This document shows positions 1 through 64,000 of a stretch of 64,000 nucleotides of DNA, one piece after another. The stretch spans positions 1 through 64,000 of the forward strand of contig DASUYB010000136.1 in NCBI GenBank assembly GCA_036377595.1. The letters are read 5' to 3'. The position numbers and the translations under genes were made by a program. Positions within the stretch are counted from its first letter, which is position 1, and every line of letters starts with the position of its first letter. Under the pieces are notes generated by a model that saw only the letters and a program-made list of their open reading frames with translations, had not been told where the DNA came from and searched no databases. This DNA is from Longimicrobium sp. GTDB lineage: Bacteria > Gemmatimonadota > Gemmatimonadetes > Longimicrobiales > Longimicrobiaceae.

Positions 1-957
<957 letters not shown>

Positions 958-1069
958 GTGCCAAGTGCCCAGTGCCCAGTGCCAAGTGCCAAGTAGGAAG
1001 TGCTGAGTGCTGAGTGCTGAGTGCTGAGTGCTGAGTGCTGAGTGCTGAGTGCTGAGTGCTGAGTGCTGA
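958..1069. repeat. Heptamer tandem array, 16 units of GTGC-NNN
   Basis: Sixteen consecutive 7-bp units: five of GTGCCAA/GTGCCCA, one GTAGGAA, then ten identical GTGCTGA. The array starts on the base after the ino1 stop codon. Related period-7 or period-8 arrays occur after several other stop codons in this window. Confidence 0.9.
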
Positions 1070-1134
1070 GGAGATGGCCCTGCTTGCCGAGCGGCGAGCG
1101 GGGCCGTCTCTTTTGCGCTCGGTGCCGGCGCTGC

Positions 1135-1290
1135 GCCCTCTCCCTGGCGCTTCGCGCCTGTCCCTCCCCCAAAACCGACTGGGGGAGGGACCTGGGCTCG
1201 CTTCGCTCGCGGCTACTCAGCGCGGCCGCAGATTTCAGTTTTCTCCCCTCCCCTGCGCAGCGGGGGAGGGGCCGGGGGAGGGGGCCTGCC
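1135..1290. repeat. Two C/G-rich intergenic repeat boxes
   Basis: Positions 1162-1189 hold a hairpin of CCCTCCCCC and GGGGGAGGG around AAAACCGACT. Related copies with the central AAAACCGACT inverted lie at 50003-50033 and 59181-59210. Positions 1241-1286 hold TTCTCCCCTCCCCTGCG followed by G-rich sequence, with further copies near 11195, 21650, 22910 and 36412. The rest of 1070-1477 shows no convincing gene. Confidence 0.8.
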
Positions 1291-1477
1291 CGCGGCCGCG
1301 CGAATCCCCGCCGCCAGCGCGAATCTCCTCACCCCTACCTCTCCCGGTACGGGAGAGGTGGCGAGCCTAAGCGAGCCGGAGAGGGCGCGATGCCGAGGCG
1401 CGCTACGGTGCTCGCCTGACGTCGAGGGCTCCCGCTGCGCTATCCTGATCCTCATCTCCCGATACTCCACACCACCC

Positions 1478-2122
1478 GTGCCCCCCGACGACTTCCTCAC
1501 CCTCGCGGCGCCCGCGGAGGCGCAGACGCGCGTGAAGGCGTCCGTCTTCCTCGCCTACGCGGCGCCCGTGGCGAGCGAGGAGGAGGCGCGCGCCGTCCTC
1601 GCCGCGCGCGAGAAGGCGATGTGGGACGCCACGCACCACTGCTCCGCGTGGCGCCTGCGCGGCGGCGTGTCGCGCGCGAACGACGCGGGCGAGCCGTCGG
1701 GGAGCGCGGGCGCGCCGATCCTCGCCGCGATTGAGGGCGCGGGGCTGGTCGACGCGATCGTCGTCGTGACGCGCTGGTACGGGGGGACGAAGCTGGGGGT
1801 GGGCGGGCTGATGCGCGCCTACGGGGAGGCCGCGGCGCTGGCGCTGGAGGCCGCGCCGCGGCGCGTGGGAACGGCTGCCGTGCGGCTGCGCGTGGCCTAT
1901 CCCTACGCGCACACGGCGGCGGTGATGCGCGTGCTGGAGCGCGCCGGCGCCGCGGAGGTGGAGCACGGCTACGCGGAGTCGGGGGATTCGGGGATCGCGG
2001 AGTTCAGCGTTCCCGCGTCGGCCGAGGCGTTCGTGCGCGACGAGCTGCGCGAATCCACCGCGGGGGCGCTGGCGCCGGAGCGCGTGGGCGGGCGCGTGCT
2101 GTACCGGAACGCGGATTCGTGA
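1478..2122 (+). CDS. yigZ: YigZ/IMPACT family protein
   Basis: A 214-residue protein of the YigZ (UPF0029/IMPACT) family, normally about 200-210 residues. The IMPACT domain occupies roughly residues 20-130 and holds the diagnostic block TRWYGGTKLGVGGL near residue 105, followed by the smaller C-terminal domain. The GTG at 1478 is chosen because the open frame upstream of it reads through low-complexity intergenic repeat and the family length fits from here. Biochemical function is poorly defined; the eukaryotic relative regulates GCN2. A hairpin with a T run follows the gene. Confidence 0.87.
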   Translation: MPPDDFLTLAAPAEAQTRVKASVFLAYAAPVASEEEARAVLAAREKAMWDATHHCSAWRLRGGVSRANDAGEPSGSAGAPILAAIEGAGLVDAIVVVTRWYGGTKLGVGGLMRAYGEAAALALEAAPRRVGTAAVRLRVAYPYAHTAAVMRVLERAGAAEVEHGYAESGDSGIAEFSVPASAEAFVRDELRESTAGALAPERVGGRVLYRNADS

Positions 2123-2141
2123 TCGGCGTATTCAGGGACAC

Positions 2142-2175
2142 ACGCGCCGCGGCACCGCCGCCGCGGGCGCGTTTT
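2142..2175 (+). terminator. Likely rho-independent terminator after yigZ
   Basis: ACGCGCC-GCGGC pairs with GCCGC-G-GGCGCGT with one bulged G, followed directly by TTTT. It begins 20 bp past the yigZ stop codon. Confidence 0.6.
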
Positions 2176-2260
2176 CTTCCGGCGCGACGCGCCGTTTCCC
2201 AGTCCGCACCGCCGCCCGCCGCAACCCGCGCGGCAGAGCTGTTCCCCGAGGTCGAAGCGC

Positions 2261-2656
2261 ATGGATGGAGCCGTGTTAGCCGATCCGATCATGGAGCGCC
2301 TGCGCAGGCGCTATCCCATGTATCACGAGACGGCCTACCTCTTCCTCCTGGCCGCCCTCCACTACACCATCCAGCGCCTCGGCGAGGCGCGCCACATCTC
2401 GGGCCGCGAGCTGGCCGAGGGGTGCCGCGACCTGGCGCTGGAGCGCTACGGCCCCATGGCGCGCAGCGTGCTGGAATACTGGGGGATCCGCGGCACCCGC
2501 GACTTCGGCGAGATCGTGTTCGCGCTGGTGGAGCTGGGGATCCTGGTGAAGCAGGACAACGACTCGCTCGACGACTTCGACGGCGTGTTCTGCTTCTCCG
2601 ACGCCTTCGAGCAGAACTACCCCTGGGCCTGCCCGCCCCGCATCGAAGAAGCCTGA
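2261..2656 (+). CDS. Minf_1886/TIGR04138-type conserved protein
   Basis: A 131-residue acidic soluble protein. It matches the pattern I know from the Minf_1886 (TIGR04138) family: a 'YHETAYLFLLAALHYT' start, then ISGRELAEGCRDLALE, then YGPMARSVLEYWGI, GTRDFGEIVFALVE and a final SDAFEQNYP. No enzymatic motif or membrane segment is present, and the function is unknown. An alternative start lies at the internal ATG at 2291 (residue 11). The spacing to the next gene (140 bp) does not indicate tight coupling. The family assignment is from memory of sequence pattern only. Confidence 0.75.
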   Translation: MDGAVLADPIMERLRRRYPMYHETAYLFLLAALHYTIQRLGEARHISGRELAEGCRDLALERYGPMARSVLEYWGIRGTRDFGEIVFALVELGILVKQDNDSLDDFDGVFCFSDAFEQNYPWACPPRIEEA

Positions 2657-2796
2657 TCTCCATCTCCCTCCATCACCTCCGTACGCAATCGGCTCTCGTT
2701 GGAACACGCTTTGCGGCGACTTGCTCGTTTGTCCGAAGTGTGGGGGGCGTGAGGGCACGCCCGGGGCAGTGCTGACCGAAGAGGGGAGGGGACGCC

Positions 2797-2994
2797 ATGC
2801 CGGACGAACGTGAGTTTCCGCAGTGCCTGAAGTGCAACCAGGGAATCCTGGTCCCGCTTTCCGACTACGGGCGCGACGGGGCGCCCATCACCTACAAGGC
2901 CTGGGTCTGCACCAATCCCGAGTGCGGGTTCAACATCCGCATCGACAACGGCGAGATCAGCTACGGCCGCACCATCGGGCAGAGCTTCAAGTAG
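2797..2994 (+). CDS. Small zinc-ribbon-like protein (65 aa)
   Basis: A 65-residue protein with a CLKC pair near residue 10 and a CTNPEC pair near residue 37, spaced as in a four-cysteine zinc ribbon. The C-terminal part (GFNIRIDNGEISYGR) resembles the strand region of a zinc-ribbon fold. A purine-rich stretch, GAGGGGAGGGG, precedes the ATG. The gene ends just before a hairpin. Specific function is not recognisable; binding nucleic acid or acting as a small regulator is only a guess. Confidence 0.72.
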   Translation: MPDEREFPQCLKCNQGILVPLSDYGRDGAPITYKAWVCTNPECGFNIRIDNGEISYGRTIGQSFK

Positions 2995-3028
2995 CGCCGT
3001 AGCCCGCAGCCGACCCTGACCGGCAGTG

Positions 3029-3053
3029 CCCACGGCGGACCCTCCGCCGTGGG
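3029..3053 (+). terminator. Hairpin after the zinc-ribbon gene
   Basis: A perfect 11-bp stem, CCCACGGCGGA with TCCGCCGTGGG, loop CCC. There is no T run after it. It covers an upstream GTG candidate start of the following gene, which argues for the later start of that gene. Confidence 0.6.
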
Positions 3054-3079
3054 CCTCGCGCTTCCGGACCCGCCGCATC

Positions 3080-4639
3080 ATGCCGAACCGGCACTCTTTT
3101 CCTCGTCACCGCCCCGCGTTCTTCGCGCGCGAGACCGTTCCCGTGCTCACCGCCGACGAGATGCGCGCGTGGGACCGCCACGCCATCGACGAGGCCGGCG
3201 TTCCCGAGCGGGTGCTGATGGAAAGCGCCGGCCGTGGCGTCGCCTCCGTCATCCAGCGTCTCCACCCCGACGGCCGCGTGCTCGTCCTCTGCGGCAGCGG
3301 CAACAACGGGGGAGACGGGCTCGTCGCCGCGCGGACGCTCGGCGCGTGGGGCCGCGACGTGCGCGTGATCGCCGCCGGTTCGCGCCCGCCGGAAGACGCG
3401 CTGCGGCATGGGTGGGAGATGGAGATCGGTTCGCTCGACGATCTCGACGCGGAGATCGCGGCCGCGGACGTGCTGGTCGACGCGCTGCTGGGGACGGGAT
3501 CGACGGGCGCCCCGCGCGCGCCGTACAACCGCGTGATCGCCGCGATGAACGGGGCGGGGAAGCCGGTCATCGCCGTCGACGGTCCGTCGGGGATCGACTT
3601 CACCACCGGCGCGGCCGCGGGCGAGGTTGTCCATGCGGACGTGACGGTGACGTTCGGCGCGCCCAAGCGGGGGCTGCTCCTCTTCCCCGGACGCCAGCAC
3701 GCGGGCCGCATCGTCTGCGTGGAGATCGGGTTCGATCCGCTCGCCCGCGGCCACCGCGCGCAGCTCATCACCCCCGCCTGGGCAATGAAGCATCTCCCGC
3801 CCGTTCCGCCTGACGCGCACAAGGGGGAGATGGGGCGCGTGGTGATCGTGGCCGGGCGGGAGGGGATGGCCGGCGCGTCCGTGCTCGCGGGGATGGGCGC
3901 CCTGCGCGCGGGCGCGGGGATGGCCGTGCTCGTTGCCCCCGAGGCCAACCGCAGGATCATCCAGACGGCGATCCCCGAGGCGCTGTACGAGGACCGCGCC
4001 TCCGTCGCCGACGACGTGTTCGCGAAGGCGGACGCCATCGTGGCCGGGCCGGGGATGGGGACCGACGACGAGGCGGCGGAGCTGCTGGGCCGGATCATCG
4101 ACGTTGCGGACTGCCCGCTCCTTTTCGACGCGGACGCCACCACGCTGCTCGCCACCCACGACCGCCTCGCTGAAGCCGTCCGCCAGCCGCTCCTGCTGAC
4201 ACCGCACCCCGGCGAAGCCTCGCGGCTGCTGGACCGGCCGACGAAGAAGATCACCGCCGATCCGTTCGATGCCGCGCTCGACCTGGCGGACCGATTCGGG
4301 TGCGCCGCGCTGCTGAAGGGCGCGCCGTCGCTGGTGGCGTCGGGTGCCGAGCCGGTGCTGGTGAGCGTCGCAGGCCACAGCGGCATCGCCACCGGCGGGA
4401 TGGGCGACACGCTGAGCGGCGTCACCGGCGCGTTCCTCGCGCTCTGCCGCGATCCGCGCGTGGCCGCGGGGCTGGGATTGTGGTACTGCGGCCGCGCCGC
4501 GGAGATCGCCGGCCGCGGCCGCGGCCTCATCCCCCGCGACGTCTCCTCCGCCGTCCCCCAAGCGCTGCTGGAGGCGCCGTCCACCGAGAGCGAGCTCGCC
4601 CTCCCCGCGCTGACGCTGGATCTGCACGCGGCGTACTGA
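3080..4639 (+). CDS. nnr: Bifunctional NAD(P)H-hydrate epimerase/dehydratase
   Basis: A 519-residue fusion that repairs hydrated NAD(P)H. The N-terminal YjeF epimerase domain (about residues 20-225) holds GSGNNGGDGL. The C-terminal ADP/ATP-dependent dehydratase domain (about 245-510) holds GREGMAGASVLAGMGALRAGAGM in two parts and the nucleotide-site block GGMGDTLSGV. Length is normal for the fused form. The frame is open from a GTG at 3026, but that start lies inside a hairpin; the ATG at 3080 is preferred, and a still later GTG just before VLTADEM is possible. Expected to be cytosolic. Confidence 0.93.
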   Translation: MPNRHSFPRHRPAFFARETVPVLTADEMRAWDRHAIDEAGVPERVLMESAGRGVASVIQRLHPDGRVLVLCGSGNNGGDGLVAARTLGAWGRDVRVIAAGSRPPEDALRHGWEMEIGSLDDLDAEIAAADVLVDALLGTGSTGAPRAPYNRVIAAMNGAGKPVIAVDGPSGIDFTTGAAAGEVVHADVTVTFGAPKRGLLLFPGRQHAGRIVCVEIGFDPLARGHRAQLITPAWAMKHLPPVPPDAHKGEMGRVVIVAGREGMAGASVLAGMGALRAGAGMAVLVAPEANRRIIQTAIPEALYEDRASVADDVFAKADAIVAGPGMGTDDEAAELLGRIIDVADCPLLFDADATTLLATHDRLAEAVRQPLLLTPHPGEASRLLDRPTKKITADPFDAALDLADRFGCAALLKGAPSLVASGAEPVLVSVAGHSGIATGGMGDTLSGVTGAFLALCRDPRVAAGLGLWYCGRAAEIAGRGRGLIPRDVSSAVPQALLEAPSTESELALPALTLDLHAAY

Positions 4640-4670
4640 CGGCGGGGATCGTCGGATGTCGAGGGGACGG

Positions 4671-6606
<1,936 letters not shown>

Positions 6607-6644
6607 CCCGCGGCGCGGAAATGCTTACATTTGCTGTTCAATGA

Positions 6645-6718
<74 letters not shown>

Positions 6719-6726
6719 CTGTCGCG

Positions 6727-6750
6727 AAGGCCGGTCTTCGGGCCGGCCTT
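6727..6750 (+). terminator. UUCG-loop hairpin between the tRNAs
   Basis: AAGGCCGGTC and GGCCGGCCTT enclose a TTCG tetraloop and are followed by CTGCG rather than a T run. This may be a processing or termination signal between the two tRNA genes. Confidence 0.5.
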
Positions 6751-6756
6751 CTGCGT

Positions 6757-6830
6757 GGCAGGGTAGCTCAGCCGGTTAGAGCGTACGACTCATAATCGTA
6801 AGGTCGGGGGTTCGAGTCCCCCCCCTGCTA
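6757..6830 (+). tRNA. tRNA with CAT anticodon (elongator Met, or Ile2)
   Basis: A 74-nt cloverleaf: GGCAGGG/CCCTGCT acceptor, D arm AGCTCAGCCGGTTAGAGC, anticodon arm CGACTCATAATCG, T arm GGGGG-TTCGAGT-CCCCC. CCA is not encoded. The anticodon stem CGACTCATAATCG is the same as in E. coli tRNA-Ile2 (where C34 becomes lysidine) and unlike elongator tRNA-Met, so the amino acid identity is open. Confidence 0.9.
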
Positions 6831-6845
6831 CTACTTACAAGCGAA

Positions 6846-6876
6846 GGCCCCGCAACGGTTACGTTGCGGGGCCTTT
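6846..6876 (+). terminator. Rho-independent terminator of the tRNA unit
   Basis: A perfect 11-bp stem, GGCCCCGCAAC with GTTGCGGGGCC, loop GGTTAC, followed by TTT. It lies 15 bp after the second tRNA. Confidence 0.85.
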
Positions 6877-7066
6877 GCTGTGTTCGGGCCCGGTGTCAAC
6901 CGCAGTGACAGGGGACCTGGCAGTCTTGCGGCGCAATTTGAATTCCCGCTCGCCGGAGAAGTGTCTGGCGGCCCGGCCTCGGGAAGTCCGTACTCACGAT
7001 AACCACACCGTTTATCCGCCGGTGACGCTATCTCGGCCGTTACCCTTGCGTCCCCGCAGGTCACGG

Positions 7067-7090
7067 ACTATATACAACCGTATGGTTGTA
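7067..7090 (+). promoter_or_regulatory. Candidate -10 box and ArsR operator over the start codon
   Basis: A TATATA stretch overlaps and runs into the perfect inverted repeat TACAACC-GTAT-GGTTGTA (7073-7090). The repeat covers the ATG at 7082 of the ArsR gene. The geometry suits autorepression by a small winged-helix dimer. Binding is inferred. Confidence 0.55.
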
Positions 7091-7438
7091 GATCTGGAAC
7101 CGGCCGAGGTGGACCTGCTCTTCCACGCCCTCTCCGACGCGACCCGGCGCGACATCGTGCGTCGCACCATGGAAGAGTCGTTCTCGGTCTCGACCTTGGC
7201 CCGCGACTACCCGATGAGCTTCGCGGCGGTGCAGAAGCACGTCGCCGTCCTGGAGAGGGCGGGACTCGTGACCAAACAACGACGGGGCCGGGAGCACCTG
7301 GTGGCGGGCAACGCCGCCGCCCTGCGTGCCGCCCATGACGCCCTGGACCGACTCGAACTGCTCTGGCGTGAGCGCGTCGCCCGGATGGACGACCTGCTCG
7401 CCACTGACCCCGACTCCCGGGAGAAGACATGCCGGTAA
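7082..7438 (+). CDS. ArsR-family winged-helix repressor
   Basis: A 118-residue single-domain regulator. FHALSDATRRDIVRR (near residue 13) begins the winged helix, the recognition helix is in the PMSFAAVQKHVAVLERAGL segment, and the wing is TKQRRGREHLV. No metal-binding CxxC is seen, which fits the metal-independent subgroup usually paired with an SRPBCC/AHSA1 gene. The ATG at 7082 is chosen because family homology begins there and it sits inside a palindrome. The stop overlaps the next start by 10 bp, so the two genes form an operon. Confidence 0.9.
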   Translation: MVVDLEPAEVDLLFHALSDATRRDIVRRTMEESFSVSTLARDYPMSFAAVQKHVAVLERAGLVTKQRRGREHLVAGNAAALRAAHDALDRLELLWRERVARMDDLLATDPDSREKTCR

Positions 7439-7914
7439 CCAGCGTAACCCAGGACGCCGAGAGGCTGACGATGACCGTCGTCGCCGAGTTCGACGCGGCG
7501 CTTCCGCGAGTGTGGCAGCTCTACGCCGACCCTCGTCAGCTCGAGCAGTGGTGGAACCCGCCGGAGTTCCCGCTCACCGTCGTCGAGCACGACCTGTCCG
7601 TCGGCGGGTACGTTCGCGCCCAGGTCATTGGTCCGGGCGGCGAGAAGGTCCACGCCTACTGGCGCATCACCGCCGTGGAAGCCCCGCGCAGCATGGCGTG
7701 GGAGGACGGCTTCCTGAACGACCAGGGCGAACCCGACCCCAACATGCCGCTCAACACCATGCTGGTTACGCTCTCCGACCGCGCCGGCGGTGGCACCGTC
7801 ATGACGCTGGTGACCACCTTCGCCTCCGTCGAGAGCATGGAGATGCACGTGGAGATGCCCCTCGAGGCTCAGCTCATCCAGATGGTCGGCCAAGCCGAGG
7901 CGCTGCTCAGCTGA
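7429..7914 (+). CDS. SRPBCC/AHSA1-domain protein
   Basis: A 161-residue START-like (AHSA1/CalC subgroup) hydrophobic-cavity protein. The N-terminal FDAALPRVWQLYADPRQLEQWW is the family opening, GGYVRAQV and YWRITAVEAPRSMAWE follow, and the long C-terminal helix is at about residues 140-161. No enzyme activity can be assigned. It starts within the end of the ArsR gene; ArsR plus SRPBCC is a common two-gene unit, so the regulator probably controls this gene. Confidence 0.9.
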   Translation: MPVTSVTQDAERLTMTVVAEFDAALPRVWQLYADPRQLEQWWNPPEFPLTVVEHDLSVGGYVRAQVIGPGGEKVHAYWRITAVEAPRSMAWEDGFLNDQGEPDPNMPLNTMLVTLSDRAGGGTVMTLVTTFASVESMEMHVEMPLEAQLIQMVGQAEALLS

Positions 7915-8243
7915 ACCTGGTCCTGACGCGCTCCTGCAGCTCGCCGTCGAGATAGAGGTCGACCTTCTCGTTGTAGAAGCACGCGATCTTCTGGCACTCC
8001 GGCAGCGGCGAGCGGTAGATCCAGACGAAGTCGGAGTACGTCATGTCGCCCACCTGCAGGTCCCAGTAGGTGGCGGTGCCCTGGTAGGGGCACTGCGTCT
8101 CCGACGCCGACGGCGTGGTCGAGCTTCACGTCGGTGATCGGCAGGTAGTAGCGCGGCGGCAGCCCCGTCTCGAAGAGGATCCGCGGCTGACGCGACTCCG
8201 CGAGGGTCACGCCGCCGACCTCGATCGCACGTCTCCGCCGCAT
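7911..8243 (-). pseudogene. DUF427-domain gene broken by a frameshift
   Basis: Reading leftward, the first frame gives GGVTLAESRQPRILFETG and LPPRYYLPITDVKLD, the start of a DUF427 protein. After about 8115 that frame becomes nonsense. The neighbouring frame instead gives ETQCPYQGTATYWDLQ, then SDFVWIYRSPLPECQKIACF and FYNEKVDLYLDGE, ending in TGA inside the end of the SRPBCC gene. A single net frame change near 8100-8120 would rejoin the halves. The N-terminus is also doubtful. It converges on the SRPBCC gene. A sequencing error cannot be excluded. Confidence 0.75.
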
Positions 8244-8434
8244 CCAGCTACGGCTGCCCCTCCACGGGCGAGCTCGATTCCTGGCACATCCGCCTCCCGG
8301 GATCGCCGAGACGGTCTGCTCGGTCTCCCCCATCCCGGCCAACTACAGAGTCATCTCCTCCGGAAGCGCTACTTATACCAACTCCGGGTGAAGTATTGGT
8401 GCGACCCAGCCAATCCCGTGCTGCCGCGATGATA

Positions 8435-8497
8435 GATCCTTCGGCCTGCAAACGCTTGCACAGACGCTGATTACGGTCTGGCCGGCCTCAGGATGAC
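8435..8497 (-). repeat. 63-bp dispersed repeat, copy 1
   Basis: The reverse complement matches 49691-49753 at most of the 63 positions. It begins GTCATCCTGAGGCCGG and ends GGCCGAAGGATC. It is the only recognisable item between the DUF427 remnant and about 8600; the rest of 8344-8960 holds no gene I can support. Confidence 0.8.
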
Positions 8498-8620
8498 GTC
8501 AGCGTGGGATCGGTGCGAGTGCATCAACTCAATTGCCGGAGTTGATTTACTGTCCCGGATCGGGGTTCAACACCCGAAAGATCCAGCGGGTGTAGCGCGG
8601 GCGAGGAAGCGGTCCGCGTG

Positions 8621-8654
8621 AACGCCCCCGCGCTGCGGCTCTGGCGGGGGCGTT
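8621..8654. terminator. Hairpin in a gene-poor stretch
   Basis: AACGCCCCCG pairs with CGGGGGCGTT across a 14-nt loop. There is no T run and no adjacent gene end, so its role is unclear. Confidence 0.35.
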
Positions 8655-8960
8655 CGTCACGCCGGCATGCCGGATCGTCACTGGCGCGTCATGCGCGTCA
8701 AGGGGCCTTCTGGCGCTCGGAGGGCGGTCTTCCTGCAGCATCAGGCTCTGGAACCGGCGATCGGCGCGGGTGATCGCCACCAACGGTGAACCGGCGGGGG
8801 TGATTCCACTCCCGCGATCACACCATTTCGTCGCACGCGTGACCCGGCGGTGACGGAGATCGCGTGTTCCGCGTCAAATGTTGCACACCGGACGGAGGGC
8901 ACGTATCTTCCCGTCGCTTGCCGTGCCGGATCGCCGGGTCCTTCGCCCCAGGAGCGGTGC

Positions 8961-9278
8961 ATGGTCCTCTGCCGGAAGTGCGCGCACACCACACGACTGA
9001 GGATGCTCAGCTGCCCGCGCTGCGGCTACGCGCTCCCCTACTGGCGGTCGAAGCGGTGGCGGATGCGCGTGGACCCGGCGGGGGTGACCTCGGGGAAGGA
9101 GTGCCCGCGCTGTGGCAGACCGACCAAGCGCCGGCCCTCGCCCGGCTGGGTGAAGCCGATCCGCGCGCTGTCGCTGCACCACTGCAGCTATCGCACGTGC
9201 GACGGCTGCGGCTGGCACGGCGTGGCCTTCCACGCCCGCTCCTCGCACCGACGGGCGGAGCGCGCCGCGGAAGGCTGA
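8961..9278 (+). CDS. Four-CxxC zinc-ribbon protein
   Basis: A 105-residue basic protein with four CxxC knuckles: CRKC (residue 4), CPRC (near 18), CPRC (near 46) and CDGC (near 78), enough for two zinc sites. A CAGGAG ribosome binding site sits seven bases before the ATG at 8961; the frame is open upstream, but homology and the binding site favour this start. No catalytic motif. It could be a nucleic-acid-binding or structural zinc protein; the specific function is unknown. It converges with the DegP-like gene across a strong shared hairpin. Confidence 0.75.
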   Translation: MVLCRKCAHTTRLRMLSCPRCGYALPYWRSKRWRMRVDPAGVTSGKECPRCGRPTKRRPSPGWVKPIRALSLHHCSYRTCDGCGWHGVAFHARSSHRRAERAAEG

Positions 9279-9296
9279 TCTCCGTCGCGAAGAACG

Positions 9297-9337
9297 AAGA
9301 AGCGGGGCCGCCGGTGCATCCGGCGGCCCCGCTTCTT
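9297..9337. terminator. Bidirectional terminator, 18-bp perfect stem
   Basis: AAGAAGCGGGGCCGCCGG pairs exactly with CCGGCGGCCCCGCTTCTT around TGCAT. T-rich DNA follows on the + side (TTCTTTCTCT). It lies between two convergent genes and can serve both. Confidence 0.85.
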
Positions 9338-9361
9338 TCTCTCTTCCCGCGTCTCGGGCCG

Positions 9362-10879
9362 TCAGTCGGGGAGGCGGATGTTCAGGATCGAGCGGGTGGC
9401 GCCGGCCTGCACCTGCAGCGAGACGATGTCGCCGGGGCGCTTGCGGGCCATCGCCGCGCGGAAGGCGGCCACGTCGTTCACCGCCTGGCCGTCGACGGCC
9501 AGGATGCGCATCTCCTCCTGGATGCCGGCGCGGCTGGCGGGGCCGTACGGCTGCACGCCGGTCACGATCACCCCGCCGTTGCCGGCGTAGCCCTGCCGCC
9601 GCGCGATGTCGGGCGTGAGCGGGCCCACGGCCACGCCGAGCTTGCTGGCGCCGTTGTCGGTCGCCGCGGGCTGCGGCGTGCTTGCCGCCACGCGCTGCGA
9701 CGGGTCGGTCTGCGCTTGGATCAGCGTGACCTTCACCTGCCGGCGGTTGCCGTAGCGGATCACGTCGAGCGTCACCTGGTCGCCCGGGTGGTAGCCGGCG
9801 ATCACGCGCTGGAACTGGCCCACGCGCTGGATCGGCTTCCCGTCCACCGCCACGATCACGTCGCCCTGGCGCATCCCGGCGCGCTCGGCGGGCGAGCTGG
9901 CGGTGAAGTCCTGCGCCACCACCCCCTCGATGCGCTGGAGCCTGTAGACCTCGGCGTCCTCGGGGGTGACCTCGGTGATCTGCACGCCCAGCGCGGGGCG
10001 GCGCACCGCGTGGTAGCGGATCAGGTCGTCGGAGATGCGGCGCGCCAGGTCGACCGGCACGGCGAACCCGTATCCCGAGTAATAGCCGGTGCGCGAGGCG
10101 ATGGCGCTGTTCACGCCGACCACCTCGCCGCGGAGGTTGACGAGCGGGCCGCCCGAGTTGCCGGGGTTGATGGGCGCGTCGGTCTGGATGAAGTCCTCGA
10201 TGGCCCAGCGGCTCCCCGAGGTCTGGCCGATGATCCCCAGCCCCCGCCCCTTGGCGCTGATGATCCCCGAGGTGACGGTGGTCCCCAGGTCCAGCGGGTT
10301 GCCGATGGCCAGCACCCACTCGCCGATGCGGGCGGTCTCGGAGCTCCCCAGGCGCACGGTGGGAAGGCCGCGCGCGTCGACCTTGATCACCGCGATGTCG
10401 GTCAGCGGGTCGCGGCCCACCACGGTGGCGCGCAGGTGCCGGTTGTCCTGCAGCACCACGTCGATCTTGTCGGCGTCGGCCACCACGTGGTTGTTGGTCA
10501 GGATGTAGCCGTCGGCCGAGATGATGAAGCCCGAGCCGCGGCCCTCCTGCGGCGCGTTCTGGTCGGGCATGCGGAACTGCGGGAACATGCGCCGGAAGTC
10601 GTCGGCCTCCGGCCCCTCCTCGCCGCCATCGCCGCCGCCGCGCGGGCGCCGCTCGGTGTCGATGGAGACCACCGCGGGCGTGACGCTCTCGGCGATGGAG
10701 ATGAAGGCGTCGCTGAGGTCGGCCACCGGCTTGACGTCGGTGCGGCTGGGGGCCTGCTGCAGCACGGCGGCGTGGCCGCCGGCGGTCAGGTCCAGCCCCG
10801 AGGCCAGCAGCACCCCGCCGGTAAAGGCAACGGCGGTGGCGGCGATCAGCGTAATCCTGGTGCGCACTGGATCGGGCAT
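9362..10879 (-). CDS. degP: HtrA/DegP-type periplasmic serine protease
   Basis: A 505-residue trypsin-like protease/chaperone with two PDZ domains. Residues about 8-28 form an N-terminal membrane anchor or signal. The protease domain carries the triad His131 (LTNNHVV), Asp161 (DPLTDIAVIK) and Ser242 (NPGNSGGPL). PDZ1 spans about 320-400 (ASSPAERAGMRQGDVIVAVDG) and PDZ2 about 420-500 (GPASRAGIQEEMRILAVDG). The ATG at 10879 is chosen over an in-frame start 17 codons upstream because the basic-hydrophobic signal begins there. A Gly-rich loop (about residues 79-90) follows the first protease strand. It likely handles misfolded envelope proteins, fitting its place downstream of dnaK. Confidence 0.93.
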   Translation of the reverse strand: MPDPVRTRITLIAATAVAFTGGVLLASGLDLTAGGHAAVLQQAPSRTDVKPVADLSDAFISIAESVTPAVVSIDTERRPRGGGDGGEEGPEADDFRRMFPQFRMPDQNAPQEGRGSGFIISADGYILTNNHVVADADKIDVVLQDNRHLRATVVGRDPLTDIAVIKVDARGLPTVRLGSSETARIGEWVLAIGNPLDLGTTVTSGIISAKGRGLGIIGQTSGSRWAIEDFIQTDAPINPGNSGGPLVNLRGEVVGVNSAIASRTGYYSGYGFAVPVDLARRISDDLIRYHAVRRPALGVQITEVTPEDAEVYRLQRIEGVVAQDFTASSPAERAGMRQGDVIVAVDGKPIQRVGQFQRVIAGYHPGDQVTLDVIRYGNRRQVKVTLIQAQTDPSQRVAASTPQPAATDNGASKLGVAVGPLTPDIARRQGYAGNGGVIVTGVQPYGPASRAGIQEEMRILAVDGQAVNDVAAFRAAMARKRPGDIVSLQVQAGATRSILNIRLPD

Positions 10880-11039
10880 GGGGGTGTGATTCGGGTTGTG
10901 CGGGATGGGTGATGCTAATCCTCCACCCATAAAAGTGCCTGCGCGGCAGCGACTTCGGTAGGGGGTCGGATTAGATGGGGATTAGCCGCCCCGGGAGATC
11001 CGGCTTCCGTGCGGCCCGCCGCCATGAGACCCTCACCCG

Positions 11040-11088
11040 AAAAAGTGAAGAGCCGAGACAAAACTGCCGTCTCGGCTCTTCACTTTTT
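11040..11088. terminator. 20-bp perfect hairpin
   Basis: AAAAAGTGAAGAGCCGAGAC pairs exactly with GTCTCGGCTCTTCACTTTTT, loop AAAACTGCC. The A and T ends make it a bidirectional rho-independent terminator shape. It lies between dnaK and the DegP-like gene, both on the minus strand. Confidence 0.75.
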
Positions 11089-11194
11089 CGACCTCTCCCG
11101 ACAGCAGGAGAGGTGAACAGCAACTGCAACTCAGCGCGGCGAGCCTCATTGGGGACGATATGCCACCCGCGACGGATCAACTCTTCGCGCTGAG

Positions 11195-11240
11195 TTCTCC
11201 CCTCCCCTGCGCAGCGGGGGAGGGGCCGGGGGAGGGGGCC
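11195..11240. repeat. C/G-rich box family, copy 2
   Basis: TTCTCCCCTCCCCTGCGCAG followed by GGGGGAGGGG, CCGGGGGAGGGGGCC. The same module occurs at 1241, 21650, 22910 and 36412, usually preceded by GCGCTGAG. Confidence 0.85.
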
Positions 11241-11326
11241 AGCCGCGGCGGCACGAATCCCAGTCTTTCGCAACGCGGCCGCCCCAGCGCTGAGTTTCTC
11301 CTTCCGTGGTTTCGGAGGACACGAAA

Positions 11327-11363
11327 AACGGCCCCGCCTCCGGAACCCGGAGGCGGGGCCGTT
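11327..11363. terminator. dnaK terminator, 17-bp stem
   Basis: AACGGCCCCGCCTCCGG pairs exactly with CCGGAGGCGGGGCCGTT around AAC. On the minus strand it is followed by TTTTCGTG. It lies 37 bp past the dnaK stop codon. Confidence 0.85.
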
Positions 11364-11399
11364 CCCCCATCCGTCGACCGACGCGGACCGCGGCGGCGG

Positions 11400-13394
<1,995 letters not shown>

Positions 13395-13617
13395 TCAGGA
13401 CACGCCCGCGCGGGTTGGTCGCGGTGCGCGGGCGTGCTATGCCGGAGTGGAGAAGAGCAACGCATATGCCAAGTGTTTGTGCCCGTTTTCCTGCGATTCC
13501 GACAGCAATTCCACCCTCGTCCCGCCATTTCGGCGGTGCCTGTCACCGGGTCCCGATGCGACGAGCGGCGCCCCTCCCGGAGCGCCTCTCGTCTTCATCC
13601 CCCAGCCATCCCCGGAC

Positions 13618-13685
13618 CTCACGCGGAGACGCGGAGACGCGGAGGTGCTCGTCCGCTCCTCCGCGTCTCCGCGCCTCCGCGTGAG
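13618..13685. terminator. Repeat-built hairpin (CTCACGC-GGAG family)
   Basis: CTCACGCGGAGACGCGGAGA and onward pairs with the mirror CCTCCGCGTCTCCGCGCC then TCCGCGTGAG, about 28 bp per arm with minor mismatch. It belongs to the same family as the hairpins at 18261, 24320 and 40793. It lies just downstream of the coiled-coil gene. Apart from this, 13359-13712 holds no gene I can support. Confidence 0.75.
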
Positions 13686-13712
13686 AATCTCCCGTTCTTC
13701 GCGAACGAGGGA

Positions 13713-14108
13713 TCAGGTGCCGGATCCGTCGCCAGGCGAGGTGCGGCCGCGGAATCCCTTGAGGAGCCGCTCGATCTCCTGCCGCAGGGCGAGGTCGGCC
13801 TCGGCGTGGGCGCGCGCCTCGTCGGCGTAGTGGCGCGCCGCCTCGGCGTACTGGCGGGCGCGCTCGGCCTCGCGGCGGGCCGTCTCGGCGATCACCCGCA
13901 GCTCCTCCGCGGCGATGCGCGCCGACTCGCCCTCCTCGCGCGAGTGCTCGCTCTCGACGCGCCTCTTCTCGGCGGCCTCGCGCTCTTCCTCGCGGTGCAC
14001 GCGCTCGACCTCGGCCGAGGTGCGCACCTGTTCGGCGATCTCGCGCTGCTGGTCGCGCGCGTCCGGGCCCGGCTGCGCCGCCACGCGCCTGCGCGCCGGG
14101 TCAGCCAT
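13713..14108 (-). CDS. Highly charged coiled-coil protein
   Basis: A 131-residue protein that is almost entirely predicted coiled coil from about residue 20: heptads rich in Glu, Arg and Ala (AEVERVHREEEREAAEKRR, then AETARREAERARQYAEAARH). No membrane segment or enzyme motif. The ATG at 14108 overlaps the end of the CheR-PAS gene by 8 bp; a longer in-frame start exists upstream but lies within that gene. It is the last gene of a four-gene CheB/CheR unit, so it may be a scaffold or partner of that signalling system. Function not established. Confidence 0.7.
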   Translation of the reverse strand: MADPARRRVAAQPGPDARDQQREIAEQVRTSAEVERVHREEEREAAEKRRVESEHSREEGESARIAAEELRVIAETARREAERARQYAEAARHYADEARAHAEADLALRQEIERLLKGFRGRTSPGDGSGT

Positions 14109-16020
14109 CGCCGCTTCCCCCGTCGACCGCCGCCCCGGCGGGCGCCCCGCCATCGCCCGCGGACGGCACGACGCCGTCGCGCCACTCCTCCATCACCAGC
14201 ACGGCGCCGCGGATCTCGCGGTCGCCGCCCAGGAAGGGGGTGGCCGCCACCCGGCAGCGGATGGGGCGGCCGCGGCGGTTCACCGCGTCGAGCACCAGCT
14301 CCTCGTACTCGCTCTTCCCCTCGATGCAGGCACGGATCGGCCCCTTCAGCCGCTCCACGGGAAGGCCGATGTCGAGGTTCTGGAAGGCGTGCCCGTCGAC
14401 CTCGTCGGCCCTGAGCCCCCACAGGTCCTCGGCCTTGCGGTTCCACACGCGGATGTCGAGCTGCCGGTCGAGCACCACCACCGCGGCGCGCAGCGAGGTG
14501 AGGATGGAGGCCATGTACGCGTTGACGTTGTTCAGCTCGCCGGTGCGGCGGTTGAGCTCGTCGTTGATGGTCTCCAGCTCCTCGTTGGTGGACTGGAGCT
14601 CCTCGTTCATGGTCTCCAGCTCCTCGTTGGTCGACTGGAGCTCCTCGTTGGTGGTCTCCAGCTCCTCGATGGTGCTCTGCAGCTCCTCGTTGGTGGTCTC
14701 GAGCTCCTCGTTGGTGCTCTGCAGCTCCTCGAAGGCGGTCTCGAGCTCCTGGTTGGTCTCCTGCAGCTCGGCCTGCAGCCGCTGGTAGCCGGTGACGTCG
14801 ACGAAGGCGATGCTCACCCCCAGCGGCTCGCGGTCGTCGCCCGCCAGCGGCGCCACGTGCACGTCGAAGTGGTGCAGCTCGCCGTCGGGAAGCGGGTACT
14901 CCACGTTGTTCAGCACCACCGGCCGGCGGTCGGACTGCACCTGCTCGATGCGCGAGCGCAGCTCCACCGGGCGGTACGACACGGTGAGGTCCTGCAGCGG
15001 CCGCCCCTCGTCTTCGGTTCCCAGCCCGAACAGCGCGCGTGCGTTCGCGTTGGCCAGCGCCACCGCGCCGCGCGCGTCGACCACGATCTGCGCCGCGGGA
15101 TGGGCGTCGAGCGCGGCGGCGCGCAGGTGAAGGGCGCGCGTCAGCCTCTCGTTCCCGTCGTTGCGAGCCGCCTGGCCCATCAGCAGCAGCCGCTCGCGGA
15201 AGTTGGTGCGGGGGACCTTGGCGAAGAGCCGCGCCTTCAGGTTCAGCGGGGTGAAGAGCGCCGCGTGGCTGCGCAGCATCTCGGCCTTCCCCAGGAAGAG
15301 CAGGCCGCCGTCGTTCAGCGCGAAGTGGAAGCGGTTGACGATGCGCGTCTGGATCTCGGCGGTGAAGTACATCAGCGTGTTGCGCGACACCAGCAGGTCC
15401 AGGTGGCTGATGGGCGCGTCGCGCACCAGGTCGTGCCGGCCGAAGATCACCAGCCGCCGCAGGTCGGCGCGGAAGGCGTAGCCGTCGCCGGAAGGCTCGA
15501 AGTACCGGGCCCGCAGGTCGGGCGGCACCGCCTCGAGGACGCGCGGCGCGTAGGTGGCCACCCGCGCCTGCGCCAGCGCCTCGTCGTCGGCGTCGGTGGC
15601 GTAGATCTTCACCTGGTCGCGGAAGCGGTCCAGCCCCAGCGCCTCGGCCAGCACGATGGCCAGCGTGTAGGTCTCCTCGCCGCTGGCGCACCCGGCGCTC
15701 CACACGCGGAAGGGCTCGCTGGGGCGCTTGCGGGCGATCAGCGCCGGCAGGTGCTCGCGCACCAGCACGTCCCACGCCTCGGGGTCGCGGAAGAAGCCGG
15801 TGACGTTGATGAGGATGGTGTTGAAGAGCGCGGTGAACTCTTCGGGGTGCGCCTCGAGGTAGGTGCGGTACGCGGCGTAGTCGTCCACGCCCACCTCGCC
15901 CATGCGCTTGCGCACGCGGCGGCCCAGGGTGGAGCGCTTGTAGCCGGTGAAGTCGAACCCGCGGTCGTCGCGCAGGAACTCGAGCAGCGCCTCGAAGGCT
16001 TCGTCGGAGGACCGCGTCAT
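14101..16020 (-). CDS. cheR: CheR methyltransferase with long coiled coil and PAS domain
   Basis: A 639-residue fusion. The N-terminal CheR domain (about residues 1-275) has FFRDPEAWDVL and the SAM-binding block VWSAGCASGEETYTLA. Two PAS-like segments follow (around 285-400 and 530-625). Between them lies a strict heptad/14-residue repeat, variants of EELQSTNEELETTN, at about 415-480, forming a continuous coiled coil. The repeat is visible in the DNA at about 14560-14770. CheR normally methylates chemoreceptor glutamates; here no receptor, CheA or CheW gene is nearby, so the substrate is unknown. CheB follows upstream at a 4-bp gap. Confidence 0.9.
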   Translation of the reverse strand: MTRSSDEAFEALLEFLRDDRGFDFTGYKRSTLGRRVRKRMGEVGVDDYAAYRTYLEAHPEEFTALFNTILINVTGFFRDPEAWDVLVREHLPALIARKRPSEPFRVWSAGCASGEETYTLAIVLAEALGLDRFRDQVKIYATDADDEALAQARVATYAPRVLEAVPPDLRARYFEPSGDGYAFRADLRRLVIFGRHDLVRDAPISHLDLLVSRNTLMYFTAEIQTRIVNRFHFALNDGGLLFLGKAEMLRSHAALFTPLNLKARLFAKVPRTNFRERLLLMGQAARNDGNERLTRALHLRAAALDAHPAAQIVVDARGAVALANANARALFGLGTEDEGRPLQDLTVSYRPVELRSRIEQVQSDRRPVVLNNVEYPLPDGELHHFDVHVAPLAGDDREPLGVSIAFVDVTGYQRLQAELQETNQELETAFEELQSTNEELETTNEELQSTIEELETTNEELQSTNEELETMNEELQSTNEELETINDELNRRTGELNNVNAYMASILTSLRAAVVVLDRQLDIRVWNRKAEDLWGLRADEVDGHAFQNLDIGLPVERLKGPIRACIEGKSEYEELVLDAVNRRGRPIRCRVAATPFLGGDREIRGAVLVMEEWRDGVVPSAGDGGAPAGAAVDGGSGDG

Positions 16021-16024
16021 GGCG

Positions 16025-16621
16025 TCAGGTCGGGACGGTGACGAGGGTGGACAGGAGCCGCGCCATGGCCCGGGGGGGCAGCACGTGCGCCACGCCGCCG
16101 GTGGCGATGGCGGCGGCGGGCATCCCGTAGTACCCGGCGGTGGCGGCGTCCTGCGCCAGCACCGTGCCGCCGCCGTCGGCCACCGCCCGCACGCCGCGCG
16201 AGCCGTCCATGCCCATCCCGCTCAGCACCGCGGCCACGGCGCGCCGTCCGCAGTAGTCGGCCAGCGAGGCGAAGAGCGGGTCGGCCGAGGGGCGGGTGTG
16301 GTGCTCGGGCGGCGTGTCGGCCAGCGCCAGCCGGCCGTCGGCACCGACCACCAGGTGGCGGTCGGGCGGGGCCACGTACACGTGCCCGCTCTGCGGCGCC
16401 TCTCCCGCGGCGGCCTGTGTCACCGGGAGCGCCGACGAGCGCGCCAGGACCTCGGCCAGGTGGCTGATGCGGTGGGGCTCGATGTGCAGCACCACCAGCA
16501 CCGCGCCGGGAAAGTCGTCGGGGAGCTCGCGCAGCAGTTCGGAAAGCGCGGGAATCCCCCCCGCCGAGGCGGCGACCGCCACCAGCGGCGGCGAGGGCGG
16601 GGAGGGAGCGGGGGCGGACAT
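16025..16621 (-). CDS. cheB: Stand-alone CheB-type methylesterase domain
   Basis: A 198-residue CheB catalytic domain without an N-terminal receiver. The catalytic triad is visible: Ser in AASAGGIPAL (near residue 20), His in VLHIEPHRISH (near 47) and Asp in LSGMGMDGSRG (near 140). PDRHLVVGADGRL is typical. It lies in an operon-like run between a small helical gene (3-bp gap) and the CheR-PAS gene (4-bp gap). Expected to demethylate or deamidate a receptor-like partner; lacking a receiver domain, its control must differ from classical phospho-CheB. Confidence 0.88.
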   Translation of the reverse strand: MSAPAPSPPSPPLVAVAASAGGIPALSELLRELPDDFPGAVLVVLHIEPHRISHLAEVLARSSALPVTQAAAGEAPQSGHVYVAPPDRHLVVGADGRLALADTPPEHHTRPSADPLFASLADYCGRRAVAAVLSGMGMDGSRGVRAVADGGGTVLAQDAATAGYYGMPAAAIATGGVAHVLPPRAMARLLSTLVTVPT

Positions 16622-16624
16622 GGT

Positions 16625-16963
16625 TCAGTGGCGCAGCCGCGGCGGCGTACGAGTGCTGTACGGCGCAATATCCGCGCGCCGCTCATGCGGTGTCAACCTG
16701 CGGCGCGGGCGGCGCGGCGATGGCATTCGGTCCGCCCCCCCCCCCCCGTGCTGGAGCAGGTGCAGCTCCCGGCGCGCTTCGGCCAGCAGCCACGCACGAT
16801 ACGCCACCTGCCGGCGGGCCACCCAGAGCGCGACCCGCACCTGCTCGCGGAGCGCTGCCGCCTCCATGCGCGCGATGGCGCCGCGGCCGCGCCAGATCTC
16901 CTGCGTGACTCTCGCCTGCTCCAGCGCGGCGGGCGAGGTGTCGTGCTCGTCTGCGGCGTTCAT
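16625..16963 (-). CDS. Small helical protein with a G13 tract in its coding region
   Basis: A 112-residue protein in the present frame. Residues 1-70 look like a genuine helical domain (ALEQARVTQEIWRGRGAI, then AALREQVRVALWVARRQ). After a run of 13 G (C13 on the plus strand, 16735-16747) the sequence turns into an Arg/Pro-rich tail. One or two bases of change in the tract would give shorter endings, stopping near 16693 or near 16683; the latter reads GPNAIAAPPAPQVDTA. The reading frame at the C-terminus is therefore uncertain. First gene of the CheB/CheR unit; function unknown. Confidence 0.6.
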   Translation of the reverse strand: MNAADEHDTSPAALEQARVTQEIWRGRGAIARMEAAALREQVRVALWVARRQVAYRAWLLAEARRELHLLQHGGGGADRMPSPRRPRRRLTPHERRADIAPYSTRTPPRLRH

Positions 16964-17157
16964 TCGTAGACCTGTGCAGGGTTGGGGAGGACGCTGGGAT
17001 CTACTCCGCTTCCTTGCAATTCGGTGTCCAGCCGGTCAGGTGGGAACCCACCGCTGGTGCGCCTGCGGGCGTGGAACCCCGGCGGCGCGCACGCGACTTG
17101 CCGCAATTCTCACCTTCCGGGGGGGCCCGGCAAGGGGAGACGGGAAGCGGAGGGCGC

Positions 17158-18195
17158 GTGGAGAATCGGGACATCGTGGTGATCGGCGCGTCCGCGGGCG
17201 GCGTCGAGGCGCTGAAGCACATCGCCTCGGTGCTTCCCGCGGACTTCCCGGCCAGCGTGTTCGCGGTGGTGCACTTCCCCTCCTACGTCACCAGCAGCCT
17301 TCCCGAGATCCTGGCCCGCGCGGGGAAGCTGGAGGCGAAGCATCCCGGCGAGGACGAGGAGATCCGCCGCGGCACCATCTACCTGGCCCCGCCCGACCGC
17401 CACCTGCTGATCGACCGCGACGGCACCATCCGCCTGTCGCGCGGGCCGCGCGAGAACGGGCACCGGCCGGCGGCGGACCCGCTCTTCCGCAGCGCGGCGC
17501 GCGCGTTCGGCCGCCGGGTGATCGGCGTCGTCCTCACGGGAAACCTGGACGACGGCACCGCGGGGCTGGCCGCGGTGCGCAGGCGGGGGGGATGCACGGT
17601 GGTGCAGGACCCGGCCGACGCCGCCCACCCGGGGATGCCCAGCAGCGCGCTGGCCAACGTGCGCATCGACTTTTCCGTGCCGCTGGCGGAGATCCCCGCG
17701 CTGCTGCAGCGGCTGGTGTCGGAGCCGCTCCCCCCGCCCGAGGAGGAGGGGCGCGAGGACGAGCTGGACTTCGAGGCCGACGTGGCCGAGATGGAGCCGT
17801 ACGCGCTCCACGCCGACCGGCGCCCCGGGCGGCCCAGCCCGTTCAGCTGCCCCGAGTGCCACGGCGTGCTGTGGGAGATCCACGACGGCGAGCTGGTGCG
17901 CTTCCGCTGCCGCGTGGGGCACGCGTTCGGCCCCGAGACGCTGCTGGCCGAGCAGAGCAGCGAGGTGGAGACGGCGCTGTGGACGGCGTTCCAGGCGCTG
18001 AAGGAGAAGGCGGCGTTCGCGCGGAAGATGGCCCGGAAGATGGAGGTCCGCGGCAACATGTACTCGCGCGGGCGCTTCATGGAGCAGGCGGCCGAGGCCG
18101 ACCAGCGCGCCGCGGTGATCCGCGAGGTGCTGCGCGGCGGGCAGAAGCAGGCGATCCCCGAGCAGGTGGCGGCCGCGGGGGAAGGGATGGACTAG
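17158..18195 (+). CDS. cheB: CheB-type methylesterase with C-terminal cysteine domain
   Basis: A 345-residue protein divergent from the other CheB/CheR genes. Residues 1-190 are a CheB catalytic domain: IGASAGGVEALKHI (Ser), VVHFPSYVTS (His) and VLTGNLDDGTAG (Asp). The last block departs from the usual GMGxDG by reading GNLDDG. Residues about 225-265 form a zinc-ribbon-like module (CPECHGVLWEI... RCRVGHAF), followed by a helical tail ending in QVAAAGEGMD. No receiver domain. The GTG at 17158 is chosen because the CheB fold begins right after it and AAGCGGAGG lies upstream. Two heptamer repeats begin 2 bp after the stop. Confidence 0.88.
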   Translation: MENRDIVVIGASAGGVEALKHIASVLPADFPASVFAVVHFPSYVTSSLPEILARAGKLEAKHPGEDEEIRRGTIYLAPPDRHLLIDRDGTIRLSRGPRENGHRPAADPLFRSAARAFGRRVIGVVLTGNLDDGTAGLAAVRRRGGCTVVQDPADAAHPGMPSSALANVRIDFSVPLAEIPALLQRLVSEPLPPPEEEGREDELDFEADVAEMEPYALHADRRPGRPSPFSCPECHGVLWEIHDGELVRFRCRVGHAFGPETLLAEQSSEVETALWTAFQALKEKAAFARKMARKMEVRGNMYSRGRFMEQAAEADQRAAVIREVLRGGQKQAIPEQVAAAGEGMD

Positions 18196-18260
18196 GAGTG
18201 CTGAGTGCGGGTTCGATCGGATCCGCGAGCTTCTGTTCTCCCCCGAATCTCCAATTGGAA

Positions 18261-18336
18261 GGCTCACGCAGAGTCAGCAGGGTCAGCAGAGAAACTGAAG
18301 CTGTTCTCTGCTGACCCTGCTGACTCTGCGTGAGCC
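18261..18336. terminator. 33-bp perfect hairpin between convergent genes
   Basis: The arms 18261-18293 and 18304-18336 are exact reverse complements, loop 10 nt. Each arm starts GGCTCACGCAGAG and contains two GTCAGCAGR units. It is followed by CTCTTCTTTT. It lies between cheB (+) and the sigma-54 regulator (-). Confidence 0.85.
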
Positions 18337-18363
18337 CTCTTCTTTTGTCAGTTACTCAGTCCG

Positions 18364-19731
18364 TCACCCCGCGCTCTCCATCCCGTAGCGCAGGAGCTTG
18401 CGGTAGAGCGTCGACGGGTCGATCCCCAGCACCTCGGCGGCGCGCGTCTTGTTGCCGCCCTCGCTCTGCAGCACCCAGTGGATGTACGCGCGCTCGATGA
18501 TCTCCAGCGTGGGGTTGGGCGGGAGCGAGGCCTGCACCAGCGGCTGCGGCGCCCGCTCGGTGATGCGGACGGGAAGCGACTGCGGCTGGATCTCCTCGCC
18601 CGGGCTCATCACCGCCGCGCGCTCCAGCGCGTTCTCCAGTTCGCGCACGTTTCCCGGCCAGTCGTACCCCTGCAGCGCCTCCATCATCTCGGCCGAGGGC
18701 CGCATCTCGCGCCCGCGGCTGCCGTTGTAGCGCTTGAGGAAGTGCTCCACCAGCAGCGGCACGTCGTCGGCGCGCTCGCGCAGCGGCGGCAGGTGCAGGG
18801 TGATCACGTTCAGGCGGTAGAACAGGTCGCTGCGGAAGCCGCCGCGCCGGATCTCCTCCTCCAGGTCGCGGTTCGTCGCGGCGATGATGCGCACGTCGAC
18901 GGCCAACGGCTCGGTGGCGCCCACCGGGATCACCTCGCGCTCCTGCAGCACGCGCAGGAGCTTGACCTGCGTGGCGGGCGTCATCTCCCCCACCTCGTCG
19001 AGGAAGAAGGTCCCTCCTTTCGCCGCGACGAAGAGGCCCTGCTTGTCGCGCACGGCGCCGGTGAACGAGCCGCGCACGTGGCCGAAGAGCTCGCTCTCCA
19101 GCAGGTTCTCCGGCAGCGCGCCGCAGTTGATGGAGACGAACGGGCCGTCCGAGCGCGCCGAAAGCTCGTGGATGTAGCGCGCCAGCACCTCCTTCCCCGT
19201 TCCCGACTCGCCGGAGATGAGGACGGTGGAGTCGGTGGGCGCCACCGTCTCGGCCAGCTTCAGCACGTCGATGAACTTGCGCGCCTTGCCGATGGGGCGC
19301 ACCGCGTCGCCGCGGTCGCGGCGGCGGATCTCCGTCTTCAGCGCCTGGTTCTCGCGCTTGAGCTGGCGGCTCTCGATGGCGCGGCGGACGATGGCCAGCA
19401 GCTCGTCGTTGGCGAACGGCTTCTGGATGTAGTAGAAGGCGCCCTCGTTGACCGCGCGGATGGCCGTCTGCAGCGAGGCCTGCGCGGTCATCAGGATCAC
19501 CGGCGTGGTGGCGTCGAGCTCGCGCGCGGCGAGGAGCACCTCGAGCCCGCCCACGTTGGGCATGCGCACGTCGGAGAGGACCACGTCGGGGCGGATCTCG
19601 TGCATCCGGTCGATCCCCGCCTGCCCGCCGATGGCCGTCTCCACCGCGAACCCCTCGCGCTTCAGCAGGATGCGCAGGGTGTCGAGGATGGCGGTCTCGT
19701 CGTCCACGATCAGGACCTTGGCCTCGCTCAC
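18364..19731 (-). CDS. Sigma-54-dependent response regulator (NtrC/PilR-like)
   Basis: A 455-residue three-domain regulator. The receiver (1-120) has the phospho-acceptor Asp in DVVLSDVRMP. The AAA+ domain (about 140-380) has Walker A GESGTGKE, a sigma-54 loop reading GSFTGA in place of GAFTGA, and Walker B GTFFLDEVGE. The C-terminal Fis-type HTH is NKTRAAEVLGIDPSTLYRKL. The GTG start overlaps the kinase stop as GTGA, so translation is coupled and this regulator pairs with that kinase. The targets are unknown; similarity of layout to PilS/PilR is suggestive only. Confidence 0.93.
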   Translation of the reverse strand: MSEAKVLIVDDETAILDTLRILLKREGFAVETAIGGQAGIDRMHEIRPDVVLSDVRMPNVGGLEVLLAARELDATTPVILMTAQASLQTAIRAVNEGAFYYIQKPFANDELLAIVRRAIESRQLKRENQALKTEIRRRDRGDAVRPIGKARKFIDVLKLAETVAPTDSTVLISGESGTGKEVLARYIHELSARSDGPFVSINCGALPENLLESELFGHVRGSFTGAVRDKQGLFVAAKGGTFFLDEVGEMTPATQVKLLRVLQEREVIPVGATEPLAVDVRIIAATNRDLEEEIRRGGFRSDLFYRLNVITLHLPPLRERADDVPLLVEHFLKRYNGSRGREMRPSAEMMEALQGYDWPGNVRELENALERAAVMSPGEEIQPQSLPVRITERAPQPLVQASLPPNPTLEIIERAYIHWVLQSEGGNKTRAAEVLGIDPSTLYRKLLRYGMESAG

Positions 19732-21425
19732 GTCTCCCGTTCCTTCCCGTCTGCGGGCTCGTCCTCCCCGGCCGAAACGGCCACGCCGCCGTTGCGCCAC
19801 TCGGGAAGGTACAGGGTGAAGGTGGTGCTCCAGCCCCGGCGCGGCTCGTCCACGAACACCGCGCCGCCGTGCGCCTCGGCCGCGCGCTGCACCAGCGCCA
19901 GCCCCAGCCCCGTGCCGCCCGGGCGCAGGGTGAAGAAGGGGTCGAACACGTGCTCCGCGTCTTCCTCGGGCACGCCGGGGCCGCTGTCGCTCACGCGGAT
20001 GCGCACCGCGCGCGTGTACTCCAGCGCGGTGGAGAGAATGTCGCTCTCCACCACGTCGAGCGCCACCTCGGCGGCGCCGCCGGGGCCGGCCCACTGCACC
20101 GCGTTCAGCGCCAGGTTCAGCACCGCGCGGTGCAGCAGGTCCTCGTCGCCGCTCACCAGCGCCGCCGCGGCCGACTCGTCCACCTCGAAGCGCAGCTCGC
20201 GCCCGTCCGCGTGGGGATGCGTCCGCACCAGGTCCAGCGCGCGCTTCACCAGCCCGCCCACGTGCAGCTCCTCCGATGAGCGCACCTTCACCCGCGCGAA
20301 GTCCAGGAACTCGGTCAGCAGGCGCGAAAGGCGGTCGCTCTCGCGGACGACCAGGTCGCGCAGCACCTCGCGGTCCTCGGGGTCCATCCCGTCGCCGGTC
20401 AGCTGCTCGGTGGCGCTGCGGATGGAGGCCAGGGGGTTGCGGATCTCGTGCGCCAGCGAGGCGGAGAGGTCGGCGACCGCTTCGAGGCGCTCGGCGCGGC
20501 GGCGCAGCGACTCCATCCGCTTGCGCTCGGTGATGTCCTGGAAGATGGCGGTGACCGAGGGCGGATCGCTGCGCTCGAGGACGGTGGTGCTCACGCCCAG
20601 CACGGTGCCGTCGTCCTGCTCGGGGGTCTCGTGGCGGCGCACCGGCTCGCGCCGCTCCAGCGTCTCGCCGATCACCTTCCCCAGCCCCGGTGCCAGGCGG
20701 TCCAGGTGGGCCAGGACGGGGCGGCCGATCCACGGGTCGAGGTCGGCGGACAGGAGCTCCTCGGCGGCGGGGTTGGCGTAGGCCAGCCTGCCCTCGCCAT
20801 CGACGGTGAGGATCCCCGTGGCGATCCCCGCCAGCACGTCGTCGGTGTCCAGCCGCAGCCGCTGCAGTTCCGTCTCCACCTCGCCCAGCACCGCGCCGGT
20901 CTGCCGCAGCCGGTCGCCCAGGTAGCCGGTGACCAGGGCCACGGTGGTGAACAGCCCGCACTGCAGGAACACGGTGGCGTCCACCGCGTGCGCGCTCAGC
21001 GCCACGTCGGTGAAGTAGAGGATGCTGGCCAGCACGCCGATCAGCAGCCCGCCCAGGATCGGCAGCGTGACCGCGGCCTCCACCACGACCAGCACGTACA
21101 GCGGCGCGAAGCTGCTCTGCCCGCCGCCCGTGAGATGGACGACGGAGGTGACCAGCAGCGCGTCGAACAGCACCTGGAAGTAGAGGAAGTTGCGCCCCGG
21201 CGGCCGCCGCTGCAGGTGCGTCCACCACGCCGAGCCGGTGGTGAACACGGCCGTGGCGACGAGGACGAGCGTGGCGGCGAGCGTGGTCTGCGGGGCCACG
21301 TCGCGCCACGTCCACGCGGCGGCCACGAAGATGCCGGCGGCCAGCGCCACGCGGCCGAGATAGAGCCACGACAGGATACGCCGCGGCTCCGGCAGCGTGG
21401 AGATGCGCGCCCTCACGCGCCGCAT
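19728..21425 (-). CDS. Membrane histidine kinase with PAS domain (PilS-like)
   Basis: A 565-residue sensor kinase. About six membrane helices occupy residues 18-175, followed by a short helical linker and a PAS domain (about 190-305, DVLAGIATGILTVDGEGRLA). HisKA carries the H-box ASLAHEIRNPLAS near 335. The HATPase domain has the N-box LNLALNAVQW, G1 SDSGPGVPEE and G2 GTGLGLALV. The multi-helix N-terminus, PAS and partner regulator match PilS-type kinases, but no pilus genes are in view. The start at 21425 could be slightly later. A repeat array lies in the shared upstream region with the SDR gene. Confidence 0.92.
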   Translation of the reverse strand: MRRVRARISTLPEPRRILSWLYLGRVALAAGIFVAAAWTWRDVAPQTTLAATLVLVATAVFTTGSAWWTHLQRRPPGRNFLYFQVLFDALLVTSVVHLTGGGQSSFAPLYVLVVVEAAVTLPILGGLLIGVLASILYFTDVALSAHAVDATVFLQCGLFTTVALVTGYLGDRLRQTGAVLGEVETELQRLRLDTDDVLAGIATGILTVDGEGRLAYANPAAEELLSADLDPWIGRPVLAHLDRLAPGLGKVIGETLERREPVRRHETPEQDDGTVLGVSTTVLERSDPPSVTAIFQDITERKRMESLRRRAERLEAVADLSASLAHEIRNPLASIRSATEQLTGDGMDPEDREVLRDLVVRESDRLSRLLTEFLDFARVKVRSSEELHVGGLVKRALDLVRTHPHADGRELRFEVDESAAAALVSGDEDLLHRAVLNLALNAVQWAGPGGAAEVALDVVESDILSTALEYTRAVRIRVSDSGPGVPEEDAEHVFDPFFTLRPGGTGLGLALVQRAAEAHGGAVFVDEPRRGWSTTFTLYLPEWRNGGVAVSAGEDEPADGKERET

Positions 21426-21555
21426 GTCCGGAGCGTGCGGCGTGCGCGCGGGCGCGGACCGCGGCGTGTGGTGGGGATCATCGTGGATCGGATGAGGACG
21501 ATGCGTAACTCGTTGCGAGGGATAGTCGAGCGCGGACGGCGGGAAGTCAAGGGAA

Positions 21556-21620
21556 GTGCTGAGTGCGAGAGTGCGAGAGTGCGAGAGTGCGAGAGTGCGA
21601 GAGTGCGAGAGTGCGAGAGT
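21556..21620. repeat. Octamer array, GTGCGAGA x7
   Basis: One GTGCTGA heptamer followed by seven GTGCGAGA octamers. It lies between the divergent kinase and SDR genes. A CCCCTCCCC box follows at 21650-21685. Confidence 0.9.
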
Positions 21621-21804
21621 GCGCGTGCTGGACTCGCCGCCGCGCTGAGTTCTCCCCTCCCCTGCGCAGCGGGGGAGGGGGCCGGCCTGCGGCCGCGCGA
21701 ATGTCTGCTGCTCTCAAGTGATGCCCGCTTTCCGCCCCGCCCGCCGCACCCTACCTTCACCCCGGTGATCGTGGGAACGCACATTCGGCAGGAGACGGTG
21801 CGGG

Positions 21805-22596
21805 ATGGACCTGGGGATCAGGGAGCGCGTCGCCATCGTGACCGGCGCCAGCATGGGGCTGGGGAAGGCCGTCGCGCGCGAGCTGGCGCGCGAGCGGGCG
21901 CGGGTCGTCGTCTCCGCGCGCAACGAGCAGCGCCTGCGCGCCGCCGCCGAGGAGATCCGCCGCGAAACCGGCGCGCAGGTCGTCGCCATCCCCGCCGACA
22001 TGACGCGGCCGGAGGAGATCCGCGCGCTGGTCGACCAGACGGTGGACCGCTGGGGCACCGTGGAGATCGCGATCGCCAACGCGGGCGGGCCGCCGGGCAC
22101 GCGCTTCGAGACCACCGCGGCGGAGGACTTCGAGCGCGCCGTGGAGCTCAACCTGATGAGCACCATCCGCCTGGCGCAGGAAACGGTGCCGCACATGAAG
22201 GCGCGGCGCTGGGGGCGCTTCATCGCCATCACCTCCGTCTCCGTCAAGCAGCCGCTCCCGGGGCTCATCCTCAGCAACACCGCGCGCGCCGGCGTGGTCG
22301 GCTTCGTCAAGACGATGGCCACGGAGATGGCGCCCTTCGGCGTGCTCTGCAACGTGGTGGCGCCGGGCTACACGCGCACCGGCCGCGTCGAGGACCTGGC
22401 CGAGGAGCGCGCCCGCAACGAGGAGCGCGAGGTCGACGACGTGCTGGCCGAGATCGGGGGCCACATCCCGCTGGGCCGCATGGGCGAGCCCGAAGAGCTG
22501 GCGGCGGTGGTAGCGTTCCTGGCCTCCGCGCGCGCCAGCTACGTCACCGGCACCACCATCCAGGTGGACGGCGGGTTCGTGCAGGGGCTGCTGTGA
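21805..22596 (+). CDS. SDR-family oxidoreductase lacking the Tyr-x3-Lys pair
   Basis: A 263-residue Rossmann short-chain dehydrogenase/reductase. The cofactor motif TGASMGLGKA, the IANAGGPP motif and the C-terminal YVTGTTIQVDGGF are clear. The catalytic region reads ITSVSVKQPLPGLILSNTAR: Ser is there, but the expected Tyr-x3-Lys is replaced by Leu/Ser-Asn. I recall a subgroup with the same SVKQP...LSN signature, so this is probably a conserved variant rather than damage. It may bind NAD(P) without classical catalysis or use a different mechanism. Substrate unknown. Confidence 0.88.
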   Translation: MDLGIRERVAIVTGASMGLGKAVARELARERARVVVSARNEQRLRAAAEEIRRETGAQVVAIPADMTRPEEIRALVDQTVDRWGTVEIAIANAGGPPGTRFETTAAEDFERAVELNLMSTIRLAQETVPHMKARRWGRFIAITSVSVKQPLPGLILSNTARAGVVGFVKTMATEMAPFGVLCNVVAPGYTRTGRVEDLAEERARNEEREVDDVLAEIGGHIPLGRMGEPEELAAVVAFLASARASYVTGTTIQVDGGFVQGLL

Positions 22597-22601
22597 CCGA
22601 A

Positions 22602-22713
22602 GTGCGTGAGTGCGGAAGTGCGAGAGTGCGAGAGTGCGTTGGTCCTGCGCGGGTCCAGCGCACTTCCGCACTTCCGCACTTTCGCACTCACGCACTCACG
22701 CACTCACGCACTG
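22602..22713. repeat. Octamer arrays in inverted orientation after the SDR gene
   Basis: GTGCGTGA, GTGCGGAA and GTGCGAGA units start 5 bp after the stop codon. After about 25 bp they are mirrored by GCACTTCC, GCACTTTC and GCACTCAC units, followed by GCTTTTT. The arms can fold into a long imperfect hairpin, so this is both a repeat array and a possible terminator. Confidence 0.8.
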
Positions 22714-22909
22714 CTTTTTCCGGGCGTGTTTGGCGCTGAGACGCCAAAACGGGCTGCGCGCGCGGTAGGGCACGATACAACTGTGCCCAACCGCGCCGGG
22801 CCACCGCCGCGCACGGACGTCCTCGCGGAACGCGGCGACGGTGCACGCGCGGCGGCGTCCCGGCCCTCCGGGCGCGCATCCCTCACGCAAGTGCTTGCCC
22901 CGCACTGAG

Positions 22910-22968
22910 TTCTCCCCTCCCCTGCGTAGCGGGGGAGGGGCCGGGGGAGGGGCCGGGGGAGGGGGCCC
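22910..22968. repeat. C/G-rich box family with a duplicated G-rich tail
   Basis: TTCTCCCCTCCCCTGCGTAG, then GGGGGAGGGG and two copies of CCGGGGGAGGGG. The stretch 22714-23085 otherwise holds no gene I can support. Confidence 0.8.
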
Positions 22969-23085
22969 GCCTGCGGCCACACGAGCGCCAGTCTCACCGC
23001 GCCAGGGCCATCCCCCGCGAACCTTCACCCCGCAGGAGAGTACCATCCCCAACCCCCGCTCTGCCGCCAGACCCAGACGTTCGCA

Positions 23086-24312
23086 GTGACGCCCGTTCTC
23101 CGAGCATCGCTCCTCCCGCTCCTCTGCGCCGCCCCTCTCGCCGCGCAGACCGTCGACGCGCCTGCGGGCAAGCCCGACACGTCGCGAGCCGCGGCGCGTC
23201 CCCCCACCGCGCCGAACGGCACGCCACCGGCGACGGCGCATCCTGCGGCGGCGCCCAGCACGACGAATCCCGGCGCGACGGGATCGCGGTCAACCACGGC
23301 GCCCATCACCCCGGCTCCCCGTGCGAGCGCGACGACCGCGCCGCCGCTCCCCGTCGCACCGCGGCCGCCGATCCTCGGCACCGCGACGACACACGCGAGC
23401 GTATCACCCGCCGAGAACGGCTGCACCATCCGCGACATCACCCGGCTCGGGCGCAACCCGACGCCGGGGGAGCTGCGGTGCCGCTACCATGCGCGCGGGC
23501 CGGGGAAGTTCGGGCTGCTGTCGTACCTCGACGTTCCCGTCTACCAGCCGCTCACCCCGCAGCCGGGCACCCACGTCGTGGGCGTGCCGGGGATGCCGCA
23601 CCCGCTTCCGGGCGAGAGCTACGAACAGTGGGAGTGGCGCGTGCTGCGCAGCACATTCGGTCCCGCCGTCCGCTCCGTGCACCGGGAGATGGAGCTGCTG
23701 GACCCGATCTTCGCCTCCAAGCTGATGCAGTTCGAGCGTGAGCTGCGGGCGCGCGGCGTCCGCGCGGTGCGGCGCGAGACGTGGCGGTCGGCGGAGCGGC
23801 AGGCGTACATCTTCCAGCAGGGGCGGTCGCGGCCGGGGCCCATCTCCACCACCACGCTCACCTCGTGGCACAACCGCGTGGACCGCATGGGCCGTCCCGC
23901 CGCGCGCGCCGCCGACTACGACGTCAGCCCGCGCGACCTCCCGCTCTTCCACCAGGTCGCCGCGCAGCTGGGGATCGAGGGGTACGGCGCCGACAGCAAC
24001 GACCCCGGCCACGTCTACCTCCCCGACACCGACGCCGCCGCCGGGATGGAGATCGCCGTGCTGCGCCTGGTCCCGCGCGTCGCCCACGTCACGCTGGAGA
24101 CCGGGCGCCCGTACGACGAGCGGCCGATCCCCGGGATGCCGAACTACTGGCGCGAGCTCACGGCCGACTTCCTCTCGCTCTGGCGGGCCTTCCCGGCGAC
24201 GGAGGTGCGTGCGCTGACACCGCCGCAGCTCTCCACCCTCCGCGCGCCGAAGCCGCCACCGCCTCCGCCTCCTCCGCCCGTCCCCGACCGCCGGCGCGGA
24301 CGCAGGCACTGA
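23086..24312 (+). CDS. Secreted protein with M15-peptidase-like domain
   Basis: A 408-residue protein. A signal peptide (LLPLLCAAPLAAQ, about residues 8-21) leads into a Thr/Ala/Pro-rich linker to about residue 105. Residues about 225-320 resemble D,D-/L,D-carboxypeptidases of the M15/VanY group: ETWRSAERQAYIFQQG, TSWHNRVDRMGRPAARAADYDV with candidate zinc His and Asp, then NDPGHVYLP with another His. The C-terminus is a Pro run followed by Arg-rich residues. Likely cell-wall related, but the metal-ligand assignment is tentative. Start is the GTG at 23086; it converges on the DinB gene. Confidence 0.65.
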   Translation: MTPVLRASLLPLLCAAPLAAQTVDAPAGKPDTSRAAARPPTAPNGTPPATAHPAAAPSTTNPGATGSRSTTAPITPAPRASATTAPPLPVAPRPPILGTATTHASVSPAENGCTIRDITRLGRNPTPGELRCRYHARGPGKFGLLSYLDVPVYQPLTPQPGTHVVGVPGMPHPLPGESYEQWEWRVLRSTFGPAVRSVHREMELLDPIFASKLMQFERELRARGVRAVRRETWRSAERQAYIFQQGRSRPGPISTTTLTSWHNRVDRMGRPAARAADYDVSPRDLPLFHQVAAQLGIEGYGADSNDPGHVYLPDTDAAAGMEIAVLRLVPRVAHVTLETGRPYDERPIPGMPNYWRELTADFLSLWRAFPATEVRALTPPQLSTLRAPKPPPPPPPPPVPDRRRGRRH

Positions 24313-24319
24313 TTGGGAT

Positions 24320-24388
24320 CACGCAGAGGCCGCAGAGGGCGCAGAGGATTTCGACGATCTCCTCTGCGCCCTCTGCGGCCTCTGCGTG
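24320..24388. terminator. 29-bp perfect hairpin between convergent genes
   Basis: The arms 24320-24348 and 24360-24388 are exact reverse complements, loop 11 nt, built of CGCAGAGGC/CGCAGAGGG-type 9-mers. It is flanked on the right by AGACCCTCT. Same family as the hairpin at 18261. Confidence 0.85.
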
Positions 24389-24402
24389 AGACCCTCTGGT
24401 GC

Positions 24403-24978
24403 CTACGTGCCCTTCGCGATGTGCCGGGTGTGGTGCTCGATGTGGACGGCCACGAAGCGCATCGCCTTCACCGGCCCCACGCGCCCGAAGTAGGGATGCG
24501 TCAGCCACCCGCCGCCGCGGCGCCGCGCCAGGTCCAGCTCGTGCTCGAAGCGCTCGCCCAGCTCGCGCATCCGGCGCAGCAGCTGCGGCCGCGCCATCGT
24601 CACCTCCGGCGGCCGGATCTCGCGCGGAGTGGCGGCGCGGAGCGGGAAGCTGCGGTGGAAGAGGATGTGGGGAAGCACCACCCAGCGCAGCAGCGTCTGG
24701 CGCCAGGGGCCGACCTTCGGGCGCATCGCCTCGCCGGTCGACAGCTCGCGCAGGGTGGCCTCGTAGCCCAGCGCCAGGTGCTCGGCCACCTGCGCGCGCG
24801 TCCACTTCCCCGGCCTGTACGGCGCGCGCCACGCATCGTCGCCCAGCTCCTCGGCCGCGTCGATGAACGCGGCCAGCGCGGCGCGGTGCTCCTCCACCGC
24901 CTCGTCCCAGCGGGGATCGTCGCGTTCGGGGGGAGCGGACGGGTGATCGCGGGCCGTCGCCACGCCCATGGCAGGCAC
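24403..24978 (-). CDS. DinB-family (DfsB-like) four-helix protein
   Basis: A 191-residue protein of the DinB/YfiT metal-binding four-helix bundle type. Candidate metal histidines are in VAEHLALGYE (near residue 66) and HIEHHTRH (near the C-terminus, about 182-189), the usual triad spacing. PYRPGKWTRAQVAEH is the typical first-helix block. Members act as thiol-dependent transferases or stress-induced proteins; the substrate here is unknown. A start three codons later (MGVA) is possible. Confidence 0.83.
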   Translation of the reverse strand: MPAMGVATARDHPSAPPERDDPRWDEAVEEHRAALAAFIDAAEELGDDAWRAPYRPGKWTRAQVAEHLALGYEATLRELSTGEAMRPKVGPWRQTLLRWVVLPHILFHRSFPLRAATPREIRPPEVTMARPQLLRRMRELGERFEHELDLARRRGGGWLTHPYFGRVGPVKAMRFVAVHIEHHTRHIAKGT

Positions 24979-25057
24979 TCCGGTGAAGGGGCCGGCCGCG
25001 GGGATGGGGCCGGCGGGGGAACGGTGCTGCGGAAGAAGAAGGTAACGCCGCGCGCGC

Positions 25058-25306
25058 TCAGGGCGCGCGCAGCCACGCCAGGACCAGGTGCGGGCTCTCG
25101 CTCAGCTTCCAGCCGTCCTCGGTCCACTCCTGCAGCCGCCGCTCGATCTCGTCCACGCTCGACGAGCCCTCGCGCGGCGGACCGACGTAATCATCCGACG
25201 ACCACTCGCGCCAGCTGACCCGCCCCTGCGCGTCGGGGCGGTGCAGGAGCAGCACGTAGCCCTCGTGCCCCTCGGGGTGGGCGGCGTGCACCGTCAGCGC
25301 GTCCAT
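25058..25306 (-). CDS. Small hypothetical protein after ctaB
   Basis: An 82-residue acidic protein with no membrane helix. Visible blocks are GYVLLLHRPDAQGRVSWREW and SSSVDEIERRLQEWTEDGWK, ending LSESPHLVLAWL. The ATG overlaps the ctaB stop as TGATG, implying coupled translation with the heme pathway. I do not recognise the family. Confidence 0.65.
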   Translation of the reverse strand: MDALTVHAAHPEGHEGYVLLLHRPDAQGRVSWREWSSDDYVGPPREGSSSVDEIERRLQEWTEDGWKLSESPHLVLAWLRAP

Positions 25307-26364
25307 CAGCGGGCGGGGGTGGCGGCCACCACGTCGGGGTGGCGGAGAACGGTCGGCTCGGCGCCCGCGCGGCCCACGGGGATCACCCCGTCCACCGCCA
25401 TCGCCGCGAACAGCAGCGCCAGGTACAGCAGCGAGCTGCGGTACAGCGCCCACGCCGGCTGCGTGAAGTTCTTGGCGCGCGCCACCTTCACCACCCCCCA
25501 CATGAACCATCCCCCCAGCAGCGCCGCGGCCAGCCCGTACACCGGCCCCAGCCCGCCGTACGTCACCGGCGCCAGGGTGATGGGCACCAGCAGCGCGGTG
25601 TAGATCAGCATCTGCTTCATCGTCTCGCGCTCGCCCCACACGTTGGGAGCCATGGGCACGCCCACGCGGCCGTAGTCCTTCTGCTTGACCAGCGCCAGCG
25701 CCCAGAAGTGCGGCGGCGTCCAGAAGAACACGATCAGGAAGAGGTAGACGGCGGTCAGCGAGACGTGCCCCGTGGCCGCCGCCCAGCCGACAAGCGGCGG
25801 AAAGGCGCCCGCCGCGCCGCCGATCACGATGTTCTGCGGCGAGGTGCGCTTGAGCCAGCGGGTGTAGATGAACACGTAGTACAGCAGCCCCGCCAGCGCC
25901 AGCCCGGCGGAGAGCAGGTTCACGAAGAGCGCGAAGACGGCGAGCGCGGCCGCGCCCAGCGCGATGCCGAAGGCCAGCACGTGGCGCGGCGACATCCGTC
26001 CGCTGGGGATGGGGCGCAGCGCCGTGCGCGGCATCCGCGCGTCGATGTCGCGGTCCATGTACATGTTGATGGCGTTGGCCCCGCCCGCCATCAGGTAGCC
26101 GCCCAGCATGGTCCACAGCACCGTGGCCGCCGGCGGCAGGCCGCGGAGCGCGATCACCATCGGCGCCCAGGTGGTCACCAGCAGCAGGGAGATGATGCGC
26201 GGCTTGGTGAGCGTCACGTAGTCGCGCACGCGCTGCCGCACGCCCGCGGCACCGCCCCTCGCCGCGGCGATGCCGGCGCGGTGCGTGGCGGTGGTCAGCG
26301 GGGTCTCGAGCGCCTCGCGGACGGCCGTGGGGTCGGCCGCGTACTGCGCAGTGGCTTCCGGCAT
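25306..26364 (-). CDS. ctaB: Protoheme IX farnesyltransferase (heme O synthase)
   Basis: A 352-residue UbiA-superfamily membrane enzyme that attaches farnesyl to heme b, making heme O for cytochrome oxidase. Allylic-diphosphate binding motif NAINMYMDRDIDARM (near residue 107) and the second block KRTSPQNIVIGGAAGAFPP (near 180) are present, with about nine hydrophobic helices. The ATG at 26364 is chosen because the longer frame upstream is Arg-rich non-coding sequence. Divergent from ctaA across 224 bp, the expected functional partner. Confidence 0.94.
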   Translation of the reverse strand: MPEATAQYAADPTAVREALETPLTTATHRAGIAAARGGAAGVRQRVRDYVTLTKPRIISLLLVTTWAPMVIALRGLPPAATVLWTMLGGYLMAGGANAINMYMDRDIDARMPRTALRPIPSGRMSPRHVLAFGIALGAAALAVFALFVNLLSAGLALAGLLYYVFIYTRWLKRTSPQNIVIGGAAGAFPPLVGWAAATGHVSLTAVYLFLIVFFWTPPHFWALALVKQKDYGRVGVPMAPNVWGERETMKQMLIYTALLVPITLAPVTYGGLGPVYGLAAALLGGWFMWGVVKVARAKNFTQPAWALYRSSLLYLALLFAAMAVDGVIPVGRAGAEPTVLRHPDVVAATPAR

Positions 26365-26535
26365 CGGTCCATCAACGGGTACGAGCGGGCGCGCGCGGAC
26401 GGCGGCCCGCCAAAGAGCGTGCAAATATAACCCGCGCCGCCCTCTCCGCCACCCCGCGGCGGCGGCTCCCGCGCCGCGCGCCGCATCTCCGCGCGATCGG
26501 CTGGCGAGCGGGCGAACGCGTTCGCGCCCAAGCAC

Positions 26536-26565
26536 TTGCGTGGACTGGGCGCGCTCGTGTATCCT
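26536..26565 (+). promoter_or_regulatory. Candidate sigma70 promoter of ctaA
   Basis: TTGCGT, an 18-bp spacer and TATCCT, ending 23 bp upstream of the ctaA GTG. A short 5' leader would result. Confidence 0.4.
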
Positions 26566-26588
26566 CCCCGCTCGCCGACCGTGCACCC

Positions 26589-27584
26589 GTGACCACGCAA
26601 CGCGCGTTCCCAGCCTTGCACCAGACGCCGCGCCTCACCCGCTTCGCCCGCTACGCCTGGGCCGTGCTCGCCTGGAACGTGGGCGTGGTGCTGTGGGGCG
26701 CGTTCGTGCGCGCCTCGGGCTCCGGCGCGGGGTGCGGCAACCACTGGCCGGCGTGCAACGGCCAGGTCATCCCCCAGGCGCCGTCGGTCAAGACGCTGAT
26801 CGAGCTCACCCACCGGGTGATGACCGGCGTCGACACGCTGCTGGTGATCGCCCTGCTCTGGCTCGCCTGGCGGCTGTACGCGAAGGGGCACCCGGTGCGC
26901 ACCGGCGCCGCGCTCTCGGCCTTCTTCCTGGTGACGGAGGCGCTGGTCGGCGCCGCGCTGGTGAAGCTCGACCTCGTCGCGGACAACCGGTCCACCGCGC
27001 GGATCTGGGTGATGGCGCTGCACCTGGTCAACACTTTCCTGCTCCTCGCCTCGCTCACGCTGACCGCGTGGTGGGCGTCGGGCCGGCCGGGGATGCGGCT
27101 GCGCGGGCAGGGCGCCGTCGCCTGGGCGATGCTGGGCGCCGTCGCGGCGACGATCGTCGTCGGCACCACCGGGGCCATCACCGCGCTGGGCGACACGCTC
27201 TATCCCAAGGCGCACGTGGGGCTCGGCGTGGCCACCGCGGCGACGTTCCTGGAGCGGCTGCGCATCGTCCACCCGTTCGTCGCCGTCGCCACCGCCGTCT
27301 ACGTGGTGCTCGCGGGAATCCTCGCGCGGCGGTTGCGTCCGGGCGCGGACACCGCGCGGCTCTCGCGCCTCCTCATCGCCCTCTTCGCCGTCCAGATCGC
27401 CGCGGGCGCCGTCAACGTCGTCCTGCTCGCGCCGGTGTGGATGCAGCTGCTCCACCTCCTGCTAGCCGACGCGGTGTGGATCGTCCTGGTCTGCGCCACC
27501 GCCTCCGCTCTCTCTCGCGGCAGGGACGACGCACGCGGAGTCGAGCCGCAGCCCCGCCCCGTCGCAGCAATCTCGCACGGTTGA
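26589..27584 (+). CDS. ctaA: Heme A synthase (CtaA/COX15)
   Basis: A 331-residue, about eight-helix membrane protein that oxidises heme O to heme A. Heme-ligand histidines are in ELTHRVMTG (near residue 78), ALHLVNTFLL (near 140), KAHVGLGVATAATF (near 205) and LLHLLLADAVW (near 296). The first external loop has the cysteine pair GAGCGNHWPACNG, which is thought to be redox-active in one CtaA type. Start is GTG 26589. Together with ctaB it indicates an aa3-type oxidase in this organism. Confidence 0.93.
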   Translation: MTTQRAFPALHQTPRLTRFARYAWAVLAWNVGVVLWGAFVRASGSGAGCGNHWPACNGQVIPQAPSVKTLIELTHRVMTGVDTLLVIALLWLAWRLYAKGHPVRTGAALSAFFLVTEALVGAALVKLDLVADNRSTARIWVMALHLVNTFLLLASLTLTAWWASGRPGMRLRGQGAVAWAMLGAVAATIVVGTTGAITALGDTLYPKAHVGLGVATAATFLERLRIVHPFVAVATAVYVVLAGILARRLRPGADTARLSRLLIALFAVQIAAGAVNVVLLAPVWMQLLHLLLADAVWIVLVCATASALSRGRDDARGVEPQPRPVAAISHG

Positions 27585-27714
27585 GCTCGACCGGGGTGAT
27601 CATCGCCCCAGCGCACCCCCTGCCACGGCGTTAACGGAAACCGGCGATGTCCGGATCTGTCCGAGCCCTGAATTGCCCCCCCCATTCGAGCACATCCCCA
27701 GAGCGAGAACATCC

Positions 27715-29127
27715 ATGAGCGAGCAAGATCCGTCCGGACCTGCGGGCGGCCGGAACGCGTCCGGCCAGGACCATCTCGACCACCTCAGGAAATCCCATTT
27801 CTTCCTCGTGTCGGCCGCGGGGCTGTTGAGCATCGCCGTTCTGAGCCACGAGGAGAACCGCACGCTCATCGCCTTCGAGGACGCGCAGCAGATCGCTTCC
27901 TCTGCCGCTCGCTTCGATTCGCTTCCTCTGGCGTCGATGATCGAAGGGGAGATGCTGAGAGGCGCTCCCGAACGTGTCCTTGTTTCTGTCTGCCCCGAGA
28001 TTCCCGGTGAACAACGATGCATGCAGGCGGGATTACCGGTGAATGAGCTGTACGTGATCGACCTCGACTCGACCGTTTTCTGGACTGCTTCTCCCTCGCC
28101 TGACAGCACCACGGTGATATCGGCCACTCCGCTGGTCGCTCCGGTCCACATTCGTACTCTTCGAGACTGGAAGTCTCTTTGGGAGATGTTGGGATACTCC
28201 ACCATCTGCCGCGCCGGTCGCAACAGCGATCTTGCCGGGCACGGCCGGACGTCGGGAGATACGCTCCGCCGCGCGGTCTCCCTCGAGAAAGACACCGGTG
28301 CTGTGGGTGATGGCGCGAGGAGAGAGCGATACCGAGGGTATTACGTCATATCGCACCTGCCGGGCAGCTCCGATTATTCACTATGGCTCATGTTCTACGA
28401 CGACGTACTCCCGCCCGGCCGCACCCCGTGGCGCGATGCACCCGCCCGGCACGCGCACCTCTTTTCGCTTTCATGCACCCGGACCAGCAACCTGGATTCA
28501 CAGGACAGCGCATCGCAGCTTGCGGGAAAGCAGTGGAAGACAGGTCACTTCGGCGAAAGCTTCCGCCACCTGGCGGGGTTCACGAGCGGGCTGGAGGCCG
28601 TCAGCGTCAAGACCATCGCGGACATGCTGCAGAAGAAGCAGGCGAGCGGCGTGCGCGACGTGCAGGTCGTCGGCCTTCCCATCCCGATCGGGATGCTGGT
28701 GGAAGGGGGCATGCTCCTGATCCTTATGCTGCAGCTCTATTTCCTGCTTCACCTACGCGCGTACGAAGAGCTCCCGCACCGCAGCCACTCGATTGCATGG
28801 ATCGGGTTCTACGACGATCCGGCTTCGTGGCTCGTGTACTCCGCCTCGATCTTCGTGCTCCCGGTTGCGTGCGGGTACATCCTCGTGCAGAAGGCGCTCG
28901 GCAGGGAGCCGGGCGGCGGCGCTCCGTTCTACCTGGTGGAGTTCGGTCTGATCGTGGTCCTTTCCCTCGCCCTGCTGTTCCGCCATCCCCGGCGAGGCCG
29001 CGACGCACGGTATCGGAGCTTCTTCCGACGGGTGTGGCGAGATACGTTCCTCATCGCGAAGAAGCCTGCGAGCCCTGCGGTGGACGAGCCCCATGCTCCC
29101 CCCGACCAGCCGAGCCTCTCACATTAA
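27715..29127 (+). CDS. Unrecognised membrane protein (470 aa)
   Basis: I do not recognise this family. Predicted membrane helices: FFLVSAAGLLSIAVL (near residue 28), GMLVEGGMLLILMLQLYFLL (near 337), WLVYSASIFVLPVACGYILV (near 380) and YLVEFGLIVVLSLALLF (near 417). A large soluble segment of about 290 residues lies between the first and second helix, with several cysteines. The C-terminus is basic, then Pro-rich. Codon use and base composition are less extreme than in the neighbours, compatible with recent acquisition. The ATG at 27715 is preferred over one 14 codons earlier. A hairpin terminator follows about 80 bp downstream. Confidence 0.7.
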   Translation: MSEQDPSGPAGGRNASGQDHLDHLRKSHFFLVSAAGLLSIAVLSHEENRTLIAFEDAQQIASSAARFDSLPLASMIEGEMLRGAPERVLVSVCPEIPGEQRCMQAGLPVNELYVIDLDSTVFWTASPSPDSTTVISATPLVAPVHIRTLRDWKSLWEMLGYSTICRAGRNSDLAGHGRTSGDTLRRAVSLEKDTGAVGDGARRERYRGYYVISHLPGSSDYSLWLMFYDDVLPPGRTPWRDAPARHAHLFSLSCTRTSNLDSQDSASQLAGKQWKTGHFGESFRHLAGFTSGLEAVSVKTIADMLQKKQASGVRDVQVVGLPIPIGMLVEGGMLLILMLQLYFLLHLRAYEELPHRSHSIAWIGFYDDPASWLVYSASIFVLPVACGYILVQKALGREPGGGAPFYLVEFGLIVVLSLALLFRHPRRGRDARYRSFFRRVWRDTFLIAKKPASPAVDEPHAPPDQPSLSH

Positions 29128-29210
29128 GGCTGGCTGCGCCATCTCCCGCACTCCCCGACCTCGCCGCGACGGCAGGTTGAGCGTCGCATCCCCCCGCGAT
29201 CGAGAATCGT

Positions 29211-29240
29211 CGCCCCGGCGCCCGCGCGCCGGGGCGATTT
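29211..29240 (+). terminator. Terminator after the 470-aa membrane protein
   Basis: CGCCCCGGCGC pairs exactly with GCGCCGGGGCG, loop CCGC, followed by ATTTT. No further gene is visible up to 29564. Confidence 0.75.
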
Positions 29241-29564
29241 TCATCTCCATCTGTCGGCGGCATTCCGGGTCAGAGTCCGAGAGGACATTGCTCGCCGACT
29301 GGGACATCGCTGCCGCCATCCCGCTCTCCCGCGCATGTCCCACTCGCCCGCCGCGAGCGTCCACCCTTCGGCCAAGGCTTCGATAAGCTAGCTGTTTTCA
29401 ATCGCTTGCGAGTGATGCAAACCTTACGCAGCGGGGGCATGCCCGTTGCACCCGCCCACCGGACCGCAGGCGTTTCGCCTGGCTCCACGCGAACGCCTGC
29501 TCTCTCCGTTTCGCGCCCACGGCGCGTGTCCCATCCGGTCCCACCAGCTGCAAAGGAGTTCCCC

Positions 29565-30506
29565 ATGCCCGACAACACCACGCCGGGAACCGTCGCCGGC
29601 GGCGCGGTGCCCACGCCTGCCATCGCGGGGCTCGCGTTCAAGATCAACGAATCGGCCATGATCCCCGTCGAGTCCGGCCAGGCCGTGGCGAAGGGGTGGC
29701 CGGCGTCGATCGGCGGCAAGCCGGTGGGCGTGACCTGGCACTGGACGGTGACCCACAACCTGCTGGTGTGCCGGCAGGTGCTGGGCGGCAGGAACGCGGA
29801 GCGGAAGGGCGAGGCGTCGGCGCACTACGGGATCGGCCGCAGCTTCGCCGAGGGCGTGGACCGCTACGTGTCGCTGGAGAACCGCTCGTTCCACGCCGGC
29901 ATCGGCCAGACGATGCAGTTCGACGGCAAGGCGCTCTCCAGCCCCGACTTCAAGGGCTCGCGCAGCACGATCGGGGTGGAGACGGTGACCATCGGCGCGG
30001 TCGACGGCTCCAAGGCGAAGCCCGACTTTATCCGCACCGCGGGCCCGCACGGCGAGCCGCTGTTCGTGCAGCCGTGGACCGAGGAGCAGGTCGCGATGAT
30101 GATCGCCATCGGCGTGGAGATCGTCACGCGCTTCCCGAACATCCAGCCGCGGCACCACCACGGACACCACGACATCTGCCCCGACCGCAAGATCGACGTG
30201 GCGGGCTTCCCCTTCGCGCGCGTGCTGCGCGGGATCTATCCCAAGCTGGAGATTCCCGACGTGTGGACGCCGCTGCTGACGGTGCGTCAGCGCCAGCGCG
30301 CGCTGATCGCGCTCGGCTTCAACCTGGGCGCCAGCGGCGCCGACGGCGACTTCGGGCAGAAGAGCCGCGACGCGCTGACCCTCTTCCAGAAGCAGAACGG
30401 GCTGTTCGCGAACACCCGCTGGAGCACGTTCGTGAACTGGAAGCTGCACGATGTGTTCAAGGCCAAGGGGATGGACCTGGCCAAGGTCACCGGCGCCGCC
30501 GACTGA
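29565..30506 (+). CDS. N-acetylmuramoyl-L-alanine amidase with PG-binding domain
   Basis: A 313-residue protein. Residues about 45-220 are an Amidase_2-type zinc amidase: WHWTVTH, then SAHYGIG, and HHHGHHDICPDRKIDVAG late in the domain. Residues about 235-300 are a peptidoglycan-binding_1 domain (QRALIALGFNLGASGADGDFG). There is no signal peptide, unusual for a housekeeping amidase and more like phage or contractile-tail endolysins. Start: an AAAGGAG site lies 5 bp before the ATG at 29565, so the longer upstream frame is rejected. A heptamer array begins 12 bp after the stop. Confidence 0.87.
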   Translation: MPDNTTPGTVAGGAVPTPAIAGLAFKINESAMIPVESGQAVAKGWPASIGGKPVGVTWHWTVTHNLLVCRQVLGGRNAERKGEASAHYGIGRSFAEGVDRYVSLENRSFHAGIGQTMQFDGKALSSPDFKGSRSTIGVETVTIGAVDGSKAKPDFIRTAGPHGEPLFVQPWTEEQVAMMIAIGVEIVTRFPNIQPRHHHGHHDICPDRKIDVAGFPFARVLRGIYPKLEIPDVWTPLLTVRQRQRALIALGFNLGASGADGDFGQKSRDALTLFQKQNGLFANTRWSTFVNWKLHDVFKAKGMDLAKVTGAAD

Positions 30507-30518
30507 CCCGCTCGGCTA

Positions 30519-30680
30519 GTGCCCAGTGCCCAGTGCCCAGTGCCCAGTGCCCAGTGCCCAGTGCCCAGTGCCCAGTGCTCAGTGCCCAGTGCTCAGTGAT
30601 CGCAGACTGGGCACTGGGCACTTTCGCACTTTCGCACTTTCGCACTCTCGCACTCTCGCACTTTCGCACTTTCGCACTTG
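30519..30680. repeat. GTGCCCA heptamer array joined to TTTCGCAC octamer array
   Basis: About ten GTGCCCA/GTGCTCA heptamers (30519-30596), a short GATCGCAGACT link, two reverse-oriented heptamers (GGGCACT), then about seven TTTCGCAC/TCTCGCAC octamers. Opposite orientations allow hairpin folding. Confidence 0.88.
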
Positions 30681-30765
30681 CGCATCCCCCTGACCGGCCC
30701 ACCTCTTGCACCCGCGCGCTGCGTCGAATTGCGCGCTCCGGCCCATCCCGCAAGGAGTTTTCATC

Positions 30766-31519
30766 GTGACGGAGATCGCTGAACGGCTTCGGCTCGGCCG
30801 CAAGGTGAACGTCGGCAGGAACGAGCGCCTCGCGTCGGTGATCGGCGGCGCGGGGGCTGGGGTTGATCGGCGCGCGGCAGCGGGGCATGGGCGGCGCGCT
30901 GCTGGGGCTGGCCGGGGCGTGGCTGATCGCCCGCGGCGCGAGCGGCCACTGCTTCGTGTACGACGCGCTGGACGTCGACACCGCTGACGACGCGTCACCC
31001 GAGCGGGGTGGCTTCGTCGCCGCGGAGAACGAGCCGGGCGTCAGCGTGCACGCCTCTATCACCGTCGACCGGCCGGCCGACGAGGTGTACGCCGCCTGGC
31101 GCGACTTCGAGCGCGCGCCGCGCTACATGGACCGCATCGCCCGCGTCCACGTCCTCGATCCCACGCGCTCGCGCTGGACGGCCACGGGGCCGATGGGGCG
31201 CTCGTGGACGTGGGAGAGCGAGGTGGTCGAGGACCGCGCGGGCGAGCTGATCGCCTGGGAGTCGCTTCCCGGCGCGGAACTCCCGAACCGCGGTTGGGTG
31301 CAGTTCCACCCCGCCGGCGCGGACGGGCGGCAGACCGAGGTGCGCTACTTCGTGGAGTTCGACCCGCCCGGCGGCGTGATCGGAGACGCCGTCGCGCGCG
31401 TCTTCCACGACGCGCCGAAGGAGATGATCCGCGGCGACCTGCGCCGCTTCCGCCAGATGGTGGAGGCGGAAGAGGTGGCCGCCCCCGCCGGCCGCGAGGC
31501 GGACGATGCCGAGGGATGA
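30766..31519 (+). pseudogene. DUF2892-SRPBCC gene interrupted by a one-base frameshift
   Basis: An AAGGAG site precedes the GTG at 30766, which opens the frame EIAERLRLGRKVNVGRNERL then ASVIGGAG. At the GGGGG run around 30850-30854 the sequence shifts; removing one G would read on as GLGLIGARQRGMGGALLGLAG and continue through the SRPBCC domain (GVSVHASITVDRPADEVYAAW to the stop). The intact 3' frame alone starts at an ATG at 30863. So this is a membrane-anchored START-like protein with its N-terminus split off. Sequencing error is a live alternative. It overlaps the next gene by 14 bp. Confidence 0.75.
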
Positions 31520-31997
31520 CCGTCCGCCGCCGGCGCTGCGCCGCCGCGACGTGGCGGAGACGGAGCGGCCGCGCCGCTATTCGCGCGCGGAGACGGTGGC
31601 CATCGTGCAGGGCGCCTGGTTCGCGGCCACGGGGATCTGGCCGTTCCTGTCGATGGAGACGTTCGAGGACGTCACCGGCCCCAAGGAGGACCGCTGGCTG
31701 GTGAAGACGGTCGGCGGGCTGGTGGCGGTGATCGGCGGCGCGCTGGTCTCCGCCGGGCTGCGGCGCCGGGTGACACCGGAGATCGCGGCGGTCGGCGCCG
31801 GCGCGGCCGCCGTGCTCGCGGGGATCGACGTGGTTTACACCGCGCGCCGCCGCATCCCGCCCGTGTACCTGGGCGACGCCGCGGCCGAGGGGCTGCTGAT
31901 CGCCGGCTGGGCCTCCGCCGCGCGGGAGCGCGAGGCGGCCGAGGACGACGGGGCGCCGCGCGGGAGGCGGCGGCGGCGCCGCGAGCGGGAGGGTTGA
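31506..31997 (+). CDS. Small membrane protein
   Basis: A 163-residue protein with an Arg-rich N-terminus, about four hydrophobic segments (WFAATGIWPFLSM near 38, VKTVGGLVAVIGGALVSAG near 66, IAAVGAGAAAVLAGIDVVY near 93, and AAEGLLIAGWAS near 125) and an Arg/Glu-rich tail. I do not know a function. It overlaps the SRPBCC gene by 14 bp and is followed by a clear terminator, so the two form a small unit. Confidence 0.7.
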   Translation: MPRDDRPPPALRRRDVAETERPRRYSRAETVAIVQGAWFAATGIWPFLSMETFEDVTGPKEDRWLVKTVGGLVAVIGGALVSAGLRRRVTPEIAAVGAGAAAVLAGIDVVYTARRRIPPVYLGDAAAEGLLIAGWASAAREREAAEDDGAPRGRRRRRREREG

Positions 31998-32038
31998 TTC
32001 CCGGTCCCGGAATTCAGCGGGCGCATCCACGCACCAGC

Positions 32039-32070
32039 GCGGCGGGCATCCCTCGGGGGATGCCCGCCGC
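32039..32070 (+). terminator. Terminator after the membrane protein
   Basis: GCGGCGGGCATCCC pairs exactly with GGGATGCCCGCCGC around TCGG, followed by GTTTCGC. Confidence 0.7.
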
Positions 32071-32297
32071 GTTTCGCGCTACGGGATGCCTCGCCGCTCC
32101 CCTGCTCCCGTCAGGGCCACCCTGTAGACCGTCCCACGGCGCATCACTCCATGCCGCGGTCCGTGGCGTTCGTACCAATCTCGTCCCCTTGCACGCCCCG
32201 TCGCGCGAACGTACCGCTGCGTCCGCCGTGATGCGGGCGCCGCCGCTCTCCGGACGGCCGCGGGCGGCGACGGAACCATCACCCGAAGGAGCGTGCC

Positions 32298-32639
32298 ATG
32301 AAAAACAAGATCTCTCTGGACCTCGACGCCCTGACGGTGGAGTCGTTCGAGATGGGAACGGACTTCCACTCCATGCTGGGCACGGTGGAAGGGCACCTGA
32401 GCCCCACCTGCAACACGCGCGCGGCGTGTAGCTGCGGCAGCGCCTGCGAGGGCACCTGCTTCAACACCTGCGACACGTGCGACGCGTCGTGCCTGGGCAC
32501 CTGCGGCACCTGCGCCGGCCAGAACACGTGCGGCGGCTCCACCTGCGTCGGGACCTGCGGCGAGGCCACCTGCGCGGCCAGTTGCTACGACACCTGCGGC
32601 ATCAGCTGCTTCGACACCTGCCCGCCGTGCCCGATGTGA
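32298..32639 (+). CDS. Cysteine-rich RiPP-like precursor peptide
   Basis: A 113-residue peptide preceded by a GAAGGAG site. The leader reads ISLDLDALTVESFEMG, then a short linker to about residue 36. The following 77 residues contain 19 cysteines, 15 of them directly after Thr or Ser (GTC, NTC, ASC and similar), with many Asp and Gly and almost no basic residues. Two downstream peptide genes share the leader motif L-x-L-D-x3-L-x-V-(E/D)-S-F but not the core. This is the organisation of RiPP precursors; Thr/Ser plus Cys would suit lanthionine chemistry. A metal-binding role is the main alternative. No modifying enzyme is in the window. Confidence 0.72.
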   Translation: MKNKISLDLDALTVESFEMGTDFHSMLGTVEGHLSPTCNTRAACSCGSACEGTCFNTCDTCDASCLGTCGTCAGQNTCGGSTCVGTCGEATCAASCYDTCGISCFDTCPPCPM

Positions 32640-32647
32640 CGCGCGAT

Positions 32648-32680
32648 GCCGGAGCCGCGGCCCCGTGCCGCGGCTCCGGC
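32648..32680 (+). terminator. Terminator after the Cys-rich peptide gene
   Basis: GCCGGAGCCGCGG pairs exactly with CCGCGGCTCCGGC, loop CCCCGTG, 8 bp after the stop. There is no strong T run. Confidence 0.65.
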
Positions 32681-32838
32681 ACTTCCGCCGCTCGCGCCGC
32701 AGATTCGTCGGGCTTGACAGGCATGCCGGGTCGATGTAGCTTTCGTCCACCAACACGTCAGGCGCAGCCGAGAGCGGGCACCGCAGTGGCGGAGCTCCAG
32801 CGAGTGCAAACTCGCCTTGGCTGCGCACGTGTTTTTGG

Positions 32839-33567
32839 TCATCTCGGCCAGATCTTCCCGCGGTACACCTGCCCCTCCACGCTCCCCCACAGCTCCTGCA
32901 CCGCCCGCGCCGACGGCGAGGTCTTGTCGCGGTCGCGATGAAACCGCTGGCAGATGTATGCGCAGCAGTCCGCCAGCTGCATCAGCCGGCTGTTGTGCGA
33001 GCGCACCCAGTGCACGTTGTCGATCACCCGCGTCAGCTCGATGGGGCTGTGGCCGAACGAGGTGCCCAGCTCCTTGTAGCGCGCCAGGTCTTCGATGAAC
33101 TGCTGCTCCATCTCCTTCTCGTCGTCCGACACGATCAGGCCGAACTCCCGCCGCGCGCGCAGGAAGCGCTCGATGGTCTCGACCAGGTAGATGAACGCGA
33201 GCTTGTGCGGGTGCATGGGCGCGCGGTAGCGCCTGGCCAGCCGCGCCTTGTCGATCCCCACCCACATCAGCTCCGCCCCGTGCCGCCCCGGCAGCGCGAG
33301 CAGGTCGCGGTACAGCTCGACGCGGTCGCCTGGGCGCATCCCCGCGCACGGCCCTTGGCCGCGGTAGAGGTCGCTCCCCTTGCACTCGAAGCCGGGGCGG
33401 CGGCAGTCGTCGCCGAAGCGGTCCACGAGGAGGGAGGTCGCGCCGTCCTCGAGCCTGCGTGCGCGGGTGCCGTGCACCGCCAGCCCCACGAGGAAGTAGG
33501 CGGTGCTGGTAGGGTGATCCAGGTGCAGACCCGTGTTGCCGGATCCGTCGAGCAGGATGACGTACAT
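32839..33567 (-). CDS. DUF3800-domain protein
   Basis: A 242-residue protein. The N-terminus MYVILLDGSGNTG takes the place of the family's usual Y-x-D-E-S-G opening, followed by YFLVGLAV. The late block LMQLADCCAYICQRFH is the family's closing motif, and VSDDEKEM supplies acidic residues mid-protein. The RNase-H-like fold has been proposed for DUF3800, with acidic active-site residues; here the first motif carries D but G replaces E. It lies opposite in orientation to the small peptide genes and separates the first from the other two. Its role, possibly defence- or mobile-element-related, is inferred. Confidence 0.75.
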   Translation of the reverse strand: MYVILLDGSGNTGLHLDHPTSTAYFLVGLAVHGTRARRLEDGATSLLVDRFGDDCRRPGFECKGSDLYRGQGPCAGMRPGDRVELYRDLLALPGRHGAELMWVGIDKARLARRYRAPMHPHKLAFIYLVETIERFLRARREFGLIVSDDEKEMEQQFIEDLARYKELGTSFGHSPIELTRVIDNVHWVRSHNSRLMQLADCCAYICQRFHRDRDKTSPSARAVQELWGSVEGQVYRGKIWPR

Positions 33568-33770
33568 GCGGCGGCATCATGGGCGAGAGCACGTGACGGT
33601 GGCGATGAGAGGCGCGCAGAGTACGTTTGCCCCGTTTGCTTTGCAAGCACTTTTCAAGGCACAGGAACAAAGACGCCACCGCTGGCACAGCGATCAATCC
33701 CTTCGCGCCGCGTTGGGGACGGAGTCACATTTCGTCCATCGCGCGCCCACATCGTCCTGTGCTCCGCGGG

Positions 33771-34123
33771 CGACGGCTCGTCCCACGTTCGTCGCGCGTC
33801 CGGCGAACAGGCCGCACCGTTCGCGTGCGGGTCCCGCTCGGCCGGAGATCTCCGGGTGCGGCGTGGGCCCGTCCACCCGAATCATGGAGCGTAGAGGATG
33901 AACAAGCTGTCGCTGGACGTCGAAGAGCTGCGGGTCGATTCCTTCGAAACCAACGAGCGCGCGGGCGATGACAGGGGATTCGCCTGGAGCGACGATTCCG
34001 TCTGCCCGACGACGGCGCCGTCGGATCGGCGGCCCTGCTACTGATCTTCACCGGCCCGGCGCGGCGGATGGACGGCGCGCCGGGTATCTGTTCGTGTCTC
34101 CCATGCGACGGCTCGTCCCACGA
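33771..34123 (+). repeat. Direct repeat upstream of peptides B and C
   Basis: CGACGGCTCGTCCCACG occurs at 33771-33787 and 34107-34123, 111 and 96 bp before the starts of peptides B and C. Less exact similarity continues downstream (GTCGCG..., GCACC-TTCGCG...), so the whole gene unit seems to have duplicated. Confidence 0.7.
33898..34044 (+). CDS. RiPP-like precursor peptide B (48 aa)
   Basis: A 48-residue ORF, too short for most gene callers. The leader LSLDVEELRVDSFETN matches peptides A and C, and the C-terminal part WSDDSVCPTTAPSDRR ends in PCY with only two cysteines. The same W-S-x-D-S-x-C-P-T segment appears in peptide C. The ATG follows a purine-rich GGAGCGTAGAGG. Upstream DNA shares a 17-bp repeat with that of peptide C. 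Precursor status is inferred from the leader. Confidence 0.65.
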   Translation: MNKLSLDVEELRVDSFETNERAGDDRGFAWSDDSVCPTTAPSDRRPCY

Positions 34124-34218
34124 CCGTCGCGGCGGGGGGCGGAGATGCGGCACCTTCGCGGTACGGGCCCGGTGAGCGTCCCTCGCCGGGTCCGCCCCAC
34201 CCGAGCCGCGGAGACGCG

Positions 34219-34389
34219 ATGAAGAGGCTGATGCTGGATCCCGACGACCTGCGGGTCGAATCGTTCGGCACCGGGCGCGAGGAGCGCGCGGTGCGCGGCC
34301 ACGAGTACAGCGGCGGCTGGAGCTGCGATTCCATCTGCCCCACGGTGACCGACCCCGAGCGCTGCTGCCGGACTCCGCGTCCGTACTGA
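34219..34389 (+). CDS. RiPP-like precursor peptide C (56 aa)
   Basis: A 56-residue ORF. The leader reads LMLDPDDLRVESFGTG; the core GGWSCDSICPTVTDPERCC holds four cysteines and several Thr/Ser, ending TPRPY. It is clearly paralogous to peptide B through leader, core segment and upstream DNA, and shares only the leader with the Cys-rich peptide. A perfect terminator hairpin lies 20 bp after the stop, supporting a real transcription unit. Confidence 0.67.
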   Translation: MKRLMLDPDDLRVESFGTGREERAVRGHEYSGGWSCDSICPTVTDPERCCRTPRPY

Positions 34390-34409
34390 TCGCGTCGCGG
34401 GCGGAGACG

Positions 34410-34444
34410 ACGATGCCCCCGCGGAGGCTCCGCGGGGGCATCGT
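34410..34444. terminator. Bidirectional 16-bp terminator
   Basis: ACGATGCCCCCGCGGA pairs exactly with TCCGCGGGGGCATCGT, loop GGC. It lies between peptide C and the convergent DEAD-box gene. Confidence 0.85.
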
Positions 34445-34465
34445 TGTCTCGTCACCATGCGATCG

Positions 34466-36244
34466 CTACTCGTCGCGCGGGGGGCGGCGGATGGTGCGCC
34501 GCGGGCCGCCGGGGCCGCGCGACCCGCCGCCGCCAGGGCCGCGCGGACCGCCGCCGGGGCGCCCGCCGCCCTCGCGGCCGCCGCGGAAGCCGCCGGGGCG
34601 CGGGCCCGCGCCGCGCGGTCCGCCCTCGCGCCCGCCTGGGCGGCGCGCGCGGTCGCCGCCGCGATCGTAGTCCACGCGCGCGCTGCGGCCCTTGATCGTG
34701 GTGCCGTTCACCGCGTCGATCACCCGCTGCGCGATGTCGGCGGGGACCTCGACGATCGAGAAGGTGTCGCGGATCTCGATCTTCCCCACGCTGCTCCCGG
34801 GGATGTCGGCCTCGCCGGCGATGGCGCCGACCAGGTCGCCGGCGCGAATGCCGTCGCGCTCGCCCACGCTCACGAACAGGCGCGCGAAGGCGGCCGGCGC
34901 TGCGCCCGCGGTGGACTCGCGCGGCGCGGGGCGTGTGGTGCGCGACGCGGCGGCGCTCGGCGCGGCGGCGGGCGCCGGCTCGGCGGACGGCGCCGGGGGA
35001 CGCTTGCGCAGTAGCGCGGCGGCCGCGGCGGCCACCTCGGCGGCGGTGAAGTCCTCGAACAGCGGCTCCAGCACCAGCATCTGCGCGCCCACGTCCTCTT
35101 CGCGGAGGGCGCGGCGCAGCTCCTGGCGGAAGCGGCGGATCTCGTCCGCGGCGCCCTGGCGCTCGCCGGTGATGCCGGCGGGGCTGGCGGCCAGCCCGGC
35201 GCGCTTCGCGATGTCGCGCAGGTGCGGCAGCTCGCGCGGCTGCACCAGCACGAACCCGGTGTGCTCGCCGCCGTGGCGCGCGCGCAGCGACTCCTCGTCG
35301 GGCGGCACGTCGAACGAGATCACCGTGCCCGAAGCGCCATCACTCAGCGCCTCGCCGGCGCCGACCACCACCACGTCGGCCTCGTCGTCGTCCGCGTCGC
35401 CCACCAGGAAGCCCCGCAGCGACAGCGCCTCGGCCACCTGCGCGGCGCGCTCCTCGGTGCGGCAGACGAGCACCGGCGGCGCCTCCCCATCTCCCCCGCC
35501 GCCGAGGAGACGGGCGACGGTGTCGATCTTCTCGCGCTCGCTGACGGGGACGTAGCCCACGACACCCGTCGCCTCCTGCGCCTCGGCCTCCGCGTCGGGG
35601 ACGGCGGGCTGCGTGGGATACTTGATCGCCCGCTTCACGCGGCGGTCGACCAGGTCCTGCACGCCGGGCGTGGTCTCCGCCGTCACGATCACGCGCTGCG
35701 CGGTGCGGGGGACGTTGTCGAACAGCGTCTCCAGCGACTCCCATTCGCCCAGCGCCTCGATGTCGCTGGCGCCGTCCACCACCACGGCCTCGACCGCGTC
35801 GAGCTTGACGCCCGAGGAACGGACCGCGTCCATCACCTGGCCCGGCGTGGCGACGAGCACGTCGGCCTCGCGCGGCTGCGTCCCCCAGCCGGGGCCGGAG
35901 ACGGTGACCACCAGCTCGGCCGCGTGGGCCACGGGGACGAGCGAAAGCGCGGTACGCTCGGCGTCCTCGGCGGTGGCGGTCAGCACCAGCACGCGCGTCC
36001 CCGCTGCCTCGGCATCACCCTCCTCGCCCTCGTCACCCTCGGCGCGCGGCTCGATGCGGTCGAGCACGCCCAGCCCGTACGCCAGCGTCTTTCCCGAGCC
36101 GCTGCCGGCGCGCGCGACGAGGTTGCCCTCGCGCCGCAGCACGGGGATGGCGGCCTGCTGGAGCGCCGTCGGGTGTTCGATTCCCTCCTCCTCGAGCACC
36201 ATCAGCAGCGGCTCGCGGAGCCCGAGGTCGTTGAACGAAGCCAT
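34466..36244 (-). CDS. Degenerate DEAD-box protein with DbpA-type RNA-binding tail
   Basis: A 592-residue protein built like a DEAD-box RNA helicase. The Q-motif region (HPTALQQAAIPVL) and Walker A (ARAGSGSGKT) are intact. Motif II reads VVVDGASD instead of V-x-D-E-A-D, motif III reads VTAETTPG instead of SAT, and no HRxGRxGR is recognisable in the second domain. Residues about 465-540 form a DbpA-like RNA-binding domain (RLFVSVGERDGIRAGDLVGA), followed by an RGG-rich tail. It is probably an RNA-binding protein with weak or no unwinding activity. The ATG at 36244 begins the family homology (MASFNDLGLREPLL). Confidence 0.85.
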   Translation of the reverse strand: MASFNDLGLREPLLMVLEEEGIEHPTALQQAAIPVLRREGNLVARAGSGSGKTLAYGLGVLDRIEPRAEGDEGEEGDAEAAGTRVLVLTATAEDAERTALSLVPVAHAAELVVTVSGPGWGTQPREADVLVATPGQVMDAVRSSGVKLDAVEAVVVDGASDIEALGEWESLETLFDNVPRTAQRVIVTAETTPGVQDLVDRRVKRAIKYPTQPAVPDAEAEAQEATGVVGYVPVSEREKIDTVARLLGGGGDGEAPPVLVCRTEERAAQVAEALSLRGFLVGDADDDEADVVVVGAGEALSDGASGTVISFDVPPDEESLRARHGGEHTGFVLVQPRELPHLRDIAKRAGLAASPAGITGERQGAADEIRRFRQELRRALREEDVGAQMLVLEPLFEDFTAAEVAAAAAALLRKRPPAPSAEPAPAAAPSAAASRTTRPAPRESTAGAAPAAFARLFVSVGERDGIRAGDLVGAIAGEADIPGSSVGKIEIRDTFSIVEVPADIAQRVIDAVNGTTIKGRSARVDYDRGGDRARRPGGREGGPRGAGPRPGGFRGGREGGGRPGGGPRGPGGGGSRGPGGPRRTIRRPPRDE

Positions 36245-36344
36245 GTTTGTTTCCGATCCGTCTGGTCCGGGTGCGCGTTGGTTTCTGAAGGGCGGCCAAT
36301 ATAGGGGACAGCAAGTATTCTGCCTACTGAGTGTTTGGAGACGA

Positions 36345-36457
36345 GTGCTGAGTGCCCAGTGCCCAGTGCCCAGTGCCCAGTGCGTTCGCACGAAACCTCC
36401 ACCGCGCTGAGTTCTCCCCTCCCCTGCGAAGCGGGGGAGGGGCCGGGGGAGGGGGCC
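36345..36457. repeat. Heptamer array plus C/G-rich box
   Basis: GTGCTGA and four GTGCCCA heptamers at about 36348-36382, then GCGCTGAGTTCTCCCCTC and the C/G-rich box to 36457. It lies upstream of the DEAD-box gene (minus) and the CoA-transferase gene (plus). Confidence 0.85.
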
Positions 36458-36560
36458 GTCCGCGGCCGCGCCGGGCTCCGTCAGCCATGGCCGATCCTTT
36501 CCCCGGAGCGACCGGGTTGCGCCGCGCGCTCAAGCCCGCCTATCGTCCGCCCCGCTGTCG

Positions 36561-36606
36561 CACTCAGCACTCAGCAAAGCACTCAGCACTCAGCACTCAG
36601 CACTCC
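36561..36606. repeat. CACTCAG heptamer array abutting a start codon
   Basis: Six to seven GCACTCA heptamers with one AAGC interruption, ending in CACTCC directly before the ATG of the CoA-transferase. The array occupies the place where a ribosome binding site would be; none is recognisable. Confidence 0.85.
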
Positions 36607-37770
36607 ATGACGAACTCCGGCCCGCTCGCCGGCCTTCGCGTACTCGACCTCAGCCGCGTGCTCGCGGGGCCGCTGTGCACCATGGTGCTCGGCGACCTGG
36701 GCGCGGACGTGGTCAAGGTCGAGCGCCCCGGCACCGGCGACGACACGCGCACCTGGGGGCCGCCGTGGGCCGAGGGTCCGGCCGGGCGCGAGGCCGCCTA
36801 CTACCTCTGCGCCAACCGCAACAAGCGCTCGGTGGCCGCGGACCTGAAGAGCGACGAGGGGCGGGCGCTCGTCCGCCGCCTGGCCGCCGACGCGGACGTG
36901 CTGGTGGAGAACTTCGCGCCGGGGACGCTGGAGCGAGCGGGGCTGGGGTACGACGAGCTCGCCGCCCTCAACCCGCGGCTGGTGTGGTGCAGCATCACCG
37001 GCTACGGCAGCGACGGGCCCGAGGCGGGGCGGCCCGGCTACGACTTCGCCGTGCAGGCGCGCGCCGGGTGGATGGCCATCACCGGCGAGCCGGAGGGGGA
37101 CCCGATGAAGGTGGGCGTCGCCATCGTCGACGTGCTCACCGGGCAGAACGCCGCCGTGGCCATCCTCGCCGCGCTGAGGGAGCGCGAGGCGAGCGGGCGC
37201 GGCCAGCGCATCGAGGTCACCCTCTTCGACAGCGCGCTCGCCGGGCTGATCAACGTCGCCCAGGCGGCGCTGGTCACCGGGCGCGAGCCGGCGCGCTGGG
37301 GGAACGCGCACGTCACCATCGTTCCCTACCAGACCTTCGACGCCTCCGATCGCCCGTTCGTCGTGGCCGTGGGGAACGACGCGCAGTGGCGGAAGCTCTG
37401 CGCGGCCATCGGCGCGGACGGGCTGGCGGCCGATCCCCGCTTCGCGGAGAACCCCGGGCGCGTGGAGCACCGCGCCGAGGTGGAGGCCGCGCTGGCGCCC
37501 GTCTTCCGCGCCCGCCCCGCCGCCGAGTGGCTCGCGGTCCTCGAGGCCGCCGGCATCCCCTGCAGCCCCGTGCAGACCGTCCGCGAGGCGCTCGCCGATC
37601 CGCTGCTGACGGAGCGCGGCGGCGCCTGGCCCGTCACCGGCGCAACTTTCGGGACGGTCGATACAGTTCCCTCGCCACTCCGCTTCTCGCGCACTCCGGC
37701 GTGCGTTCGCCATCCCCCGCCCGCTCTGGGTGAGCACACCGAGGCGATCAGGGTGAACGGCTGGGATTGA
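36607..37770 (+). CDS. CaiB/BaiF-family CoA-transferase
   Basis: A 387-residue class III CoA-transferase. The N-terminal block LAGLRVLDLSRVLAGPLCT, GDLGADVVKVERPGTGDDTR and the GYGSDGPEAGRPGYD segment with the expected nucleophilic Asp are clear, as is VEVTLFDS-like IEVTLFDSALAGL. Moves CoA between carboxylic acids through an Asp-linked intermediate; substrate unknown. The ATG at 36607 begins the homology, but the preceding DNA is a repeat array with no evident ribosome binding site. No acyl-CoA dehydrogenase or other partner is adjacent. Confidence 0.92.
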   Translation: MTNSGPLAGLRVLDLSRVLAGPLCTMVLGDLGADVVKVERPGTGDDTRTWGPPWAEGPAGREAAYYLCANRNKRSVAADLKSDEGRALVRRLAADADVLVENFAPGTLERAGLGYDELAALNPRLVWCSITGYGSDGPEAGRPGYDFAVQARAGWMAITGEPEGDPMKVGVAIVDVLTGQNAAVAILAALREREASGRGQRIEVTLFDSALAGLINVAQAALVTGREPARWGNAHVTIVPYQTFDASDRPFVVAVGNDAQWRKLCAAIGADGLAADPRFAENPGRVEHRAEVEAALAPVFRARPAAEWLAVLEAAGIPCSPVQTVREALADPLLTERGGAWPVTGATFGTVDTVPSPLRFSRTPACVRHPPPALGEHTEAIRVNGWD

Positions 37771-37934
37771 GCCCGCGCCGCGCCGAAATCCAATCTCTTA
37801 CGCCGTCTCCACGAACGTTCCGGGGGATGCCTTCGTGGCCGGCTTCTTGCGCCCTCTTCCGTATTACTCCCCGCCGCCCGGCATTCTCGTACCGGCGACG
37901 CCATCCGGCCATTTTGTTACCCCGCCCGGCCCCC

Positions 37935-39830
37935 ATGCATGATTATCAATCGCTGGATCAGTTCCTGAAAAACCTCGAGCCCCGGGTGCGCGGCGGCGAC
38001 ATGGCGCGCGACACCTCGGGCGTCCTGCACCTGTTCGAGGAGACGGTGGAGGAGCTGCGCGTGGCCGTGGAGGAGCTGCGCGTGACCGAGGAGGAGATGG
38101 CCAGCGCCGCCCAGCAGAAGGATCTCGCCGGCGAGGCCGCCGCGCGCGACGCCCGGCGGCTGCGCGACGCCTTCACCGCGGCGCCCTTCCCGCTGCTGCT
38201 GACCGACTCGCTCGGCGTGGTGATCTACGCGAACGCCGCCGCCGGCGCGCTGGTGGGGGTTCGCCCGGGGGACCTGCCGGGGAAGCCGCTGGCGGTGTTC
38301 ATCGCCGAGGACGCCAGGAAGCCGTTCCGCGCGCTGGTGTCGCGGCTGGCGCACGAGGCGGCGCCGCGCACCGCCCAGCTGGTGCTGCAGCCGCGCGCCC
38401 GGCTGCCGCTGGAGGTGGAGGCCGCCGTCTGGCCGGTTCCCCAGTCCGACGGGATGGCCTTCGGCTGGCGGCTGACCGACGTCACCGAGCGGCTGGTGAG
38501 CGAGGCGGCGGGCGCGGAGCAGCTGGCCGTGCTGCGCGCCACCATCGACTCGCTTCCCGACGCGGTGGCGGCGATGGACGTGGACGGCAGCGTGCTGGTG
38601 TGGAACCGCGCCGCGCAGGAGTTGCTTGGGTGGGCCGAGGACGAGGTGGCCGGGCGCCCCAACCCCGCCGTGGGCGACGAGGTTTCGTCACTGCTCGGCG
38701 CGGTGCGTGCCGCGCCGGGGGTGGCGGCGCCGTCGCGCGTGGCGGCGGTAGCGGAGCCGAAGGAGGGCGACCCGCTGCCGGTGGAGCTCTCCCTGTCGCC
38801 GCTGGCGGACGCGTCGGGGCGGGTGCGCGGGACGGTGTCGATCATCCGCCCCGCCGCGGTCCCCGCCCCCGCGCGCGAGGGCTGGTCCGAGGCGGAGATG
38901 CGCCGCGTCCTGCTCGAGGGCGCCACCGTCGGCACGCTCGCCGACCGGCTGCGCGACGGGATCGCCGCGGGGCTGCACGCCGGCTACCTGCGCGCGGGCG
39001 ACCGCCTCCCCAGCATCCGCGACGCGGCGCAGGAGACGGGGATCGACCACCGGATCGTGGCGGGCGCCTACCGCCGGCTGGGCGCGGCGGGGTTCGTGGA
39101 GGTGCGCTACCGCAAGGGCGTGCGCGTGGCGCCGCCGCCGCAGGAGACCGATCCCGAGCTGGGCGAGACGGCCGACTGGCTGGCCGGGGTGCTGGAAGAG
39201 GCGGCGGCGCTGCAGGTGCGCGTGCCCGGGCTTCCCGACCTGGTGCGGCGCTGGACGGCGTCGCGGCCGCTGCGCTGCGCCTGCGTGGACGCCACGGTCG
39301 ACGCCCGCGCCGCGCTCTGCCACGAGATGCACAGCCAGTGGGGGATGGAGGCGGTGCCCGTGGCGCTGCGCCCCGGCGGCGAGGGGCGGCGCGAGCTGGT
39401 GCAGGCGCTGCGCGACGCCGACCTGGTCGTCACCACGCACTTCCACGGGCACGAGCTGGCCGCCGCCTGCCAGGCCGAGGGGAAGCCGCTGGTGCTGGCG
39501 CGCCTCAGCCCCGAGCTGGTGGACGCGGTGGAGGAGTGCGTCCATCACCGCCCGCTGACGGCGCTCGTGGCCGACCCCGCGTACGGCGAGCGGCTGCGCG
39601 CGCTGGCCGGCGGGGCGGCCATCCGGGTCGTCGCGGTGGGCGACATCGCCGCGGTGGAAGCGCTGGATCCCGACACGCCCGTGCTGGCCACCCTGGCCGC
39701 GCGCGAGCAGGTGTCCCGGCGGCTGCGGCTGCTGGTGCCCGCCACGCACTTCGTGGCGCCGGTGTCGGTGCGCACGCTGGCGCGCCTGCTGGTGAACGCC
39801 AACGTGCACCCGCCCTCGGGCCTCTCCTGA
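37935..39830 (+). CDS. PAS-PAS-GntR regulator with C-terminal ligand-binding-like domain
   Basis: A 631-residue protein with an uncommon architecture. Residues about 30-75 are a short coiled coil ([20 protein letters not shown]). Two PAS domains follow: about 80-190 ([20 protein letters not shown]) and 200-310 ([20 protein letters not shown]). A GntR-type winged helix is at about 335-400 ([20 protein letters not shown]). The last 220 residues resemble the periplasmic-binding-like or GntR-associated effector half ([14 protein letters not shown]). It probably links an internal signal (redox, light or ligand) to DNA binding. The ATG at 37935 is preferred. Targets unknown. Confidence 0.82.
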
Positions 39831-39992
39831 GGCGCGGCGATCGGTCGGTGTGGTGTCGATGAGATGTCGGGGACGTGGAGATGGGATCTCCGCGTCCCCC
39901 GCGCTTCTTCCTCGATCCCCATCTTGCGCGGGTGGAGACGAACGGCGCTCTTTCCGCGATCCCGATCTCCATCTCCCTGACGCAGCGAGCGG

Positions 39993-40784
39993 ATGGCCAT
40001 CCCCATCGTCCTGACCATCGCCGGGTCGGACTCCGGCGGCGGCGCGGGGATCCAGGCGGACCTGAAGAGCTTCCACGCGTTCGGCGTGTTCGGCACCAGC
40101 GCGATCACCGCCATCACCGTGCAGAACACGCTCGGCGTCAGCGGTGTGCACCCGGTGCCCATCGACGTGGTGCGCGCGCAGATCGCCGCCGTGGCGGAGG
40201 ATCTGCCGCCCGCCGCGTGCAAGTCGGGGATGCTGGCCACGGCCGGGCTGGTGCGCGCGGTGGCCGCGTCGATCCGCGAGCACGCGCTGCCGAACTACGT
40301 GCTGGACCCGGTGATGGTGGCCACCAGCGGCGACCGCCTCCTGGCCGGCGACGCGGAGCGCACGATCGTGGAGGAGCTGGTGCCGCTGGCCGCGCTCGTC
40401 ACGCCCAACCTCGACGAGGCGGCGATCCTGGTGGGCGAGCCGGTGGAGGATGAAACGGGGATGCGCCGCGCCGCGGATGCGCTGGTGGCGATGGGCGCGC
40501 GCGCCGCGCTGCTGAAGGGCGGCCACCTGCGCGGCGACGAGCTGGTAGACGTGCTCTACGACGGCCGCGAATGGCGCACCTGGCGGCGGCCGAAGCTGGC
40601 GACGCGCAACACGCACGGCACCGGCTGCACCCTCTCCGCCGCGGCGGCCGCGGGGCTGGCGCACGGCCGCCCGCTCGCCCGCGCGGTGGAGGACGCGCTC
40701 GACTACGTCCAGCGTGCCATGGCCGCCGCGCCCGGCCTGGGCCGCGGCCACGGCCCCCTCAACCACATGGTCGGGAATTCCTGA
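39993..40784 (+). CDS. thiD: Hydroxymethylpyrimidine (phosphate) kinase
   Basis: A 263-residue ribokinase-fold enzyme of thiamine synthesis that phosphorylates HMP and HMP-P. N-terminal [22 protein letters not shown]-like [15 protein letters not shown] and the C-terminal anion-hole block [12 protein letters not shown] are diagnostic. Length is normal. Start ATG 39993. No other thi genes are adjacent and I see no TPP riboswitch in the 160 bp upstream. It converges with the M48 protease gene across a long hairpin. Confidence 0.95.
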
Positions 40785-40792
40785 AACAGAAG

Positions 40793-40881
40793 GGGCTCAC
40801 GCAGAGTCAGCAGAGTTAGCAGTTACAAGCAGTGGCATGACTGCTGATCAACTGCTGACCCTGCTAACTCTGCGTGAGCCC
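40793..40881. terminator. Imperfect long hairpin between convergent genes
   Basis: GGGCTCACGCAGAG plus two CAGCAG-type units pairs with the mirrored CTAACTCTGCGTGAGCCC. The outer 14 bp are exact; the inner units differ slightly. Fourth member of the CTCACGCAGAG family. Confidence 0.8.
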
Positions 40882-40954
40882 AAGTCTTTCAGGGATATGG
40901 AAGCGGCGCCCCGTCAGGACGGAGCGCCGCTTCATCGCGATTTCTCCCGACGAT

Positions 40955-41797
40955 TTACCGCCGCCGGACGTAGCGGCGGAAGCGGTCGGCGAGGAGCTGG
41001 CCGCTCGCGGGGTCGAGGTGCGCGGCGGCGGCCTGGCGCTCCAGCGCGGCCACGCGCTCCGGCGGCTCGGGGTGCGTGGCCTTCATCTCGGCCAGGAAGC
41101 GGCGCTTGCGCTCGTTGCTCTCCGACGTCTGCAGGCGGCGCACGAAGGTGGCCAGGCCGTCGGGACGGTAGCCGGCGGACGCGGCGTACAGCATCCCCAG
41201 CGAGTCGCTCTCCAGCTCGTCGCCGCGCCCCAGGCCGGTGAAGATCAGGGAGGTCAGCCGCCCCACCGCCTGGTCCAGCACGAAGCCGTTCAGGTCGGCC
41301 TCGCTCTGCGCGCCCTGGATCATGCTCCCCTTCCGCATCTGCTCCAGCACGTGCTTCTGGTCCACGTGCGCCACCTCGTGGGCCAGCACGCCGGCCAGCT
41401 CCGCCTCGCTCTCCATCAGCTCCAGCGCGCCGCGGGTCACGAACACGTAGCCGCCCGGCGCCGCGAACGCGTTGATCTCGTCCGTGTCCAGCACCGCGAA
41501 GCGGAAGGGCAGCTCGTTGTAGCGCGGCGACTGCTGGGCGACCACGGTGCCGACCAGGTTCACGTAGTCGTTCAGCGCGGGGTCGTTCAGCACGCGCCAG
41601 CGGCCGGCCACGGTGGCCGCCACCTCGCGCCCGATCTCGCGCTCCTTCGCCACGCCGACGGTGAACGAGCCCGCGGCCGCGCCGCCCGCCGCGCGCGCCA
41701 CCCGCCCCAGGATCCCCCCGCGCTGCGCGGCCAGCGTACGGTCCGCCGCGGGGACCGCCAGCAGGAGGGTGGCGGAGATGATGATCGCCCGGTTCAT
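40955..41797 (-). CDS. M48-family metalloprotease
   Basis: A 280-residue secreted or lipoprotein-like zinc protease. A signal peptide (IIISATLLLAVPAADRTLA) opens the protein. The zinc motif HEVAH is at residues 140-144, with the third ligand expected in DELESDSLG near 194. GGYVFVTRGALELME precedes the motif, as in the family. Related BepA/YfgC-like proteases act in envelope quality control. The ATG overlaps the stop of the upstream cyclase gene as ATGA, so the two are translationally coupled. Confidence 0.9.
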   Translation of the reverse strand: MNRAIIISATLLLAVPAADRTLAAQRGGILGRVARAAGGAAAGSFTVGVAKEREIGREVAATVAGRWRVLNDPALNDYVNLVGTVVAQQSPRYNELPFRFAVLDTDEINAFAAPGGYVFVTRGALELMESEAELAGVLAHEVAHVDQKHVLEQMRKGSMIQGAQSEADLNGFVLDQAVGRLTSLIFTGLGRGDELESDSLGMLYAASAGYRPDGLATFVRRLQTSESNERKRRFLAEMKATHPEPPERVAALERQAAAAHLDPASGQLLADRFRRYVRRR

Positions 41798-44577
41798 GGT
41801 GCCGTCTCCTCCTTCACTGGTGCCGACTGGCCCAGCCGTCCGTCGCGGGTGAAGGCGTCGACCGCCACCGCGTCCACCGCGCGCTGGTCCATCGCCGCCA
41901 CGGCCGCCGCGTCCGGCGTCACCGTGACGGCGCCGGATGGCGTCTGCACGGTGCGCGGCGCCACGCCTCGCGTCCCGGCCGTCGGCGCCAGGCTGGCGGT
42001 GCGGTTCGACGCCACCTGGCCGGTGGTGCGCTGCACCATGTCGTTGATCGTCCGGCGTCCCCGGCTCATGGCCAGCAGGGCGTCGGGGAAGTCGGCCTGC
42101 ACCGCCGGCCGCCGCGCGAACACGCGGGCGACCTTTCCTTCGGCGCGCTGCACGATGCGCCCGGCGCCCGGCTGCTTCAGCGCGCCCGACGCGTCGAACT
42201 GGGCGACCACGGCCTGGACGAGCGGGTCGTCCTTGGCCGCGTTCTGCTCCAGTGGCGCGGCGGCCACGCCGGTCACCACCTGCACGCGGTTGCGCTCGCC
42301 GACCAGGATCAGCGGCTCGGAGAGGTGGCTGTCCGCGCCCACGCGGCGGATCTCGGCGCGCCAGCGCGGCGCCTTGGCGAAGCCGTCGACGCGGGCGACC
42401 AGCGCCAGCGAGTCGGCCCGCGCGGGGTTGGTGACGCTCCACGCCACCAGCTGCCCGCGCTGCCAGCGCCCGGGCTGGTAGACGTCGTCGGTCCAGCGCT
42501 GCTTGGCCTGCGCGGACGCGGTGAGCGGGGCGGCGGCCAGCAGCAGCGCCGCGATCCCCGCCGTCGCCATCACCTTCGCGGCGGCGGCGGGGGAGGCGGC
42601 GGACGCCGCGCGGCGGCCCCGCAGCTCGTGCACCTGCACGGCCTGCTCCTTTCCCTTCACGTGCACCTCCGGCAGCGCGCGCGTGTCGTAGCCGTCGCCC
42701 AGGGCGGCACGCACCGCGTCGCTGATGATGATGGTGGTCTCCATCTCCTTGTTCAGCGATTCCAGCCGGCTGGCAAGGTTCACCGCGTCGCCGATGGCGG
42801 TGTAGTCGAGCTTGTGGCGGAGCGAGCCGATCATTCCCACCACCGCCTCGCCCGTGTTGATGCCGATGCCGATGCGCAGCCCCGCCGCGCGCCCGTCGGC
42901 CTCCCACGCGCGGTTCAGGCGGTCGAGCTCGGCGATCATCTCCAGCGCGCAGTCGCAGGCGCGGCGCGCGTGGTCGGCCGCGGGGAGCGGCGCGCCCCAG
43001 AACGCCATCACCGCGTCGCCGATGAACTTGTCGCTCGTCCCGCGGTGGCGGAACACGATGTCCGTCATCGCCCCCAGGTACTCGTTCAGCATGGCGACGA
43101 CGGTCTCCGCGGGGAGCTTCTCCGACAGCGAGGTGAAGCCGCGGATGTCGCTGAAGAGGATGGTGAGCGGCACGCGCTGCCCGCCCAGCGCCAGCGACTG
43201 CCCCGCGTCCGCGAGCTGGCGGACCACGTGGGGGTCGACGAAGCGGCTGAACATGTCGCGCACGCGGCGCCGCTCGCGTCCCTCGGTGACGTAGTTCCCC
43301 GCCATCGCGCCGGCGTAGGCCAGCGCGCCGCCCAGCGCCGGCGCCGCGGCGTCCAGCCACACCCCGCCCGCGAACGCGCCGACGCTGGCGATCGCCGCCA
43401 GCAGGAGGACGAGCAGCGCCGCCGCCGTCCCCCACGCGGCCGAGACGATCAGCGACACCGCCGTCGCCGCCGCCAGCGCGGACGCCGCGGCCGTCCCCGC
43501 GTTGGCCCACGCGGGCGCGCGCCGCATGAAGTCGCCGCGCAGGAGGTTGTCGAGCGCGGTGGCGTGGATCATCACCCCCGGCTCCTTGGCGCCGTAGGGG
43601 GTCACGCGCAGGTCCAGCATTCCACTCGCCGTCGCCGCGACGAAGACGATCTTCCCCTTCAGCGAATCCGGCGGCAGGGCGGGCGCGCGGCCGTGGAAGA
43701 CGTCGTCGTACGACAGCGCCAGCCGCGAGTACGAGAACGCGGGATACGTCTGCCGCGCCCGCGTGCCGAACGGCCCCCGCCAGCGGATCACCATCCGCCC
43801 GTCCTCCAGCGGCACCGCCACCACGCCGCCGCGCAGCGCGCCGCGATCGAGCGAGAACGCGCCGCCGTAGCGCCGGGGGTCGGCGAGCCGCGCCGCGGCC
43901 AGGGAGAGCGAGGGATAGAATCGCCCGTCGTGGCGCCAGACCAGCTGCTCGTGGCGCACGGTGCCGCTCACCGTGTCGGAGTTCAGCGCGATGGAGCCGA
44001 CGCCCGCCGCGCCGCGGGTCAGCGCGGGCATCGGCGCGATCTCCTGCCCCTGCTCGACCAGCGCGTTGCCGCCGCGCAGGGGGAGGGCGAAGCGCCGCGC
44101 CTCCGCCTCGCCGCTCGCCCCGGCGGCGATCCCCTCCACCGAGTCGGTGTCGCGCGACATGGCCATCGGCAGGACGACGTTCCCCGCCTCCGCCACGGCG
44201 TCGGCGAAGGCCTGGTCGCTGGCGCTGTCCAGCCCCGCCTCGGGGAACTGCACGTCGTAGACGACGAGCTTCGCGCCGGCGTAGCGGAGATAGTCGAGCA
44301 CCGCCGCGTGCACCGCGCGGGGCCAGGGCCAGCGCCCGTACTGCGGCTGCAGCTCGCGCAGCGAGCGGTCGTCGATGGCGGCGATGACGATGTCCCTCGA
44401 CGCCCGCGACGGGTCTGCCAGCGCCGTCGTGCGCAGGTCGTACGTGGCCCCCTCCGCGCGCCGCATCAGCGTGGTCCCGCGCAGGGAGACGGTGACCGCC
44501 GCCGCGGCCGTGCCGACGGCCAGTCCACGCCCCAGGCGGCGGAGCCGCCGCGCGCGCGGCGTGGAGGCGCCGGCCAC
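41794..44577 (-). CDS. CHASE2-adenylate/guanylate cyclase fused to a FecR-like domain
   Basis: A 927-residue protein. After one helix, residues about 45-330 are a CHASE2 extracytoplasmic sensor (DIVIAAIDDRSLRELQPQYG). Three helices at about 345-440 lead to a class III cyclase (about 470-645; LFSDIRGFTSLSEKLP, DKFIGDAVMAFWG, GIGINTGEAVVGMIG). Then, still in frame, residues 670-690 look like a signal peptide (MATAGIAALLLAAAPLTASAQ) followed by a FecR-like region. CHASE2-cyclase and FecR proteins are commonly neighbours; here they are joined. An internal start at 42570 could also yield a separate secreted FecR protein. Makes cyclic nucleotide on an unknown signal. Confidence 0.88.
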   Translation of the reverse strand: MAGASTPRARRLRRLGRGLAVGTAAAAVTVSLRGTTLMRRAEGATYDLRTTALADPSRASRDIVIAAIDDRSLRELQPQYGRWPWPRAVHAAVLDYLRYAGAKLVVYDVQFPEAGLDSASDQAFADAVAEAGNVVLPMAMSRDTDSVEGIAAGASGEAEARRFALPLRGGNALVEQGQEIAPMPALTRGAAGVGSIALNSDTVSGTVRHEQLVWRHDGRFYPSLSLAAARLADPRRYGGAFSLDRGALRGGVVAVPLEDGRMVIRWRGPFGTRARQTYPAFSYSRLALSYDDVFHGRAPALPPDSLKGKIVFVAATASGMLDLRVTPYGAKEPGVMIHATALDNLLRGDFMRRAPAWANAGTAAASALAAATAVSLIVSAAWGTAAALLVLLLAAIASVGAFAGGVWLDAAAPALGGALAYAGAMAGNYVTEGRERRRVRDMFSRFVDPHVVRQLADAGQSLALGGQRVPLTILFSDIRGFTSLSEKLPAETVVAMLNEYLGAMTDIVFRHRGTSDKFIGDAVMAFWGAPLPAADHARRACDCALEMIAELDRLNRAWEADGRAAGLRIGIGINTGEAVVGMIGSLRHKLDYTAIGDAVNLASRLESLNKEMETTIIISDAVRAALGDGYDTRALPEVHVKGKEQAVQVHELRGRRAASAASPAAAAKVMATAGIAALLLAAAPLTASAQAKQRWTDDVYQPGRWQRGQLVAWSVTNPARADSLALVARVDGFAKAPRWRAEIRRVGADSHLSEPLILVGERNRVQVVTGVAAAPLEQNAAKDDPLVQAVVAQFDASGALKQPGAGRIVQRAEGKVARVFARRPAVQADFPDALLAMSRGRRTINDMVQRTTGQVASNRTASLAPTAGTRGVAPRTVQTPSGAVTVTPDAAAVAAMDQRAVDAVAVDAFTRDGRLGQSAPVKEETAP

Positions 44578-44578
44578 G

Positions 44579-44905
44579 CTACGAGTTCCGCTCGGGTGCG
44601 CCCGCGGGCGGGAGCGCGGCCGCCTGCACGGGCGACGTCGCCTCCAGCCGGCGGCGGAAGTCGGCGTCCTCCACCAGCACGCGCAGCGAGCGGTCCATCC
44701 CGTCCAGCTGCTGCTCGATCAGGCCGATGCGGCGCTCGAGCAGGTTCACGTTGTCGTCCACCCCGCGCATCTCGCGGTAGCGGGCCATCGCCTCGACGAT
44801 CGGCTTCAGCGCGATGCGGGCGGTGATTCCCGCGATGGGGATGAGGACTGCCAGCCCGCCCAGGGTCACGGCGGTCAGACCGATCAGCTCTCCGGAGATC
44901 TGCAT
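44579..44905 (-). CDS. Small membrane-anchored coiled-coil protein
   Basis: A 108-residue protein. One hydrophobic helix at about residues 6-30 (LIGLTAVTLGGLAVLIPIAG) is followed by helical, heptad-like sequence (NVNLLERRIGLIEQQLDGMD). No enzyme motif. Its stop is one base before the cyclase start, so the three genes (this, cyclase, M48) form one unit. A partner role for the cyclase is possible but unproven. Confidence 0.72.
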   Translation of the reverse strand: MQISGELIGLTAVTLGGLAVLIPIAGITARIALKPIVEAMARYREMRGVDDNVNLLERRIGLIEQQLDGMDRSLRVLVEDADFRRRLEATSPVQAAALPPAGAPERNS

Positions 44906-45140
44906 GGATGGGAACCAGGGAATCCGGTGGATGCCAGCAGGACGAAGTGTGTCCGGTGGCAGCTACGGAGGTCGGCAGAGGAAAGTTTGCGGCGGCGCCG
45001 GCGGAATCGCGGCGCGGGGATACACAATGTGCTGCGGGCGGGGATGAAAAGCCAGTGCGGCGGCGATGGAAGTCGTTGCCCTCTCAACCGCTTGTGCAGC
45101 GTCCCCGCGATGGGCTTGAGACGCGCAAACACCGGGAGAT

Positions 45141-45323
45141 GTCATTCCGAGCGCGGCCAGACCGACCCTGCGTCCTGCTCCGTCGGCCGCAGCGCGAGCA
45201 ATCCATCGCCGGCGTACGAGCGACAGGCCGCCTATGGCTCGTATGCGGAGCACAGATTCCTCACGGAGCCGCCAGTCATCGCTGCGGTGGAAAGAATGGT
45301 GCGGCGGCTCCGCTCGGAATGAC
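45141..45323. mobile_element. MITE-like element 1 with 13-bp terminal inverted repeats
   Basis: GTCATTCCGAGCG at 45141-45153 is exactly mirrored by CGCTCGGAATGAC at 45311-45323, giving a 183-bp element with no coding capacity. The right inner part (CTGCGGTGGAAAGAATGG) matches element 2 near 46553. Outside it, 44906-45140 shows no gene I can support. Confidence 0.75.
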
Positions 45324-45338
45324 ATTCATCGTCTTGAA

Positions 45339-45438
45339 CTCTCGCACTCTCGCACTCACGCACTCACGCACTCACGCACTCACGCACTCACGCACTCACG
45401 CACTCTCGCACTCTCGCACTCTCGCACTCTCGCACTCA
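45339..45438. repeat. CACTCACG/CACTCTCG octamer array at the end of the PNP gene
   Basis: About twelve octamers in the orientation CACTCWCG. The PNP stop codon (complement of TCA at 45436-45438) lies in the last unit of the array. Confidence 0.9.
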
Positions 45439-46290
45439 GGCCGCCGCCTCGCTCGCCAGGTTCAGCGACGCGATCCTTGGCAGCACCCCGCGCACCAGCG
45501 CCGCCAGCCGGTCACGGACGCGCGCGCCGACCTCCATCACCTCGTCGTGGCTCAGCGTGGCGCCGCCCAGCCCCGCGGCCAGGTTGGTGATGCACGAGAT
45601 CCCCAGGCAGCGCACGCCGAGCGCGCGCGCCACCAGCACTTCGGGCACGGTCGACATCCCCACCGCGTCGGCGCCCAGGCGGGCGAGCATGCGGATCTCC
45701 GCCGGCGTCTCGTAGCTGGGGCCCAGGAGCGCGGCGTAGACGCCCTGGGTGACGGGGATGCCGAGCTCCAGCGCCACCGCCTCGGCCTGTGCGCGGAAGG
45801 TGCGGTCGTACGGGTCCGACATGTCGGGGAAGCGCTGCTCGCCGGGGACGACCTGGCCGGCAAGCGGGTTCTTCCACATCAGGTTGATGTGGTCGGCGAT
45901 GATCATCAGGTCGCCCGGCTGCATCCCCGGGCGCAGGCCGCCGGCCGCGTTGGTCAGCAGCATGGCCTCCGCGCCGAGCGCCGCCAGCGCGCGCACGGGG
46001 AGCGCCACGTCCGCCGGCGACCATCCTTCGTACAGGTGGAAGCGTCCCTGCATGGCGGCGACCTCCACGCCCTCCATCCGCCCGGCGACGAGGCGCCCGG
46101 CATGCCCCGCGAGCTCCTGCGTGCGCCGCGGGAAGCCGGGGATCTGGTCGAAGGGGATGGCGACGGGGTCCTCGATCTCGTCCGCCAGCCCGCCCAGCCC
46201 GGAGCCCAGCACCAGCACGGCGTGGGGCGCGCGGGTGATGCGCTCGCGGAGAAAGTGGACCGTTTCGGCGATGGGGGCGGGATGCGCCAT
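45436..46290 (-). CDS. Purine nucleoside phosphorylase (PNP/MTAP family)
   Basis: A 284-residue trimeric-type purine nucleoside phosphorylase. LVLGSGLGGLADEI (phosphate loop, near residue 26), MQGRFHLYEGW (near 80), LLTNAAGGLRPGMQPGDLM (near 111) and the base-site region GPSYETPAEIRML and AVGMSTVPE are all present. Cleaves inosine/guanosine with phosphate for purine salvage. The last residues run into an octamer repeat array that supplies the stop codon. Start MAHPAPIAETV at 46290; monocistronic by position. Confidence 0.94.
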   Translation of the reverse strand: MAHPAPIAETVHFLRERITRAPHAVLVLGSGLGGLADEIEDPVAIPFDQIPGFPRRTQELAGHAGRLVAGRMEGVEVAAMQGRFHLYEGWSPADVALPVRALAALGAEAMLLTNAAGGLRPGMQPGDLMIIADHINLMWKNPLAGQVVPGEQRFPDMSDPYDRTFRAQAEAVALELGIPVTQGVYAALLGPSYETPAEIRMLARLGADAVGMSTVPEVLVARALGVRCLGISCITNLAAGLGGATLSHDEVMEVGARVRDRLAALVRGVLPRIASLNLASEAAA

Positions 46291-46404
46291 GCGTCCTCGG
46301 GCGGAGAGGTGGAGGCGGGACGATAGCCGCGCCGCCGGAACGCGTCAACGCCGCGGCGGGTGGGTGTCCGCGGAGGTGTCGGGATTCCCGAGCGGACCGC
46401 GGAT

Positions 46405-46592
46405 GTCATCCTGAGGGCGCGGGCACCGAGGCCGCGTACGGACGAATCTCCGCGCGCCCGAAGGATCTTGCAGGGCGGGCTGGATATCCGCTCTGAACGA
46501 GCAGGCCTGTCCGCGGCGGCGAGTAGATCCTTCGGTCGGCGCCAACCAGTGATGCGGTGGAAAGTTCGGTGCGGCGCCTCCCTCAGGATGAC
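46405..46592. mobile_element. MITE-like element 2 with 13-bp terminal inverted repeats
   Basis: GTCATCCTGAGGG (46405-46417) is exactly mirrored by CCCTCAGGATGAC (46580-46592), 188 bp in all, non-coding. It shares GCGGTGGAAAG and GGTGCGGCG with element 1 in the same relative place. The rest of 46291-46834 has no gene I can support. Confidence 0.75.
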
Positions 46593-46834
46593 AACCAGAG
46601 GTGTTCAGCCGATCGACCCCATCCCCCATCCCCCTGTCCTTGTCCCCCTGTCCCCTGCGGTTCTTCGGACCACGTTCGGTTGCATAAACCGTTGTTCCAT
46701 ATTATGTTGCGAAGGAACGAAGGCCGGTGCGCCACGTTCAATCCCCCGTAAAACCGGCAGTTACGCTTCGTTCCCCCGGTTGATCAGACCGCCGCGGCCC
46801 CCGCGGTGCGCCCGCAGTGCAATCCGGAGGCAGA

Positions 46835-48052
46835 ATGCAGTTCAGGACGGCGTTCCCCGCCGCGCTCCTGCTGGGGAGCACCCTCGGCGGGGTGCTGGCG
46901 GCCACGGGCCGGCAGCTCCCGCTCCATCGCGACGGCGACGGCCAGCCGCTGGGCTTCATCCGCGAGGCCGCGGCGGCCACCGCCACCCGCTGGGACATCC
47001 CGGTGGTGCGCAACGACGCGGTGGACCGCTTCGTCGACCTCTTCTCGGGCCGGCGCAGCGAGGTGATGGCCGACTACCTGAAGCGCTCCGGCCGCTACGA
47101 GGGGATGATCCGCGCCAAGCTGCGCAAGGCGGGGATGCCGGAGGACCTCGTCTACCTCTCCATGATCGAGAGCGGGTTCAACCCCAACGCCCGCTCGCAC
47201 GCCAACGCGGTCGGCCTCTGGCAGTTCATGGCGCCCACCGCGCGCGGCTACGGCCTGCGCGTCGACGGCTACGTGGACGAGCGCCGCGACCCCGAGAAGA
47301 GCACCGACGCCGCGCTGCGCTACCTGCGCGACCTCTACAACCAGCTGGGCTCGTGGTACCTGGCCGCGGCCGCCTACAACGGCGGCGACGGCCGCGTGAG
47401 CCGCGCGCTGGCCGCCGAGACCGGACGCCGGCGCGGCGAGAGCGACGAGGACTTCTGGCGCATCCGCCACCGCCTGCCGCGCGAGACGCGCGAGTACGTG
47501 CCGCTGATGGTGGCCGCCGCTCTGGTGGGCAAGGAGCCGGGCAAGTACGGCCTGGGCGAGGTGGAGCGCTGGATGCCGCTGCGCACCGACACCGTGACCG
47601 TGCCCGGCGGCACCGAGCTGGCGCTGGTGGCGCGCGCCGCCGGCGTCAGCGAGCGCGAGGTCACGCGGCTGAACCCGCACCTGGTGCAGAAGGTGACGCC
47701 GCCGGGGAAGAAGGCCTTCGCCGTGCGCATCCCCCACGGCCGGGGCGGCGATTTCGAAGACGCGTTCCCCGCGCTGCACCGCGAGGCGGTGGCGCAGGCG
47801 ACCGCCGAGCGCGCCCGCGAGGAGGCCGCCGCCCGCCAGCGCGCATCCGAGCGCCGGGCCGCCGAGCGCCGCGCGGAGGCCCGCCGTGCCGAGGTCCGTA
47901 GGGCCGAAGTCCGCAGGGCCGCCGCGCGCCGCGCCGCCCGCCGCCGCGCGTCCGCCTCGGCACATCGCTCGACGCGGCGCAAGGCGAGCGCCCACACCCG
48001 CCGCACCGTTCGCCACACCACCGCCCGCAAGACCCGCCGCCACCGCCGCTGA
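46835..48052 (+). CDS. Lytic transglycosylase (MltD-like) with LysM and Arg-rich tail
   Basis: A 405-residue envelope enzyme. A signal peptide (residues about 1-24) precedes an SLT domain (about 75-230): the catalytic Glu lies in YLSMIESGFNPNAR, followed by AVGLWQFMAPTARGYGL and AAAYNGGDGRV. A LysM-like module is at about 255-305 (VPGGTELALVARAAGV). The last 90 residues are almost only Arg and Ala with some Glu and Ser (RRAAERRAEARRAEVRRAE), histone-tail-like, which is unusual for the family. CGGAGG lies 5 bp before the ATG at 46835, so this start is preferred over one six codons earlier. Confidence 0.9.
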   Translation: MQFRTAFPAALLLGSTLGGVLAATGRQLPLHRDGDGQPLGFIREAAAATATRWDIPVVRNDAVDRFVDLFSGRRSEVMADYLKRSGRYEGMIRAKLRKAGMPEDLVYLSMIESGFNPNARSHANAVGLWQFMAPTARGYGLRVDGYVDERRDPEKSTDAALRYLRDLYNQLGSWYLAAAAYNGGDGRVSRALAAETGRRRGESDEDFWRIRHRLPRETREYVPLMVAAALVGKEPGKYGLGEVERWMPLRTDTVTVPGGTELALVARAAGVSEREVTRLNPHLVQKVTPPGKKAFAVRIPHGRGGDFEDAFPALHREAVAQATAERAREEAAARQRASERRAAERRAEARRAEVRRAEVRRAAARRAARRRASASAHRSTRRKASAHTRRTVRHTTARKTRRHRR

Positions 48053-48324
48053 GGCGATCGAGGGTCTGGAGATTCGATGCGTCGCCGCGTCCCGGGATCG
48101 GGATGCGGCGATTGTGTTTGCGGGCGATCGATCCCTTCACGCCCGCGCGGAGATGCGCCCCCGCGCAGTCCGCGAAGGGGGATTTTTCGAAGTTCCAGCG
48201 GCACGTTTCAGCCTGCCGAATCCAGAGACGCACGCGCTCGAACCCGTCCGCGTCCTGTCGCCATCGTCACGCCCTTGCTAGAATCCCGCGGTCCGCGTCG
48301 CCGCCGCCCGTTTCCCGGTCTATC

Positions 48325-49263
48325 GTGCCGCCCAGCCGTCCCTCGCGCGCGCTGCTCGTGTTCCTGGACGGCGTCGGCATCGGCCCGGCGGACCCGGAGC
48401 GCAACCCGTTCGCGCGGGCCAAGCTCCCGAACCTGCGGCGGCTGCTGGGCGGGCGGCTGCCGGTGGCGGACGACCTGGATGCGGAGGGGCGGATCGTGGG
48501 TGGCGACGCGGTGCTGGTCGCGGCGGACGCGACGCTCGGCGTGGCCGGCGTGCCGCAGAGCGGGACGGGGCAGACGGCGCTGCTCACCGGCCGCAACGCC
48601 GCCGCGGAGTACGGGCGCCACTTCGGCCCGTGGGTGCCGACGGGCCTGAGGGAGTTGCTCGCGGCGGAGAACCTGCTCGTCCGCGCGGTGAATGCGGGCG
48701 CGGCGGCGGCGTTCGCGAACGCGTATCCGATCGCCTCGATCGACGCGGACCCGCGCATCTTCCGGCGTCCGGCCGCGCCGCCGCTGGCCGCCCGCGCCGC
48801 CGGAGTGCTCACGCGCGACCTGCCGGAGCTGGCGCGGGGAGACGCGATCGCCTCGTCCATCACCAACGAGCGGTGGCGCGAGCACCTGGGCGACGAGCTG
48901 GCGGAGGTGACCGCGGCGGAGGCCGGGCGGCGATTGGCGCGCATCGCCGCGGGGGTGGAGGTGACGCTGTTCGCGCACTACGACACCGACTATGCCGGCC
49001 ACCGCGGCGCCATGCCCGGCGCCGTGGCCGCGCTGGAGAGGGTGGACGCCTTCCTCGGCGGCATCGCCGGGGCGCTGCCGGACGACGCGCTGCTCGTGGT
49101 CGGCAGCGACCACGGCAACGTGGAGGACGTGTCGGGCGGGCACACCACCAACCCCGTGCCCGTGCTGGCGCTGGGGGCGGGGAGCGGGGATTTCGCCGGG
49201 CGCGTGCGCGACATCACCCTCGTGGCGCCCGCGCTACTGGAGATGCTGGGAATGGGACGATGA
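48325..49263 (+). CDS. Alkaline-phosphatase-superfamily metalloenzyme
   Basis: A 312-residue protein of the phosphoglycerate mutase/phosphopentomutase-like branch. Metal-site motifs are visible: LVFLDGVGIG (first Asp, near residue 12), GVPQSGTGQTALLTG (nucleophile region), HYDTDYAGHRGAMPG (near 225), and VGSDHGNVEDVSGGHTTNP (near 262). It is shorter than classical iPGM (about 510). Substrate not determinable. Start is the GTG at 48325. The stop overlaps the next start as ATGA. The 270 bp upstream (48053-48324) contain only a fragment of the AGTCCGCGAAGG repeat. Confidence 0.85.
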   Translation: MPPSRPSRALLVFLDGVGIGPADPERNPFARAKLPNLRRLLGGRLPVADDLDAEGRIVGGDAVLVAADATLGVAGVPQSGTGQTALLTGRNAAAEYGRHFGPWVPTGLRELLAAENLLVRAVNAGAAAAFANAYPIASIDADPRIFRRPAAPPLAARAAGVLTRDLPELARGDAIASSITNERWREHLGDELAEVTAAEAGRRLARIAAGVEVTLFAHYDTDYAGHRGAMPGAVAALERVDAFLGGIAGALPDDALLVVGSDHGNVEDVSGGHTTNPVPVLALGAGSGDFAGRVRDITLVAPALLEMLGMGR

Positions 49264-49643
49264 CGGATCCGGACGAGGACGAGACCGCCGGGATCTACGA
49301 AGACCTGGACACCATCGACCGCGACGAGGCCGAGGCCCTGTTCGCCGCGGGCGGGCGCGAGATCGGCCTGGCCCTGCTGCGCCTGGCGCTGTACTGGGAC
49401 GACTGGGCGTACGTGGAGCGCCGCTGCCTGGACTTCGCGCGCCACCCCGACGTGTGGGTGCGCCGCAACGCCGCCACCGCGCTGGGGCACCTGGCGCGCA
49501 TCCACGGCCGCCTGCACGTGGAGCGGGTGATGCCCGCGCTGATGACCCTGTGGGCCGACCCCGACGTCAGCGGCTGGGCCGACGACGCGCTGGACGACGT
49601 CGAAATGTTCTGCAAGGTCGACCGGAGGCGCTGGGCGCACTGA
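49260..49643 (+). CDS. HEAT-repeat-like small protein
   Basis: A 127-residue acidic protein. Helical pairs such as LALLRLALYWDDWAYVERR and HPDVWVRRNAATALGHLA look like one or two HEAT repeats. No catalytic motif. Translationally coupled to the upstream metalloenzyme gene by a 4-bp overlap. It ends CKVDRRRWAH; a heptamer array begins 5 bp after the stop. Function unknown; protein-protein binding is the usual role of such repeats. Confidence 0.72.
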   Translation: MTDPDEDETAGIYEDLDTIDRDEAEALFAAGGREIGLALLRLALYWDDWAYVERRCLDFARHPDVWVRRNAATALGHLARIHGRLHVERVMPALMTLWADPDVSGWADDALDDVEMFCKVDRRRWAH

Positions 49644-49648
49644 TCGAA

Positions 49649-49681
49649 GTGCCCAGTGCCCAGTGCCCAGTGCCCAGTGCC
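49649..49681. repeat. GTGCCCA heptamer array
   Basis: Four to five GTGCCCA units starting 5 bp after the HEAT-like gene stop codon. Confidence 0.85.
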
Positions 49682-49690
49682 CGATAGGAC

Positions 49691-49753
49691 GTCATCCTGA
49701 GGCCGGCCAGACTGTAATCAGCGTCTGCGCAGGAGCCTGCAGGCCGAAGGATC
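49691..49753 (+). repeat. 63-bp dispersed repeat, copy 2
   Basis: Begins GTCATCCTGAGGCCGG and ends GGCCGAAGGATC; it is the inverted counterpart of 8435-8497. The first bases equal the terminal repeat of MITE-like element 2. Confidence 0.8.
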
Positions 49754-49983
49754 CATAACCGCGTCATCACGCGATCCGGCCGGACGCACCGGCACATCAC
49801 CTCGGACTCAGTACAATCCCCCCCGATCCCACTTCATCTCCCTCCCGTAGTGGATTTCCTCGAGCCTGACTGGGAGCAGGACGTGCCGGCGGACACCAAC
49901 GCGACCGCCACCTTGCAACACGGTCGGCGGCTGCGCGTGCTCAGCGTAGTGATTCCTGGATTTCCTCGCGATCGAAGTAGCCG

Positions 49984-50082
49984 CGCGCGCAGCGCGCCCA
50001 GGTCCCTCCCCCAGTCGGTTTTGGGGGAGGGACAGGCTGTCCGGATGCGACGTAGTCGCGCCGGTCAGCCAGGGAGAGGGCC
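49984..50082. repeat. C/G-rich hairpin box, copy 2
   Basis: GGTCCCTCCCCCAGTCGG then TTTTGGGGGAGGGAC (50001-50033), followed by a degenerate CCAGGGAGAGGG. Copies at 1162 and 59181. The wider interval 49754-50259 contains no supportable gene; the ftsK promoter presumably lies near 50110-50150. Confidence 0.75.
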
Positions 50083-50259
50083 CCCCGCACCGAACGCATC
50101 GCCGCGACATTTGGCATATCTTCGTCCAGCCTATATCTTTCGCGGACGACCCCGACTGCCCCCACGCAGAAACCCCGGCGCCCGGCGGCGCGTACGCACC
50201 GCCCGAGCGTCACCCTTCCCGAACGCGTCAACCAGCCTCAACGGCGCATTCCCGGCCCG

Positions 50260-52611
<2,352 letters not shown>

Positions 52612-52620
52612 GGCGCGGAC

Positions 52621-52914
52621 ATGACGGTCTTCTATCATCTTCAGGGCGACGACTTTTCCTGGGACGAGCAGAAAGCCGAGTCCAACGTCGGCAAACACGG
52701 CGTTACATTCGAGGAAGCTGCCGAAGCGTTCCTCGATCCGTTTGCCCTGGCGATCGATGCATCGGTGGAGGGTGAGCAACGCGAGGCTGTAATCGGGTAC
52801 TCCTTCGCACACCGCTTGCTGCTCGTGGTATTCGTAGAGAGGGTGGCAGCAACGAGGATCATCTCCGCAAGACTCGCAACGCGTGCTGAGAGAAGGCTGT
52901 ATGAGCAATCCTGA
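52621..52914 (+). CDS. brnT: BrnT-family ribonuclease toxin
   Basis: A 97-residue protein. The family opening FSWDEQKAESNVGKHGVTFEE is clear, followed by the conserved ARLATRAERRLYEQ close. BrnT is a RelE-like-fold ribonuclease neutralised by BrnA. Base composition is less G+C-rich than the surrounding genes. The start follows the ftsK stop by 9 bp. The antitoxin gene begins inside its last codons. Confidence 0.88.
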   Translation: MTVFYHLQGDDFSWDEQKAESNVGKHGVTFEEAAEAFLDPFALAIDASVEGEQREAVIGYSFAHRLLLVVFVERVAATRIISARLATRAERRLYEQS

Positions 52915-53197
52915 TGACATCACCGTCCTGCGCGTGCATCCGCGCCCGGCGGAGTCCGTGTCGCTGTCGATTCCGAACGATGCACTAGCTAAGCTCAAGG
53001 ATGTAGCCGAGACCCGAGACATGTCTCCGGAGGCCCTGATGAAGTTCTACATCGGTCAGGGGCTGCGGCAGGACCTCGCGCGTTTGTACTCGGAACGCAT
53101 CCTCGATACGACCGAGCGTGTGCTGGCGCGCCACATCCCCTCGGAAGACGAGCGGTCGGCGATCCTGCGTGAGATCCGCGGTGAAGCGGCTGCATAA
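52901..53197 (+). CDS. BrnA-like antitoxin
   Basis: A 98-residue acidic protein starting within brnT (14-bp overlap). The central VSLSIPNDALAKLKDVAE and the following helices resemble ribbon-helix-helix antitoxin DNA-binding segments, though this is not the most typical BrnA sequence. Position directly after brnT supports the role. It would bind BrnT and repress the shared promoter. Confidence 0.75.
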   Translation: MSNPDDITVLRVHPRPAESVSLSIPNDALAKLKDVAETRDMSPEALMKFYIGQGLRQDLARLYSERILDTTERVLARHIPSEDERSAILREIRGEAAA

Positions 53198-53310
53198 GCG
53201 CTATCTGCGAAGGCGCGCCTGATTCGCCATCAGCCATTTTACCTGCCGGCCGCGCTCCGCCGAACCGCGGGCGCGGCCGAGTCCTTCCGATCTCCACCCC
53301 CCCCTTTCCC

Positions 53311-53718
53311 ATGGCCCCTCAGCCGTTCGCTCCCGCCCCGATGAAGCCCGAGGTGCTGAAGCTGCTGCGCCACGTGATGCTCACCGGCATCCTGCTCTTT
53401 GGCGGGGTGGCGTACTGGCAGAGCACGCACCGCGCGGAGCCGCCTGATCCGGAGCATCTCGCGACGCTGCGGTGGCCCGGCTATCTGCTGTGCCTGCTGG
53501 CGATCGGGGGGATGATGTACTTCCGCCGCGTCCGTGCGCGCACCGAGCCCGCCGCGCGCACCACGTACAGCCTGATCGGCACGGCGATGGCCGAGGGCGC
53601 GGCGCTGTACGGCGCCGTCTACATCTTCCTGGGCGGAGACCCGTCGATCTTCGCGTTCGGCGTGCTGATCTTCCTGGTCACCTGGGCCGCCCTCCCCGCC
53701 GACCCCGAAGCAGTGTGA
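53311..53718 (+). CDS. Small four-helix membrane protein
   Basis: A 135-residue protein with hydrophobic segments at about 20-38 (VMLTGILLFGGVAYW), 55-70 (YLLCLLAIGGMMYF), 85-105 (YSLIGTAMAEGAALYGAVYIF) and 110-128 (FAFGVLIFLVTWAAL). An ATG ten codons in (MKPEVLK) is an equally possible start. Function not recognised. The stop overlaps the start of the next gene as GTGTGA. Confidence 0.68.
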   Translation: MAPQPFAPAPMKPEVLKLLRHVMLTGILLFGGVAYWQSTHRAEPPDPEHLATLRWPGYLLCLLAIGGMMYFRRVRARTEPAARTTYSLIGTAMAEGAALYGAVYIFLGGDPSIFAFGVLIFLVTWAALPADPEAV

Positions 53719-54332
53719 CGGAGCCGCGAGACGCGAAGCACGCCGAGCGGCCCGCCGGCGCCGCATGGCCGCCGCCCGCCGGCAATCGCCAGCTTGCGAC
53801 GCAGGGTGGGGGAGACGGCGCCGTCGTCATCCTCCCGCGCCTGCGGGCGGACGACGTGGGCGACGCGCTGGTGTCGCTCGGCACGGGCGTGGTGATCGCC
53901 CTCGAGCTGCTGGTGCTGCCGGCGCTCGTCTACGCGGCGGTGGGGCGTGGGAGCGAAGCGGGACTGATCGCCGCGCTGGCGGTGTTCGTCGCCGAGGCGC
54001 TCGCCGCCGCCTTCACGGGGGTGCACTGGCTGAAGCTGGACGCGCGCGGCATCCACTTCGGACGGCGGATGGGATTCCCGCGCTTCGTCCCCTGGCAGGA
54101 CGTAGCCCGCGTCCGCCGCGCGGGCCGCGCCGAGATCGTCGTCCGCGGCTGGCTGTGGCCGCCCGTCCCGCCCGCGGAGGCCACGCGCTCGATGAGCTCG
54201 CTCGGGCACTTCGCGATTCATCACCCCCATGGCGTCAGCTACTTCCCGCCGGCGGACGAGGCCGCGTTCCTGGACGCGGTGCGCCGCTGGGCGCCCCACG
54301 CGCTCGACCGCATCGACGGAGGGCTGCGGTGA
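53715..54332 (+). CDS. Membrane protein with PH-like domain, paralog 1
   Basis: A 205-residue protein. Two membrane helices at about 55-100 are followed by a soluble domain starting WLKLDARGIHFGRRMGFP. The layout matches small bPH2/PH-like membrane proteins. The next gene is a clear paralog. GTG start overlapping the previous stop. Function unknown. Confidence 0.7.
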   Translation: MTEPRDAKHAERPAGAAWPPPAGNRQLATQGGGDGAVVILPRLRADDVGDALVSLGTGVVIALELLVLPALVYAAVGRGSEAGLIAALAVFVAEALAAAFTGVHWLKLDARGIHFGRRMGFPRFVPWQDVARVRRAGRAEIVVRGWLWPPVPPAEATRSMSSLGHFAIHHPHGVSYFPPADEAAFLDAVRRWAPHALDRIDGGLR

Positions 54333-54955
54333 CGAAGCCGCGCCGTCCGGGAGACGCGCCACGCGCGGAAGCCGCGGATCGTCCGGTCTCCACGCCAGCC
54401 GGCGGCTTCGCGGAGGAGCGGGACGTGCGGCCGATGGAGAACGAGGCCGTCATCCGCCCGCGCCGGCTCCCGCGCAGCGTGGGCGACGCGATGGTGGCGC
54501 TCGCCACTCTCCCCGTCGCCCTCCTCATGCTCTTGATCTTTCCCGTGCTCGTCTGGAAGTCCATCGGCGACGGCACGCAGGCGACGGCGGTGGCGGGCGT
54601 GATCGTGTTCGTGGCGGAGGTGATCGCCGCCGCGCTGATGACGGTGCGCTGGATCAGGCTGGACGCGCGCGGGATCCACTTCGGGCGGCGGAGGGGCCGG
54701 CCGAAGCTCATCCGCTGGAAGGACGTTAACCACGTGCGCCGCGCGGACCGCGGCGACGTGGTGGTGGGATTGCTCTCCATGCCGCCGCTCGGGGCCACGC
54801 GCTCGCTCACGGCGCGGGGGTACTTCGTCGTCTACGCCCGCCGCGAGTACGTCGTCTACCCGCCCGCCGACGAGGAGGCGTTCCTGGCCGCCCTCCGCCG
54901 TTGGTGCAAGCCGGCGCTGCTCGCGCCGGAGCTGCGCAGCAGGGCGCGAGTTTGA
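54329..54955 (+). CDS. Membrane protein with PH-like domain, paralog 2
   Basis: A 208-residue paralog of the preceding gene: two helices (LPVALLMLLIFPVLVW and VAGVIVFVAEVIAAALM), then WIRLDARGIHFGRRRGRP and YPPADEEAFLAALRRW matching the upstream copy. GTGA overlap with the previous stop; an internal ATG (MENEAVIRP) is an alternative start. The repeated region points to a tandem duplication. Function unknown. Confidence 0.7.
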   Translation: MTKPRRPGDAPRAEAADRPVSTPAGGFAEERDVRPMENEAVIRPRRLPRSVGDAMVALATLPVALLMLLIFPVLVWKSIGDGTQATAVAGVIVFVAEVIAAALMTVRWIRLDARGIHFGRRRGRPKLIRWKDVNHVRRADRGDVVVGLLSMPPLGATRSLTARGYFVVYARREYVVYPPADEEAFLAALRRWCKPALLAPELRSRARV

Positions 54956-55096
54956 CCGTCACCGCCGCCACGCCTCCCGGCGGAACGAAACTCTGGCGCG
55001 TGGGCGGCGCGCGCGTGAGCTTGGAACCATTGGTGCCGGGTCTCCCCCGAAGCCGGTGCCGCGCTTTGGGCGCTCCCACCTTTTCCTCGCCGCGCC

Positions 55097-55534
55097 ATGA
55101 GCATCGTCGACCTCGTCACTCACCGCCGCGCGCGGCTCGCGCTGGCCGCGGGGATGCTGCCGCTGGCCGCCGGCGCCAGTTCCGGCTTCCGGGCCGAGCC
55201 GCCGCCGTCGCCCGCCGCGGGGTACGTCTACTATGGCGCCGTGGAAGGTGGCAGGTGGACGGCGAGGAACTTCGACAACCTCACCCGGCGGAGCGGCGGG
55301 AACTCTGCCGACCCGGCCGACGCCATCCACGAAGGCGACCTCCTCCGCGCCCGCGTGCCGGTGAACGTGCGCGCGCGGCCGTGGACGGTCCAGGCAGAGG
55401 AGCCGCCGGTGACCGGAGCGCTGCGCCCCGGTGAGCGGGTTGTCGTTCGCGACATCCAGCCCGTGGGGCTGAGCGAGGAGTTCCGCCGCATGGGGTTCTG
55501 GATCCGGTATGAGCATCCGCCACGCAGGCGTTGA
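55097..55534 (+). CDS. Secreted protein with SH3-like C-terminal part
   Basis: A 145-residue protein. A signal-like N-terminus (LALAAGMLPLAAGASSG) is followed by a short region and by VPVNVRARPWTVQAEEPP and LRPGERVVVRDIQPVG, the pattern of a bacterial SH3-like fold (start of domain, then the turn and WIRYE close). No enzyme motif. Function unknown; wall or protein binding is possible. Confidence 0.62.
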   Translation: MSIVDLVTHRRARLALAAGMLPLAAGASSGFRAEPPPSPAAGYVYYGAVEGGRWTARNFDNLTRRSGGNSADPADAIHEGDLLRARVPVNVRARPWTVQAEEPPVTGALRPGERVVVRDIQPVGLSEEFRRMGFWIRYEHPPRRR

Positions 55535-55555
55535 GCGCGCGCGCTCGAAACGCAC

Positions 55556-55580
55556 ACGGGCGGCCCGGTCGGCCGCCCGT
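55556..55580 (+). terminator. Hairpin terminator
   Basis: ACGGGCGGCC pairs exactly with GGCCGCCCGT around CGGTC, 21 bp after the stop; CGTTCG follows. Confidence 0.6.
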
Positions 55581-55640
55581 CGTTCGTACGCATTGACGCA
55601 CTGATTCTCCCAGGTTCCATCCTCTCGGCAACCGATACGA

Positions 55641-57002
55641 ATGGCACCACACGGAACCAGACAGGCCATTCCGGCGACGGATGCTGCCGCCGCTCCGGAC
55701 GCGCCGCGGCTCGCGCGCCGCCTGGGCGTGTTCGACGCGACGATGATCGTGATGGGTGGCATCATCGGGTCGGGGATCTTCGTCAACCCGCACGTGGTGG
55801 CCGAGCGCGTGCACACGCCGCTGCTGATCGTGGGCGCGTGGGTGGCGGGCGGGCTGATCGCGCTGGCAGGCGCGTTCGTGTACGCGGAGCTGGCGGCGCG
55901 CCGGCCGGAGGTGGGCGGGCAGTACGCGTACCTCCGCGACGCCTATCACCCGGCAGTGGCGTTCGTCTACGGCTGGGCGCTGCTGCTGGTGATCCAGACC
56001 GGGGGGATGGCAGCGGTCGCCGTCACCTTCGCGCGCTACTTCCGCGAGATCACGCACGTGCCGCTGGGCGAGTCCGCGGTGGCCGCCTTGGGGCTCGCGC
56101 TTCTCGTGGCGGTGAACTGCCTGGGCGTGCGCGCGGGGAGCACCGTGCAGAGCGCGCTGATGGTGCTCAAGATCCTGGCAATCGCGGCGCTGGTGGCGGC
56201 CGGGCTCTTCTTCACCGGGCGGCCGGCGGACACGACCGCGGTTACGGCGGGGCAGGGGGATTCGCTCGCGTCGTTCGGCGCGGCGATGACGCCGGTGATG
56301 TTCGCGTACGGCGGATGGCAGACCGCCAGCTTCGTGGCCGGAGAGATGCGCGACCCGCGGCGCGACCTCGCCCGCGGGCTGCTGGTCGGCGTCCTCGGCG
56401 TGATCGCGCTCTACGTCGCCGTCAACGTCGCCTGCGTGCTCGCCCTCGGTGCCGCGGGGCTGGCGGCGACGCCGACGCCTGCGTCGGCGGTGATGCGGAG
56501 CGCGTTCGGCCCGCGCGGCGCGGCGCTGATCGCGGTGGGCATCGCCATCTCCACGCTCGGCTTCCTGAGCCAGGGGATGCTCACCGCGCCGCGCGTCTAC
56601 TTCGCCATGGCGGCGGACGGCGTGTTCTTCCGCCGCGTCGCCTGGGTCGATCCCCGCACGCGCGCGCCGGTCGTTGCCATCGTGCTGCAGGGCGCGCTCT
56701 CGCTCCTCATCGCCCTCACCGGCAGCTACGAGCAGATCCTGAACTACGTGACCTCGGTGGACTGGATCTTCTTCGGCCTGACGGGGGGCACCATCTTCGT
56801 CTTCCGCAAACGCGCCGCAGGCGACGGGGAAGGCGCGCGCATCCCCGGCCACCCGGTGACCACCGCGCTCTTCATCGCCGCGTCCGCGCTGATCGTGATC
56901 AGCACGGTCTGGAAGTATCCCGCCGACAGCGCGAAGGGGATCGCCCTCATGCTGGCCGGGATCCCCGTCTACCTCCTCTGGCGCCGCCCGGTGCGGACGT
57001 GA
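55641..57002 (+). CDS. APC-family amino acid permease
   Basis: A 453-residue, about 12-helix transporter. The first-helix motif GGIIGSGIFVNP (near residue 38) is the substrate-site signature of the APC superfamily, and ELAARRPEVGGQYAYLRDAY follows the second helix. Probable amino acid/proton symporter or exchanger. Its stop overlaps the start of the aminotransferase gene as GTGA, so the permease may bring in that enzyme's substrate. Confidence 0.92.
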   Translation: MAPHGTRQAIPATDAAAAPDAPRLARRLGVFDATMIVMGGIIGSGIFVNPHVVAERVHTPLLIVGAWVAGGLIALAGAFVYAELAARRPEVGGQYAYLRDAYHPAVAFVYGWALLLVIQTGGMAAVAVTFARYFREITHVPLGESAVAALGLALLVAVNCLGVRAGSTVQSALMVLKILAIAALVAAGLFFTGRPADTTAVTAGQGDSLASFGAAMTPVMFAYGGWQTASFVAGEMRDPRRDLARGLLVGVLGVIALYVAVNVACVLALGAAGLAATPTPASAVMRSAFGPRGAALIAVGIAISTLGFLSQGMLTAPRVYFAMAADGVFFRRVAWVDPRTRAPVVAIVLQGALSLLIALTGSYEQILNYVTSVDWIFFGLTGGTIFVFRKRAAGDGEGARIPGHPVTTALFIAASALIVISTVWKYPADSAKGIALMLAGIPVYLLWRRPVRT

Positions 57003-58096
57003 GCGCGCCGCGCCCGGTCGGCTCTCGCTACCTGCGCTGGGCCAAGCTCCACCGCCCGCGGACGTACGACCTGACGTCCAGCGGAATGCCGCACCTCACC
57101 CTCGACAACCTCCCCGCCGCTCCCGAGCGGCCGGCGCTGGGCGGCACCGGCGCGTACGGCTGCGGCGCGCTGCAGAACGCCATCGCCGCGCGCTACGACG
57201 TCGAGCCCGGGTGCATCGTGCAGGCGCTGGGGTGCTCGATGGCCAACTGGCTGGCGATGGCGGCCATCCTCGCGCCGGGCGACGAGGTGCTGATCGAGCA
57301 TCCCACCTACGAGCCGCTCCTCGCCATCGCCCGCAACCTGGGCGCGGCGGTGGCGCGATTCGAGCGCCACGCGGAGGACGGCTTCCGCATCGATCCGGAC
57401 GAGGTCGCGCGGCGGATCACGCCCCGCACGCGGCTGATCGTCATCACCAACCTGCACAATCCCACCAGCGCGCTGACGGACGACGACACGCTGCGCCGCG
57501 TGGGGGAGACCGCCGATCGCGTCGGCGCGAAGGTAATGGTGGACGAGGTGTATCTCGACGCGCTTTTCGAGCCGCGGCCGCGCACCTGCTTCCACCTCGG
57601 CCCCGCCTTCGTCGCCACCAGCAGCCTGACCAAGGTGTACGGGCTGAACGGCCTGCGCTGCGGGTGGGTGATGGCGGAGCCGGCGCTGGCCTGCCGGATC
57701 TGGCGGCTGATCGAGGTGATGAACAACATCGGCGTGCACGTGGCCGAGCAGCTCTCCGTGGCCGCCTTCGCGGGGATCGACGCGCTGGCGACCCGATCGC
57801 GCCGCGTGCTGGACGCCAATCGCGATGCGCTGAACGCCTTCTACCGCACGCGCGGCGACCTCGAATGGATGCCGCACCGTGCCGGCACCGTATCGTTCCC
57901 GCGTCTCCGCGCATCCAACGCGCGCCGCCTCTGCCGCGTCTTAGAGACTGAGCACGATACCGCCGTCGTGCCCGGCGCGTTCTTCGGCATGCCGGAGCAC
58001 GTCCGCATTGGCCTGGGTGTCGCGCCGGAGACCTTCGCGGCCGGGCTGGGGCGCCTGGGCCGCGCGCTGGACGGCTTGGGTCAGAACCGCAGCTGA
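56999..58096 (+). CDS. PLP-dependent aminotransferase, class I/II
   Basis: A 365-residue fold-type I aminotransferase. PLP-site residues are visible: LHNPTSAL (Asn), DEVYLDALF (Asp and Tyr), and the Schiff-base Lys in SSLTKVYGLNGLRCGW, with the final Arg region HVRIGLGV. It is shorter than AspC because the N-terminal arm is brief. Substrate unknown; the coupled upstream permease suggests amino acid catabolism. GTG start inside the permease stop. Confidence 0.9.
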   Translation: MSAPRPVGSRYLRWAKLHRPRTYDLTSSGMPHLTLDNLPAAPERPALGGTGAYGCGALQNAIAARYDVEPGCIVQALGCSMANWLAMAAILAPGDEVLIEHPTYEPLLAIARNLGAAVARFERHAEDGFRIDPDEVARRITPRTRLIVITNLHNPTSALTDDDTLRRVGETADRVGAKVMVDEVYLDALFEPRPRTCFHLGPAFVATSSLTKVYGLNGLRCGWVMAEPALACRIWRLIEVMNNIGVHVAEQLSVAAFAGIDALATRSRRVLDANRDALNAFYRTRGDLEWMPHRAGTVSFPRLRASNARRLCRVLETEHDTAVVPGAFFGMPEHVRIGLGVAPETFAAGLGRLGRALDGLGQNRS

Positions 58097-58139
58097 TTCC
58101 GCGTTCCTCCCCACATCTCCCTCAACCCTCGATCGCCAG

Positions 58140-58787
58140 ATGATGAGACGCATCGCCTTCTCCGCCGCGCTCGCGCTCGCCCTCGCCGCGCCGGCGGCCG
58201 CACAGCAGCAGACGCAGCCGCAGGAGCCGCCGCTCCGCATCGCCGCCAGCAGCTACGCCACCGTGGAGGTGCACCTCAACTCGCGGCAGATCGGCGGGCG
58301 GTGGTACGAGGAAGACGCCGCGCTCACCGGACCCAGCCGCATCGCCATCAGCTACGGGCAGCCGCACGCGCGCGGGCGGCGCATCGAGGGCGGCCTCATC
58401 CCCACCGACACCGTGTGGCGCTTCGGCGCGAACATGGCGACGACGCTGCACAGCGATCTCGACCTCGACCTCGGCGGCGTGCGCGTCCCCCGCGGCGACT
58501 ACTCGCTGTTCATCCTCCACACCGCCGCCGGCGCGTGGCAGATGATCGTCAACCGCGGCACCGGCCAGTGGGGCACCGACCGCGACGAGCGCGAGGACAT
58601 GGGCCGCGTCACGCTGCAGGCACGCACGCTGGCCGAGGCCGAGGAGTCGCTCACCATCTACCTTGTCCCCGAATCGCCGCGGCCGGGCACCGGCTATGCA
58701 GAATTGCACGGCGTGCTCCGCATCAAGTGGGGCCGCACCGAGCTGAGCGCCCCGTGGAGCGTCGTCCAGCCGGCACCCGCGAGGTAA
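58140..58787 (+). CDS. DUF2911-domain secreted protein
   Basis: A 215-residue protein. A signal peptide ends at about AAPAAAQQQ. The DUF2911 pattern follows: RIAISYGQPHARGRRIEGGLIP, TVWRFGANMATTL, VPRGDYSLFIL and WGTDRDEREDMGRV. Two ATGs in a row start the gene. Function of DUF2911 is not known; the fold is beta-rich and periplasmic or exported. No clear operon partner. Confidence 0.85.
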   Translation: MMRRIAFSAALALALAAPAAAQQQTQPQEPPLRIAASSYATVEVHLNSRQIGGRWYEEDAALTGPSRIAISYGQPHARGRRIEGGLIPTDTVWRFGANMATTLHSDLDLDLGGVRVPRGDYSLFILHTAAGAWQMIVNRGTGQWGTDRDEREDMGRVTLQARTLAEAEESLTIYLVPESPRPGTGYAELHGVLRIKWGRTELSAPWSVVQPAPAR

Positions 58788-58801
58788 TCGAAGAATAGGG
58801 G

Positions 58802-59098
58802 ATGGAGATGTCGCGCGCGTTCGTGAAGGAAGATGCGGGAGACGTGGTGGTGCCCGGGCGCTATCCGCTCCCGGAGCGCGACGATCCGCGGTATGATGCG
58901 GCCGCCGCGCGCGTGCTGCTGGAGGCCGCCCGCGACGCCGACACCGGCTCGGGCGAGGCGGCCACCGGCTACCGCTGGGGCGAGGAGCGGCTGCACAAGC
59001 ACGTCCGCCGCATCCTGGCCGAGGCCGAAGCGCTCCCCGAAGAGGAGCAGGACCGCCGCTTCATTCGCGTCGCCCGCCGCTTTCTCGGCCAGTACTGA
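58802..59098 (+). CDS. Small conserved hypothetical protein
   Basis: A 98-residue acidic helical protein: SRAFVKEDAGDVVVPGRYP, then DPRYDAAAARVLLEAARD and ATGYRWGEERLHKHVRRIL. I have seen this opening in small proteins of unknown role in several phyla but cannot name a function. Four bases separate the final AATAGGGG stretch from the ATG. Confidence 0.68.
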   Translation: MEMSRAFVKEDAGDVVVPGRYPLPERDDPRYDAAAARVLLEAARDADTGSGEAATGYRWGEERLHKHVRRILAEAEALPEEEQDRRFIRVARRFLGQY

Positions 59099-59161
59099 TC
59101 GAGCTTCTTCGCCTGGCACATGAAAGTCGCTCACGGCCGCGATGATCGTGCGTCCGCGCGT

Positions 59162-59236
59162 ACGAGCGAAGCGAGCCAGTCCCTCCCCCAGTCTGTTTTG
59201 GGGGAGGGACAGACGCGAAGCGTCAGGGAGAGGGCG
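59162..59236. repeat. C/G-rich hairpin box, copy 3
   Basis: CCCTCCCCCAGTCTG then TTTTGGGGGAGGGAC (59181-59210), flanked by CGAAGCGAGCC and CAGGGAGAGGGC. Same module as near 1162 and 50003. No other feature is seen in 59099-59388. Confidence 0.8.
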
Positions 59237-59388
59237 CACGCGCCGGATCCCCCGTAAACATTAGCGATTGGTGACGGAACGCCTCGCCGGAACGGGCCGC
59301 GGGCGCGGGGGCTTCCCGGGGGCGTTATCTTTCGTCGCATCGGATGGATATTCCATAAGATGCGCCCCAACCCGGATACGGAGAGCCC

Positions 59389-59682
59389 GTGACGCACGAA
59401 GAGCTGGTCATGGAGATGTCCGCCGCGCGCAAGCGCCGCGAAGAGGCCACCGCCCGCGCCATCCGCGACGCGCGCGTGCTGGCGGTGCGCGCCGCCGTGC
59501 CGCCGGGCGCCCCGCAGCAGGAGATCGAGGATCGCGCGCGCAGCTTCTATCCGCGCCTGAGCCCCGAGCTGATCACCGAGCTGGCGGGGATCGTCGTGGA
59601 GCAGCAGGGCACCCGCATCCCCGGCCACGACCCCGACGCCGACCTCCACCTGGACGACGAAGAGATCGATCCCGGGCTGTGA
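59389..59682 (+). CDS. Small hypothetical protein
   Basis: A 97-residue charged protein starting at GTG 59389. An N-terminal helix (EELVMEMSAARKRREEAT) is followed by helical sequence and an acidic end (DLHLDDEEIDPGL). No recognised domain or membrane segment. The next gene starts 71 bp later. Confidence 0.55.
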   Translation: MTHEELVMEMSAARKRREEATARAIRDARVLAVRAAVPPGAPQQEIEDRARSFYPRLSPELITELAGIVVEQQGTRIPGHDPDADLHLDDEEIDPGL

Positions 59683-59753
59683 GGAACGGCGGTTGCACGG
59701 GTGGACAGGACGGAGACGCCTGATTCACCCGATTCGGAACGGAATCAACGCCA

Positions 59754-60623
59754 ATGATCGATAGATTCTTCCCCCGCGCCGCGCTCGTGCTGGCGCCGCT
59801 GGCGCTGGCCGCGTGCGGCGGCGGGCGCGAGGCGCAGTCCGACGGCTCGACCGACGGCGTGCAGGTCAACACCAGCCGCACCCGTCCCGCCGCGGTGGCC
59901 TCCGGGGGTGACACCGCCGTCACCGCCGCGCCGCAGACCTCGGCCCCCGCGCCCGCCGCGGAGCCGAGGGACGCGACGCCGTCCATCCCCCCCGCCGCGA
60001 CGCCGGCGGGCGGCGCGAACGCCGCGCCCGCGGGACGCCAGGACGCGAACGCCATCCTCGCGCGCGTCGAGCAGACCGCGTCGGGGATCCGCACGCTGGA
60101 AGCGGACTTCGTGCAGAACCTGCGCGTGCCGCTGCTGGGGACCGACCGCCGCAGCACGGGCAAGCTGTACCAGCGCAAGCCCGACCGCTTCCTGATGCGC
60201 TTCACCGACCCGGCGGGCGACGTGATGGTGGCCGACGGGCGGTACTTCTGGATCTACTATCCCAGCAGCGACCGCACGCAGGTCATCCGCACCAGCATCG
60301 CCGAGGGCGGCGAGCAGGCCGACTTTCAGCGGCAGTTCCTGAGCAACGCCACCGACCGCTTCGTGGCCACGCTGAACGGCGAGGAGGTGGTGGACGGCCG
60401 CCCCGCCTGGGCGCTGACGCTGGTACCCAAGCGCGAGTCGCCGTACAAGGTGATCCGGATCTGGGTGGACAAGTCCGACAACCTGGTGCGGCGCTTCGAG
60501 ATGACCGAGGAGAACGACTCCGTGCGCCGGCTGGAGCTGCGCAACCTGAAGGTGAACCAGCCCGTCTCCGACGCGCTCTTCACCTTCACCCCGCCCGCGG
60601 GGACGCACGTCTTCGAGCAGTAA
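59754..60623 (+). CDS. LolA-like outer-membrane lipoprotein carrier, itself a lipoprotein
   Basis: A 289-residue protein. The lipobox LALAAC (Cys near residue 21) is followed by a Thr/Ala/Pro linker of about 75 residues. From about residue 95 it matches LolA: ILARVEQTASGIRTLEADFVQ, GKLYQRKPDRFLMRF and DGRYFWIYYPSSDR. Classical LolA is a soluble periplasmic shuttle, so lipid anchoring would make this an envelope-fixed relative or a sensor of lipoprotein traffic. A strong terminator follows 22 bp after the stop. Confidence 0.87.
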   Translation: MIDRFFPRAALVLAPLALAACGGGREAQSDGSTDGVQVNTSRTRPAAVASGGDTAVTAAPQTSAPAPAAEPRDATPSIPPAATPAGGANAAPAGRQDANAILARVEQTASGIRTLEADFVQNLRVPLLGTDRRSTGKLYQRKPDRFLMRFTDPAGDVMVADGRYFWIYYPSSDRTQVIRTSIAEGGEQADFQRQFLSNATDRFVATLNGEEVVDGRPAWALTLVPKRESPYKVIRIWVDKSDNLVRRFEMTEENDSVRRLELRNLKVNQPVSDALFTFTPPAGTHVFEQ

Positions 60624-60645
60624 GCCGCATCCGCCGCAGAATGCC

Positions 60646-60680
60646 GAAGCCCCCGCCCGGATCTCTCGGGCGGGGGCTTC
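60646..60680 (+). terminator. LolA gene terminator, 14-bp stem
   Basis: GAAGCCCCCGCCCG pairs exactly with CGGGCGGGGGCTTC, loop GATCTCT; the following DNA is ATCGTC. It also faces the convergent DUF2442 gene. Confidence 0.8.
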
Positions 60681-60699
60681 ATCGTCTCGGAAGGCCGAC

Positions 60700-60954
60700 T
60701 CACGCGACCTGCTGAACGGCGGTTCCGATTTCGTACAGGTACTCGGGTGCCAGGTCGGCGCCGTTGGGCCACTCGATCGTCCGCGTCTCGGGGTTCACGG
60801 TCACCTGCGCGAAGAACGAGTGATCTCGCAGCGGCTCGAACACCTCACCGTAAAGCTCGCCGGAGAGATCGACCTCTTTCACCGAGCCGTCGTCGAACTC
60901 CAGCAGCAGGCGGTATTCGCCGAGGTACGTGACCTTTTCAACGTGAAGAAACAC
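60700..60954 (-). CDS. DUF2442-domain protein
   Basis: An 84-residue protein: LHVEKVTYLGEYRLLLEFDDG, then KEVDLSGELYG and IEWPNGADLAPEYLYE, the family hallmark. The start is the GTG at 60954 inside a longer frame. It follows the DUF4160 gene by 10 bp. DUF2442 is often found beside DUF4160 and the pair is suspected to be a toxin-antitoxin module; that is not proven here. Confidence 0.86.
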   Translation of the reverse strand: MFLHVEKVTYLGEYRLLLEFDDGSVKEVDLSGELYGEVFEPLRDHSFFAQVTVNPETRTIEWPNGADLAPEYLYEIGTAVQQVA

Positions 60955-60964
60955 TGCGCACTCC

Positions 60965-61222
60965 TCACGGAAGCGGGGGAATGGGGACGAGCGGCCGCCT
61001 GTTCCGTGCTCGCTCCCAGTTCTCGAGAAGTTCCTGCTGGTGCAGGTCCGCCCATTCAAATACCAATTGCAGCGCTCTTCGTGCCATCGTTCCTTCCACC
61101 ATGCCGCTTTGGATCTCGATGAGGGCCTCCTGGTCCTGATATCGTATGTGGAAGTGAGGGGGATTGTGGTCGCCGAAATTCATGTATACCACGATCCCGT
61201 AAAAACGGCTGATCGTCGGCAT
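60965..61222 (-). CDS. DUF4160-domain protein
   Basis: An 85-residue protein: PTISRFYGIVVYMNFGDHNP then PHFHIRYQDQEALIEI, the family core, with a final RRALQLVFEWADLHQQEL helix. The ATG at 61222 is preferred over an earlier frame opening. Base composition is lower in G+C than the neighbours. It lies directly upstream of DUF2442 on the same strand. Confidence 0.86.
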   Translation of the reverse strand: MPTISRFYGIVVYMNFGDHNPPHFHIRYQDQEALIEIQSGMVEGTMARRALQLVFEWADLHQQELLENWERARNRRPLVPIPPLP

Positions 61223-61313
61223 GTTTGAGAAGGATGGGTGAAAGCGGGGAGTGGCCTGAGGAAGGTCGATGATATCTCTATCGGGCGCGGCGTGCAACCG
61301 GGCCCGTCACGCC

Positions 61314-61793
61314 TCAGCTCGGCTTGCCGGCGGCCAGCCAGGCCTTCAGGCGCTCCATGAAGGCGCGGATGTCGAGCGGCTTGACGACCAGGTCGTTGCA
61401 CCCGGCCTCGAGCACCGCGTGGCGCGCGCCCTCCATGGCGGTGATGGCGATGATCGGCACCTGGCGGAACGCCTCGTCGGCGCGCAGGGTGCGGGTGGCC
61501 TGGAAGCCGTCCACGCCCGGCATCATCATGTCCATCAGGATCAGGTCGGGGTGCTGCGCCCGCGCCACGTCGATGGCTTCCACGCCATTGGTGGCCGCCA
61601 GCACGCGGTACCCCAGCGCGTCGAGCAGCGTGCACAGCGCGTCGCGGCTGTCCTCGTGGTCCTCCGCCACGAGCACGACCGGCGCCGTCGCCGGGTCCAG
61701 CCGCGGCGGCAGGTAGGTGCTCAGGTGCGGGGCGCGCGCATCGCGCGGATCGGAACGCACGGGAGTGTCGACAGCCTGAGCTGACACGGGCAT
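61314..61793 (-). CDS. Single-domain response regulator
   Basis: A 159-residue protein with a 35-residue N-terminal extension and one receiver domain. Phospho-acceptor Asp in LILMDMMMPGVDGF, acidic pair in VAEDHEDSRD, conserved Thr in ITAMEG and Lys in VVKPLD. No output domain, so it acts on a partner protein. Kinase unknown; the nearest kinase gene in the window is more than 40 kb away. Confidence 0.9.
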   Translation of the reverse strand: MPVSAQAVDTPVRSDPRDARAPHLSTYLPPRLDPATAPVVLVAEDHEDSRDALCTLLDALGYRVLAATNGVEAIDVARAQHPDLILMDMMMPGVDGFQATRTLRADEAFRQVPIIAITAMEGARHAVLEAGCNDLVVKPLDIRAFMERLKAWLAAGKPS

Positions 61794-61977
61794 GGGGAAC
61801 AGGGATCGCCGGGGAAACCAGCCGGAGCGGGGGCGAATGACGGAAGCAGGGAGATCGCAAGGAGCGTACCGGTAGGGACATCACCGCGCCGCCGTCCGGG
61901 GGGTGATGTCCCCTGTCCCGGCGCGGAGGACGGGGTTATGATCCGGCCGCCGGTCCGCCTTTCCCGCCAGGTGCCCC

Positions 61978-62487
61978 ATGCCCGTGATGCAGCTCACCCG
62001 CAGGGTCCGCTTCAGCGCCGCGCACCGCTACCACCGCCCCGAGTGGAGCGACGAGCGCAACCGCGAGGTGTTCGGCCCCTGCAGCAATCCCCACGGCCAC
62101 GGGCACGACTACCTCCTCGAGGCCACCGTCGCCGGTGAGGTCGATCCCGTCACCGGCTTCTCGGTGGACCTCGGTGTGCTGGACCGCGTGCTGCACGAGG
62201 AGGTGGTCGTCCCCCTCGACCACCAGCACCTGAACCACGCCGTCCCCGGGTTTGCGCCGGGCGGGCTGATCCCCACCAGCGAGAACATCCTCCTGCTGGT
62301 CTGGGACCGCGTGGCGCCGCGCCTGGCGCCCGCGCGGCTGCTGCGCCTGCGGCTGCACGAGAACCCGGACTTCTACGTCGATTACAGCGGTCTGGAGGGG
62401 GGGGACGCGTCGCACACCGGCTTCGGCGCGGGCTGCGGGGACCCTCACCCCCCGGTTCCCTCTCCCGACAGCAGGGAGAGGGGGTGA
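61978..62487 (+). CDS. queD: 6-carboxytetrahydropterin synthase (QueD family)
   Basis: A 169-residue enzyme of 7-deazaguanine (queuosine) synthesis. Zinc His residues in FSAAHRYHRP and GPCSNPHGHGHDY, the catalytic Cys in GPCSN and the Glu region of LRLHENPDFYV are present. Family homology ends near residue 140 (VDYSGLEG). The last residues (GDPHPPVPSPDSRERG) are encoded by an intergenic repeat that also supplies the TGA, so the C-terminus seems to have been extended by repeat insertion. Start ATG 61978. Confidence 0.88.
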   Translation: MPVMQLTRRVRFSAAHRYHRPEWSDERNREVFGPCSNPHGHGHDYLLEATVAGEVDPVTGFSVDLGVLDRVLHEEVVVPLDHQHLNHAVPGFAPGGLIPTSENILLLVWDRVAPRLAPARLLRLRLHENPDFYVDYSGLEGGDASHTGFGAGCGDPHPPVPSPDSRERG

Positions 62488-62662
62488 CGCGGGGGAGATT
62501 GCGGCTCGGGTCCTCGACAGCATTGCGGGGCAACTTTCAACAGCTCGCGAAGAGATCATCGTCTTTGCGAATCTCAACCGCGACGCTGTGAAAGCCCACC
62601 TCGCGGTCAGGTCTCCCCCTCTCCTGCTGTCGGGAGAGGGGGCCGGGGGGTGAGGGTCCAGG
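62442..62662. repeat. Inverted repeat pair overlapping the queD 3' end
   Basis: CTCTCCCGACAGCAGG and flanking CCTCACCCCCCGG at about 62440-62485 are the reverse complement of 62612-62662. The same CTCTCCCGACAGCAGGAG core occurs at 11093-11112. Between them, 62488-62611 has no gene I can support. Confidence 0.8.
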
Positions 62663-62703
62663 CAGGACGCGCGAGAACTTCGTCGTGCTCCAAAACAACA
62701 GCG

Positions 62704-62726
62704 GCGGACGATGCGAGATCGTCCGC
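62704..62726 (-). terminator. Hairpin before the glycosyltransferase stop
   Basis: GCGGACGAT pairs exactly with ATCGTCCGC, loop GCGAG, 26 bp downstream of the glycosyltransferase stop on the minus strand. Confidence 0.6.
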
Positions 62727-62751
62727 TGCTTCGTCGTCTCCGTCGCCCGGT

Positions 62752-63546
62752 TCAGGAGCCGATGGACTGCGCGGTGGCGGGGATGGGGCGCGTATCGGCG
62801 TCGTCGGCGCGGAGCTCGTCGGCGCGGGGGACGCCGCGCGGGGCCAGCCAGTTGGCGCGGACGATGTGCCAGAACGCCGCGATCCCGTCGCGCCAGCCGA
62901 TCTTCTTCCCCTCGCCGTACGTCCGGCCGGCGTAGCTGATCGGCACCTCGTACACCCGCGCTCGCGACTGCGCCAGCCGCGCCGTCAGCTCCGGCTCGAT
63001 GCCGAACCGGTCGGTGCGCAGGGGGAGCCGCTTCAGCAGGTCCGCGCGGACCATCTTGTAGCAGGTCTCCATGTCGGTCAGGTTCAGGTCCGTCAGCATG
63101 TTGCTGAGCAGGGTCAGGAACCCGTTTCCCACGCGGTGCCAGAAGTACAGCACGCGCCGCGGACTGCCGGTGAAGCGGCTGCCGAACACCGCGTCGGCCC
63201 GCCCGTCGGCGATGGGCTCCAGCAGCCGCGGCAGGTCGAAGGGATCGTACTCCAGGTCGGCGTCGTGGATCACCACCACGTCGCCGGTGGCGTGCTCGAT
63301 CCCCTTCCGCACCGCGGCGCCCTTCCCCTGGTTGCGCGGGTGCTTCAGCAGCACGTCCACCAGCCCCTCGGCGTGCAGCGCCTCGAGCACCGCCAGGCTG
63401 CCGTCGGTGGAGGCGTCGTTCACGCAGATCACCTCCAGGCGCAGCGGCACGGCGCGCAGCCGCTCGACCGAGGCGCGCACCAGCTTCTCCTCGTTGTAGA
63501 CCGGCACCACCACCGACAGCACGAGACCGCTCATGAAGTCCTCCAT
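62752..63546 (-). CDS. Family 2 glycosyltransferase (dolichol-P-mannose synthase type)
   Basis: A 264-residue GT-A enzyme. LSVVVPVYNEEKLV (near residue 9), VNDASTDGSL and the metal/nucleotide block HDADLEYDP (near 93) are present, with GKGAAVRKGIEHA between them and GYGEGKK-like TYGEGKKIGWRDG near 215. No C-terminal membrane helices are seen, so it is the soluble dolichol-phosphate type. Likely transfers a sugar to polyprenyl phosphate. A start four codons later (MSGLVLS) is possible. Directly downstream of a methyltransferase gene. Confidence 0.9.
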   Translation of the reverse strand: MEDFMSGLVLSVVVPVYNEEKLVRASVERLRAVPLRLEVICVNDASTDGSLAVLEALHAEGLVDVLLKHPRNQGKGAAVRKGIEHATGDVVVIHDADLEYDPFDLPRLLEPIADGRADAVFGSRFTGSPRRVLYFWHRVGNGFLTLLSNMLTDLNLTDMETCYKMVRADLLKRLPLRTDRFGIEPELTARLAQSRARVYEVPISYAGRTYGEGKKIGWRDGIAAFWHIVRANWLAPRGVPRADELRADDADTRPIPATAQSIGS

Positions 63547-64000
63547 TCAGCGTCCAGGCTTCCGCGCCACCGCCAGCAGGCTCTGCCCCAGCGGCGGGCT
63601 GATCCGGCTTTCCACCGCGCGCACCCACGGCACCACCCAGCGGTCGTAGGTTCGCGCGTCGCTCGCCTTCACCGTCGTCCGGCGGAGCACCTTCCCCGCC
63701 AGCCACCAGGCCGCGACACCCGGCAGGTTCATGTACCGCACGTCCACCGGCTCGAGCCCCGCCTCCTCCAGCCTCCCCCGCAGCACCGGCTTCGTGTAGC
63801 GGCGGAAGTGGTCGAACGCGCGGTCCAGCGAGCCAAACAGCGCGGGGAGCGCGGGGACGAACAGCAGCACGTGCCCCCCCGGCGCCAGCGCGCGCCGTGC
63901 CGCGCGGAGGAAGGCGACGTCGTCCTGCACGTGCTCCATCACGTTCACCGCGACGACGGAGTCCGCCGAATCCGGCTCCAGCGAATCGTCGAGATACCCG
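63547..64000 (-). CDS. Class I SAM-dependent methyltransferase, 5' end outside the window
   Basis: 151 codons of the C-terminal part are visible; the gene continues past the window. SADSVVAVNVMEHVQDDVAF, LAPGGHVLLFVPALPALFG and DHFRRYTK form the typical late part of a SAM methyltransferase fold; the SAM-binding glycine motif is upstream. The stop adjoins the glycosyltransferase start, so the two are one unit. The substrate is probably a lipid or polyprenyl/surface glycan intermediate, inferred from the neighbour. Confidence 0.85.
   Translation of the reverse strand, partial: GYLDDSLEPDSADSVVAVNVMEHVQDDVAFLRAARRALAPGGHVLLFVPALPALFGSLDRAFDHFRRYTKPVLRGRLEEAGLEPVDVRYMNLPGVAAWWLAGKVLRRTTVKASDARTYDRWVVPWVRAVESRISPPLGQSLLAVARKPGR

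Follow-up and report, generated by a model that had tools for sequence, protein, structure and literature searches.

Three small genes of a Longimicrobium sp. belong to a large, dispersed family of pinensin-leader-related precursors, probably of class I lanthipeptide type and modified in trans

Three small open reading frames in a stretch of 64,000 nucleotides of Longimicrobium sp. DNA (the window) are very probably members of a set of at least 203 class I lanthipeptide-type precursors, which are dispersed over the same genome, share a leader related to that of the pinensins and would be modified in trans. An earlier note, made from the letters of the window, had given the coordinates, strand, and cysteine counts (19, 2, and 4) of the three frames correctly, and its reading of them as RiPP-like precursors modified in trans is still the best supported, with the modification itself inferred; its view of them as an orphan set of three has had to be abandoned. 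All three frames are intact by ORF check, and an SD-like AAGGAG lies ahead of the ATG of precursor 1. The features of the locus are as follows.

32298..32639, + strand: precursor 1, with leader ISLDLDALTVESF, GTVEGH at residues 28-33, and a 19-Cys core rich in TC/SC pairs
32839..33567, - strand: DUF3800 gene, located between the first two precursors (PF12686, 2.4e-13)
33770..33796, + strand: copy a of a 27-nt upstream repeat (GCGACGG...CGTCGCG), 128 nt 5' of precursor 2, from the repeat search
33898..34044, + strand: precursor 2, with leader LSLDVEELRVDSF and a core with 2 Cys
34105..34131, + strand: copy b of the 27-nt repeat, 93% identical, 114 nt 5' of precursor 3, from the repeat search
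34219..34389, + strand: precursor 3, with leader LMLDPDDLRVESF and core WSCDSICPTVTDPERCCRTPRPY, containing 4 Cys

The leader motif that unites these peptides is LxLDxLxV(E/D)SF, usually followed by a GTVxA/G segment (122 of 141 precursors). It takes the forms LDLDALTVESF, LDVEELRVDSF, and LDPDDLRVESF in peptides 1, 2, and 3, respectively, and only the first is a full fit, positions three and four being V-E in peptide 2 and P-D in peptide 3. A first family HMM (A1) gave E values of 2e-12, 9.5e-12, and 7.6e-12 for precursors 1, 2, and 3. Because the window peptides were among its training sequences, an independent HMM was built from 17 leaders of LanB-adjacent precursors, with no window sequence included. 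It matches just three ORFs in the window, namely precursor 2 (8.7e-10), precursor 3 (2.3e-8), and precursor 1 (5.3e-8); the next best match there is at 0.32, and the reversed window gives none. Applied to a further 855 kb of this genome, it yields 191 matches, against 0 in the reversed sequence. The homology of the three leaders is far beyond chance, and the shared leader of the earlier note is therefore real, with its spacing amended: a single residue, rather than three, separates the Asp from the following Leu.

Pfam assigns the window peptides to no family, neither Pfam nor NCBIfam gives a Nif11 match, and the leader contains, by sequence, no hydrophobic stretch resembling a signal peptide. 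The curated pinensin leader model NF038180 (leader_pinensin; cut-off 24 bits) scores precursor 2 at 13.7 bits, under the cut-off, and does not match precursors 1 and 3. At E<0.1, it matches 21 of 38 leaders (best 2e-7), and its cut-off is exceeded by the LanB-adjacent homologs L179 (29.7 bits), L183 (26.5 bits), and L181 (24.9 bits). Judged by these profile matches, the resemblance to pinensin leaders put forward in the earlier note holds at the level of the family, although the window peptides themselves fall short of the cut-off.

The cores were said to diverge completely, and for peptides 2 and 3 this does not hold. The two are 51% identical in amino acid sequence, have WSxDSxCPT in common, and are 76% identical in DNA over the leader; from these alignments, precursor 2 is read as a tandem duplicate of precursor 3 that has since diverged, the duplication being marked by the shared 27-nt upstream repeat. 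This repeat is not shared beyond chance with other precursors. The DUF3800 gene has no counterpart at the syntenic locus of a congener (G003, locus L145) and is probably an insertion, outside the peptide system. The pentamer CACCC occurs 12-45 nt 5' of the start codon in 26% of the precursors of the genome, compared with 7% of control genes, and it also precedes the three window genes (32270-32297, 33870-33897, and 34195-34218). At 30500-30700 and 36330-36420 of the window, gene borders carry repeated intergenic tracts similar to CAGTGCCCAGTGCCCAGTGC, which can be read as SAQCPVPSAQCPV or TGHWALGTGHWALG, and their words recur in other contigs of the genome.

The congener's locus, with flanks of about 84% DNA identity, retains orthologs of peptide 1 (L145:9435-) and peptide 3 (L145:9888-) in swapped order. 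Between the two species, pN/pS is 0.40 in the core and 0.87 in the leader of peptide 1, and 0.22 and 1.06, respectively, for peptide 3, these values being point estimates from short alignments. The core of peptide 3 is 80% identical between the two, and two of its Thr are replaced by Ser in the congener, both at dehydratable positions. On these estimates, purifying selection acts between the species on both cores, and the leaders of the orthologs evolve fast outside the motif. Where their contigs reach the site, other relatives have the neighboring helicase but no peptides beside it, so the content of the site turns over quickly; only G003 was found to keep them.

The earlier note proposed looking for the leader elsewhere in the genome, and it proved to be abundant there. 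The assembly (G000) is a draft of 208 contigs. The exact motif occurs 38 times, against 0 for a reversed-pattern control, and the shorter LxV(D/E)(S/T)F occurs 162 times, against 15. The A1 HMM gives at least 150 matches, the weakest listed having an E value of 3.8e-8. Altogether there are at least 203 distinct precursors of 44-126 aa on more than 50 contigs, 183 of them at E<1e-6; the figure is a lower bound because the stretches examined surrounded known matches. The 150 matches listed group into 80 sites across 52 contigs; single genes make up 56 of the sites, the largest array has 18, and only 8 lie within 10 kb of a class I LanB/LanC. The genome therefore has what characterizes prochlorosin-type systems, many dispersed precursors per synthetase. 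A shared regulatory motif was considered and rejected, the enriched upstream 8-mers being coding sequence of neighboring precursors (VESF, DCTC).

Lanthipeptide synthetases, the other item to be sought in the genome, were also found, in the form of two class I LanB/LanC sets. Two of the outcomes that the earlier note had named as speaking against its reading, a leader confined to the window and a genome devoid of modification enzymes, therefore do not apply. Contig C103 encodes, in order, LanB (PF04738), a separate elimination protein (PF14028), LanC, about ten precursors with the same leader, an ABC transporter, and HlyD; C98 carries a second, diverged set. Class I LanB domains (PF04738 and PF14028) and LanC thus occur together at both, with the two LanB domains in separate proteins, the split arrangement of the pinensin family. 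LanB N-domains are found on C103, C98, and C1, the last in a LanB-like protein beside NRPS genes. Three proteins only have a LanC domain, the class I LanC of C103 and C98 and a RamC-type LanKC on C145, and there is no LanM synthetase among them. The zinc-ligand motifs of LanC are present (WCHGxPG, with CHG in C103 or CCG in C98), and the enzyme resembles the LanC part of LanM (TIGR03897, 246 bits). It is the C103 precursors, and not the window peptides, that lie beside LanB/LanC: the whole-genome search located no LanB or LanC gene on the window's contig. The statement that no modification enzyme or protease lies within 30 kb accordingly stands for LanB, LanC, and LanM and fails for proteases, since an HtrA-type protease gene, which looks like housekeeping, is present at 9365-10930 of the window. 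A C39 peptidase was rejected as leader protease, as it occurs in leader-positive and leader-negative genomes alike, with no correlation.

The distribution of the leader follows that of LanB. Leader and LanB occur together in 10 of 21 family genomes, and LanB is found in 0 of the 11 that lack the leader; among 249 genomes of the phylum, this LanB is encoded in 7 of 7 leader genomes and 1 of 242 others. The Fisher p values, 2.8e-6 and about 7e-13, respectively, ignore phylogeny and therefore overstate significance. Eight genomes with at least 11 precursors have a LanB of the C103 type, 64-88% identical to that of C103, and two with fewer (G007 with 1 and G020 with 5) have only diverged LanB types, so that it is the C103 type, not the C98 type, that tracks precursor expansion. 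Outside the family the leader occurs in two genomes (G192 and G194), each with a single match 2-4 kb from LanB. A LanB scan of named genomes yielded 11 loci in Gemmatimonadota, Acidobacteriota, Thermoanaerobaculia, and Ignavibacteriales; a leader precursor is found in the flank of 8 (L178, L179, and L181-L186) and in the flanks of L177, L180, and L187 there is none. Relatives in Acidobacteriota and Ignavibacteriales keep the precursor beside LanB.

Every one of the 203 precursors contains Cys (at least 2, median 6, up to 25), in a core that is rich in Cys, Thr, and Ser. The cores are 15.6% Cys, against 0.8% in long ORFs of the same genome and 0.2% in the leaders, and 12.8% Thr, against 5.2% in the long ORFs. 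Ser or Thr directly precedes Cys in 43% of cases and lies five residues before it in 38%, where composition alone would predict 19.6%; among Cys pairs, a spacing of 4 is enriched. This is what the substrates of a dehydratase and a cyclase would look like, although composition is not proof of modification. Some cores are unusual. Two precursors on C83 (L104:7239-8073, about 17.2-18.1 kb of the contig) have 21 and 25 Cys, with runs (CCCCCCPCCC and CCVCCCDPCCC) that are hard to square with simple Ser/Thr-Cys rings. Near-perfect CSxC repeats, with 17 and 14 Cys, occur in precursors beside a second, diverged LanB type (L094:12834 and L153:13242), and LanB-adjacent precursors in Acidobacteriota-type genomes (L183:13371 and L184:13483) have cores of tandem TCGS repeats (TCGSTCGSTCGS). 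The ProcM-like CCG motif of the C98 LanC suggests a separate subsystem with CSxC-repeat precursors; as a cause of promiscuity the motif was rejected, being absent from the C103 LanC.

Modification in trans is not the only conceivable explanation. The window peptides could be decaying relics of duplicated precursors, with only the LanB-adjacent peptides of the same leader being modified. The smaller number of Cys in precursor 2 than in precursor 3, the lack of peptides at the site in most relatives, and the divergence of the leaders outside the motif would fit with this, but decay is difficult to reconcile with open frames that are intact, with not one Cys-free precursor among 203, or with cores that, in peptides 1 and 3, evolve under purifying selection with exchanges of Thr and Ser, and we consider it unlikely. 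Alternatively, the peptides might be secreted unmodified as disulfide-rich or metal-binding, metallothionein-like products, the leader serving for export and not for reading by LanB. The great abundance of Cys in some of them (19 residues in peptide 1, and the 21 and 25 noted above) is in keeping with such a role; however, the leader accompanies LanB from genome to genome and adjoins it in several phyla, has the curated pinensin leader as a relative, contains no signal-peptide-like stretch, and is followed by Ser/Thr positioned relative to Cys, which together make this proposal very improbable.

The genome's RamC-type LanKC and third LanB-like protein could in principle replace split LanB as the modifying enzymes, but the stretches examined around LanKC and the C1 gene contain no leader match, the leader adjoins split LanB at many loci, and genomes G004-G006 have LanC-domain proteins and no leader; the chance that this is correct seems to us close to negligible. 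We therefore retain modification in trans by split LanB/LanC as the preferred reading. Counted against it are the distance of the window peptides from any enzyme gene, their NF038180 scores, the fast evolution of the leaders outside the motif, the retention of the peptides at the site by G003 only, the C39 search that yielded no leader protease, and the draft state of the genome.

As we envisage the pathway, the leader would dock onto split LanB (the glutamylation and elimination proteins), encoded mainly on C103 with the C98 set as a second, which would dehydrate Ser and Thr of the core. LanC could then close (methyl)lanthionine rings on the abundant core Cys. The leader would next be cut, possibly near GTVxA/G, a guess based on the conservation of that segment, and the product exported, perhaps via the ABC/HlyD pair beside the C103 LanC. 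Because dispersed and enzyme-adjacent peptides have a common leader, all of the precursors are probably served by one or two enzyme sets and end up as different ring-shaped peptides.

Nisin-type class I systems keep the precursor inside its own cluster and employ a full-length LanB, features that distinguish them from the present system; the proposed LanB dehydration and LanC cyclization of Ser/Thr and Cys are what the two would share. A further distinction is the FxLD-type leader of class I lanthipeptides such as nisin (PMC7268733). The pinensins of Chitinophaga pinensis, family I 17 in the same classification, have a split LanB and a LanC resembling the LanC part of LanM (PMC7268733), and in all of this, as in their related leader, they are like the system described here. 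Unlike them, this genome has more than 200 dispersed precursors, window peptides under the NF038180 cut-off, and many long, very Cys-rich cores. In organization the closer likeness is to the prochlorosins, with 29 precursors and ProcM (PMC12328550), and the synechococsins, with 79 and SyncM (PMC10783134), compared with at least 203 here. Their precursors also have a common leader and variable cores, are scattered in the genome in tandem or alone, and are served by a promiscuous synthetase (PMC10783134), although that is a class II LanM with a Nif11-type leader rather than a class I LanB/LanC with an unrelated one. The many-precursor logic is therefore already known, and what is new relative to the prochlorosins is the class I enzymes and a count of more than 200.

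No description of this expansion of precursors was found in the open-access literature, to which the search was confined. For the draft genome of Longimicrobium terrae, cluster-based mining gave a few lanthipeptide clusters, and no dispersed family is listed (PMC7291104); mining of this kind misses most of the precursor genes because they are far from any enzyme gene. The evidence leans, if only slightly, toward the broader proposition that more than 200 dispersed precursors of diverse sequence are modified in trans by one or two split LanB/LanC sets. This would be the largest combinatorial lanthipeptide repertoire yet described from nature and a prochlorosin-type system with class I enzymes, and it would have grown, inside one family of the Gemmatimonadota, out of a single precursor beside LanB. 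If modification does take place, hundreds of different ring-closed peptides come from a single bacterium that needs only one or two sets of enzymes for them. The prochlorosin principle would then hold for class I enzymes as well, peptide engineering would gain a highly tolerant LanB/LanC, and the purpose of such repertoires would become testable.

Follow-up and report, generated by a model that had tools for sequence, protein, structure and literature searches.

LanB and LanC, the class I lanthipeptide enzymes, are usually thought to serve one or a few local precursors. In a survey of class I clusters they stand together with a transporter and a protease, and one cluster with 10 precursors is a notable exception; the survey covered seven genes around LanC, so unlinked precursors escape it, and no Gemmatimonad is named in the main text (PMC7268733). 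The same source describes a split LanB for pinensin, a class I product of Chitinophaga, and states that class I LanCs from Bacteroidetes clusters encoding pinensin-family precursors are related to LanM domains (PMC7268733). Prochlorosins and synechococsins, the products of ProcM and SyncM, derive from many scattered precursors that share a leader, have variable cores and are encoded away from one promiscuous enzyme; for SyncM, as many as 79 substrates are given for a single strain (PMC9872173). Here we describe a precursor gene in a 64,000-nucleotide contig stretch from Longimicrobium sp. (hereafter the window). It probably encodes a class I-type lanthipeptide precursor that would be processed by LanB and LanC encoded elsewhere, machinery that would serve at least 150 precursors.

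The gene (32298..32639, + strand) is an open frame for 113 residues, MKNKISLDLDALTVESFEMGTDFHSMLGTVEGHLSPTCNTRAACSCGSACEGTCFNTCDTCDASCLGTCGTCAGQNTCGGSTCVGTCGEATCAASCYDTCGISCFDTCPPCPM, with 19 Cys, all of them in the C-terminal part. Its leader (residues 1–33; 32298..32396, +) begins MKNKISLDLDALTVESF, ends GTVEG and follows the pattern L[DEN]x[DE]xLxV[ED]SF ... GTVxG of an alignment of relatives (A1), in which L7, L12 and F17 are invariant and V14, S16, G28, T29 and V30 are at least 90% conserved. The core (residues 34–113; 32397..32636, +) combines the 19 Cys with 20 Ser/Thr, nine of which have a Cys at +5, and this leader-core layout with Ser/Thr and Cys in the core is that of a class I precursor. 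Sixteen of the 19 Cys directly follow Thr (12) or Ser (4), whereas 20,000 shuffles of the 80-residue core average 4.75 ± 1.66 such pairs and never exceed 12. A sequence-only reading of this DNA had the 19 Cys right but put those after Thr or Ser at 15. Its 77-residue core is correct when Thr37 is taken as the start, though the end of the conserved leader is more likely to lie near GTVEGH (residues 28–33). Its remarks that the Thr/Ser-Cys pattern recurs every three to four residues and that basic residues are almost missing agree with our counts (Cys-Cys gaps of 4 residues in 10/18 and of 3 in 3/18; one Arg and no Lys in the core). It had further known of no described family with this exact spacing: this appears true of the core within the literature searched, but the type of leader can be recognised, as 27 of 45 relatives match the NF038180 leader_pinensin model at E ≤ 1 (best 4.1e-8). 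The peptide of 32298..32639 itself gave no match to that model (cut-off 24 bits).

A ribosome-binding-site-like GAAGGAG (32285..32291, +) was read from the sequence 6 nt before the ATG, and Shine-Dalgarno-like sites precede 190 of 198 extracted family members (66 after shuffling), which therefore look like translated genes. The gene also has a syntenic ortholog (G003:C64:55129-55431; 22.4 bits on NF038180), flanked by the same SRPBCC-type gene and DEAD-box helicase, in which all 16 aligned core Cys, 15 of 17 Ser/Thr and 17 of 32 other residues are kept. Approximate dN/dS values from this one pair (core 0.29, leader 0.79, whole 0.44) indicate purifying selection on the core. Given the GAAGGAG motif, the corresponding sites in relatives and an ortholog with this core dN/dS, the ORF is a genuine gene. 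A possible terminator, a 15-bp GC hairpin without a T run, lies directly 3' of the stop (32647..32681, +; fold -41.2 kcal/mol, z -4.6); the similar hairpin of the ortholog is not significant against shuffles (z -1.15), and a search of RNA families gave no match. Its orphan position and a search for a sigma-70-like promoter that found none would suit a decaying or unexpressed paralog, real but no longer made. We consider this very improbable, however, in light of the selection on the core, the full retention of Cys in the ortholog, and the presence of both a ribosome-binding site and a downstream hairpin.

The ORF is one of at least 150 paralogs without a modifying enzyme nearby, which the sequence-only reading had missed. 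A protein search of its own genome with the ORF gave 77 matches at E ≤ 1, mostly via the N-terminal part, and a profile of 45 relatives (A1) recovered at least 150 same-leader precursors on 48 contigs, all at E ≤ 4.6e-8. This count is a lower bound and probably short of the actual total, since only 150 of 374 candidates were scored and even the weakest of these reached E 4.6e-8. Among 21 genomes of the host's family, precursors are present in 10 and absent from the other eleven; besides the ORF's own genome, the counts are at least 150 (G003), 140 (G006), 81 (G009), 70 (G010), 48 (G016), 16 (G001), 11 (G007), 5 (G013) and 1 (G005). A plasmid tblastn and a scan of a wider genome contig collection with the ORF alone as query gave no match.

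Two further same-leader precursors follow in the window. The second (33898..34044, +) has 48 residues and 2 Cys, lacks the GTV motif and matches the profile at E 5.4e-9, with 13.7 bits on NF038180, under the cut-off of 24; the third (34219..34389, +; 56 residues) has the core WSCDSICPTVTDPERCCRTPRPY and a G003 counterpart at L057:10723-10887. A DUF3800 gene (32839-33567, -) lies between the precursors and is absent from the matching G003 interval (L057), while a very stable hairpin (34403-34450; z -7.7) separates the third precursor from the convergent DEAD-box helicase gene. Tandem GTGCCCAGTGCC-type repeats, whose translations show SAQCPVPSAQCPV, occur at about 30520-30690 and at 36335-36400. 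Elsewhere, L039:9731-10072 and 9238-9564 (G000:C83) encode precursors with 25 and 21 Cys, in which stretches such as CCCCCCPCCC directly follow the leader.

The LanB N (PF04738) and LanB C (PF14028) domains occur in exactly the same 10 of 21 genomes as the precursors. Identical ten-genome sets would arise by chance once in 352,716 were the genomes independent, which they are not; the co-occurrence is uncorrected for phylogeny, and the LanB matches include some other types. LanB (glutamyl transferase and lyase) and LanC are present in the ORF's genome, with no match to either on the ORF's contig, and the contigs that carry both (C98 and C103) hold just 11 of the at least 150 precursors, linkage being judged per contig in fragmented assemblies. 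Thus, physical linkage to LanB/LanC was found for the leader family but not for the ORF at 32298..32639 itself. On C103, the order is LanB, a separate PF14028 protein, LanC, two precursors within ~0.6 kb, more precursors, an ABC transporter and HlyD. This LanC keeps WCHG and CHG, the motifs expected for a zinc cyclase, with residue roles as in NisC. The nearest relatives of LanC here are LanM-type cyclase domains (TIGR03897, E 7e-73). Similar clusters occur in G009 and, in part, in G003, G010 and G016, with transporters 71–89% identical between clusters; in G009 the transporter and HlyD are followed by a subtilase, and in G006 the transporter adjoins 13 precursors.

Thr/Ser-Cys arrays also lie at enzyme loci. 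The C98 LanB region of the ORF's own genome includes a CSNCSDC core (L085:13824-14096; a weak profile match, E 0.001) similar to that of G005 described below. In an Acidobacteriota MAG, the operon L192 reads LanB (PF04738), PF14028, precursor, LanC, ABC transporter and S8 protease, and its precursor core is a (GSTC)n repeat, ...CGSTCGSTCGSTCGSTCGSTCGSSC...; it offers the plainest example of an operon of this kind in which a Thr/Ser-Cys array is the one precursor found. The sole precursor detected in G005, whose (S/T-x-C)n core reads SCGDCSSCTSCTSCSGC..., lies directly upstream of the LanB gene. That core weakly resembles heterocycloanthracin (TIGR03601, E 0.046), and YcaO is present in G003, G004, G005 and G016, as would befit azol(in)e-containing peptides (TOMMs) whose Cys, Ser and Thr are heterocyclised by YcaO. 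Yet the ORF's own genome has no YcaO, nor do G006, G009 and G010 with their 70–140 precursors, and we regard this as the least probable of the alternatives. As separate observations, three near-identical ORFs of 67–73 residues (DPFxENVLDLQSFDE...CVSVPSCVSVPSC; L088:10099-10993, G000:C145) directly downstream of a 954-residue LanC-domain protein probably form a lanthipeptide cluster of another class, and a PF04738 (LanB-like) match lies next to, or within, a very large NRPS-like frame (G000:C1:12835-14748, L087).

Spacing within the cores offers a further view of the likely chemistry. Across 180 cores, the probability of Cys after Thr or Ser is 0.42–0.44 at +1 and 0.38–0.41 at +5, against 0.09–0.17 for ten other tabulated residues at these positions. 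To avoid selection bias, we repeated the count on 69 cores, with peptides picked by leader motif only, cores cut at residue 36 and clustering at 55% identity: Ser/Thr precede Cys 276 times at +1 (107.4 expected) and 215 times at +5 (97.7 expected), with offsets 2, 3, 4, 6, 7 and 8 at or under expectation. Ser/Thr stand at both -1 and -5 of the same Cys 137 times (18.8 expected), and 38 times (15.3 expected) where Cys is absent from -4. Ser and Thr are thus coupled to Cys alike and alone, as dehydration followed by Cys addition predicts, and the signal fits substrates of such enzymes while suiting metal or disulfide scaffolds poorly.

The sequence-only reading had left a chelator, a disulfide scaffold and a multi-lanthionine peptide side by side; the precursors in LanB/LanC operons, the shared set of 10 genomes and this spacing favor the last. 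A disulfide-rich secreted scaffold, left undehydrated and sharing only an export leader with true lanthipeptides, could account for 19 Cys with little else and for the lack of LanB/LanC nearby, and Thr/Ser-Cys adjacency by itself could be structural. Such a scaffold nonetheless seems unlikely: the Ser/Thr -5/-1 signal is common to Cys-rich and Cys-poorer cores, (GSTC)n and (S/T-x-C)n cores sit within LanB/LanC operons, and the number of Cys is odd. Likewise, high Cys content and CxxC/CxxxC spacing recall a metallothionein-like metal chelator, but CC and CxC are rarer among family members than expected (offset 1, 48 vs 208; offset 2, 129 vs 204), Lys is absent and the Ser/Thr-specific coupling would be left unexplained. 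Searches of Pfam and NCBIfam for the metallothionein or structural family match proposed as a refutation of the earlier idea found none. We hold a chelating role to be highly improbable.

For the favored lanthipeptide, the most likely residue pairing is T/S(i) with C(i+5). Partial motifs favor forward over reverse pairing: the forward case exceeds expectation (62 vs 31), whereas CxxxC motifs in which Ser/Thr precedes the second Cys only fall short of it (15 vs 33), and reverse rings from C(i) to T/S(i+3) were rejected on this ground. A point against the lanthipeptide reading is that a ring to the same Cys cannot explain the Ser/Thr directly before it, although we hypothesize that this -1 residue could open the next, overlapping ring. 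Tentatively, the repeat unit [ST]xxx[ST]C might yield a chain of overlapping thioether rings, each Ser/Thr joined to the Cys at +5 and the next ring starting one residue before that Cys, with two class I enzyme sets making at least 150 such 'chain-mail' peptides per cell; we hold this detailed picture to be possible but somewhat doubtful.

With LanB and LanC absent near the ORF, modification of its precursor would have to act in trans. The leader, LDLDALTVESF...GTVEG, may recruit LanC and a split LanB, in which glutamyl transferase and glutamate lyase are separate proteins; these enzymes would be encoded on C103 and/or C98. LanB would then dehydrate many core Ser/Thr, and LanC would add Cys to the dehydrated residues to give a predicted series of (methyl)lanthionine rings. 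The leader would then be cut off by a subtilisin-like protease and the putative product secreted by an ABC/HlyD exporter, and the same enzymes would serve all of the at least 150 precursors. Whatever activity the peptides have could, we speculate, lie in interference or signalling.

If this reading is correct, class I LanB/LanC modify well over a hundred substrates in trans, about double SyncM's 79, and would provide a class I enzyme set of natural origin for making libraries. To our knowledge, a set of at least 150 precursors would be the largest lanthipeptide repertoire known. The [ST]xxx[ST]C spacing would be a new code for ring placement, open to direct testing. The phylum, which is poorly cultured, would hold a large and unexplored set of peptides, most of which would escape cluster-based mining since the majority of precursors are encoded at a distance from the enzymes. 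We found no description of the family in the literature searched, which included Longimicrobium and Gemmatimonad lanthipeptide papers and covered few subscription journals.

The loci carrying enzymes resemble the surveyed class I clusters in combining LanB, LanC, transporter and protease. Pinensins share the leader type across relatives, though the ORF itself falls outside the model, a split LanB, here a separate PF14028 protein beside the LanB N part, and the LanM-like LanC known from Bacteroidetes clusters with precursors of that family. They differ in that the Chitinophaga peptides compared have 2 Cys, whereas the ORF core has 19 in a repeated Ser/Thr-Cys array, and in that most of the at least 150 precursors here are unlinked to LanB. 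The scattered layout is closer to that of the prochlorosins, which nevertheless rely on class II LanM and Nif11 leaders (no Nif11 family match to the ORF emerged from the Pfam and NCBIfam searches), while the system described here pairs class I LanB/LanC with a pinensin-like leader and has roughly double the number of precursors or more.
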